From a virus: a DNA stretch of 34,071 nucleotides. The DNA is taken from positions 1-34,071 of the IMG/VR virus record IMGVR_UViG_3300037882_001071, one strand, 5' to 3'. The notes below the pieces were generated by a model. That model ran no database searches and was not told where the DNA came from. It was given only the letters and a program-made list of their open reading frames with translations. Made by a program: the position numbers and the translations under genes. Of the stretch, positions 1 through 34,071 are shown piece by piece. Numbering within the stretch: the first letter of the stretch is position 1; each line of letters opens with the position of its first letter.

Positions 1-42
1 GTCTGCACCCTGTGCTACATGTACGCCTGTATTCTCTGCCAT
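1..42 (-). CDS. Partial small protein, 5' end only
   Basis: An ATG at 40-42 opens a frame (MAENTGVHVAQGAD) that runs off the left edge. An AGAGGAG ribosome-binding site lies about 7 nt upstream, inside the end of the next gene, with a 4-nt gap between the genes, so it is translated as part of the leftward operon. If the molecule is circular, its 3' part could be the fragment at 33900-34071, but a direct join is out of frame. No function is recognisable. Confidence 0.6.
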   Translation of the reverse strand, partial: MAENTGVHVAQGAD

Positions 43-46
43 TTAC

Positions 47-268
47 TTACTCCTCTACTTCAAATGAATGAAAGGCTACCGAATCAGGATTGATCGCTAC
101 GTAACCTTTAACGCCCTCTACCTTTCCTAGGTAAAGAGTCTTATTGTCTGAATTGAAATTGTTCAAGACAATCTTCTGTTGTCTTTCTATATCGTCATCG
201 GGGATGTCTTGTGCCTCAGTGTGCAATACTGTCCCCATCTTCATCTGAACTTTGACTCTATATTTCAT
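47..268 (-). CDS. Hypothetical protein, 73 aa
   Basis: A small soluble protein with a basic N-terminal strand (MKYRVKVQMKMG), an acidic middle (DIPDDDIERQQ) and alternating hydrophobic residues near the C-terminus, which suggests a small alpha/beta fold. The ATG overlaps the TGA of the upstream gene (ATGA), with GAAGG about 6 nt before it, so the two genes are translationally coupled. I do not recognise a family. Its place in a run of tiny leftward genes is typical of accessory early phage genes. Confidence 0.7.
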   Translation of the reverse strand: MKYRVKVQMKMGTVLHTEAQDIPDDDIERQQKIVLNNFNSDNKTLYLGKVEGVKGYVAINPDSVAFHSFEVEE

Positions 269-444
269 CCTCTACCTTCAAGCTTTGCCTTGATGATTTC
301 ACCAGCCTGATTCGCTAGAGAGGCTAGCTCTGTCTTGATCTTAGTCTGCTCAGTCTGAAGAGGATAAAGCAGTCCATCCAATTCTCTCAGCCTTACATTG
401 ATCTCATCCATACGGGTAAGGATCTGCTCTAGTGTAAGTGCCAT
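265..444 (-). CDS. Small coiled-coil protein, 59 aa
   Basis: The frame begins MALTLEQILTRMDEINVRLR and ends AKLEGRG. Leucine and isoleucine recur at heptad-like spacing along nearly the whole length (LEQI..RMDEI..RLREL..LL), so it is probably one long helix forming a coiled coil. The stop overlaps the ATG of the downstream 73-aa gene by 4 nt (ATGA), which supports real translation. Function unknown. Phages often place such short helical proteins near structural or regulatory genes. Confidence 0.65.
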   Translation of the reverse strand: MALTLEQILTRMDEINVRLRELDGLLYPLQTEQTKIKTELASLANQAGEIIKAKLEGRG

Positions 445-445
445 A

Positions 446-646
446 TCAACTGTCTCCCTTAATTAGTTTACTGATGAACAGCCTTGCTGCTCTGTCTGTA
501 TCTTTGATTGCTAGGACGAATTCTCTCGTGCCTATCGTTCCTACTACTTCGTATTGTTTGGCGTTCAGGCGTACGCTCAGGGTGTCTAAAGCACCTACTC
601 TGATGAGCTTGTACGTGTTGCCCGGTACTTCAATGAAATCGGTCAT
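446..646 (-). CDS. Hypothetical protein, 66 aa
   Basis: A short protein (MTDFIEVPGNTYKLIRVG...) with alternating hydrophobic residues suggesting a mostly beta N-terminal half and a helical C-terminus (RAARLFISKLIKGDS). AAAGGAAAG precedes the ATG. It is the first gene after a strong leftward terminator at 673-705, so it needs its own promoter or depends on readthrough. No family is recognised. The rightward frame on the opposite strand over the same bases has no comparable start signal and is treated as a shadow. Confidence 0.65.
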   Translation of the reverse strand: MTDFIEVPGNTYKLIRVGALDTLSVRLNAKQYEVVGTIGTREFVLAIKDTDRAARLFISKLIKGDS

Positions 647-665
647 GACTTTCCTTTCTGATAAA

Positions 666-705
666 AACAGAATGCCCGCCCCGAGTTAATCCTCAAGGAC
701 GGGCA
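666..705 (-). terminator. Rho-independent terminator (leftward)
   Basis: Just downstream of the 93-aa gene. Read leftward, TGCCCG pairs with CGGGCA, and CCTTGAG pairs with CTCGGGG using G-U pairs, giving a stem of about 13 bp with one bulge and a six-base loop. A T-rich run (TTCTGTTTTT) follows. It separates the 717-998 gene from the 446-646 gene. Confidence 0.75.
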
Positions 706-716
706 CCTGATGCTTT

Positions 717-998
717 TTAGTTGACGTACTCAGCAGTGATAATAGCTGCGGCATCATGCAATGGAATCTCAATGCTGGTAATTTCTCCATCATTTACATG
801 ATACATAGCTAGTCCTGGAAGTTGAGGGAACATCCTAGCTAGATTAGGACCAGAAACCTGAATCTCAAGATCTGCGTTACCTTGCCAGGTTACTTTTGTG
901 TTTGCTGCGAATTCAGTAATCCCGAGAGTCTGAAGATAAGCATAGATTGCTGTATCTACCTGAGCTTTAAGATCTGCTAGTTGAGATGTAGTTGCCAT
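717..998 (-). CDS. Hypothetical protein, 93 aa
   Basis: An acidic soluble protein. A helical N-terminus (TSQLADLKAQVDTAIYAYLQ) is followed by a segment rich in beta-type residues (TKVTWQGNADLEIQVSGP), and it ends IITAEYVN. AAGGAGT precedes the ATG. The gene ends directly before a strong leftward terminator, so it closes a transcription unit with the 81-aa gene upstream (12-nt gap). No homologous family is evident to me. Confidence 0.7.
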   Translation of the reverse strand: MATTSQLADLKAQVDTAIYAYLQTLGITEFAANTKVTWQGNADLEIQVSGPNLARMFPQLPGLAMYHVNDGEITSIEIPLHDAAAIITAEYVN

Positions 999-1010
999 TA
1001 GTAGTACTCC

Positions 1011-1256
1011 TTAATTCTTAATCAGCCATAGTTCAGGATCTGCCTCAGCAATACCTACCAGATAACTTTCCTGCTTATAGAAGGTAAGCATATCCTCAGA
1101 CGCCTTGCCTGTAAGAGGGTGAACGGTAGAGGCTGACAAGCCTTTCTCTACGTTTCGTCCTTCAAGAATGCCCTGAGTTGGATTAGTAGTAGGTCTAATC
1201 TTGAACTCCCATCCTGGATAGTTATCTGATGGAATCCATTCTGGTAGATTGAACAC
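1011..1256 (-). CDS. Hypothetical protein, 81 aa (GTG start)
   Basis: The start is GTG at 1254-1256 with AAGGA 7 nt upstream; no ATG in this frame is better placed. The sequence begins MFNLPEWIPSDNYPGWEF and contains the helix-like stretch SEDMLTFYKQESYL and WLIKN at the end. It may be a small peptide-binding or accessory protein, but no family can be assigned. An overlapping frame at 1148-1333 runs through the structured element upstream and is rejected as a shadow. Confidence 0.65.
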   Translation of the reverse strand: MFNLPEWIPSDNYPGWEFKIRPTTNPTQGILEGRNVEKGLSASTVHPLTGKASEDMLTFYKQESYLVGIAEADPELWLIKN

Positions 1257-1290
1257 GAGCCTGTCCTTACTTCGTAGTTACTGTTTGCGT

Positions 1291-1376
1291 GGAGAACCTG
1301 AGACTTGAACTCAGTGTGGTTCGCTACCTGCATTCCCCTTGAAGTACCAGGCTCTTGTAGTTAAGGGTTGTTCTCT
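1291..1376 (-). other. tRNA-like structured element
   Basis: Read leftward, the 86-nt span starts AGAGAAC and ends GTTCTCC, which pair in six of seven positions like an acceptor stem. Just inside the 3' arm is a perfect T-arm shape: CTGAG, loop TTCAAGT, CTCAG. The length fits a tRNA with a long variable arm. The D-arm lacks the usual GG loop, no anticodon stem with a U before the anticodon is convincing, and no CCA is encoded. It may be a decayed tRNA or a tRNA mimic. Part of it also folds into the 12-bp hairpin at 1341-1393. Confidence 0.25.
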
Positions 1377-1393
1377 AAGATGCCTGGTACTTC
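1341..1393. repeat. 12-bp perfect inverted repeat
   Basis: GAAGTACCAGGC at 1341-1352 is matched exactly in reverse complement at 1382-1393, leaving a 29-nt loop. No T-run follows on either side, so it is not a simple terminator. It competes with the tRNA-like fold, since the loop contains the GAGAAC segment of that fold's 5' end. It separates the 37-aa gene from the 81-aa gene. Confidence 0.7.
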
Positions 1394-1400
1394 TCTCTAC

Positions 1401-1514
1401 TTACTTAGAATCGCCTACAACGATCATCTTACGATTGTCGTCTAGTTTGACCTGAATGACTTCTGCTTGATGCTCACTGAGCTTGTCGTAGATCTTCTTC
1501 AGCACGTTGGACAT
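1401..1514 (-). CDS. Small hypothetical protein, 37 aa
   Basis: The frame begins MSNVLKKIYDKLSEHQ and ends KMIVVGDSK. AGAAGGAA lies about 7 nt before the ATG. The first half looks helical and the second half like two short strands. It overlaps the end of the upstream cysteine-containing gene by 41 nt in another frame, so either that gene's C-terminal tail or this start could be doubtful. The good ribosome-binding site and a lysine-rich composition like the neighbours favour a real gene. Confidence 0.5.
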   Translation of the reverse strand: MSNVLKKIYDKLSEHQAEVIQVKLDDNRKMIVVGDSK

Positions 1515-1668
1515 GGTATCCGTTCCTTCTCATCTTAGGATGGTGTGGTTCACCATCGGTACAAAAACTCTGCTTATCTTTACTGTTCAAAACCTTAAGG
1601 TAATGATCTTGTGTCACTATCAGGTGTAGTAGTGTTCCACAAACTTCACATTCCCAGTTCTCATTCAT
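1474..1668 (-). CDS. Putative small zinc-binding protein, 64 aa
   Basis: The N-terminus holds CEVC (residues 7-10), and a later cysteine is followed by DGEPHHPK, so a C-x2-C...C...H set could hold one zinc, as in small phage zinc ribbons. The start ATGAATGA overlaps the stop of the upstream 54-aa gene by 8 nt, indicating coupled translation; the ribosome-binding site (GGATGTGAG) is weak. The last 15 or so residues overlap the 37-aa gene in another frame. The function could be nucleic-acid binding, but this is inference. Confidence 0.6.
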   Translation of the reverse strand: MNENWECEVCGTLLHLIVTQDHYLKVLNSKDKQSFCTDGEPHHPKMRRNGYHVQRAEEDLRQAQ

Positions 1669-1825
1669 CGCTCACATCCACAATGTAATTGGAGCCTGTT
1701 CTGATGTCGTTGAACCTCCTTGCTTTCTTCTCAGGAAGGTCATGGATCACGAACTCTTTCGTAGTCCTGAATCCATGACGCTTCTCGAAGTCTTTGAGAG
1801 AAATGCGGTATGTCCTCTTCTTCAT
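1661..1825 (-). CDS. Small basic hypothetical protein, 54 aa
   Basis: The frame begins MKKRTYRISLKDFEKRHGFR and ends NYIVDVSDE. The basic N-terminus and LPEKKARRFNDI stretch suggest nucleic-acid contact. It has the best ribosome-binding site in this region, AGGAGG five nt before the ATG, so it is probably the head of the 1825-to-1401 cluster. The downstream gene starts inside its last codons. No family is recognised. Confidence 0.65.
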   Translation of the reverse strand: MKKRTYRISLKDFEKRHGFRTTKEFVIHDLPEKKARRFNDIRTGSNYIVDVSDE

Positions 1826-1918
1826 CTCCGCCTCCTACTTTCCGTTCCTATTAAGTACTAACGGCTGAAGTAGTAACGGTACTACGTTGAGGACAAACAT
1901 TTTCACTATCTGAGACAA

Positions 1919-2449
1919 TTATTTCCAGGCAGCTACCGGCATTCCAGATTCACGCTCGATAAGCAGCAGTGTTCCATCCTTAAAGGGTCCTTCTACCTGA
2001 ACTTCACCGTTGAAGGATACTCCAGTAAGAAGCATCTTGAACCCAAGAGTATCAGCAGCCAGAGATCCTTCACCATCCTTGCTGATGAACTGGAATGCAT
2101 AACGCTCTGCGAATTCGAAAGCAGATCCTGAGTTGACTACCTTCACCTTCAAGACAGTCTTGATTTCACCAGAATGATCCTCCTCGGAAGGAAACCCTGT
2201 AGCAATCTTCATCTGTCCCACCTCAACAGCCTGCTCATAAGCGACTGGAGTAACAGGAAGAGTCTCCTGGATAGGGTCTGTAGCCTGCTGAGAAGCCTCA
2301 GGAGCGACTGAAGTAATACTTGAAGTAGTAGGGATAGGTGCAACGAATTCAGCCTTCTCAGGCTTACTGAGATGAATAGCTAGAACAGCAGAGAAACTGA
2401 TTGCAGAGACAGCTACTACAGCAACCCAGATCTTGTCTGATGTCTTCAT
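1919..2449 (-). CDS. Membrane-anchored hypothetical protein, 176 aa
   Basis: Residues 7-27 (IWVAVVAVSAISFSAVLAIHL) are one hydrophobic segment after a short basic start, with no lipobox cysteine, so a signal anchor or uncleaved signal peptide is likely. Residues about 35-70 are a Pro/Thr/Ser-rich linker. The C-terminal 100 residues have alternating hydrophobics (TVLKVKVVNSGSAF) like an Ig-like beta-sandwich of the DUF4352 type. This layout suits a surface protein such as a superinfection-exclusion or cell-surface factor, but that is inference. Its start overlaps the stop of the RHH gene by 4 nt. Confidence 0.75.
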   Translation of the reverse strand: MKTSDKIWVAVVAVSAISFSAVLAIHLSKPEKAEFVAPIPTTSSITSVAPEASQQATDPIQETLPVTPVAYEQAVEVGQMKIATGFPSEEDHSGEIKTVLKVKVVNSGSAFEFAERYAFQFISKDGEGSLAADTLGFKMLLTGVSFNGEVQVEGPFKDGTLLLIERESGMPVAAWK

Positions 2450-2610
2450 TTCTTCTCCTCTAGAAGTGTTCTCAATACCTGGCTCAGAGTCACAGTACTA
2501 CCCGTGTCAATACTTGCCTGCAATGCCTTGATCTTAAGCTGCGCATGAACATCATGATCCAGCTTTACTGTCACCTTCTCCATCATCATCTCCTGACTGT
2601 CGTTAGTCAT
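2446..2610 (-). CDS. Ribbon-helix-helix DNA-binding protein, 54 aa
   Basis: The pattern KVTVKLDHDVHAQLKIKALQ (beta strand then helix), a short turn, then TLSQVLRTLLEEKK (second helix) is a typical RHH fold as in CopG/ParG-type repressors. I chose the ATG at 2608-2610, which has AAAGGT six nt upstream; an in-frame TTG at 2635-2637 would add nine residues. It is the first gene of the leftward arm and directly adjoins the four-repeat control region, so it is a good candidate to bind that region and regulate itself or act in partition. Co-translated with the membrane protein downstream. Confidence 0.8.
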   Translation of the reverse strand: MTNDSQEMMMEKVTVKLDHDVHAQLKIKALQASIDTGSTVTLSQVLRTLLEEKK

Positions 2611-2650
2611 GCTAGTACCTTTAGGATCGGTAGGCAAGCAGAGTGAGATA

Positions 2651-2808
2651 ACTAGGACTACTGTTGTTAGTCAGAAAACTCTGTAGACAAGGATTACTGT
2701 TGTTAGTCAGAAAACTCTGTAGACAAGCAGAGTGACATAACTAGGACTACTGTTGTTAGTCAGAAAACTCTGTAGAACTAGGATTACTGTTGTTAGTCAG
2801 AAAACTCT
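2651..2808 (+). repeat. Cluster of four copies of the 32-bp dispersed repeat
   Basis: Four head-to-tail copies lie at 2651-2682, 2687-2718, 2740-2771 and 2777-2808. Each core begins ACTAGGAYTACTG (copy 2 has ACAAGG) and ends TCAGAAAACTCT, followed by GTAGA. Copies 1 and 3 have GGACTAC; 2 and 4 have GGATTAC. Start spacings are 36, 53 and 37 nt. The block AGAGTGAGATAACTAGG is itself nearly duplicated before copies 1 and 3, so the cluster probably grew by a tandem duplication. It lies between the divergent arms of the genome. Confidence 0.95.
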
Positions 2809-2823
2809 GTAGACAAGATTGAT

Positions 2824-2860
2824 CAAGAAAGTTCTTGTATTAAACGTATATCAATATACA
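2824..2860 (+). promoter_or_regulatory. Putative rightward promoter overlapped by two palindromes
   Basis: TTCTTG (2832-2837), a 17-nt spacer and TATACA (2855-2860) form a plausible sigma-70 type promoter for the 210-aa gene. The -35 lies in an inverted repeat with arms CAAGAA and TTCTTG (2824-2837). The -10 lies in the palindrome GTATATCAATATAC (2846-2859). Such placement is typical of repressor-controlled promoters. The rest of 2611-2924 holds the repeat cluster and no gene. Confidence 0.5.
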
Positions 2861-2924
2861 ACTGTCCGATTATATCTAATAGAAGCAGAAAGCTTCAAAA
2901 AGGTATGAATGATCGGAGAGTACA

Positions 2925-3557
2925 ATGACCCAGTACGAGATGCCACAAGAGATGACTAGAGAAGAAGCAGCCAAGAGTCTAGATGTCCAGCTTGGCTGTA
3001 TGACAATCGAAGAGAAAATTGCCCAGCACCACAAGGAAGTAGTCGTATACAGTCAGAGGAAGAACGCTCAGGATAATACTCCTTATCGAGGATTTCCTCC
3101 TGTAATGGGCGAGACAGGTTCCAGAACATCAAACGTAGAACGTACCGGAAAGAGAGACAACACTCTATCTGCCTGGTTCCGTCCTATTGGGACTGGGGAA
3201 TATGCCAAGACAGACACAGTAAGGGCGGTAGATTCAGATATGCGCAGTACCTGTGATAAGTGCTACTCAGCAATCGTTCTGTGTGAAGCCTCAGCAGACG
3301 ATACTCGCTCAGCTAATTACACCAGGAAGCTAGCGAATCAAATCACTACTCACACAACCTACGCGGTAAGGATCATCCACAGCAAGAATGACTTAAGTGG
3401 TTCAGCAGGAATCCGTCACCTACAGGTCTGGAAGAACGGTCACACACTCATCATGGATCTGAAGAATATCGAAGTAGGAGCTTTCCAGGTATGGGTAGAG
3501 AATAAGCACATCGAACATTTGAGATCAGATTGCAAAGGCAATCGCTGGACTTCTTGA
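2925..3557 (+). CDS. Hypothetical protein, 210 aa
   Basis: First gene of the rightward arm, with GGAGAG four nt before the ATG. The N-terminal 60 residues are helical and charged (MTREEAAKSLDVQLGCMTIEEKI), the middle is low-complexity and polar, and the C-terminal half has CDKC plus further cysteines and a beta-rich end (RHLQVWKNGHTLIMDLKNIE). The CxxC could be half of a zinc site. I recognise no family. Its position behind the repressor-like palindromes suggests an early regulatory or replication role. Confidence 0.7.
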   Translation: MTQYEMPQEMTREEAAKSLDVQLGCMTIEEKIAQHHKEVVVYSQRKNAQDNTPYRGFPPVMGETGSRTSNVERTGKRDNTLSAWFRPIGTGEYAKTDTVRAVDSDMRSTCDKCYSAIVLCEASADDTRSANYTRKLANQITTHTTYAVRIIHSKNDLSGSAGIRHLQVWKNGHTLIMDLKNIEVGAFQVWVENKHIEHLRSDCKGNRWTS

Positions 3558-3572
3558 GAAAAGAGAATAGAC

Positions 3573-3767
3573 ATGATTATGACAGAATACGTAATTGCAG
3601 ATACCCATCCTTTTCCTTATATGCGAGATGCCTTGCAAAGCTGGGACAGGACTTCTGAGGAAACGAAAGCAATCTTGATTCCGCTCTTCGGAGGAGATAA
3701 GTTCTTGAAGGTTATCGAAGAGAGCAGAGCATTCTTGAAAATGGTGGAATCAGTTCAACTTAATTGA
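3573..3767 (+). CDS. Hypothetical protein, 64 aa
   Basis: Begins MIMTEYVIADTHPFPYMRDA and is helical in the second half (DKFLKVIEESRAFLKMVESV). An A/G-rich ribosome-binding site (AAAAGAGAA) precedes it; the real start may be the second ATG, two codons in. It follows the 210-aa gene by 15 nt, so the two are one operon. It ends just before the promoter at 3777. Function unknown. Confidence 0.6.
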   Translation: MIMTEYVIADTHPFPYMRDALQSWDRTSEETKAILIPLFGGDKFLKVIEESRAFLKMVESVQLN

Positions 3768-3776
3768 CGAAAGGAC

Positions 3777-3812
3777 TTGACAAGAATAGTATCTGTATAG
3801 TATTATAGATAC
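3777..3812 (+). promoter_or_regulatory. Sigma-70 promoter with operator-like inverted repeat
   Basis: TTGACA at 3777-3782, an 18-nt spacer and TATTAT at 3801-3806. The inverted repeat GTATCT (3789-3794) / AGATAC (3807-3812) straddles the -10, as expected of a repressor site. It drives the RHH gene starting at 3845, which suggests autoregulation. A related TATAGAT motif occurs in the promoter at 5854. Confidence 0.8.
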
Positions 3813-3844
3813 ATACGTTAAAACAGCTATGAAAGGCTCAAACA

Positions 3845-3994
3845 ATGACTGACTTCACCACCATCCGAGTTACCCGAGACGTGAAGGTAGACCTCCTGAA
3901 GATCAAGAACGACTTGCTCTCAGAAGTAGGACACAACTTCACTATGGATCAGGTTCTAGAGATCCTAGTTAAGGAATATCTGAACAACAAGTAA
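3845..3994 (+). CDS. Ribbon-helix-helix regulator, 49 aa
   Basis: MTDFTTIRVTRDVKVDLLKI opens with a beta strand and enters helix 1; helix 2 is TMDQVLEILVKEYLNNK. This is a minimal RHH protein of the Arc/MetJ/CopG class, which acts as a dimer or tetramer binding short inverted repeats. It has its own strong promoter with an inverted repeat over the -10, so it most likely represses itself and may also act on the similar promoter before 5933. It is the second RHH gene in the window and differs in sequence from the one at 2446-2610. Confidence 0.85.
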   Translation: MTDFTTIRVTRDVKVDLLKIKNDLLSEVGHNFTMDQVLEILVKEYLNNK

Positions 3995-4043
3995 TGAAGC
4001 TAGACACTTCGGTCGATTACTACTTACAGACTATGGTAGTTCT

Positions 4044-4190
4044 CATCCGAAGGATGGACGAACACAGTTTCGTCCGATACAATAGACAGAGCAACACGAA
4101 GTACTCCTGCATTTCTTATGTAGAACCCCTGGTGTGAGTAGGGCACCAAAGCACCAGGGGCATCCTTCGCTAGCTCTGCACCAAGGATGC
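4044..4190 (+). promoter_or_regulatory. Highly structured leader of the 523-aa gene
   Basis: The 215 nt between the RHH gene and the 523-aa gene contain four hairpins in series: CATCC/GGATG (4044-4056), GGACGAA/TTCGTCC (4056-4075), CCCCTGGTG/CACCAGGGG (4126-4160) and GCATCCTT/AAGGATGC (4160-4190). The last ends about 10 nt before the AAGGAG ribosome-binding site. No T-tract follows the third hairpin. The first and last hairpins share CATCC and GGATG, so alternative pairings are possible. This resembles post-transcriptional control, such as plasmid copy control of an initiator gene. Confidence 0.6.
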
Positions 4191-4209
4191 TTACATAAGG
4201 AGAATTAAA

Positions 4210-5781
4210 ATGCAGAAGGAAAAGACACCAAGACTTTCCAGAGATGAAAATGTAGCACGTGGGTATGCCGTCTACACTCCTCATGGAACTTACCGTAACC
4301 CAATTCCAGGTAAACTGCGTGGTTACGTAGACTCAGGTCACTTGAAAGTGGATGAGTGGGGACGCCCCTATATCACAGATCAGTTCGATGCTGACATCAA
4401 GGCTATTACTAAGCCTGAACTTCAAAGCCTCTCCAGCGGTGACACCTTTACCCGCATGTTGGAGTCTCTTGAAATCGATGAGATCGAAACTCTTTCTACC
4501 AAAATCACTACCTCTTACGACAAGGATGCCCTCTTCTATTTCCTTGAGGATAAGCCTGCTGAGCTAGTCGCTATGGAAGCAGAGCTTCAGAACAGAATAG
4601 ATGCTTACTGGACTCCAGAGCGTAAGGCTATTCAGTCAGCAAACAATAAGGCTCAGAATACCTATGACGTATCTGTAGTAAGGATTGAGAACGCTCGTAG
4701 GGATGTCGAGAAGATTCTTGAGAAGAACCAGGAGATCATCGATAACGCTATCGCTCGTAAGAACAATCCTGCACTAGCAGCGTCTCAGGACAAAATCTCA
4801 GCAATCATCACCGACAAGAAGCGTTCCTCTCTTCAGCGTCTTGAAGCCATTCAAGAAGGTCAGAAGTCAGCAGGAGCAGCCTTCAACGCTAAGCGTGAGA
4901 TTGTCCTAGCTATCGCAGCATTCCTTGGTAAAGGTCTTGATAAGGACACCATCGAGACTCACATTTCAAAGATGGATACCTTCTCAGCACTAGCCTATAA
5001 GAATGAGAAGAAAGAATTCAACCGCCTCTTCAAGGATACAACATCCTGGATTCACCACAAGAATCAGATCAAGCTTTGGTGGGATCTAGTCGGCTGGATC
5101 GCTGAAGGAATGAAGAATTCCAAGATCCGCACTAAGACCAAGGATCAGTTCTACCTCATCATGGTCATGGTTGCTCTGCATCAAGCTAAGGACAACGACT
5201 CACGAGGACTGGTAGCGTTCAGGTACTTAACTAGGACTACTGTTGTTAGTCAGAAAAGTCTGAGCCTTGATCCTCGTGGTCTAGGAGAGAAGTTCACAGC
5301 TTACGAGAAGTTCGGTTACATCTCTTACGAGAAGGGTGTTCAGGGTGGAGTAGCTTCAAGAGCAGGCATCAAGCCTTACACTGGAACTCTTACTGTAGAG
5401 GATGCTAAGGCTGCTATCGAAGCTATCATGAACATCTTCAGTGAGTCTCCTTTCCAGGCTGAGCTTGATCTAGTTCTGAGCCTTGTAACTAGGACTACTG
5501 TTGTTAGTCAGAAAACTCTGACTCCTCCTGCCTACGATGATCAGGATCTTGAGAATGCTGTAGATGATCTGCTAGCAGTCTTTGTTCCTATCTCTCGTTC
5601 AGCAGCAGACGAGCGTATTGCAGAGCGTCAGATTGAATCTGTTGACTTTGAAGCTGCTAAGGAAACTTACCTTGCAGAGCAGGCAGAAAGAATCAACAAG
5701 CACCTTGAATCAGGAGTAGGGTTTCAGCCTCGTCAGTGGTACTCCCAGAGCCCTCAGATCCACGCTGAGGCGTTAGTTTAA
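4210..5781 (+). CDS. Candidate DNA-binding/replication protein, 523 aa, containing two in-frame repeat copies
   Basis: AAGGAG lies 8 nt before the ATG. Residues about 85-220 are long charged helices (coiled-coil-like). Residues about 290-400 resemble a winged helix: a helix (KDQFYLIMVMVALHQ), then LVAFRYLTRTTVVSQKSL, then FTAYEKFGYISYEKG, like the classic end of recognition helix and wing. The C-terminus is acidic and helical. Two copies of the dispersed 32-bp DNA repeat are read in frame as TRTTVVSQK(S/T)L at residues 341-351 and 427-437. A large DNA-binding protein behind a structured leader, with repeat sites inside its gene, fits an initiator whose origin lies in its own gene (as with lambda O). 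I recognise no known Rep family, so this remains inference. Confidence 0.6.
   Translation: MQKEKTPRLSRDENVARGYAVYTPHGTYRNPIPGKLRGYVDSGHLKVDEWGRPYITDQFDADIKAITKPELQSLSSGDTFTRMLESLEIDEIETLSTKITTSYDKDALFYFLEDKPAELVAMEAELQNRIDAYWTPERKAIQSANNKAQNTYDVSVVRIENARRDVEKILEKNQEIIDNAIARKNNPALAASQDKISAIITDKKRSSLQRLEAIQEGQKSAGAAFNAKREIVLAIAAFLGKGLDKDTIETHISKMDTFSALAYKNEKKEFNRLFKDTTSWIHHKNQIKLWWDLVGWIAEGMKNSKIRTKTKDQFYLIMVMVALHQAKDNDSRGLVAFRYLTRTTVVSQKSLSLDPRGLGEKFTAYEKFGYISYEKGVQGGVASRAGIKPYTGTLTVEDAKAAIEAIMNIFSESPFQAELDLVLSLVTRTTVVSQKTLTPPAYDDQDLENAVDDLLAVFVPISRSAADERIAERQIESVDFEAAKETYLAEQAERINKHLESGVGFQPRQWYSQSPQIHAEALV
5230..5261 (+). repeat. Dispersed 32-bp repeat, copy 5 (inside a gene)
   Basis: A full match to the core: begins ACTAGGACTACTG, ends TCAGAAAAGTCT. 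It is read in frame as TRTTVVSQKS within the 523-aa protein and has the GGACTAC variant seen in copies 1 and 3. Confidence 0.95.
5488..5519 (+). repeat. Dispersed 32-bp repeat, copy 6 (inside a gene)
   Basis: A full match to the core with the GGACTAC variant and CTCT end, exactly 258 nt (86 codons) after copy 5 and so in the same frame (TRTTVVSQKTL). The flanking bases of the two copies are not similar, so this is not a larger protein repeat. Confidence 0.95.
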
Positions 5782-5793
5782 TAAATAAGTAGT

Positions 5794-5821
5794 GAGCTTA
5801 GGGTCGGAATATTCTAGGCTC
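5794..5821 (+). terminator. Weak stem-loop after the 523-aa gene
   Basis: GAGCTTAG pairs with CTAGGCTC (one G-U) around a 12-nt loop, 13 nt after the stop codon. The bases that follow are A-rich, not T-rich, so termination is uncertain; it may instead stabilise the 3' end of the message. Confidence 0.35.
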
Positions 5822-5853
5822 ATAAAAGAATATAAAATAGTTGATCTTAACTC

Positions 5854-5883
5854 TTGACAGCTATAGATCTATAATGTTATACT
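5854..5883 (+). promoter_or_regulatory. Sigma-70 promoter with TATAGATCTATA palindrome
   Basis: TTGACA (5854-5859), an 18-nt spacer and TATACT (5878-5883). The perfect 12-bp palindrome TATAGATCTATA (5862-5873) fills the spacer and shares TATAGAT with the inverted repeat over the promoter at 3777, so the same RHH protein could bind both. It drives the 113-aa gene and the genes after it. Confidence 0.8.
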
Positions 5884-5932
5884 TTATAGTATGAGGCAGA
5901 GATGCTGCCTTTAAAGAGAAAAGGTAATTAAA

Positions 5933-6274
5933 ATGGCGAACGAATTCTATAAGCAATTTCCTAAGTACAAGACCTTCTTCCGTGAGGGTACTAAAGAAGA
6001 AATTGCAGCTCTAAGCCCTGCTGATAAACTTCGCTACCTTCAAGAAATTGAAGATCCTAAGCTAGAAGATCGCAGACTAGAATTCCAGAATAAAGTACAA
6101 GCCCTGCTAGAGGAATACCAAGACGCTCTTGCTCCTCGCCTTAGAGATAAGGATGACTGGAAGGGTGAGATGGGAAGATTTACCGTTAACGGTAATTATT
6201 ACTACATCGTTCACGACTGGGAAAAGAAAGATGTATGTGAAGTTTGCCTTGAAGATCTAGACGACGAAGACTGA
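5933..6274 (+). CDS. Acidic hypothetical protein, 113 aa
   Basis: First gene behind the promoter at 5854, with AAAAGG before the ATG. It is helical and rich in Lys/Glu/Asp (PADKLRYLQEIEDPKLEDRR, then ALLEEYQDALAPRLRDK), followed by a short beta-like part (GRFTVNGNYYYIVHDW), and ends in a strongly acidic tail with two cysteines (CEVCLEDLDDED). A very acidic small early phage protein could be a DNA mimic or a host-protein inhibitor, but there is no direct evidence. No family recognised. Confidence 0.7.
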   Translation: MANEFYKQFPKYKTFFREGTKEEIAALSPADKLRYLQEIEDPKLEDRRLEFQNKVQALLEEYQDALAPRLRDKDDWKGEMGRFTVNGNYYYIVHDWEKKDVCEVCLEDLDDED

Positions 6275-6282
6275 AATTACTT

Positions 6283-6317
6283 GAGTTGGGCATCTAGCTA
6301 AGGCTGGGTGCCCACTC
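6283..6317 (+). promoter_or_regulatory. Stem-loop between two genes
   Basis: TGGGCA (with GAG before it) pairs with TGCCCA (with CTC after it) around a 16-nt loop, giving about 9 bp with one bulged T. It lies between the 113-aa and 95-aa genes and ends shortly before the AGGAG ribosome-binding site. No T-run follows, so processing or translation control is more likely than termination. Confidence 0.45.
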
Positions 6318-6340
6318 TACTGCCCTTTAGGAGAATTAAC

Positions 6341-6628
6341 ATGCAGATTGAAGTATCTCAAGCAGTTTATGACCACTTAATGTTCTGGCAAGACAGGATG
6401 CAGAAAGATTCAAATAACATTGCTGCTGAAATGGCAGATTATTATAACGAACCTATTGAGTATTGCCAGATTGATTTAGATCTTGTTATTCATACTCTTG
6501 CTAACGAACCTCTAGCTCAATCTCTACGAAAGCACAGAAGCAAGTATCAGGAGTTTACTCATAATTACTACAGCACGTTTGATCAAAGTTTTGAAGCAGC
6601 GACAAGGATTTCAGATGAAGATATGTAA
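6341..6628 (+). CDS. Hypothetical protein, 95 aa
   Basis: The ATG at 6341 with AGGAG 8 nt upstream is preferred to an upstream GTG at 6308 that would run through the stem-loop. The protein is helical (VYDHLMFWQDRMQKDSNNIA...), acidic, and has no cysteine motif or membrane segment. The downstream HNH gene starts 14 nt before its stop, so the two are coupled. No family recognised. Confidence 0.7.
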   Translation: MQIEVSQAVYDHLMFWQDRMQKDSNNIAAEMADYYNEPIEYCQIDLDLVIHTLANEPLAQSLRKHRSKYQEFTHNYYSTFDQSFEAATRISDEDM

Positions 6629-7343
6629 TACCTGTAAAGAAGGTAAGCCGTTAGATGCATATGAGAAGGGATCTACTTATAAGGGTGGGTTCCGTCCTCA
6701 ATGCAAAGCTTGTAGAAAGCTTAAACAAAAGCAACGTGCAGCAAAAGGGCTTTCTGAGGATTCACATTTCCATGGAACTTACACAGGGTACACAAGCTAC
6801 AATTGTAAATGTACCAAATGTAAGAAAGCAGCGGCTGATAGGCAGAGGCAAAAAAGAGCACGTAATAAAGCTTCTTTAGAAGATCGTAAAGCAAATACAG
6901 TTATTCCACCAGAATTTCACGGAACAGTAAAAGGCTACAGGCACTACTTCTGTAGATGTGAACCTTGCAAGACCGCTGAAAAAGAATATAAGGCAAAGCG
7001 CTGGGCTAACATGACGCCAGAACAAAAGAAAGAACATGCGCTACGTTATATTTCTCATTCAATTACAGGCAGAAGAAAAAGACGTAATAAGGAAAAAGCA
7101 GCTAAGCTTCCCATTGATGATAGACATATTGCCAATGCTTATTTAAGATGTAGCATTAACGATGTTTGTTTTTATTGTGGTGAAGTTAAAGAAGAAATGC
7201 ACTGGGATCATTTTTACCCTGTAAGTAAAAATGGAACTGATCACTGGTGGAATATGAAGAGAGCTTGTAAGGATTGTAATTTAAGCAAGTATAACAGATG
7301 TGGTACTTGGTGGATATTGAAAAGAGGAAATGTAAATGTTTGA
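6615..7343 (+). CDS. HNH endonuclease with zinc ribbon and two HGT-GY modules, 242 aa
   Basis: Residues about 184-225 form a clear HNH nuclease: CFYCG, then HWDHFYPVSKNG, D..WN, then CKDCNLSK. The DH pair supplies catalytic metal binding and the two CxxC pairs hold a structural zinc. The N-terminus has another CxxC...CxxC ribbon (residues 4-33). Two repeated modules follow (FHGTYTGYTSYNCKCTKCK and FHGTVKGYRHYFCRCEPCK) that probably bind DNA. The start ATG at 6615 has AAGGA 6 nt upstream; a longer reading would run back into the previous gene. By eye the gene is more AT-rich than its neighbours, fitting a mobile homing-type nuclease. It nicks or cuts DNA; the target is unknown. Confidence 0.9.
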   Translation: MKICNTCKEGKPLDAYEKGSTYKGGFRPQCKACRKLKQKQRAAKGLSEDSHFHGTYTGYTSYNCKCTKCKKAAADRQRQKRARNKASLEDRKANTVIPPEFHGTVKGYRHYFCRCEPCKTAEKEYKAKRWANMTPEQKKEHALRYISHSITGRRKRRNKEKAAKLPIDDRHIANAYLRCSINDVCFYCGEVKEEMHWDHFYPVSKNGTDHWWNMKRACKDCNLSKYNRCGTWWILKRGNVNV

Positions 7344-7536
7344 TAGTGCATATTCAGTAGATCTTAAGGCAAAGGTAATCGTAGATGAGGGAGAAATTAT
7401 TGCTCTTATGATTTTTATGCCTGATGGTTCTTCACTTTCTTTTGCTCTACCTAACTTGAAAGCTATGAAAGACTATAATGATCAGACTTTTAAGGAAGCA
7501 CTTGAGGAAAAGATCTTAAACAAGGAATCCGATTAG
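7336..7536 (+). CDS. Hypothetical protein, 66 aa
   Basis: The start overlaps the end of the HNH gene by 8 nt, with AGAGGAA upstream. It begins MFDSAYSVDLKAKVIVDEGE, then LMIFMPDGSSLSFALP, suggesting three or four beta strands, and has a helical acidic C-terminus. It could be a small accessory or anti-nuclease partner because of the overlap, but no family is recognised. Confidence 0.65.
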   Translation: MFDSAYSVDLKAKVIVDEGEIIALMIFMPDGSSLSFALPNLKAMKDYNDQTFKEALEEKILNKESD

Positions 7537-7578
7537 TAACTTGAGGAACAACCCTCAACCGAATAGATGGAGATAACA

Positions 7579-7812
7579 ATGAATACTGTACTTCTAAATA
7601 CACTGCGCAAGGATGCAGAGACCGTTAAGAACGCTAAGGGTGTACTTGCTATCCATCCTCACCTTCTTTCACAGCTTGCTGTTTATATTGGTGAGGATAA
7701 GAAGTCCACTAAGGTTCTTCTGTCTGACACCAAGGTAGAGGCTAACAAGTTGTTCGGAGCAGATTATGTCGTAGATTCTTCAGTTCTTACTTGGGAGCTA
7801 CGTCTGCCTTGA
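7579..7812 (+). CDS. Hypothetical protein, 77 aa
   Basis: The start at the second ATG (7579), preceded by GGAGA six nt away, is better than the ATG at 7567. It begins MNTVLLNTLRKDAETVKNAK and continues with an alternating helix/strand pattern (GVLAIHPHLLSQLAVYIGED...KVLLSDTKVEANKLFG). It is the last gene before a strong terminator. No family recognised. Confidence 0.65.
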   Translation: MNTVLLNTLRKDAETVKNAKGVLAIHPHLLSQLAVYIGEDKKSTKVLLSDTKVEANKLFGADYVVDSSVLTWELRLP

Positions 7813-7832
7813 TAAGAGCCTGAGTATTGATT

Positions 7833-7873
7833 AGGGGAGTTGATGACTGAAAGGTCGTCGGCTCCCCTTCTTT
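7833..7873 (+). terminator. Strong rho-independent terminator
   Basis: A 15-bp stem (AGGGGAGTTGATGAC with GTCGTCGGCTCCCCT, including G-U pairs) with the loop TGAAAG, followed by TCTTT. It closes the transcription unit that starts at the 5854 promoter and separates it from the transfer-like module. Confidence 0.9.
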
Positions 7874-7954
7874 GTGCAAATAGTGATAAAGTATAGAAAA
7901 ATAGTCTTGTAGATCCAGTTCTGATCCTAAATAGCCGTTATTAATAAGTAGGAA

Positions 7955-7974
7955 CGTTAGTAAGAGTACTAACG
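7955..7974. promoter_or_regulatory. 20-bp palindrome upstream of the membrane-protein gene
   Basis: CGTTAGTAAGAGTACTAACG has 8-bp arms (CGTTAGTA/TACTAACG) around four bases, 20 nt before the ATG at 7995. This is probably an operator controlling the transfer-like module. The half-site TACTAACG also occurs near 1855 and a similar GTAACGG near 14808, both upstream of leftward genes. Confidence 0.6.
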
Positions 7975-7994
7975 CTACAGAAAGGTTAACTAAA

Positions 7995-9032
7995 ATGTCC
8001 AACAAGCTTAAGAACTTCTGGACCATGAGAACGGGAGTTACAGTACTCTCTCTTCCACTTTTGACAATTACATTGCTTGCAGGAGCCTTCGGAGCATATG
8101 AGATCCTGACTTCTTATGCAGGCTTCAGTCCTGAATGGGCATGGGGAGCAGCTATCGTCATCGACCTTACAGGTCTTTGGTTAGCATTCTTCACAACCAT
8201 CCTGGCAAAAACAGGAGCAGCAGTAACCAGCATTAAGCGCTCTACCTATTTTGTTATTTGTGTCAGTGTTCTTCTGAATGCTTTCCACGGATGGACAGTA
8301 GGATCTCAGCTAGGTACTGGAACTGTCTCACTAATTGCAGGAGGTGTAGGAGCACTTGTTTCAGCTATGTTCCCGATCTTCTCAGCCATGATCTTCCACT
8401 ACAACCTAACCTTGATTACCTTTGAGTACGACAAGGAAGCAGGACACATCCTGCCTCGCAAGCCTACTCTTCCTAAAGGTAAGTACAGAAACAAGGCACG
8501 TGAGAAAGAGATCATGACTAAGCACGCAAACCTTCAGTACGACTTCCAGGACTGGAACATGGAACGAGAAAAGGCAGAACAGCAGAACAAGACAGGACAG
8601 AGCGAACGAACATTAAAGGCTGAAGGTAGTGTTCCGAACGAACAAACGAACAATCTTGAGATTCGTTCGAACGAACAATTTGCTCTAAGGTCATCCGAAC
8701 GAACAAACGAACAAACGAACATTGAAGTTGCGAACAACGAACAAGAGATGTTCGCGAACAAACTAAACGAACGAACAAACGAACAAGTAGCGAACGAACA
8801 ACTTAAAGACCAGGTAGATCAGTTGTTCGCCGAACAAACACTTCAGAATATTGCAGCAACAATGACGCTCAAGGAAGCCATTGAGGCTCTACTAGATGCA
8901 GGCATTGAAGATCCTAAGAAGCTTCAGGCAAAGATTGCCGAACAGAACATCCTAGACAGGAAGGGTAATACTCCTACTGTTGAGGCTGTACGAACAACAA
9001 AAAATAGAATCTTGAACAGCCGAACAAACTAA
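7995..9032 (+). CDS. DUF2637/Spd-like membrane protein with a tail encoded by GAAC sites, 345 aa
   Basis: Four hydrophobic segments lie in the first 135 residues (VTVLSLPLLTITLLAGAFGA; WAWGAAIVIDLTGLWLAFF; YFVICVSVLLNAF; SLIAGGVGALVSAMFPIFSA), with the IDLTGLW pattern of DUF2637 membrane proteins, several of which (SpdB2 type) act in plasmid spread along mycelium. From about residue 203 the cytosolic tail is low-complexity, made of repeated E-R-T-N-E-Q units, because the DNA there is an array of GAAC sites read in several frames. AAAGG precedes the ATG. It is followed by the FtsK/TraB-like gene. A role in DNA transfer or partition is inferred from context. Confidence 0.75.
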   Translation: MSNKLKNFWTMRTGVTVLSLPLLTITLLAGAFGAYEILTSYAGFSPEWAWGAAIVIDLTGLWLAFFTTILAKTGAAVTSIKRSTYFVICVSVLLNAFHGWTVGSQLGTGTVSLIAGGVGALVSAMFPIFSAMIFHYNLTLITFEYDKEAGHILPRKPTLPKGKYRNKAREKEIMTKHANLQYDFQDWNMEREKAEQQNKTGQSERTLKAEGSVPNEQTNNLEIRSNEQFALRSSERTNEQTNIEVANNEQEMFANKLNERTNEQVANEQLKDQVDQLFAEQTLQNIAATMTLKEAIEALLDAGIEDPKKLQAKIAEQNILDRKGNTPTVEAVRTTKNRILNSRTN

Positions 9033-9175
9033 ACGAACAATATTATGTTCGCGAACAAGGGATGTTCGAACAAACGAACAATTCAAACGAACGAACAAGG
9101 GATGTTCGAACAAACGAACAATATTATGTTCGCGAACAAACTAAACGAACGAACATCCCTTGTTCGAACAATTGA
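8601..9175. repeat. Dense GAAC/GTTC site array (clt/TRS-like)
   Basis: About 45 GAAC or GTTC tetramers lie in about 575 bp, mostly as CGAACAA, ACGAACAA or GTTCGCGAAC. Within the coding part nearly all are in the GAAC orientation; in the non-coding part (9033-9175) both orientations occur. Longer units are repeated: a 29-bp unit at 9053-9081 and 9093-9121 (period 40), and a 28-bp unit at 9031-9058 and 9112-9139 (period 81). It lies directly upstream of the FtsK/TraB-like operon, the place of the clt locus in Streptomyces plasmids, where TraB binds 8-bp direct repeats. Confidence 0.9.
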
Positions 9176-9190
9176 GAGGATGAGACTGCA

Positions 9191-9628
9191 ATGTTGAACA
9201 ACACTGAGATTACCTTAGCTCACAGACAGGCATACACATATTTGGATAAGTGGTTCAGGCTACAGCACAAGTTGGATTTCTGGGGAAAGCATCCAATCCT
9301 GGCTTACAACCTTTACTACGGAAGACAGCCTGTCATCCAATACCCAAAAGATCCTAATCTAAGTTACAAGATCTTGAGCAACAAATGGCATTACGTAGCC
9401 TTCTTCCACAAGGACTTTCCTGATGTCTTCTACGTACCGGAACTGATTACTCCACAGACATCAGCCAAAGTACATAGAGAAATGACAAGCTTCTTCAATA
9501 AGTACAAGGCACTTGAAGCAGCACGTGAACAGGATTACATCATGGATGATCCTAAGACACGAGGAAAGCGTTACGAATCAAAAGGATACCGAGAAGACAA
9601 GGCTTATTACGAGAGAGCAGGTTACTGA
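9191..9628 (+). CDS. Hypothetical protein, 145 aa, upstream of translocase
   Basis: The ATG follows the site array by 15 nt, with an AGAGGATGAG ribosome-binding region. The sequence is rich in Tyr, Trp and basic residues (QAYTYLDKWFRLQHKLDFWG; NKWHYVAFFHKDFPDVFYV) and ends in a basic tail (TRGKRYESKGYREDKAYYE). It is two nt before the translocase gene and so co-translated. It could bind the array or the translocase, but no family is recognised. Confidence 0.7.
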   Translation: MLNNTEITLAHRQAYTYLDKWFRLQHKLDFWGKHPILAYNLYYGRQPVIQYPKDPNLSYKILSNKWHYVAFFHKDFPDVFYVPELITPQTSAKVHREMTSFFNKYKALEAAREQDYIMDDPKTRGKRYESKGYREDKAYYERAGY

Positions 9629-9630
9629 TC

Positions 9631-11583
9631 ATGTCGAACACCAGGAACATCAACTTCGCCAACGATACTGGCGAATTCATCTACAATGATTATAAAGTCT
9701 ATACCATGCCTGCCTCTGTCGTTGCAGGTGGATTGCTTCTAGCAGTAGTGTTCAGGGCTGTTATGTGGATTATGATTCACTTAGGTGACTACTCACCTAT
9801 CATGATTACTTCAATTGCTACCGTAGGAATCCTGGTAGTTGCCTCATCTTGCTTGTACTTAGGTTACAGGCTTTATGCCTTCAGAGAGTTCCTGAACAAC
9901 GAACTACTTCTAACTAAGCACGCTGTGATTTCAGGATTGGTAGTTGCTGCATTCTTCGTGATTGCAATGTGGGAGAATGTCGGACAGTTCATGTTCGGAG
10001 TTTGGACTCTTGCATTCTTCGCTTTCGCAGCTATCGGATTACCTTTGAGCTGGGCAATCAGGCGTTGGGCTGATAAGCGTCACGGACATGCGCCTATTGT
10101 TGAAGAGGTTAAGACATCATTCTGGGCTGATGCAGGATTTGGATCTACTAATGAAGTTGATTGTCATGCAATTCCTGGTGGCTATCTGCACAAGCTGAAG
10201 CTAGATCCGAAGGTTACTGCTGCTGACTTACAGAAGGAGGCTACGCTAATCGCTAAGAACTACAATACTAACGTAAAGAAGATCCGCATTACAGAAGATG
10301 CTGATGATACAAACTTTGCATACGTTACTAAGTTCGATAACGAACCTTTCGCTGATGATAAGCTATGGATTGGTCCTGATAAGCCTGGTCTAAGCATTGC
10401 TGAGCCTATCGAGATTGCAACTTACGACATCGGTAACCGTCAGAGCATTTATCTTTCAGGTAAGAATGGTGCTAGCTGTCACCACTGGTTGACTGTAGGT
10501 ATGTCAGGTTCAGGTAAGACTTATGCATGGCAGGGTATTTATGCATCAGTTCTTAACCGTACTGAGGTAAGCCTAGTGTATATCGATGCATCTAAGGGTG
10601 TTGCTTCTGGAATGCCTTTGGCATCAGGTATTGAGTGGTTTGCTTGGGATATGGATTCAGCAATTGATGTTATTAACGGAGTCCAGAGAGCTATCAAGGC
10701 ACGTCAGAGCGCACTAACTCAGAAGGGCTTGCCTTATTGGAAGCCTGGATGTGGAATGAACTTCATCATTTTCCATGTAGAAGAAGCAGCAGATTACATC
10801 AGCAACAAAGAAGCTAACGATAAGCTGACTCATATTGCTAGGGCTGCCCGTTCTGCTGGAATTGCACTGATCTACTCTCTACAGCGTGCTACTAACAAGG
10901 AATTGCCTGTAACACTAAGAGAGCAGCTTGAAGGACGTATGACTTTCAAGGTAGGGCAGAAGAAGGAAAATGCTCTAGCTCTTTCTGGAACCTCTCAGGA
11001 AGCAGGAGCACAAGCACAGAACATCCCTGTAAAGGGTGGTTTCTACATGACTTCACCTTACATCGATGATTTCTACGCTGGAAATATCCTTCGAGTAGAT
11101 GCATTCGATGAGCAAGATTTAGAAAGAGCAGTTGAGCAGGGTGCAATTAACAGAACTCCATTGGATAATGTTACTGCATCAGCATTCGGTCAGGCTTACT
11201 ACGATTACCGCGCACAAGTAGATGCAGGTTTAACCGAATGGCAGAGAATCAAGGCTGCTAGGGGAGCACAGGAACAGCCTCAGGAAGGCACTTTTAAGGG
11301 ACCTGAGAGCCACGCTGAGGCTCCAACAGAAGAGTTTAATACAGAGACACCTAAGAAGAATAAAGCCTCTAATTTAAACTCTGACAGGCAGTCTTTCATC
11401 GATGGATTGTGGGACTTGATCCTTGAGTTCACTCAAGACACCCCAGAGTTCACTAGGAAAGATATCAAGGATTATGCAATGCTAGAACTTGAGAAGTCTG
11501 AGAGTTGGATTTACGCTAGACTTAAGGAATTTATTGCAGAAGGAAAGCTAGGAGAGAATGGGAACAAACTGTTCGTCAAATAA
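9631..11583 (+). CDS. FtsK/SpoIIIE/TraB-family DNA translocase, 650 aa
   Basis: Three to four membrane segments lie in the first 145 residues (SVVAGGLLLAVVFRAVMWIM; TSIATVGILVVASSCLYLGY; ISGLVVAAFFVIAMW; TLAFFAFAAIGLPLSWAI). The motor domain has Walker A GMSGSGKT at residues 290-297, Walker B FIIFHVEEA at 378-386, and the FtsK-type stretch ARAARSAGIALIYSLQRAT. The last 70 residues (RQSFIDGLWDLILEFTQDTP...) form a winged-helix-like domain, as in FtsK gamma and TraB, which read short DNA repeats. It pumps double-stranded DNA with ATP as a membrane hexamer. Beside a DUF2637 protein and a repeat array, it fits a TraB-like conjugation protein better than a cell-division FtsK. It ends at a clear terminator. 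Confidence 0.9.
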   Translation: MSNTRNINFANDTGEFIYNDYKVYTMPASVVAGGLLLAVVFRAVMWIMIHLGDYSPIMITSIATVGILVVASSCLYLGYRLYAFREFLNNELLLTKHAVISGLVVAAFFVIAMWENVGQFMFGVWTLAFFAFAAIGLPLSWAIRRWADKRHGHAPIVEEVKTSFWADAGFGSTNEVDCHAIPGGYLHKLKLDPKVTAADLQKEATLIAKNYNTNVKKIRITEDADDTNFAYVTKFDNEPFADDKLWIGPDKPGLSIAEPIEIATYDIGNRQSIYLSGKNGASCHHWLTVGMSGSGKTYAWQGIYASVLNRTEVSLVYIDASKGVASGMPLASGIEWFAWDMDSAIDVINGVQRAIKARQSALTQKGLPYWKPGCGMNFIIFHVEEAADYISNKEANDKLTHIARAARSAGIALIYSLQRATNKELPVTLREQLEGRMTFKVGQKKENALALSGTSQEAGAQAQNIPVKGGFYMTSPYIDDFYAGNILRVDAFDEQDLERAVEQGAINRTPLDNVTASAFGQAYYDYRAQVDAGLTEWQRIKAARGAQEQPQEGTFKGPESHAEAPTEEFNTETPKKNKASNLNSDRQSFIDGLWDLILEFTQDTPEFTRKDIKDYAMLELEKSESWIYARLKEFIAEGKLGENGNKLFVK

Positions 11584-11594
11584 AGATTGAATTG

Positions 11595-11623
11595 AGAGCT
11601 GGTCTACGGATCAGCTCTTTTTT
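11595..11623 (+). terminator. Rho-independent terminator after the translocase
   Basis: AGAGCTGGTC pairs with GATCAGCTCT around the loop TACG, followed by a run of six T (counting the last stem base). It closes the rightward arm. Confidence 0.92.
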
Positions 11624-11626
11624 CAT

Positions 11627-11712
11627 GCTCAGATCGATTGTGAATTAAATATACTGCGCACCCTTACATACTCTCGCATTCAAATAGAAAAACTCTTAGA
11701 ATCGATCTGAGC
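11627..11712. repeat. 13-bp perfect inverted repeat with 60-nt loop
   Basis: GCTCAGATCGATT at 11627-11639 is matched in reverse complement at 11700-11712. It lies in the gene-free convergent region beside the iterons and could be a single-strand origin, a nicking site or part of a replication origin. The interval 11713-11820 also has a small hairpin around GGCATGTGCC but nothing else I can assign. Confidence 0.75.
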
Positions 11713-11799
11713 GGGCTAGAGAGGCATACTGGCATGTGCCTTCGGTATGGCTAATGTACGGAAGAATTGTTGCTGATCCTCGCCTTACTTACGGAAGGA

Positions 11800-11827
11800 T
11801 TGCTCTCTCTGCCTCTCTCCCTATAAT
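11800..11827 (+). promoter_or_regulatory. Possible promoter reading into the iterons
   Basis: TTGCTC (11800-11805), a 16-nt spacer and a perfect TATAAT (11822-11827). There is no gene downstream before the terminator at 11938, so any transcript would be a short RNA of about 110 nt covering the CCTAGGAAT array, like a primer or control RNA at an origin. Confidence 0.4.
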
Positions 11828-11842
11828 GACCTGCTGTTTTAC

Positions 11843-11930
11843 CCTAGGAATTGCCTAGGAATGAAGCTAGGAATGACCCTAGGAACGCCTAGGAATGGAG
11901 TCCGAAGCACCTAGGAATTTGCCTAGGAAT
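11843..11930 (+). repeat. Seven CCTAGGAAT iterons with helical phasing
   Basis: Copies start at 11843, 11854, 11866 (GCTAGGAAT), 11878 (CCTAGGAAC), 11888, 11910 and 11922. Spacings are 11, 12, 12, 10, 22 and 12 nt, about one DNA turn each, with one gap of two turns. All are in one orientation, as expected of a cooperative protein binding on one face, for example a replication initiator, partition protein or repressor. No protein is tied to them yet. The only other feature in the gap is the inverted repeat to the left. Confidence 0.9.
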
Positions 11931-11932
11931 GC

Positions 11933-11965
11933 AAAAAAGAGACCCACCCTTTCGGATGAGCCTCT
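11933..11965 (-). terminator. Rho-independent terminator (leftward) of the GC-rich gene
   Basis: Read leftward, AGAGGCTCATCC pairs with GGGTGGGTCTCT (with G-U pairs) across the tetraloop GAAA, followed by six T. It ends the leftward arm 18 nt after the stop codon at 11983 and may also work rightward. Confidence 0.9.
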
Positions 11966-11982
11966 TTCGATTCAGTTAGACA

Positions 11983-12267
11983 TCAGCGACCCCAGAGCTT
12001 GTTAGCCAGAGCAACCTTCTCGACAGCCTTGACCGCGTGGCACTTGCGGTTGAACTCAGCAGCCTTGCAGGTGCAGCGGAAACCAACGTTGTCCTTGCCA
12101 GGGCGGAAGACACGAGCCTTGTGGTCTTCTCCACCAGTCTTAGAAGGAACGATGGCGATGATCTGAGTCAGCCACTTACGCCGAGTGCCCATCTTGATCA
12201 GGGTGACAGCCATACGGTTCAGGGTGGTGTGCTCGCTGATGATTTCCGGCTGAGTCATGACCGACAT
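11983..12267 (-). CDS. GC-rich SWIM-like zinc protein, 94 aa
   Basis: The ATG at 12265-12267 with AAGGAG 8 nt upstream is chosen over an upstream ATG that would cross the promoter. The C-terminal part FRCTCKAAEFNRKCHAVKAV has a C-x-C-x8-C-H pattern close to the SWIM zinc finger (C-x-C...C-x-H), but with no residue between the last C and H. The first 60 residues are basic and beta-rich (KWLTQIIAIVPS). G+C is near 59% over the core, far above neighbours. With its own promoter (12309-12337) and terminator it is laid out like a moron, a recently acquired single-gene unit that may be expressed in the prophage or plasmid state. SWIM domains bind DNA or proteins. Confidence 0.75.
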   Translation of the reverse strand: MSVMTQPEIISEHTTLNRMAVTLIKMGTRRKWLTQIIAIVPSKTGGEDHKARVFRPGKDNVGFRCTCKAAEFNRKCHAVKAVEKVALANKLWGR

Positions 12268-12308
12268 CGTGTAGCTCCTTGTTTGCCGTTGTCCTGCTGA
12301 CATGGAGA

Positions 12309-12337
12309 ACATTACTCGCACAGGATTAGTCTGTCAA
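12309..12337 (-). promoter_or_regulatory. Promoter of the GC-rich gene (leftward)
   Basis: Read leftward: TTGACA (12332-12337), a 17-nt spacer and TAATGT (12309-12314), about 40 nt upstream of the ATG. The consensus -35 and ideal spacing make it credible despite a weak -10. Confidence 0.65.
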
Positions 12338-12366
12338 CTAAAACTTTGAGATTGTGTTTTCCCTGG

Positions 12367-12585
12367 TCAAGGCATGGTTATTATCCTCCACTTAGCCCTG
12401 TGGCGTGGGTAGGACTGCTTGCTGTGTTCTAGATGTCCTAGGTCTACCAGAGCCTTCAGATGCCTGTCAGAGGTTCTGAGTGGGTAGTCAAGTTTAGTAG
12501 CTATAGCTACTCGCGTATCTGTAATCCAAGATGTTCCGTATTGCTGCTCAAGGTCTTTCAAATAATACTTCAGTGCACTCTTCAT
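12367..12585 (-). CDS. Putative winged-helix protein, 72 aa
   Basis: The pattern TDTRVAIATKLDYPLRTSDR (helix-turn-helix), then HLKALVDLGHLEHSKQ and a basic wing (PRHRAKWRI), is the usual shape of a small winged-helix DNA-binding domain. It is likely a transcription regulator at the end of the late operon. Its start overlaps the stop of the upstream zinc protein by 4 nt (ATGA), so both are made together. The family is not identified; the motif match is by eye. Confidence 0.7.
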   Translation of the reverse strand: MKSALKYYLKDLEQQYGTSWITDTRVAIATKLDYPLRTSDRHLKALVDLGHLEHSKQSYPRHRAKWRIITMP

Positions 12586-12788
12586 TGCTTACGTGGCTTT
12601 GGTCTGATGTTCGTAGTGCCGATGTGAATTCCTCCACAATCGTTACAACGATAAGGCTTCAGTGCGATGATCTTTGACTTGCTTCGCTTATCCTTCTTGT
12701 TTTGGCTCAGGATTGCATGAAACGCCTCCTGCACTGAACTGTATGTGATTTTGCCAGAATTACCATGACAGTACATGCTAGATATCAA
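12582..12788 (-). CDS. Small zinc-finger protein, 68 aa (TTG start)
   Basis: The motif KPYRCNDCGGIHIGT (C-x2-C-x3-H) is common in small actinophage and actinobacterial proteins of unknown role, preceded by a basic helix (SQNKKDKRSKSK). The start is uncertain: TTG at 12786-12788 has AGAAGG close upstream, whereas the ATG at 12774-12776 has no ribosome-binding site. It overlaps the coiled-coil gene upstream by 11 nt if the TTG is used. It probably binds nucleic acid. Confidence 0.65.
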   Translation of the reverse strand: MISSMYCHGNSGKITYSSVQEAFHAILSQNKKDKRSKSKIIALKPYRCNDCGGIHIGTTNIRPKPRKQ

Positions 12789-12957
12789 TTCCCTTCTGTT
12801 TGAGTACTTGCTCTAATTGACAACACATCTTTGTCTTGTCTTCCAGAATGAGCAGTAGCTCCTCTTCTCGTTTCTTCAACATCTTATTTATCTCGATTGA
12901 GTTTACGAGTCTTTGAAAAGCTACTGCTCTCTCCTCAGACACGGCATGTTCCTCCAT
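12778..12957 (-). CDS. Small coiled-coil protein, 59 aa
   Basis: I start it at the ATG at 12955-12957 (MEEHAVSEERAVAFQRL), which has GGAG six nt upstream; a longer frame to 13026 lacks a ribosome-binding site and overlaps the next gene. Heptad-like leucines run through NKMLKKREEELLLILEDKTK and LEQVLKQKG. Two adjacent cysteines sit near residue 45. It may partner the coiled coils of the two membrane proteins upstream. Function unknown. Confidence 0.6.
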   Translation of the reverse strand: MEEHAVSEERAVAFQRLVNSIEINKMLKKREEELLLILEDKTKMCCQLEQVLKQKGIDI

Positions 12958-12973
12958 AACCGTCTCCATAATA

Positions 12974-13426
12974 TTAGTCATTAGTCTGATTCGAGTCATG
13001 AGTTTTGAGCACGTCAATCTCATCATCGATGTCTCTAAGCCTCATTTGAAGGTTAGCTACATCATCTCTAAGATCACGTACCTTGTTCTGTAACTCTTCA
13101 ATCTTAGCTTCCTTCTGACGAACCTGATCCTCAAGCTGAGTGATTCTGTTAAGAAGTTTCTCGTTTTCCTTTTCCTTACGATCAGCTTCTTTTCTAGCCT
13201 CCTCAGCCGCAGCCTGCATCAGTGCCATGACCTTACCGGCACCTTCAGTAGATGAAGCCACCATCGCAGCAAAGCTTTCAGCAGGAGCCTTGATACTTGC
13301 TGCGTGTTCGTCTAAATCTTCCCTCTTGCGCTCTCTCAGGAATTTTACCAGAGCGGATACGCCGGTGATAACTCCCATGACACAACCGACAATAGCGATA
13401 ATCAGGGTAATATCCATATTACTCAT
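12974..13426 (-). CDS. Membrane protein with long coiled coil, 150 aa
   Basis: One transmembrane segment (ITLIIAIVGCVMGVITGVSALV, residues 6-28) is followed by a basic stop-transfer stretch (KFLRERKRED), an Ala-rich helix, and from about residue 75 a long coiled coil (RITQLEDQVRQKEAKIEELQ...). It starts 8 nt before the stop of the 4-segment membrane gene and may form a pair with it. Such two-gene membrane cassettes downstream of tail genes often act in lysis (holin or spanin-like) in actinophages. That role is inferred from context only. Confidence 0.75.
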   Translation of the reverse strand: MSNMDITLIIAIVGCVMGVITGVSALVKFLRERKREDLDEHAASIKAPAESFAAMVASSTEGAGKVMALMQAAAEEARKEADRKEKENEKLLNRITQLEDQVRQKEAKIEELQNKVRDLRDDVANLQMRLRDIDDEIDVLKTHDSNQTND

Positions 13427-13913
13427 CCACCTTCTTTTCTAGTGAACCTACTTTCTCGCGTAGTTCCTGATTCTCTCTATCTAGCTTATTAGCATATTCA
13501 AATGCATTAGCGACCTTACCTAGGTTCCTGAAGCGAGCGATGCAAGCAACTACGAAAAGAAGGAACGTTGCGATAACCAACCAACTTGCAGACAAACTCT
13601 GCGTATAGCTTACGATGGCAGTTCCATAAAGAAATGATCCCGTAGCCAGAGCAGCAAGACCTGCCTGCTCAATTCTTAATTTAATCCACTGCTTAGACAA
13701 CAACCCAGTAATCGTCAAAATAGACCCGAGGACAAGAAAAGCTGCCCAGATGGAAATCATCCAGGCAGGATACACAGCATCGACTGAGTTAGGAGCAAAC
13801 AGATGAGGATTGAAAAGTAACGGAAGTCCTGATGCAAGTCCAAGCCAAGCCAGGAACACCGTTGTTGATTCAAGAGACAATCTCTTGAATGCTGTCTTCA
13901 ATTCTTCTAACAT
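13419..13913 (-). CDS. Four-segment membrane protein, holin candidate, 164 aa
   Basis: The ATG at 13911-13913 has GGAGG six nt upstream (an upstream GTG is less likely). Four hydrophobic segments are clear: STTVFLAWLGLASGLPLLF, WMISIWAAFLVLGSILTITG, GLAALATGSFLYGTAIV and SWLVIATFLLFVVACIA. A basic/charged coiled-coil tail follows (YANKLDRENQELREKVGSLE). Position after the tail genes and size suit a holin, but no endolysin gene lies nearby, so confidence in that role is low. Confidence 0.75.
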   Translation of the reverse strand: MLEELKTAFKRLSLESTTVFLAWLGLASGLPLLFNPHLFAPNSVDAVYPAWMISIWAAFLVLGSILTITGLLSKQWIKLRIEQAGLAALATGSFLYGTAIVSYTQSLSASWLVIATFLLFVVACIARFRNLGKVANAFEYANKLDRENQELREKVGSLEKKVDE

Positions 13914-13932
13914 TGCTACCTCCACATATAGC

Positions 13933-14748
13933 TTAATTTCTGCTGAGGTACGGACTCAACAGCTTAACGATTTCAAAGACCAATGTTGGCTCCTCCCTCA
14001 AACTATCGTAGAAGTCGTCAACGTAGGCATTACCTACAAAATATAGATCGTCATCCACCTGATAGCTGTCAGACTCCCACAAAGCAATCTTATTCTTAGC
14101 TTTCTGTTGAGCATCGCTGAGCTTACGAAGTTTAGGAGATTTAACCTCAGTCATAGCTGTCAGAGACTGCGTGATATCAATAGCTGCAAGAGAACGGATA
14201 GAAGCCCACTGAGGGGATTGATCTTTAATATCCGCATAGTTCAGTGCAAACGAAATAGAATAAGCCCTAGGAAGGCTCTGAAGGGTCTTAATAGTGGCAT
14301 CTACCATTAGTGCAAGAGTAACCTCATGATCTGATGTGACTGCATTCTCAGGTAGATCTACTTCTCCATCAATAGAGACAATCTCACGTCGTGTGAATTT
14401 GGTAGGAAGCTTATCGACGGTATTGTTCACGTCCTGCTTGAGCCATTCCCTACCACCACGAGATACGTAGTCTTTCTTTCTAGCCTCATCTTGGATCATA
14501 CCCTTCATTCTTCGGGAGGCATAGTAACCGAAGTAATGGATGTCTAGTGCTGAGAACCCCTTTTTCTCACAATAAGCATTCCAATTATTCGCTGAATTGA
14601 TTAGAGCCTCATAGCACAATGAAAGAATGTCATCAGGATCGATCAGGTTCTTGTACTTAGGTGTATGCATATCTGCTGTAGTATGAGCTACATGCAAAAA
14701 GTCATTGATCAGAGTTTCAGGTGATACGTAAGGCAATGTGTTGGTCAT
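13933..14748 (-). CDS. Putative sigma-factor-like protein, 271 aa
   Basis: Residues 35-100 read NLIDPDDILSLCYEAL, then a helix, GFSALDIHYFGYYASRRMKGM and IQDEARKKDYVSRG, matching the sigma-70 region 2 pattern (DD-I...AL...F...Y...RR.M.D..R..D) that binds core polymerase and the -10. Residues 150-200 are helical (TIKTLQSLPRAYSISFALNY) and could be region 4, but no clear helix-turn-helix is visible. AAGGAG lies 9 nt before the ATG. Between the late operon and the membrane genes it could switch on late or lysis genes. If not a sigma factor, it is an unknown helical protein. Confidence 0.55.
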   Translation of the reverse strand: MTNTLPYVSPETLINDFLHVAHTTADMHTPKYKNLIDPDDILSLCYEALINSANNWNAYCEKKGFSALDIHYFGYYASRRMKGMIQDEARKKDYVSRGGREWLKQDVNNTVDKLPTKFTRREIVSIDGEVDLPENAVTSDHEVTLALMVDATIKTLQSLPRAYSISFALNYADIKDQSPQWASIRSLAAIDITQSLTAMTEVKSPKLRKLSDAQQKAKNKIALWESDSYQVDDDLYFVGNAYVDDFYDSLREEPTLVFEIVKLLSPYLSRN

Positions 14749-14775
14749 CTAAGTTGTCTCCTTGCTGATGTTGCT

Positions 14776-14792
14776 GGATAGCACCTCTATCC
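14776..14792 (-). promoter_or_regulatory. Leader hairpin before the sigma-like gene
   Basis: GGATAG and CTATCC pair around a 5-nt loop, some 20 nt upstream of the ribosome-binding site of the 271-aa gene. Possibly translational control. Confidence 0.4.
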
Positions 14793-14831
14793 TTCTATAA
14801 ATAAGTAACGGCTGTTTAGGTTGAGAAGTGA

Positions 14832-14906
14832 TCTAGGAGAGGTACAGAGTTTTCTGACTAACAACAGTAATCCTAGTTGTAGATCTTGCTCTGTACCTCT
14901 CCTAGA
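14832..14906 (-). repeat. 18-bp perfect inverted repeat enclosing repeat copy 7
   Basis: TCTAGGAGAGGTACAGAG at 14832-14849 is the exact reverse complement of 14889-14906. The 39-nt loop contains nearly all of copy 7 of the dispersed repeat, whose first four bases lie in the left arm. No T-run follows, so a simple terminator is unlikely. This long stem is the strongest example of a dispersed repeat held in a loop. Confidence 0.95.
14846..14877 (-). repeat. Dispersed 32-bp repeat, copy 7
   Basis: Full core on the minus strand, GGATTAC variant, ending CTCT. Lies in the loop of the 18-bp inverted repeat, between the 121-aa gene and the sigma-like gene. Confidence 0.95.
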
Positions 14907-14935
14907 GTTTTCTGACTAACAACAGTAATCCTAGT
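14904..14935 (-). repeat. Dispersed 32-bp repeat, copy 8
   Basis: Full core on the minus strand, GGATTAC variant. Starts 5 nt after the stop of the 121-aa gene and runs into the right arm of the inverted repeat. Confidence 0.95.
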
Positions 14936-14939
14936 TACT

Positions 14940-15305
14940 TCACTCTTCTTCTGGTGCTGGTTCCTCTACAGGAGGTTCTTCTTCAGTTGAGTCAAAAACT
15001 AGTTGTGCTTGTGCAGCACCTGAGAATACTAGTGCTACTCCGTTAGAGACCTGAAATACATCAGGTCTGCCTGACTTCTCGCTAAGCTTCTGCATAGATA
15101 CTTTCAATCCTTCAATCAAAGCCTCTACAACATCCTGAAGGCTGATCTCCTCTTCTCCAGTACCTCCCATCCAACTCTGAAAATTGGAGGTACTGAGAGA
15201 TACATCACCTGACCATTCAAAGGTGTTGCTTCCCTCATAAACTCCTTGAGGATTAAGTCTAAAAGTGAGTTTATCTACGTTAATGTCTGTTGGGAATTCG
15301 ATCAT
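14940..15305 (-). CDS. Probable virion-associated protein, 121 aa
   Basis: Last gene of the structural block, with AAGGAG 8 nt upstream of the ATG. It begins MIEFPTDINVDKLTFRLNPQ, beta-rich, with a helical middle (DVVEALIEGLKVSMQKLSE) and a very acidic proline-rich end (EEEPPVEEPAPEEE). It follows the tail protein gene by 10 nt. It is likely a small minor tail or tail-tip accessory protein by position; no family recognised. Confidence 0.65.
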   Translation of the reverse strand: MIEFPTDINVDKLTFRLNPQGVYEGSNTFEWSGDVSLSTSNFQSWMGGTGEEEISLQDVVEALIEGLKVSMQKLSEKSGRPDVFQVSNGVALVFSGAAQAQLVFDSTEEEPPVEEPAPEEE

Positions 15306-15315
15306 TACATTCTCC

Positions 15316-16023
15316 TTAAGCTAGTCTCTTCCATGTAAGATAAGAGGAAGATCTGATAATTGTTGAGTTTGCTGCTGAAGTGCTTTGTGCTGCTTGAGCC
15401 TGGATAATTCCTCCTGTTGCACCTGCTGTAAGGATTCCAACTTCAGTAGCAAATTGATACGATACAGAGTTCCAAGCACCGTACGCAATTTGCGTATCTA
15501 GTTGGTGAGCTGAATTTCGCATGGTTGCGTTATCAGCAGCAGTCATGTTCAAAGATGGACCTACGCAATGACGCAACCAGCTAGCATCTCCTGACCAGGC
15601 TGTTCTAAGGTTTCCGTCTGCTGTACCATCTGAAGCCAAGATTGAGGTTGTATAGTCAATCCTTGCCTCTACGTAATACACACCGTTAGGCTCAACATTA
15701 AACATAAGACCTGGAATATTGGATAGAGTAATGCTACTAGTCTTAGTCAAGTTTGCGGTTGCGATCACTACGCCATTCATCGGCTTAGTACTTACGTAGT
15801 CCAGGATTGTATAAGACTTACCTGTCTTAGCGCATAATACTTTCAGTCCGTTAAATGGGATGAAACTTGACGTGACGTTGCAGGTAACAGGAGTGGTTTC
15901 TCCTGAGAACCTGACCTTTACTACCTGATCTCCCTGAGTGAATCCAGTAACGTAACCCACTCTGAATGGATCGTTGTTTTGTTCTGGGTATTTATTTTTA
16001 TTGAAGAAATCTAGTCCAGCCAT
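15316..16023 (-). CDS. Minor tail protein / host-binding candidate, 235 aa
   Basis: A GAGG ribosome-binding site precedes MAGLDFFNKNKYPEQNNDPF. The N-terminal 70 residues are beta-rich (YVTGFTQGDQVVKVRFSGE) and probably attach to the tail tip. The rest, with many Ser/Thr/Ala/Asn and an aromatic end (RSSSYLTWKRLA), looks like a C-terminal tail-fibre head domain. It lies 2 nt after the 391-aa tail gene. Receptor binding is inferred from position and composition. Confidence 0.7.
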   Translation of the reverse strand: MAGLDFFNKNKYPEQNNDPFRVGYVTGFTQGDQVVKVRFSGETTPVTCNVTSSFIPFNGLKVLCAKTGKSYTILDYVSTKPMNGVVIATANLTKTSSITLSNIPGLMFNVEPNGVYYVEARIDYTTSILASDGTADGNLRTAWSGDASWLRHCVGPSLNMTAADNATMRNSAHQLDTQIAYGAWNSVSYQFATEVGILTAGATGGIIQAQAAQSTSAANSTIIRSSSYLTWKRLA

Positions 16024-16025
16024 TT

Positions 16026-17201
16026 TTACACCTCATCGTTAATGTTGATTGCTCTGCGAACGGTGTGAGACATCATCGCCCCTGAAGAACAAGTAAAGCT
16101 CCATCCGATTTCACCGTACTTAGCATCGACTCCAAGAGCTGAATGCTTAATCTGGACTACAGTAGCTTCTCCATGCTTAGGCAGGATTGGTGTCTCGAAT
16201 GTCAATGTCTCGTTGATGTCAGAATCCTGTGCAGCCCTTTTCAAAAGCAAGGAATACAAAGCATCAGCATCGATAGCATCACTCTGAGACTCGAAGAAAG
16301 TCTTTACACGTCCTCGTGATGGGATTGAGGTTGGTGAACTGGTGTTGTTATTCCTGAATGTTTGAGTGATCTCTGGCTTATCTACCTGAGAGACTACGAA
16401 AGTCCATTCATTAGGAACACTTCCATAATCCAACTCTGCTGAGATGTTGTTACCTAGCAGAGAAAGCTCATCAGTTGCATAAAATACTGAGGCTTCCTTA
16501 TCAGCAGGAGCCGTGTACCTACGGGAAGTAGCAACAGAATCAACCATGTAGATAGAACCATTACCCATTGAAGTAAGGATGTCGTTAAGGATAGTCAACT
16601 TAGACGTTCCTGCATCCCAGCTTCTTTCTACATAAATAATAGAATCAGACCCTGTAATATCAGCATCCAGACCTACAGACCTGCACACTTCAATAGCAGC
16701 ATCGATAGCAGGTGTGTTTGCAGCTACAACATAGCGATCGTTAACTAGATCATCAGAAAGTAGCAAGGAAAGATCCCATCCTGTCACTGCTCGTTTCACT
16801 ACAGCAGTTCCTTCAGAGACACTTCTGGTTGCTGAATCCAATACGAACACTCCCATAGAATTACACAACCATCCATCGGTGACTGTATCATCTACAAGTC
16901 CAGCACTAAGGTAATTAGGATCGTAGTTATAATCCACCCAAAGCCTCATTCTGTCTGAGGGGAAGTCAACTACCTCAAAGCCTGGAAACTCAATTAGCGT
17001 AAATCCTAGCTGCCTCTTGATAGGTCTCAGGTAGTCGTAGGTGAGTGATCCTGAATCTTCCTCAATGAAGTTGGATACGAATCCTTTGGTAGCTCCGGTG
17101 ACATCGAGAAGTTCCCAACGGAAGCGAGGGTATTGTGCGTTGCTGACGTATGCCTTGATTTCTTGGGCAGTCAGATAGCTGGTGTTCATACTTACAGACA
17201 T
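16026..17201 (-). CDS. Minor tail protein (baseplate/hub-like), 391 aa
   Basis: A beta-rich protein with many aromatic and acidic residues (LRPIKRQLGFTLIEFPGFEV; MRLWVDYNYDPNYL) and no membrane segment. This size and place, downstream of the Dit-like and fibre genes, is usual for the siphophage baseplate hub or a Gp37-like minor tail protein. AAGGAAG lies about 12 nt upstream of the first ATG; an ATG four codons in is an alternative start. Two dispersed repeats fill the gap before it. Confidence 0.7.
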   Translation of the reverse strand: MSVSMNTSYLTAQEIKAYVSNAQYPRFRWELLDVTGATKGFVSNFIEEDSGSLTYDYLRPIKRQLGFTLIEFPGFEVVDFPSDRMRLWVDYNYDPNYLSAGLVDDTVTDGWLCNSMGVFVLDSATRSVSEGTAVVKRAVTGWDLSLLLSDDLVNDRYVVAANTPAIDAAIEVCRSVGLDADITGSDSIIYVERSWDAGTSKLTILNDILTSMGNGSIYMVDSVATSRRYTAPADKEASVFYATDELSLLGNNISAELDYGSVPNEWTFVVSQVDKPEITQTFRNNNTSSPTSIPSRGRVKTFFESQSDAIDADALYSLLLKRAAQDSDINETLTFETPILPKHGEATVVQIKHSALGVDAKYGEIGWSFTCSSGAMMSHTVRRAININDEV

Positions 17202-17222
17202 GTTCTATCATCTTCCTTCTAC

Positions 17223-17254
17223 AGAGTTTTCTGACTAACAACAGTAATCCTAGT
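17223..17254 (-). repeat. Dispersed 32-bp repeat, copy 9
   Basis: Full core on the minus strand, GGATTAC variant, flanked by a short inverted pair CTACA (17219-17223) and TGTAG (17255-17259). Confidence 0.95.
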
Positions 17255-17274
17255 TGTAGTAGTAGTTCTAGGGA

Positions 17275-17336
17275 GAGGGTGTGACTCTAGAGTTTTCTGA
17301 CTAACAACAGTAATCCTAGTAAGTAGTCACACCCTC
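17275..17336 (-). repeat. 12-bp inverted repeat enclosing repeat copy 10
   Basis: GAGGGTGTGACT at 17275-17286 and its reverse complement at 17325-17336 enclose a 38-nt loop that contains the whole of copy 10 (17289-17320). This is a second, unrelated arm sequence around the same repeat, which argues that the arrangement is meaningful. Confidence 0.9.
17289..17320 (-). repeat. Dispersed 32-bp repeat, copy 10
   Basis: Full core on the minus strand, GGATTAC variant, wholly in the loop of the 12-bp inverted repeat and between the collagen-like gene and the 391-aa tail gene. Confidence 0.95.
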
Positions 17337-17352
17337 ATCTCTATGATCGACA

Positions 17353-18075
17353 TTAAGGAGTAGCAATGCAATGAAGTACTCCAGATCCAATAGTTAGAAT
17401 GGAGGAGTTCGTGTACTGCAAAGTAAATCCTGTTGTTGTCTTATTGATTGCAGCATAAGTGTAAGGATTTCCTACGCTCAGTGTATTATCAGGAAGGAAC
17501 CTTACGTTATAGGTGTTGTTCGGCAGAGTAATATTCCAAGTAACGGCAATAGTTCTCGTACCTAAACCTAGTAAGGTAACTCCAGGAAGCACAACAGTTT
17601 TACCGTCAAGGAAACTGTTTACTCCTGCCGCGCCGGTATCACCTTTAACTCCTTGAATACCTTGAGAGCCAGTATCACCTTTCACACCAGGGCTCCCTTG
17701 AGGTCCATTAAGTCCAGTCATTCCTTGAGGACCCTGAATACCTTGCACACCAGGAACACCTTGGATGCCAGGATCTCCTTTAGCACCAGCAGCGCCTGTA
17801 TGCCCTCTAGGTCCCACCAAACCGCTCTCAAGCGACGCGATTAAATCCCTGATGCGTTCCCCTACAGTCCCAGGAATTAACAATCTAGGAGTAATAGGAT
17901 CCTCAGGCAGATCTGCTGGAACCGTAGGAGGCTCTGAAATGTCTTCAGGGTTAGGCGTAGGAATTCCAGGAGCAGGAGGTGAACCTGTCCACTTTGAATA
18001 CTGCCTGTTCCTCATTCTCCAGAGCCTCCACCTTGCTAATCTGTCAGCAAGGATTTCTTCAATCTCAGTTGCCAT
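17353..18075 (-). CDS. Collagen-like tail fibre protein, 240 aa
   Basis: Residues 1-30 are a basic helix, 31-68 are Pro-rich, and 88-152 are about 21 Gly-X-Y triplets (GPRGHTGAAGAKGDPGIQG...) forming a triple-helical shaft. Residues 155-240 are a beta-rich head (VVLPGVTLLGLGTRTIAVTW) likely to trimerise and contact the host. Collagen repeats are common in siphophage fibres. The gene follows the 1074-aa tail gene by 13 nt. The repeats make the DNA GC-richer locally. Confidence 0.88.
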   Translation of the reverse strand: MATEIEEILADRLARWRLWRMRNRQYSKWTGSPPAPGIPTPNPEDISEPPTVPADLPEDPITPRLLIPGTVGERIRDLIASLESGLVGPRGHTGAAGAKGDPGIQGVPGVQGIQGPQGMTGLNGPQGSPGVKGDTGSQGIQGVKGDTGAAGVNSFLDGKTVVLPGVTLLGLGTRTIAVTWNITLPNNTYNVRFLPDNTLSVGNPYTYAAINKTTTGFTLQYTNSSILTIGSGVLHCIATP

Positions 18076-18088
18076 TTCTCATATCCTC

Positions 18089-21000
18089 TCAGGGTTGAAG
18101 TCCAGCTACTTTAAATGTGAAGGAAACCATAGCTCCCCAAACTTCATCAGTAATCTGAATTCCATCCAGCCACCCTGTGTAACGTCGCCCTCTAGCGTCA
18201 CGGTAGATGATCTCACCCTTTGTGGATGCTAGAGTTCTGAAAGCGATTAGATCTGCATCCAGGCTTTCATAGCGAATACACCTCAAGGATACTGAGAAGC
18301 TTTTCTCTGTTCGTGCTGAATACTGTACGACAGGATATTCCCTACCGTACAAGCGAATCTCAGCACCAGCGTTGGAAATTGTTTCCCCTCTACCTCTTCC
18401 TTCATCGAACACAAAACTTCTGATTGTCTCACCAGGGTATTGCCTTACATGCATCCACACATTATCGAATGTCAGAATTACTTCATCATCAGAAACAGAC
18501 CAGTCAGATACGTAAAGGATGTCATCTTCAGTCTTGATGTTACGAGAACGGTACATTCGGTATTCCTCACTACCTACCTCATAATCAAAGATGATGTCTA
18601 CGGCATTTCCTGCCTGCACTGGAGTCAACGGTTCTGGTGAAATAGGTTTCCATGTAAGTCCCATATCCTCAGAATACTCAGTCTCGGTGAACGGTCCTAC
18701 GTTGTTCCTATATCCTTCGTAGTAACCAAGGTACTCATCACCTGGATACAGGCTCATAGCATCAACGTAATAGGTCTCAAGACTAGTCATCTGATCCACT
18801 TCAAGCCTCAAGGAAGCCTGAGTGATAGCAGGGTTGCTAGGGATAGGAATTACTGATCCACCGTTAACCCACTGACCAGGAATTACGTAAGGACGATATC
18901 CGTATGCAGTAATGAAGGTGCCGTTAGCATCGAATAGGTCCAGCCATACTGAGAATCTACGGTTAGCAGAATTACCGTTAGCACCATAGACAGCAGCATT
19001 GATGACGTAGTTGTCTCCTGGAGTTACAGGGTATTTGATAGTACCTCCGGCAAGATCAGCCCTTACAGTAGTCTTTAGAGGCTGCAAGACAATAGACCAA
19101 GTAACAGCCTGAGCCAGAGCAGTAGAGGATGTCAGAGTCTTTCCGGAAACGTTAGTATCTGAAGTTGTCTTAGTGTTCTGCAACTGTACGAATGCTCCGA
19201 AGGTAGCTTCGTTAGCTGTATTAGCTGTAGTACCCAACTGAGCTTCGTATGCTGCACCAGCTCCAAGGTTAGAAGTCCAGGTAGCTGCTGTAGTAGCTGC
19301 CGCCCTTACTCCACCTACAGCTTGAATTAGGACTCCATTGTGAGGAGTCACAACAGCAGGCATGTTAAAGGTAGTTGTTGAAGTAGTTACAGAAGCAACC
19401 GCATATCCAGAAATAATAATAGGTGTTCCTGCAATTTCTCCCAAGTTCCTGCTGTAAATCCAAGCAGTTCCTTTAGCTGCTGCTGAAGAAGTCCAAGTGT
19501 AGGTTGAAGGCTCAGATCCGCCAGCAACTTTGTAGTACAAAGCAGACTTCACAGTAGATCCAGCAGTCTGAGTAGCGTACAGAGTCCATCCAGCAGGAGC
19601 AGTAATGCTAGGAGTAGTTGAGTTTAGAGTTACGATAGCGACCATAAAGTCACCACTCAGTACATCACCTCTGTTTGCAGTGAATGCAGTTACGTTATTG
19701 CCTGTGAAGCCTTCTGAGTCTCGCCTGCCTCCGATATCTGTAGTCTCCATAGCTAAAGCTAGTGTGCCCTGAACTGTGTTCAAGTCAGGACCAGCAGGAT
19801 CAACACTGATAGTAGAAGTAGGTTCAGATGCAAACCAGTTGTAAGTACCTTCCATGGTGGAATCTGCATAACTTAGAAGGTTAGGAGTATCAGTTGTCAA
19901 ACCACCACGACTCCATGCAGGAATAGGGGTAGTCAACTCTTCCAGAGCAACCAGGATAGGTGCATCTACGAAGTGGACTTGCCCAGCAGAACCTCCTTGG
20001 AAATATACAGTTACAGACGCATAAACAGCATCAACAGGAGCAGTACTCTTGACTTCAATCTTAGTCCAGTTGTCTCCATCTTCGGCAATAGAAGCACCGT
20101 TAGTAGAGCCTAGGTAATCAATATCGATGTCATAGTAATCAATGCTGATGAAGGCATTACGGACTGTAGATGCCTCAATCTTACGCACGTATGCCGCAGC
20201 ACCGTAAATCTGTCCTGGAGTAACCCTAATTGAAGGGTATGTTCCTAGGGATGGAGTTGAAGAGGTGAATGTAACCCTGATGCTGTTTCCACCAGAATAG
20301 ACATAGCTAGGTCCAGTCTCATCAGTCAACGTAGCTGAGAACAGCAGGTAATCCCATGAATTAGATTCCGGCTGTGCAGCAGACTGAGAAAGCATGTTCA
20401 GTTTGTTATACACAGCAACAACAGCACGACCGTTAGCATTATCTTCCATTGCATATACAGTAGGTACAGCAGGATTAGGAAGATTTACGCTGAAGCTCAT
20501 GGTTACATAATCAGACCACAGCACAGCGCTATCTGCACCGGCAGGCTGAGCAGTCCTCATACGGATGTAGTAGGAACCGTTCGCAAGAGCTTCAGTCAGG
20601 AAGTGGTAATCATTAGAGCTGTTAACTGTAGTCTTGAAGACACTGACGTTAGCTGTAGTAAAGATCTCAATGTCATAGACAGACTGATCTTCCAAGTCGT
20701 CAGTGTATTCCCATGTAATAGTAGGAGTACGAGTGTTGTCTACTACGCCACCATTACCTAGACCATTTACAGCCAAGTTAGAAGTAACAGGCTTGAGATC
20801 CAGGACAATATCCACACCCATTTCATAGATGCGTACATCAGTCGTAGTCATTCCATATACTTCAAGTTGGAATGAGTTGACGGTTGCCTGAGAGATAGGT
20901 CTAGGAGCGATAGCAATTAGACCACTAGTAATCTCAGTATTCTCACTCAAACCTGTGTAACGAGTAGGGGTCTGAGTAAGTACGTGAGTAGAAGTCTTTT

Positions 21001-21313
21001 GCCAATCGTTCTTCGGTAGAACTCTCGGGTTATGTAGACGTAGGTTGACCTTGCGACTAGTTGAACCTGTACGGGCAGCAACAACCCACGGTGTGACGCT
21101 TTTGATTCTAGCGCCTGCCGGGATAGTTGTTGTTCCCAGGTTTAATTGAGCAGCAGCACCGTTAACGCCTGCTGTATAGCTACCTGACAAAGCGGTGTAA
21201 GTAGCATTGTTGTCATCTGACAACGCAGTCCACATTACACCGCCTGCACCGGTAGTAGTCCAAGATCCTCGCAACGAACCTGCTGCATTAGGACGAATGG
21301 TTACTACACTCAT
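18089..21313 (-). CDS. Large minor tail protein with distal-tail-like C-terminus, 1074 aa
   Basis: GGAGAT precedes the ATG. Most of the protein is beta-rich modules: fibronectin/Ig-like segments near residues 190-280 (TPTITWEYTDDLEDQSVYDI) and several jelly-roll carbohydrate-binding-like segments with NLLSYADSTMEGTYNWF. The last 120 residues (PGETIRSFVFDEGRGRGETI ... YRDARGRRYTGWLDGIQIT) resemble the distal tail (Dit) domain of siphophages. Downstream of the tape measure is the normal place of Dit, so this is a Dit-type protein with a very long sugar-binding N-terminal extension, probably used in host recognition. Confidence 0.8.
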   Translation of the reverse strand: MSVVTIRPNAAGSLRGSWTTTGAGGVMWTALSDDNNATYTALSGSYTAGVNGAAAQLNLGTTTIPAGARIKSVTPWVVAARTGSTSRKVNLRLHNPRVLPKNDWQKTSTHVLTQTPTRYTGLSENTEITSGLIAIAPRPISQATVNSFQLEVYGMTTTDVRIYEMGVDIVLDLKPVTSNLAVNGLGNGGVVDNTRTPTITWEYTDDLEDQSVYDIEIFTTANVSVFKTTVNSSNDYHFLTEALANGSYYIRMRTAQPAGADSAVLWSDYVTMSFSVNLPNPAVPTVYAMEDNANGRAVVAVYNKLNMLSQSAAQPESNSWDYLLFSATLTDETGPSYVYSGGNSIRVTFTSSTPSLGTYPSIRVTPGQIYGAAAYVRKIEASTVRNAFISIDYYDIDIDYLGSTNGASIAEDGDNWTKIEVKSTAPVDAVYASVTVYFQGGSAGQVHFVDAPILVALEELTTPIPAWSRGGLTTDTPNLLSYADSTMEGTYNWFASEPTSTISVDPAGPDLNTVQGTLALAMETTDIGGRRDSEGFTGNNVTAFTANRGDVLSGDFMVAIVTLNSTTPSITAPAGWTLYATQTAGSTVKSALYYKVAGGSEPSTYTWTSSAAAKGTAWIYSRNLGEIAGTPIIISGYAVASVTTSTTTFNMPAVVTPHNGVLIQAVGGVRAAATTAATWTSNLGAGAAYEAQLGTTANTANEATFGAFVQLQNTKTTSDTNVSGKTLTSSTALAQAVTWSIVLQPLKTTVRADLAGGTIKYPVTPGDNYVINAAVYGANGNSANRRFSVWLDLFDANGTFITAYGYRPYVIPGQWVNGGSVIPIPSNPAITQASLRLEVDQMTSLETYYVDAMSLYPGDEYLGYYEGYRNNVGPFTETEYSEDMGLTWKPISPEPLTPVQAGNAVDIIFDYEVGSEEYRMYRSRNIKTEDDILYVSDWSVSDDEVILTFDNVWMHVRQYPGETIRSFVFDEGRGRGETISNAGAEIRLYGREYPVVQYSARTEKSFSVSLRCIRYESLDADLIAFRTLASTKGEIIYRDARGRRYTGWLDGIQITDEVWGAMVSFTFKVAGLQP

Positions 21314-21337
21314 ATTATATCTCCACCTTCATTAATC

Positions 21338-24196
21338 TTAAGCAGTTACGGTAGAATAACCGTTACCTCTTGCTGAATCCTTAATCATTTTTTCAAGTCT
21401 CTTTACAGTTAGTAGATCGGCAACTGTGCTGATTTCAGGAGCAATCACAAGATCACCGTGAATTACCATTCCACCACCGTTAGCAGCGATATCCTGATAA
21501 GCTCTGGTTTCCTTAGGAGTAAGAACAGCTTCAGGCTTCTTACCTAGGTTGATACCTACACCACCAGGAGTAAGCATTCCTCCGTTATCAAATACCTTTC
21601 CAGGAATTGCACCAGCAAACTTCTTCATACTCTTCTGAACGAACTCACCAAGAATGCCTAGTGCTGGCATACCTTCCCATAGCTTGCTTAGAAGTGGAGT
21701 AAGTTGATCCTTCAGATATCCGAAGATGTCACCGTTACCTCCACCACCAATAAACTTATTACCAACCTGAGGCATATAACCCTGACGCTGGAAACTATCT
21801 ACGCTACGAGCCTGTGAGCCTACTAGAACACCCTTTGAGCCACGAGACTCGAATGCAAGTCCAGCAAGGTTACCTGCTGTGTGACCTACACCAGAACTAG
21901 CTCCTCTTTCTCCAGGGTGAGCATATCCTGCTGTGAATGTTCCCTTACCATTCTTGAAGTAGTTTTGCTGATTGCTTGTGCTGAATACTCTTTGGTGAGG
22001 ATTCTCTCCACGAAGCATGTTGTATACAGCACCTACAAGACCTGAACAGTCATAGCCGCGAGGACCAGATGATGCCCAGATGTAAGGCTTTCCTGCCTGA
22101 GCACGAATCCATTTCTGAGTCTCACCAATTCTCTCGGTAATAGCACCACCATTCTTGAATCCTTGAGTAACGATGCCTTCAGAGACATCTCCACCAGTTC
22201 CGCCAGGCTTCAACGCACCACTACGAGCCATTCTACGAAGAGCGTACATAGCACTCTGACCACCGATAGCTTCAACTTCTCTAGCAGTCCATACATGTTC
22301 ACCGTTAGAAAGGCGAGCATTGATGGAGTCAGATGTTGCAGTACCTTTTCCGAATACAGCACCACCAGTAGCGAATCCTTTGAAGTTATTACCTGAGTCA
22401 TCCTTAGGGGCAGCAGCACTGATAGTACCGATGGTAGGAATCTTCAAGTTAACCCAGTCGAGAGGCTTGTTAAGAGCGTTAATACCTTTGTTGATGAATC
22501 CAATCATTCCATTTAGACCATTACGAGCAGCTTCAGCAGCCTTAGACAGCCCAGTAGAAGCAAGACCTTTAATAGATCCGAAGATGGAAGAGAACTTAGA
22601 CTTCACTTCATCAAGCTTCTTCTTTAATGTATTGACGTATCCAGATACCTTATCAACACCTGACTTGAAGGTTGAAGTTACGTTATTCCACAATCCTGAG
22701 AAGAAACCCTTAACAGAATTCACTTTTTGCATGATTCCATCTCGAATAGATGTCATGAAATCAGTGCTCTTTGTCTTCAAGGTATTCCACAGGTTATTCC
22801 AGGTATTGACGACTGCATTCTTTCCGTCTGTAAAGGCTGTCTTGATGCTTGTCCAGCGATCAGAGAACCATTTACCAACTCCACCGAAGAATGAAACAAC
22901 AGCAGCCCAAGCATCCTTCAAAGCATTAACAAATGGTCCGGTGAAGAAGTTAGCTACCTTACCCCAGGCATCCTTCATAATAAGGAACTGACTAGAAGTA
23001 AATCTAACCAGCCAAGAGAATACGTTAATAGTAGTAACGATAAGACCGAATACAGTCTCAAGACCCTTGACCATGCCTGCTAACGCAGCAGGATCATTAG
23101 CGAAGTCTTTAAACATGTTGCCCAAAGCTGTACCGATTCTTTCAAAACCTTCACCAGTCACCTTCATGAACGGTTGAAGTTTACTAGAAAGAGCTTCAAT
23201 TCCTGGAAGGAATCCTTCAAAGCCTCCCTTAAGTCCATCAGCAATAGGCTTAAGACTCTTGACTACGTTATCGAATACACCCTTAATACGCTTCTCGAAC
23301 TTGAGCAGGTAATCGGTACCCTTCTCGAAACCATCAATCAAAGGCTGCTTGAAAGAAATAGTGGCACGAGAGAATAGGTTATCGGTAACCATCTTCAGAG
23401 TGTCTTCAAGACCCTTCTTCTGACGGTTCAACCTCTCAAGCTCAGACTTGTCATCACCAGTAAGGCTCTTCTTGTTCTTGATCTTATCGATGTTGTTCAG
23501 AACCTTTTCAAGCTTAGCCTTAGCTTCTGCCTCGTCTTCCTTAGAAAGACCAAAGATCTTATTTCTGAAATTGTCAGCAGCTTCCTCTACCTGTGGATCT
23601 CTCAACTGCTTAGTGATAGCGGCAGCGATAAGTCCAGCACCTAGACCAGTAACGATTCCACCACCAAGCACAGCACCAATCAGAGGACCAGCAGTAGCAG
23701 CGGCAGCAAGAATGACAGCAGTCATCTTCAAGCCAGCAGGATTAGCAAGGAAAGAAAGCTTATCTCCGAATCCTGACATGAAAGAAGATCCTGCCTTGAC
23801 TCCATCCTTACCAATCTGAGATAGAGGACTCTTGTCGACATCCAGCTTTACCTTGATGTCGATGTCTTTTGCTGACCCTTCTGTAATAAGCTTATCGATA
23901 CCAGACTTAGCTCCTGTAGTCTTAGCCTGAACAGCTACAGTAACAGGCTTAAAGTTAGTCTGAGAGAGCTGTGTAAGCGACTTACGGAAACTGGTAGTGT
24001 CAGCCTCCACAGCAATTTTCACAGGCTTTATCTTGATTCCTTCAAGCTTCTTCAAGGAATCCTTAAAAGACTTAACGTCAATCTGTACGGGAATCTTAGT
24101 ACGTGTCTTAGCAGCAGCTCTTTCAAGTTCCTTCGGAATACCGGAGGTATCAAGTCGAGCTACAGCGAAGATCTCTGCAATATTACGTTTCGGCAT
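21338..24196 (-). CDS. Tape measure protein with NlpC/P60 peptidase, 952 aa
   Basis: Sets tail length and passes through the cell envelope. GGAGG precedes the ATG. The N-terminal 130 residues hold three similar repeats (KIPVQIDVKSFKDSLKKLEG; IKPVKIAVEADTTSFRKSLT; FKPVTVAVQAKTTGA). Hydrophobic stretches near 155-195 (AVILAAAATAGPLIGAVLGG) and long amphipathic helices follow. Near residues 690-800 is an NlpC/P60 domain: YDCSGLVG with catalytic Cys717 and GHTAGN with His772, expected to cut peptidoglycan peptides during DNA entry. At 952 aa it predicts a tail of roughly 140 nm by the usual 1.5 angstrom per residue. Confidence 0.92.
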   Translation of the reverse strand: MPKRNIAEIFAVARLDTSGIPKELERAAAKTRTKIPVQIDVKSFKDSLKKLEGIKIKPVKIAVEADTTSFRKSLTQLSQTNFKPVTVAVQAKTTGAKSGIDKLITEGSAKDIDIKVKLDVDKSPLSQIGKDGVKAGSSFMSGFGDKLSFLANPAGLKMTAVILAAAATAGPLIGAVLGGGIVTGLGAGLIAAAITKQLRDPQVEEAADNFRNKIFGLSKEDEAEAKAKLEKVLNNIDKIKNKKSLTGDDKSELERLNRQKKGLEDTLKMVTDNLFSRATISFKQPLIDGFEKGTDYLLKFEKRIKGVFDNVVKSLKPIADGLKGGFEGFLPGIEALSSKLQPFMKVTGEGFERIGTALGNMFKDFANDPAALAGMVKGLETVFGLIVTTINVFSWLVRFTSSQFLIMKDAWGKVANFFTGPFVNALKDAWAAVVSFFGGVGKWFSDRWTSIKTAFTDGKNAVVNTWNNLWNTLKTKSTDFMTSIRDGIMQKVNSVKGFFSGLWNNVTSTFKSGVDKVSGYVNTLKKKLDEVKSKFSSIFGSIKGLASTGLSKAAEAARNGLNGMIGFINKGINALNKPLDWVNLKIPTIGTISAAAPKDDSGNNFKGFATGGAVFGKGTATSDSINARLSNGEHVWTAREVEAIGGQSAMYALRRMARSGALKPGGTGGDVSEGIVTQGFKNGGAITERIGETQKWIRAQAGKPYIWASSGPRGYDCSGLVGAVYNMLRGENPHQRVFSTSNQQNYFKNGKGTFTAGYAHPGERGASSGVGHTAGNLAGLAFESRGSKGVLVGSQARSVDSFQRQGYMPQVGNKFIGGGGNGDIFGYLKDQLTPLLSKLWEGMPALGILGEFVQKSMKKFAGAIPGKVFDNGGMLTPGGVGINLGKKPEAVLTPKETRAYQDIAANGGGMVIHGDLVIAPEISTVADLLTVKRLEKMIKDSARGNGYSTVTA

Positions 24197-24218
24197 TGAT
24201 ACCTCCGAGTATCCTCAA

Positions 24219-24464
24219 TTAGTTTCTATTCATAGCTAGAGAGTTAGCAATCTTCCTCTCTAGTTTCTTAGCCTGTCTCATATCCTCTGTCTCAATAATC
24301 GGAGTCATCAGATAATCATCATAAATTTCTAATTGCTTAGCATCTAATCCAGCCGTAGCTAGGCGATAAGCAATGTCCAGAGCAACTCTAGGATTGATCC
24401 AGTTCAACCAATGCTCGTTTACTTGCCTGCTCCCATTACACTGGCACCCTTGATCTCTGCCCAA
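24219..24464 (-). CDS. Tail assembly chaperone, frameshifted part
   Basis: This frame is open far upstream of its first TTG and has no ribosome-binding site, so it is read as the -1 frame extension of the 217-aa chaperone. In siphophages a programmed shift gives a long form (gpG/gpGT-like) that binds the tape measure. Downstream residues include WLNWINPRVALDIAYRLATA and a basic C-terminus. The overlap with the upstream gene is 24419-24464. No canonical X-XXY-YYZ slippery heptamer is visible in the overlap; candidates are CAAGGGT and ATGGGA near the stop. Confidence 0.75.
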   Translation of the reverse strand: MGRDQGCQCNGSRQVNEHWLNWINPRVALDIAYRLATAGLDAKQLEIYDDYLMTPIIETEDMRQAKKLERKIANSLAMNRN

Positions 24465-25072
24465 TCCATCTGACTCAGTTCGGTTACTCGTGTCAGAGGT
24501 GCATCCAGAGGATTGACTGAAGTTTCCTGAACCTCTTCCTCCTGAGAATTCTCCTCGCTGTCCAATTCTGCTAGCTGTGCTGCAAGTGCATCTCTGCGAC
24601 TCTTGCGCTCTGCTGCCTTTTCTAGCTGCTTGCTGTGCTTCATGGACTTGTTTGAAGACTTCTGCTTCGTAGGCTTCCCAGTTGGAGACTGCCCAGCCGT
24701 AGAGGCGGAGTCCTGCTCCAAAGGGCGGTTTGCTCCCTGAACTCCTGAGAACAAGAACTGTAGGATTTCAATGAAGATATCCTGACCAGCCTTGTGATCT
24801 ACAGCCTGCTTATAGAACTTGTTGAAAGAGGTTGGTGTGAGAATGGTCTTGAACACATCATACATAGCAGCCATAGCTTCCCACTCAGAACCCAATTCGC
24901 CTGCCTCCATAAGAGCAGCAAGTTTCATGAAGGGTAGAACAGAGATGTCAGCAGAAAGCTCAATCTCTTCTCCGTAGAAGTCAAATACCTGAATCTCTTC
25001 CTGAACTTTCTCAGCTTCCTTTACAGCAGCACCGAAGCTACCTAAAACTGTTTTCTTGATTTCATTCGACAT
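24419..25072 (-). CDS. Tail assembly chaperone, 217 aa
   Basis: It sits between the major tail protein and the tape measure, the fixed place of the G chaperone. The N-terminal 110 residues are a compact helical domain (VLPFMKLAALMEAGELGSEW, AMAAMYDVFKTILTP); the rest is a charged, disordered tail (KPTKQKSSNKSMKHSKQLEK; EENSQEEEVQETS). It folds and recruits tail subunits onto the tape measure and is not in the virion. It has the -1 partner frame at 24219-24464. Confidence 0.88.
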   Translation of the reverse strand: MSNEIKKTVLGSFGAAVKEAEKVQEEIQVFDFYGEEIELSADISVLPFMKLAALMEAGELGSEWEAMAAMYDVFKTILTPTSFNKFYKQAVDHKAGQDIFIEILQFLFSGVQGANRPLEQDSASTAGQSPTGKPTKQKSSNKSMKHSKQLEKAAERKSRRDALAAQLAELDSEENSQEEEVQETSVNPLDAPLTRVTELSQMDWAEIKGASVMGAGK

Positions 25073-25109
25073 TTTATATCCCTTAATCTTCCTGTCATCG
25101 TTGTTGATG

Positions 25110-25187
25110 ACTCTAGAGTTTTCTGACTAACAACAGTAATCCTTGTACTAGAGTGGAGATGCTGTAGGTAGTGTTACCCTCCACTCT
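25110..25187 (-). repeat. Two inverted repeats around and beside copy 11
   Basis: ACTCTAG (25110-25116) and CTAGAGT (25148-25154) flank repeat copy 11. An adjoining stem pairs AGAGTGGAG (25150-25158) with CTCCACTCT (25179-25187), sharing bases with the first. Leftward of the major tail gene it might act as a terminator or processing stem, but no T-run follows. Confidence 0.7.
25115..25146 (-). repeat. Dispersed 32-bp repeat, copy 11
   Basis: Core on the minus strand with the ACAAGG start variant also seen in copies 2 and 12. Lies between the major tail protein and chaperone genes. Confidence 0.93.
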
Positions 25188-25198
25188 TCAAACGACTA

Positions 25199-25813
25199 TC
25201 AAGGGGTTACGGGATCAACGATCCATTCGCCAGCAGCCCAGTAGTTCCATACGTCTGTTGAAACGCCAGTTGCAGGAACTTCAGCTTCAAAGGTAAGACC
25301 TGCAAGAGAAGCCTTATCGGCACCCTTACGACGAGACTGAGTTACCTCACCAGACTGGAATACCTTGTAGAAAATGTAAAGTTCGTCGTCATCTTCACCT
25401 AGCCATGCAAGCATGTGGCGAACCTCAGCACCTGGCTTAGGAGGAGAGAACTTAGAAACAGTAGTACCGGCAGAACCAGTTACGTTCCATGTTCCACCTG
25501 AAAGAGCAAACTGAATGTTACTCTTGTTAATGCTTGCTAGCGCAACACTAACGGTAGCGGTCATAGCTGTAGTAACGGTGCGGATACGGTAGTAGGACTC
25601 AGCTACCTCAACAGGATCTACATCCTTACCGAAAGTTACTTCAATTCCTTCATCGGTATAACCAGCAAGTTTCCATGCTGCGTCGAAGGACATAGTGAAC
25701 TTACCGGCTGTAGAAGCTACAGTAGGTAGTGCTGTTCCCTGAGGTGCTAGTAGCAGACGACCAGGACCAGTCTTGACCTGATTGCCATCTGCGTAAAAGG
25801 CTGGAAGTGCCAT
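25199..25813 (-). CDS. Major tail protein, 204 aa
   Basis: Forms the tail tube. It has the composition and place expected: beta-rich, about 200 aa, between the tail terminator and the chaperone pair. Features include TAGKFTMSFDAAWKLAGYTD (start of a beta-barrel), many Thr/Val/Ala strands and the end VWNYWAAGEWIVDPVTP. AAGGAG lies 8 nt before the ATG. Likely highly expressed; two stem-loops follow the gene and may stabilise its message. Confidence 0.88.
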   Translation of the reverse strand: MALPAFYADGNQVKTGPGRLLLAPQGTALPTVASTAGKFTMSFDAAWKLAGYTDEGIEVTFGKDVDPVEVAESYYRIRTVTTAMTATVSVALASINKSNIQFALSGGTWNVTGSAGTTVSKFSPPKPGAEVRHMLAWLGEDDDELYIFYKVFQSGEVTQSRRKGADKASLAGLTFEAEVPATGVSTDVWNYWAAGEWIVDPVTP

Positions 25814-25824
25814 ATTAATGCTCC

Positions 25825-26283
25825 TTAATAAATGGTGACCAAGCCTGAGGGCATATAGGTCATACTGATATCTAAACTGAACTTAGCTAGATTCTGGATG
25901 TCGCTAAGCTGCTTGGTTGCTGAACTCAGAAGACTCACATCAGTAAGTCGTACATCAGAGTAACCAGAACCAAAACTCAATGTTCCTCGTGCGAATGCTC
26001 CGTAGCAGAGATACTCAAGGTCTTGAGCGATCTCGTTTACTGCATTCCATGGAGGAAGGGTGTTACTTGTCGCTCCCTTTCCATAAACTGTTAGCTGATA
26101 GATAGGAGTCTTGATTGGTACGTAGGCATCAGCAGGAGAGGAAATAACATCAGCTACGATGTAGAAATTCTTCTTCCAGCCTGTCAATGAGTTAGGCAAG
26201 GAATCAGCAACTTCATATCTGGCAGAATTAGGTAGCCCTGTCAGCCATGCGTTCACTACTTTGTTTGGTGTTGGATAAGCCAT
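25825..26283 (-). CDS. Tail terminator/completion protein, 152 aa
   Basis: Mixed alpha/beta with PTPNKVVNAWLTGLPNSARY at the start and strands such as PIYQLTVYGKGATS. The position just upstream of the major tail protein and after the gp10-like gene is that of the tail terminator (gpU-like), a ring that ends tail polymerisation and joins the head. Its ATG overlaps the upstream stop by 1 nt (TGATG). Confidence 0.75.
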   Translation of the reverse strand: MAYPTPNKVVNAWLTGLPNSARYEVADSLPNSLTGWKKNFYIVADVISSPADAYVPIKTPIYQLTVYGKGATSNTLPPWNAVNEIAQDLEYLCYGAFARGTLSFGSGYSDVRLTDVSLLSSATKQLSDIQNLAKFSLDISMTYMPSGLVTIY

Positions 26284-26603
26284 CAGTGATATTCTCCTCT
26301 CTCTTTGTATGCTGTTTCACGGACAAAAGGCTGAGCTGGAATTCTATAGACAGATCCGTCAGCTCTTTCATGCTCTGTTCCGAATTCTACAAAGGCGGCA
26401 TGGCTTGCAGTCGCTCCGAAATAGATATCTCCGGTATCCTCATCAATCTCAGCGAATGTGGACTGTTGAAGACCTCCGGTATCTACGGGCGCACTGGTGA
26501 AGAGATCGCTGGCTAGATCATCCTTGAGATTAGTGAGCGGAGAAATACACGCTTTGACGTATGTCTTTTCCCATCTGGGCTTCATACGTACACGTCTAGC
26601 CAT
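26283..26603 (-). CDS. HK97 gp10-like head-tail connector, 106 aa
   Basis: Contains SAPVDTGGLQQSTFAEIDED and the family signature HAAFVEFGTEHERA followed by IPAQPFVRETAY, typical of the HK97 gp10 / phage minor capsid family that helps close the neck. Basic N-terminus (MARRVRMKPRWEK). The 125 nt upstream of it (26604-26728) hold only a short open frame without a good start. Confidence 0.85.
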   Translation of the reverse strand: MARRVRMKPRWEKTYVKACISPLTNLKDDLASDLFTSAPVDTGGLQQSTFAEIDEDTGDIYFGATASHAAFVEFGTEHERADGSVYRIPAQPFVRETAYKERGEYH

Positions 26604-26728
26604 GCGATCCTCTCCCTTCCCTGTTCGAGGTTAATCGTCAGACGACTCTTCTTTATCAAGCCACACCATCCCCGGTATGTCTTAAGAAGTTCATCTAATT
26701 GAATTATCGGTATTGCTTACTACCTATC

Positions 26729-27061
26729 CTACTCACTTCGAGACAGGATCAAGGTGATCGGTACGTTAATCAGAGAATTCCTTACTGTTGTAGCGATTCC
26801 GTCAACGTCGTAGTAATAGCCTGTCTGGTCATCAACTAGTCGATCACCCTTCTTGATATTCGTATTACCGTTAACGGTGGCTCGTACACGCCTGACAACT
26901 ACCGTAGATCTTGTCTCAGAATCGATTACTTCAACATCAGTCTCTTCAAGCAATGTAGGGATCTGCAAAGCGATTACTTTACCAGAATTGTCTTCATCGC
27001 CATTAGGCAAGGTAATAATTCCACGTCTCTGAGTCATGGTCGTATTAGGTACGAAGAACAT
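26729..27061 (-). CDS. Head-tail stopper/adaptor, 110 aa
   Basis: A beta-rich small protein (MFFVPNTTMTQRRGIITLPN; VVVRRVRATVNGNTNIKKGD; YYYDVDGIATTVRN) in the position of the head-tail stopper (gp16 of SPP1 or gpFII-like), between the connector and the gp10-like gene. GGGAG lies about 10 nt before the ATG, inside the gap to the upstream gene. Assignment rests mainly on order and size. Confidence 0.7.
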   Translation of the reverse strand: MFFVPNTTMTQRRGIITLPNGDEDNSGKVIALQIPTLLEETDVEVIDSETRSTVVVRRVRATVNGNTNIKKGDRLVDDQTGYYYDVDGIATTVRNSLINVPITLILSRSE

Positions 27062-27067
27062 AAAGCA

Positions 27068-27877
27068 TCAACTCCCTAGAGGCTTCCATGGTGTTGCCCA
27101 TGTAGAGATCTCATCGTTGTATCCTGTGCTGTATCTTCCTCTGTAGCGGTCTACTACAAGGGTCTGATTAGGCTGTAGCCAAGAGATTTTACTCAAGGCA
27201 TCTACAACCCAGCGTGAGCGAATAAGGGCTGTATCATTCAATTCAATCTGAGCATTACCTGCACCAACAGACTTCACATCAGAGACAGCATACGGGGTAA
27301 TCTGCTCAGAAAGCCATGCAGCCAGGTAGCAAATACCATTCCTAATCCACTTCGCATCGGTAGCAGAGATACCTTCCTCATCAATCTCTTCATATGTCCT
27401 ATTCATAGCCTGCTCAAAGATGATCTCTGCTTGCTGAAGAACGGCAGGAGAAACATTCTTACCGGTGATGATCTTCACATCATCGAAGGTAGCGAACTCA
27501 GGAACATAAACAATGTCGGTAGAATCTTGTATGTAATCAGAATCCACATAAATACTGTAGCTTCCGAACTTAGGGAAACTTTCCTTAATACCTACACCAA
27601 CATAATTGACTACAAGAATAGCCTCGTACTCACCAGCAGCAATGTCTGTATCAGCAATCTCAACAGTAACAATTCCCTGCTCAAGGTCTGTCAGTTCAGC
27701 ATTAACGGAATAGCTCAAGAACTGTGCACTCTTCGGACGCATCTGAAATACAACTGTCTGAACAGCAGCAGGATCGTTGTCAGTAAGGTCCACAGGATTA
27801 CCGTCAACGTCTTTCATTTGTAGAATCAAAGCAGGTGCAGTATCACCCTGTTTGATGATGTAATCATAATTAATCAT
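27068..27877 (-). CDS. Head-tail connector with an N-terminal BppU-like domain, 269 aa
   Basis: Residues about 5-112 are a beta-sandwich of the BppU_N type: IIKQGDTAPALILQMKDVDG, PVDLTD, GIVTVEIADTDIAAGEYEAI and ESFPKFGSYSIYVDSD. Residues 125-195 are helical (FATFDDVKIITGKNVSPAVL; AKWIRNGICYLAAWLSEQ) as in the gp15/gp6 head-tail connector, and the C-terminus is aromatic. The connector role fits its place directly after the capsid gene; the extra domain is unusual there and may be exposed on the neck. GAGGTCAC ribosome-binding site. Confidence 0.75.
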   Translation of the reverse strand: MINYDYIIKQGDTAPALILQMKDVDGNPVDLTDNDPAAVQTVVFQMRPKSAQFLSYSVNAELTDLEQGIVTVEIADTDIAAGEYEAILVVNYVGVGIKESFPKFGSYSIYVDSDYIQDSTDIVYVPEFATFDDVKIITGKNVSPAVLQQAEIIFEQAMNRTYEEIDEEGISATDAKWIRNGICYLAAWLSEQITPYAVSDVKSVGAGNAQIELNDTALIRSRWVVDALSKISWLQPNQTLVVDRYRGRYSTGYNDEISTWATPWKPLGS

Positions 27878-27903
27878 GTGACCTCACCTTTCAATAGAGA
27901 CAG

Positions 27904-27956
27904 AAAAAGAGGGCAGTGCGTGGGAGACCTCCCATTTGGGGACACGCACGCCCTCT
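27904..27956 (-). terminator. Strong terminator after the capsid gene
   Basis: Read leftward, AGAGGGC pairs with GCCCTCT and CACGCA with TGCGTG, with an inner GGGAG/CTCCC stem, then five T. It should limit readthrough from the abundant capsid message. Confidence 0.9.
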
Positions 27957-27974
27957 TAATTCTATGTGTTTAGA

Positions 27975-28931
27975 TTAGCTTGAAGAACGCTCGATAACAG
28001 CCCAAGAAGCTACGTCACCAACAGCGAATCCACGACGTGAACGGAACATAAGCTCAGTTACATCCTTGCCTGGGATTCTTTCTGACTTCTGCTCAGGACC
28101 GGAACGGGCACCTAGGATAAGGGTGTCACGGTTACCTACGAATAGAAGAGCGTTACCAGCAGCACCAGCAGCACCACCTGCACCAGCAGGAGTATCAGAA
28201 GCAGCAGCAGTAGTCATAGCACCATAAGTGAAGATTACTGGGATACCTTCGATAGTAGGAACTCCGGTACGAGTAACGGTGTAAGGAAGGTTACCTGAAA
28301 GAGAAGTCTCAGCAGGTGCATAACGGTTGCCGTTACCATCTAGAAGTCCACGGATGGAACCCTTAAATGATGGGTGAGCAATGATGATTGCACGAGACTC
28401 ATCGAAGTTGGTAGAACCTTCAGCACGACCAATAACATCTAGGATGTCAGCGATAGTTAGAGCACCAGCAGTAGATACTCGGTTAGATGCTGAGTTGTAC
28501 TGAGAGATTTCACGGTAAAGTGAGGTGAATGGAGCTACGTTGGAATCTGGTCCAACCTTAGCTACAGTTACACCTAGAGCTGCGTTGTCAAGCTTTACAG
28601 CGTGCTTAGAAGCCCAAGCAACACCAAGATCGTTAACAACAGTAGCCGCAGAAACGGCATCAGCAAGGTCTTCATCGGTTAGCGGGAATGCCTGACCGAA
28701 CTTAGCAGCCTCAAGCAATACGCTTGTACCACCAGTGGTGTTCTCAGGGTAGAACTCACCCTTTGCGATTACGGAGTCAGAAGCTGCTGGCAGCCTGTTA
28801 ACTCGCTTTGTGTCGCTTCCCATGTTGACCCTACGAGCAACGAATTCTACAGCAGAACGCTGAGCAAGGGCTACAACTGGGTTAGACTCAACTTCGAGGT
28901 TAATGTAACCATCGATATCTTTGTAAGCCAT
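27975..28931 (-). CDS. Major capsid protein (HK97 fold), 318 aa
   Basis: The start at MAYKDIDGYINLEV (28929-28931) has GGAGG about 8 nt upstream; a longer frame lacks it. HK97-type features: an N-arm helix, the E-loop region (AKGEFYPENTTGGTSVLLEA), the spine helix (LTDEDLADAVSAATVVNDLG), and the P and A domains (SRAIIIAHPSFKGSIRGLLD; NALLFVGNRDTLILGAR). An Ala/Gly-rich insertion (TPAGAGGAAGAAGN) sits before the last strands. The gene lies after a scaffold and is bracketed by two hairpins. Confidence 0.92.
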   Translation of the reverse strand: MAYKDIDGYINLEVESNPVVALAQRSAVEFVARRVNMGSDTKRVNRLPAASDSVIAKGEFYPENTTGGTSVLLEAAKFGQAFPLTDEDLADAVSAATVVNDLGVAWASKHAVKLDNAALGVTVAKVGPDSNVAPFTSLYREISQYNSASNRVSTAGALTIADILDVIGRAEGSTNFDESRAIIIAHPSFKGSIRGLLDGNGNRYAPAETSLSGNLPYTVTRTGVPTIEGIPVIFTYGAMTTAAASDTPAGAGGAAGAAGNALLFVGNRDTLILGARSGPEQKSERIPGKDVTELMFRSRRGFAVGDVASWAVIERSSS

Positions 28932-28962
28932 TTGAAATACCTCCATAGTAAATTATCTGAAA

Positions 28963-29017
28963 AATAGAAATAGCCGTGAAGCATAGAATGATTGAACATC
29001 CTGCCATCACGGCTATT
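28963..29017 (-). terminator. Stem-loop upstream of the capsid gene
   Basis: Read leftward, AATAGCCGTGA and TCACGGCTATT form an 11-bp stem with a 27-nt loop, followed by TTTCTATTTTT. It is terminator-like and sits between scaffold and capsid, which may set the ratio of the two. Confidence 0.7.
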
Positions 29018-29147
29018 CCGTGGATTTCCCGTCACGGTACTTTCCCAGAATGAGAGGCTTAATGTTGCCCCTTGGCGTCACGCCTTTTGTTGTCTCCAAT
29101 TACCTTATCGGTAGTAATCAAGACTCATCTGACTATCGTTACTACTG
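29018..29147 (-). ncRNA. Structured intergenic region between scaffold and capsid
   Basis: Read leftward it holds several local stems: GTAGTAA/TTACTAC, the small GGCG-TGA-CGCC hairpin, GGGGC/GCCTC and CCGTG/CACGG, then the terminator-like stem. No frame in it is a convincing gene. It may be a regulatory RNA or a structured leader of the capsid message; the RNA type is not recognised. Confidence 0.45.
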
Positions 29148-29771
29148 TCAGCGCTTTCCTTTAATCAAGTCTGCAACGATAAGATCGGTAGAACTCTTCT
29201 CACGCTTAGGCGGATTCTTTCTACCGCTATCAGCAGAGCCAGGACGAACCTTAACAACTACTTCCTCATCATCCTCAGCAGGCTTGAAGAATTGAGGGAA
29301 GTCCTCAACCATATCTTCAATCTGATCTTCCAGGTCATCCAGATCAGTAAGGTCCATACTCTTCAGTAGTCGACCCATCTGCTTCTCAGTTCCGGAGAAA
29401 CCAGCCTTGCTGATTGCCTTCTCAACCTTAGTCTTTACAGCTTCAGCCTTGTAGGTGGAAAGCTCAGAGAGAGCATCCTCATACTGCTTCTTAATGCTGT
29501 TCAGTTCATCTGAGTTAGCTGGATCTGCATTCTCAGCAGGCTTACCAACCTTCTTAGAGGTTTCTCTGTGAGCCTTTCTCTCAGCACGTAGAGCATTCTT
29601 GAGGCGAGTAACAGCCTCCTCAGGTGTCTCTACGGTGTCTTCTTGCTCATCTGAGTCATCCTCTGGCTCATCGATATCTTCACCTGAGCCGCCTGCACCG
29701 TTGTAGAGGGTTACTCCTAAGAGATCTGTATAACTCTCTTCGGTATCGAATTCATTAGTACGAATAAACAC
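29148..29771 (-). CDS. Scaffolding protein, 207 aa (GTG start)
   Basis: Lies between portal and capsid, the usual scaffold place. Composition fits: an acidic disordered N-terminus (SGEDIDEPEDDSDEQEDTVE), a long charged coiled coil (VTRLKNALRAERKAHRETSK), a second helical part and a basic C-terminus (SGRKNPPKREKSS) that would contact the capsid. The start is GTG at 29769-29771 with AAGGAG 8 nt upstream. It is expected to guide procapsid assembly and then leave. No protease domain is visible. Confidence 0.87.
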   Translation of the reverse strand: MFIRTNEFDTEESYTDLLGVTLYNGAGGSGEDIDEPEDDSDEQEDTVETPEEAVTRLKNALRAERKAHRETSKKVGKPAENADPANSDELNSIKKQYEDALSELSTYKAEAVKTKVEKAISKAGFSGTEKQMGRLLKSMDLTDLDDLEDQIEDMVEDFPQFFKPAEDDEEVVVKVRPGSADSGRKNPPKREKSSTDLIVADLIKGKR

Positions 29772-29841
29772 TGCTAGTCTCCTTTAGCATTGTCGGTTTA
29801 TGTTCTTACACCTGTAGTATCGGTACTACTAGTACTAAGCC

Positions 29842-31194
29842 TTACTGAACATCCTCAGGCAACGGAGTCAGCTTAGGAATTCCCATAGCATCCATCTGCT
29901 CATCAGTAAAACCAAGGTAACGCATAGCTGCACGCTGAGGCATTCCAACATCCTTAATGAGACTTCCTACCATTGTTACTGTCTCGCTCAAGTTATCAAT
30001 CTCTTGTGGTGCCCAGTTGATCTGAATAGCAGCATCTAGAGTTTCTACTCCTGACAGCTTCAGTACGAAGGTTAGTACATCAGACCAGTAAGCAGTCAAT
30101 GCATTCTGCCTTGAGATAATCCTAGCTCTCAATGGTGCATCTGCTGCCCTTAGTGCATCAGCAGAAGGATGCTGACCGTTAGATGATGAGAAGTGGCGCA
30201 TATCAATACGACATACATCAGCCATTCCCTTAACGAAATGATCAATCCCTTTTGTGAATACGTCAGGCTTACTTGGCTCAAACTGTCCAATAGCATCAGC
30301 CCAAAGCTCAAGAATAGTCCTAGCACCGCCCTTAAGATTTGATGAGGTATTATTTTGTGCTCCCTTAGCACCTCCACCACCAATCTGAGACATACCACCA
30401 GTAGCATCAGCTTTAGTAGTGTGCAACAGATAACGCTGAGGGAATGCTAGATAATCAACAGATTCCATCAGAGTGACAGTGAACTTAACGATGGCATCCT
30501 GAGCACCGTAAGCATCGATATGCTCTGGTGTTCCATATGGTCTGCCAGCAGGACGAGCATGGAATACAGGAATCTCTCCGAACTCATGATAAAGAGGGAA
30601 CTCCTCACCATCAGCGGTGTAAGGCTCCCATACCATCTTAGAGATATGCTCCTGCTTCTTCGGTGCTGAATACTTTTCAATTCTGTCAAAGTAATACAGG
30701 TTAGCTCTTACGACAGGATCGCCGAACTCATCCACATCATCCCATGCGCGGATAGCGAATTCCTTAAGCCTCTGATCAGCCTCAGAATAAATCATTCGTG
30801 TCTCAAGTGGAGAGATAGGGCAGATATCAACTTCACCGTTCTCATCCAACCAGACAAGCACATAGTTATCTCCGTACATGAATGCATCCTTATGGAAATG
30901 CTGAATCTCCAAAGGCATCTCATTAGCTTCCCAAATAACAGAAAGGGTATCTGTCAAAGGATCATTCTCAGGAACGGTAGCTGAAACATAGCTGACACGC
31001 TCGCTAAGAAGCTTTACTGGAATACCAGAATAGTTGAGCTGGTACTTATCCGTACCTAGACCCAACATGTTTGCATAAATATCATTAGAGAACATCTCAG
31101 GGCTTGCACCTTTAGCATAAGCTGCCGCTTTGGTGTAGCCCTCCTGAGCATCAATCAGCTCAGAATATCCTCTCTTCAAGTCTTGCACGCTCAT
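29842..31194 (-). CDS. Portal protein, 450 aa
   Basis: Dodecameric DNA gate. It has SPP1 gp6-like features: LNYSGIPVKLLSERVSYVSA near the start, DAFMYGDNYVLVWLDENGEV, then HEFGEIPVFHARPAGRPYGT, a long helical stem region and the end (AAMRYLGFTDEQMDAMGIPK). A Gly/Asn-rich loop (GGGGAKGAQNNTSS) is present. AGGAGG precedes the ATG. It lies directly after the large terminase, with repeat copy 12 in the gap. Confidence 0.9.
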   Translation of the reverse strand: MSVQDLKRGYSELIDAQEGYTKAAAYAKGASPEMFSNDIYANMLGLGTDKYQLNYSGIPVKLLSERVSYVSATVPENDPLTDTLSVIWEANEMPLEIQHFHKDAFMYGDNYVLVWLDENGEVDICPISPLETRMIYSEADQRLKEFAIRAWDDVDEFGDPVVRANLYYFDRIEKYSAPKKQEHISKMVWEPYTADGEEFPLYHEFGEIPVFHARPAGRPYGTPEHIDAYGAQDAIVKFTVTLMESVDYLAFPQRYLLHTTKADATGGMSQIGGGGAKGAQNNTSSNLKGGARTILELWADAIGQFEPSKPDVFTKGIDHFVKGMADVCRIDMRHFSSSNGQHPSADALRAADAPLRARIISRQNALTAYWSDVLTFVLKLSGVETLDAAIQINWAPQEIDNLSETVTMVGSLIKDVGMPQRAAMRYLGFTDEQMDAMGIPKLTPLPEDVQ

Positions 31195-31243
31195 TGCAGC
31201 CTCCTATGCTGTCTTACGTCTACTACTCGTACTATCGTCAAGT

Positions 31244-31275
31244 ACAAGGATTACTGTTGTTAGTCAGAAAAGTCT
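31244..31275 (+). repeat. Dispersed 32-bp repeat, copy 12
   Basis: Core on the plus strand, opposite to the genes around it, with ACAAGG start and GTCT end. Its last two bases lie within the large terminase stop codon (31274-31276). Confidence 0.93.
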
Positions 31276-32893
31276 AGGCATACCTTCTGACTGTAGATCT
31301 ACCTGAGACATCATTCTTCTGAGCCTTACGCACATAATTAATTGCATTGCTAACAGAGTCCACCATGTCATCATGAAGGCTCTTTGGTGAAAGGCTAAGC
31401 ATTTGTGCTTCAAGCTCAGGAAACTTCCTTACATGCTTTACCTTTTTCTTATCGTATTCGTTCAAAGCTCTTGCAGCCCTGACCAGTTTATTCTCGGTAA
31501 CGTGTTCGGTGATTACTGTAATAGGCATATCATGGAATACTCCACCTTCATCTGTATACAGGTCTCCACCTTGATTCGTCTCCACGATAATTGCCCTGCA
31601 TGAGTGTTCCTCGATTAGAGATAACACCAATTCCCTCATTGCAGGTCCACGGTATTTAATCTGAGTAGAGTAAGCCACCTCGAACATATCAATAGCCTCA
31701 CTGTAATTAACTACAGCAATAGCAGTGAAGTCATTATGCGGTCCTGATTTAACAGCAGGGTCTACATAAAGAATGCGCACATTAGGATACTCAGACAGTT
31801 CACCGTAACCATCCTCAGGGAAATGGTCACCATTCCAATAAGTACCATCCTCAGGCACGGGCTCATTAGCAAACTTACGTGCAAAGCTTCTGGTGTTCTG
31901 ATTCTGTAATAGCCATTCCATACTCCACTTATCAGCCCAACAGGAACGCATACTTCCATCATCTCTACGAATGAAAGGTGGATAGTAATGGCTTGAGATA
32001 GTCTCCTCACGTATCCACCTAGCCGCCTCAGATGGATTCTCAGCCGCTCTTTTTAATTCATGGATAAGATCTCCAGGTTGGAAAGAAGTCCCTACAATAA
32101 CTACTCTAGCGCTTTCCTCAAGAGGGAACAGGTTACTGACCATAATCTCTTGACGTTCCTTAGCGACAGATAGAGAAGAGGAACCTTTCAGGATATCGTC
32201 GAACAGGAGAAAATCCGGACGCTGGTTGGAATTTTTAGCGCCCAGAGACGAGGTAGCAAAACCTTTAGCTCGAATCTGAAATCCACTCTTAGCCCTATAG
32301 CTATCCACCTTATCCTCAGTGCTGATTGCTGGATAATACTTCGTCTCGAAATCAGTAGTGTCGTTACACAACTCAGGATAGTCAGCTCGAAGCTTGACGT
32401 TATTCTTCAATTCCTCACGGAAGTTGCGAAGATGATCCTTAGCCTGATCTGCTGAGTCGCTGAATAGCATGACGAACTTGTGATGCTGATGTGCTGCACT
32501 CCACGTCACGCCAATATCAATCAGTGTAGAAGTCTTTCCCATAGCGCGAGGACACTGGTAAGCATCTCTCTGACCACGAGGACCAGATCTGTCTTTATCC
32601 TTCACCCATTCCAGACTCATAGTCCTATAAGTCTCAAGGTGGAAATCAGCAAAGGATACTCTTCCAATACCGTGACTGATCTTCGGCATGAAGTAGATGA
32701 GAGCGAATGCTAGAGCATTATTTCTAGTGAGGAACTTCCTGCCTTCTGAATTAGAACAAAGCTTCACGAAGCTCTCAGGGCTACCAGCAAGGTCTGTGAT
32801 GTACTGCTTGAGAGAGAACTGTTCAGCATCAGTAGAGAATTCCACAAACTGACGGTAGAAAGGAATATCAACTCTCTTCTTCGGAATTGCCAT
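31274..32893 (-). CDS. terL: Terminase large subunit, 539 aa
   Basis: Packaging motor with ATPase and nuclease. The start at 32891-32893 (MAIPKKRVDIP) has GAAGGAG 6 nt upstream. The ATPase has Walker A CPRAMGKT at residues 114-121 and Walker B PDFLLFDDI. The RNase H-like nuclease has ILYVDPAVKSGPHNDFTAIA, IIVETNQGGD and SLHDDMVDSVSNAIN with the expected Asp/Glu set. It overlaps the small terminase gene by 26 nt. Its stop is inside repeat copy 12. Confidence 0.95.
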   Translation of the reverse strand: MAIPKKRVDIPFYRQFVEFSTDAEQFSLKQYITDLAGSPESFVKLCSNSEGRKFLTRNNALAFALIYFMPKISHGIGRVSFADFHLETYRTMSLEWVKDKDRSGPRGQRDAYQCPRAMGKTSTLIDIGVTWSAAHQHHKFVMLFSDSADQAKDHLRNFREELKNNVKLRADYPELCNDTTDFETKYYPAISTEDKVDSYRAKSGFQIRAKGFATSSLGAKNSNQRPDFLLFDDILKGSSSLSVAKERQEIMVSNLFPLEESARVVIVGTSFQPGDLIHELKRAAENPSEAARWIREETISSHYYPPFIRRDDGSMRSCWADKWSMEWLLQNQNTRSFARKFANEPVPEDGTYWNGDHFPEDGYGELSEYPNVRILYVDPAVKSGPHNDFTAIAVVNYSEAIDMFEVAYSTQIKYRGPAMRELVLSLIEEHSCRAIIVETNQGGDLYTDEGGVFHDMPITVITEHVTENKLVRAARALNEYDKKKVKHVRKFPELEAQMLSLSPKSLHDDMVDSVSNAINYVRKAQKNDVSGRSTVRRYA

Positions 32894-33401
32894 TGCTGTC
32901 TCCTTCAAGCTGTTGCATCAAAGCCATAGTATCTGCATCGATTACCTTAACCTCATGCTTAGTTTCCATAGGCTTATCAAGACCAAGGTACTTACTACGC
33001 CTATCCTGGATCTTTACCAACCTATCCAATGCTGCAAGTTTCACAGAATCATCGTTAACGATATTGCCGTTGCTGTCCTTTACAATTCTTCCGTTGGAAT
33101 GTGCTACGTGACTATCTTCAAGGATCTGTAAAGCTACTGTCTCCATCTGTTCCAGCAATTCCATCTCACGATTAATGAGAGCTTCTTTTGCAGGCATGGA
33201 AATATCCAACTGTACTTCTGAAACGATCTCTCCTACACGAGTCTTAGATAGGTTAACCATCTCAGCAATCTTACGGATTGACTTCCTACCTAAATACAGC
33301 TTCCAGATATAAGCATCTCTTTCAACCCTTTGTGCAGGTGTAAGGCTTAGAGGGTCCAACGTCCCCCAATCAGTGTCCGGAGTTTGGTTCTGGTGAGTCA
33401 T
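32868..33401 (-). CDS. terS: Terminase small subunit, 177 aa
   Basis: Recognises phage DNA for packaging. A helix-turn-helix is clear at residues 27-60 (RDAYIWKLYLGRKSIRKIAE, then MVNLSKTRVGEIV), followed by a helical oligomerisation region (EMELLEQMETVALQILEDSH; KLAALDRLVKIQDRRSKYLG) and an acidic tail. The order terS-terL-portal is standard. Repeat copy 13 lies just upstream. Confidence 0.88.
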   Translation of the reverse strand: MTHQNQTPDTDWGTLDPLSLTPAQRVERDAYIWKLYLGRKSIRKIAEMVNLSKTRVGEIVSEVQLDISMPAKEALINREMELLEQMETVALQILEDSHVAHSNGRIVKDSNGNIVNDDSVKLAALDRLVKIQDRRSKYLGLDKPMETKHEVKVIDADTMALMQQLEGDSNGNSEEES

Positions 33402-33457
33402 TGTCGTCTCCTTCTATTTGTACTCAGTGTTAGTATCGGTAGGACGTGTAGTCATGT

Positions 33458-33489
33458 ACTAGGATTACTGTTGTTAGTCAGAAAAGTCT
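33458..33489 (+). repeat. Dispersed 32-bp repeat, copy 13
   Basis: Core on the plus strand, opposite to the genes around it, GGATTAC variant and GTCT end, flanked by ACTAG and CTAGT. Ends two nt before the stop codon of the 75-aa gene. Confidence 0.94.
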
Positions 33490-33491
33490 AG

Positions 33492-33719
33492 TCACCTCTT
33501 CTTCCTTCTAGATACTCTCTGAGGTAGTCCTCTAAGCTTTGCTGCCTTCGTGTTACCTGAGCCTGTATACGCAAGTAGCGCAGGATGGTATTTCCTAAGA
33601 CTTGGTGTCCTAGAGAACTTCCTCTCCTGCGCTTTACTTACAAAACCTTTAACCCAAACTTTCGGGGTCGGGTAGTTACGTCTGTTCAATACTGCGGGTA
33701 GACCTTTTCTCTTTGCCAT
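33492..33719 (-). CDS. Small basic protein, 75 aa
   Basis: Very basic, with runs such as RRNYPTPKVWVKG, KAQERKFSRTPSLRK and the end LRGLPQRVSRRKKR. GGAGAAAG precedes the ATG. It lies just before the terminase genes, where small HNH or DNA-binding packaging accessories often occur, but it has no HNH motif. It might bind DNA or RNA; no family recognised. Confidence 0.65.
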   Translation of the reverse strand: MAKRKGLPAVLNRRNYPTPKVWVKGFVSKAQERKFSRTPSLRKYHPALLAYTGSGNTKAAKLRGLPQRVSRRKKR

Positions 33720-33828
33720 CTTCTTTCTCCTTACAGTTACATGGAACTATCTCAACTACTTTATCGCGCTTAATGCATCTGCATGTGCTGAACGTTCTTC
33801 CGTGGATGCATTTCTGAATCTTATGCAT
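33676..33828 (-). CDS. Small cysteine-rich zinc-ribbon-like protein, 50 aa
   Basis: The frame begins MHKIQKCIHGRTFSTCRCIK and continues VVEIVPCNCKEK: four to five cysteines and a histidine in pairs (CIHG, CRC, CNC), fitting one zinc. AGAAAGGGAAACT before the ATG is a good ribosome-binding site. It overlaps the 75-aa gene by 44 nt. It may be a small DNA- or RNA-binding adaptor; function unknown. Confidence 0.6.
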   Translation of the reverse strand: MHKIQKCIHGRTFSTCRCIKRDKVVEIVPCNCKEKEDGKEKRSTRSIEQT

Positions 33829-33845
33829 AGTTTCCCTTTCTGACA

Positions 33846-33886
33846 AAATAGAATAGGGAGGATACCTGTGTTAGATACCCTCCCTA
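33846..33886 (-). terminator. Rho-independent terminator (leftward)
   Basis: Read leftward, TAGGGAGGGTAT pairs with GTATCCTCCCTA (two G-U pairs) around a 9-nt loop, followed by TTCTATTTTG. It ends the transcript of the partial gene at the right edge, 14 nt after its stop, and isolates it from the packaging genes. Confidence 0.8.
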
Positions 33887-33899
33887 GAATCTTGGTTGA

Positions 33900-34071
33900 T
33901 TACTTATCTTCCTTCTTTGCTGTCTTCTTAGTAGAAGGCTTAGGAGTTTCCTCCTTGAACTCTTCAGTACCTGCATACTCAGCAAGTCCAGGACCGTGAG
34001 AATCCTTTGGAGGCTGAGCTGTCTCAGTACCTACTGGTGGAAGATGAGGTAGACCCTGAGGACCAGGCTCA
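33900..34071 (-). CDS. Partial proline-rich protein, 3' end
   Basis: Open to the right edge. The last 57 residues are Pro/Gly/Glu-rich (EPGPQGLPHLPPVGTETAQP ... GPGLAEYAGTEEF) and end in a basic tail (KPSTKKTAKKEDK). The low-complexity composition suggests a disordered linker or virion-tail protein. A leftward terminator follows the stop. If the window is a full circle, the start could be the fragment at 1-42, but the frames disagree by one or two bases. Confidence 0.65.
   Translation of the reverse strand, partial: EPGPQGLPHLPPVGTETAQPPKDSHGPGLAEYAGTEEFKEETPKPSTKKTAKKEDK

Follow-up and report, generated by a model that had tools for sequence, protein, structure and literature searches.

Arrays of short sites that are read by a DNA-binding protein encoded on the same element are already known from clt loci, iterons and plasmid centromeres. 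Known TraB proteins bind short clt repeats with a C-terminal winged helix (PMC3583192, PMC4170104), the bound repeat unit being 7-9 bp long (PMC3583192). Known clt loci lie mainly 3' of traB, with repeats in one orientation, and the clt of pWTY27 overlaps the tra gene by 16 bp (PMC3583192). SpdB2 of pSVH1 has been reported as a DNA-binding membrane protein with TraB as an interaction partner (PMC4170104). SpdB2/DUF2637 proteins of Streptomyces plasmids and AICEs are encoded beside traB, as is the membrane protein described here. Like the clt/TRS loci of pSVH1, pJV1 and pWTY27, the present locus combines an array of short sites on a mobile element with a proposed element-encoded reader beside its own gene, and it also encodes a TraB homologue. 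It differs from them in that one array (array A) lies inside a membrane-protein gene, with sites in both orientations, and in that a separate clt-like array (array B) is kept besides it.

Two site arrays in a TraB-bearing phage

The stretch of DNA analysed, a whole IMG/VR virus record of 34,071 bases (the window), comes from a tailed phage. The terminase, the major head protein and further structural genes were located on the minus strand from the list of open reading frames and PHROG matches. The terminase is nearest to those of Streptomyces and Microbacterium phages (~35% identity), a likeness that makes an actinobacterial host likely. The Streptomyces plasmid pWTY27 has the same gene order as the window, with a membrane protein followed by one or more small proteins and then traB. 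The small protein of the window was considered as a TraA and ruled out, as it has no similarity to TraA of pSN22.

The neighbouring translocase is a full-length TraB homologue: residues 97-644 of 650 match the NCBIfam model plasmid_TraB (NF041214, E 7.3e-68). Since the score of 230 bits is under the equivalog cut-off of 800, the protein is a divergent TraB homologue, and its identity to TraB proteins of Streptomyces plasmids is 25-33%. It has an FtsK/SpoIIIE-type ATPase motor, with the Walker A motif GMSGSGKT and a match of the profile from one alignment (A2) to FtsK structures (E 9e-17). In an alignment of seven TraB proteins, no stretch was conserved enough to serve as a search query.

Array B consists of seven copies of CTAGGAA at 11844-11929, all on the plus strand, starting 260 bp 3' of the traB stop codon. 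This is the layout of a clt, with short repeats of one orientation 3' of traB, and array B is a candidate clt that would be read by TraB.

Table 1 Features of the window and of compared elements (positions refer to the window unless another element is named).
Feature	Positions	Strand	Remarks
523-aa protein	4210-5781	+	without known family
Membrane protein	7995-9032	+	345-aa ORF; SpdB/DUF2637-like by position and layout
Membrane-spanning part of the 345-aa protein	7995-8600	+	hydrophobic segments; phrog_10376, E 2e-7
Array A, block 1	8604-8835	+	24 GAAC/GTTC sites in linker code
C-terminal HTH-like domain, proposed reader of array A	8841-9029	+	63 residues, four predicted helices
Array A, block 2	~8992-9169	.	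final codons of the membrane-protein gene and intergenic gap
145-aa protein between membrane protein and TraB	9191-9628	+	distant relative in L003
TraB-type DNA translocase	9631-11583	+	650 aa, C-terminal winged-helix region
Promoter-like element adjoining array B	11757-11836	+	conserved in L003
Array B, candidate clt	11843-11931	+	seven CTAGGAA (mostly CCTAGGAAT), 10-22 bp apart
Counterpart of array B in L027	6533-6660 (L027)
In-gene array, pWTY27 (L017)	702-1088 (L017)		CGCGAAC; DUF2637 gene; partly one-frame
In-gene array, Thermobifida phage P1312			GGTCCGG
In-gene array, Thermobispora plasmid			CCGGTAC
In-gene array, pFRL2			GGGACCA

Array A is a dense set of GAAC/GTTC sites. Between 8601 and 9175 we counted 46 of them (37 on the plus strand, 9 on the minus strand), in agreement with an earlier count of about 45 in about 575 bp. 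The corresponding null, a first-order Markov model with the region's own dinucleotides, gave a mean of 8.7 and a maximum of 20 in 5000 simulations. The sites nearly always read CGAAC, mostly CGAACA(A), with recurring spacings of 4, 8, 11 and 13 bases and recurring dyads such as TGTTCGAACA. CGAACAA occurs 23 times in this region and not once in the rest of the 34-kb window; when both strands are counted, there are 25 copies against a null mean of 0.5 and maximum of 4. Array A does not have the layout of a clt, as it lies upstream of traB and its sites are of mixed orientation.

In the coding part of the region (8601-9032), CGAAC falls in all three reading frames (5, 7 and 11 copies), as expected from the earlier observation that the site unit is read in different frames. 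The array extends ~140 bases 3' of the membrane-protein stop codon. We then held the peptide fixed and sampled codons from the usage of the window in 10000 draws. Under this synonymous null the linker code at 8601-8840 contained 24 GAAC sites where 8.6 +/- 2.2 were expected, a count that was reached in 0 of the 10000 draws, and 16 CGAACA sites where 2.9 were expected. Because the sites occupy all frames, run past the stop codon and exceed the number compatible with synonymous choice, the constraint acts on the DNA, which bears out the proposal that a DNA function shapes the protein sequence.

The same proposal had treated all 430 coding bp as a low-complexity tail. This description fits 8601-8840, so that the array-written stretch comprises only ~80 residues of the membrane protein, and has to be withdrawn for 8841-9029, which is the ordinary code of a predicted helical domain, with 5 GAAC sites and no enrichment over its own null (1142 of 10000 draws). 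Because this unenriched domain code lies between them, array A forms two blocks, and these share their k-mer content (cosine 0.90).

The domain between the blocks was predicted to be helical, with a pLDDT of 78 when folded from two sequences and a poor fold (pLDDT 60) from the single sequence. Its best fold match, a weak one, is the DNA-binding paired domain of Pax5 (Z 5.4), and Pfam gave no HTH match. We consider the domain HTH-like with moderate confidence. The window thus has an SpdB-like layout, with a membrane part, an array-bearing linker, a C-terminal domain and traB alongside. The Pfam model of DUF2637 (PF10935) did not match the membrane protein of the window or that of its phage relative L003, while the proteins of L017 and L020 did match, and homologue searches found no relatives of the window membrane protein.

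Arrays in the phage relatives

Homologue searches gave one close phage (L003) and, through an alignment, a second one (L027), in addition to distant TraB loci. The TraB of L003 is 68% identical to that of the window, with a near-identical ATPase core and a diverged C-terminus, and the TraB of L027 shows 46% identity. L003 lacks a GAAC array; instead, it carries 37 TATCAA sites in both orientations, part of them in the TraB linker code (4287-4530) and part intergenic (5070-5350). Of the 28 exact copies of TATCAAAA in the L003 contig, 27 are inside these two clusters. In L027, T[AG]TGAA sites occupy the two corresponding locations, and in both phages the intergenic block is located directly upstream of the gene for the 523-aa protein.

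A one-way array 3' of traB was found in all three phages, composed of CCTAGGAAT in the window, GTTTTAGG in L003 and AGT[CT]CTAGG in L027, and the promoter-like element beside it is well conserved between the window and L003. In the sequences of these relatives, array A is thus shifted in both motif and place while array B stays alike. A comparison of tail and array in relatives, which had been proposed as a check, found other motifs in other positions and no conserved tail peptide. Judged by eye, the window resembles L027 in the winged helix and array B, whereas in array A it is L003 that resembles L027. The block formed by array B and the promoter-like element has opposite orientations relative to traB in the window (11757-11931) and in L003 (4675-4865).

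The 523-aa protein has counterparts in L003 (5677-7299) and L027 (7594-7956) and belongs to a conserved type of 520-540 aa. It is 56% identical between the window and L003, though the array motifs are unrelated. It had no replication family match in Pfam, PHROG or NCBIfam and no PDB sequence match of note; possibly it is a replication initiator. Just upstream of traB, L003 (2210-2632, minus strand) and L027 (4056-4484, minus strand) also encode a 140-aa protein with a cysteine motif and a winged-helix-like part, of which no counterpart was seen in the window.

In-gene arrays and C-terminal domains in other elements

We calibrated the detection of arrays on known elements. A k-mer scan recovered known clt repeats directly 3' of traB, TGACACC in pWTY27 and CCGCACA in pSN22; PMC3583192 reports the latter as the clt repeat of pJV1. 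The same scan uncovered a second kind of array within the membrane-protein genes of several elements (Table 1). The CGCGAAC sites of pWTY27 are near the window motif in sequence. In the membrane protein of P1312 the order of parts is reversed (HTH-like part, array, membrane part), and the array is still in the linker. A long gene annotated opposite this array-bearing gene in P1312 (5431-7140, minus strand) may be spurious, a by-product of the stop-free array. The apparent spdB arrays of several GC-rich plasmids (L012, L014, L019 and L024) were mostly one-frame coiled-coil codon repeats and were left out as evidence.

We analyzed the covariation of arrays and proteins in a membrane-protein family (A6) collected from 80 genome loci and 21 viral loci, of which 100 were analysed. 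By the criterion used, in-gene arrays were present in none of the 73 chromosomal-type copies, which have a common tail, and in 19 of the 27 other copies, a few of which are near-duplicates. The in-gene motifs differed within the family and included GTGACAC, GGTCGC, GGTCAC, GGTTTC, CGTACG, GTACCC and CGACAC. For 25 loci, we compared array k-mers, excluding the code of the C-terminal domain, with the similarities of the domains, which were delimited by eye. The in-gene array followed its own C-terminal domain (Mantel r 0.74, p 2.5e-4, a correlation in which this test leaves some effect of shared ancestry), and r was 0.57 when the largest clade was cut to one member. The control against the membrane domain gave an r of 0.13 over the same 25 loci, with a partial value of -0.05. 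In the small sample of 8 loci with traB in reach, the array correlated with its own tail at 0.73 (p 0.008), against 0.22 (p 0.20) with the TraB winged helix. Arrays 3' of traB, in turn, correlated with the TraB winged helix at 0.57 (20 loci), and at 0.37 after allowing for the ATPase.

Individual loci illustrate both associations. L123 and L127 have the winged helix and the clt-like motif in common and differ in the in-gene array, while L116 and L125 share the in-gene array and differ in the clt-like motif. The membrane-proximal parts of L133, L134 and L136 can be aligned; the three differ in their C-terminal domains and in their arrays, with GGTCAC, GGTTTC and GGTCGC as the predicted targets. 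The array flanks the code of the C-terminal domain on both sides in L125, L039, L138 and other members, as in the window. At the level of sequence comparison, the in-gene array motif in A6 elements was shown to go with the C-terminal domain rather than with either TraB or the membrane domain. This correlation could in part reflect linkage, since domain and array are neighbours.

In the distant family member L138 (IMGVR_UViG_3300010371_000028, 5893-7248), 17 CGACACG sites lie within the gene and behind it, to either side of the code for the C-terminal domain. An extreme case is L129 (IMGVR_UViG_3300009852_000001, 5899-7446), with 29 CCGTACG sites and RTDEPRTDEPRTDE as the protein tail.

The reader of array A

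The reading we prefer, with a probability of about 0.57, is that the HTH-like domain at the C-terminus of the membrane protein binds the sites of the GAAC array, which lies in the gene of this same protein. The sequence comparisons support, as the simplest account, two reader-array pairs, one formed by TraB and the array 3' of traB and the other by the membrane-protein tail and the in-gene array. Applied to the window, CGAACAA would be the target of the tail and CCTAGGAAT the clt. Homology of the window's membrane protein to DUF2637 or to the A6 family tested above was not detectable, so that this step is one of analogy. The sites occupy the code of a linker taken as disordered, and the gap that follows the gene, flanking the code of the proposed DNA-binding domain, and the linker peptide would be free to take whatever array A spells. 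By way of the dense array, the membrane protein would keep the DNA of the phage at the membrane, next to the TraB pump, while TraB would separately recognise the clt-like array that lies 3' of its gene. The purpose would presumably be tethering for transfer, spread or segregation, and such a role is in line with pSVH1 SpdB2, reported as a membrane DNA binder that partners TraB (PMC4170104).

Other points also weigh against reading by the protein's own tail. The DNA binding of SpdB2 was reported to be non-specific, with no known site, in contrast to the in-gene recognition array proposed for the window. Moreover, L003 and L027 have their comparable arrays in the linker code of TraB and upstream of the gene for the 523-aa protein instead of in a membrane-protein gene, a placement that leaves some probability for reading by TraB and for a role in replication.

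In the first of these alternatives, array A would be a clt or orienting-sequence array whose CGAACAA units are bound by the TraB winged helix. The sequence-only reading had proposed this and we favoured it initially. A TraB homologue is encoded close by, known TraB proteins bind repeats of 7-9 bp (PMC3583192), and in L003 and L027 the array is partly in TraB linker code that adjoins the winged-helix code. Array B and the covariation tests led us to downgrade it to an unlikely explanation: a separate one-way array occupies the usual place of a clt, it is array B that tracks the winged helix by eye between the window and L027 while array A pairs L003 with L027, and the in-gene arrays of other elements track their own tails and not the winged helix. 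By this comparison, array A differs from known clt loci in probably not being read by TraB.

Array A could instead be an iteron-type replication origin or a partition site, read by the 523-aa protein or another DNA-binding protein of the phage. Iteron origins and plasmid centromeres likewise consist of dense short repeats, some of them inverted, with an element-encoded reader, and the RepA iteron of pWTY27 has sites in both orientations (PMC3583192); the intergenic blocks of L003 and L027 just upstream of the 523-aa gene fit such a role. We nevertheless judge it rather improbable. The window array is 2.8 kb past the end of the 523-aa gene, and the protein itself has no replication family match and is conserved between phages whose motifs are unrelated. 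The window sites also differ from iterons and centromeres in lying largely in coding sequence, and in spelling the linker of their own proposed reader, a membrane protein. The weakest alternative, neutral growth of a low-complexity linker by slippage with no DNA role, would account for variable linkers and for the mostly one-frame codon repeats in the coiled-coil tails of the Streptomyces plasmids L012, L014 and L019, but is very improbable given sites in all frames, in both orientations and past the stop codon, their excess over the synonymous null, the absence of arrays from chromosomal-type relatives and an array motif that tracks the C-terminal domain.

Returning to recognition by the protein's own tail, the locus may represent a widespread, self-referential type of gene in TraB-bearing actinobacterial mobile elements. 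Such a gene would encode a membrane-anchored DNA-binding protein with its own array in the linker code, domain and sites changing and moving as one cassette, and the window phage would be a low-GC example with the new motif CGAACAA; we give this generalization an even chance. In the literature searched, which included few subscription papers, we found no report of a membrane-protein gene whose linker code holds a recognition array for the encoded protein, and none of in-gene arrays among DUF2637 or SpdB2 proteins. If the generalization is true, the poorly understood Streptomyces-type spread membrane proteins gain a specific DNA target distinct from the clt of TraB, and a recognition site is stored within the gene of its reader. 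The membrane-protein gene of the window phage, like that of many plasmids, phages and integrated elements related to it, would then be a protein recipe and a docking site at once. This would help account for the high variability of spread-type membrane-protein genes, make binding motifs predictable from sequence alone and, in phages, point to a plasmid-like mode of tethering or passing on DNA.

A further repeat was observed in these phages. At ~2610-2815 the window has a GTTAGTCAGAAAACTCTGTAGA-type repeat in four direct copies, and L003 has three copies of a resembling TAACAACAGTA element at ~2034-2200. Unlike arrays A and B, these repeats are kept in sequence between the two phages.
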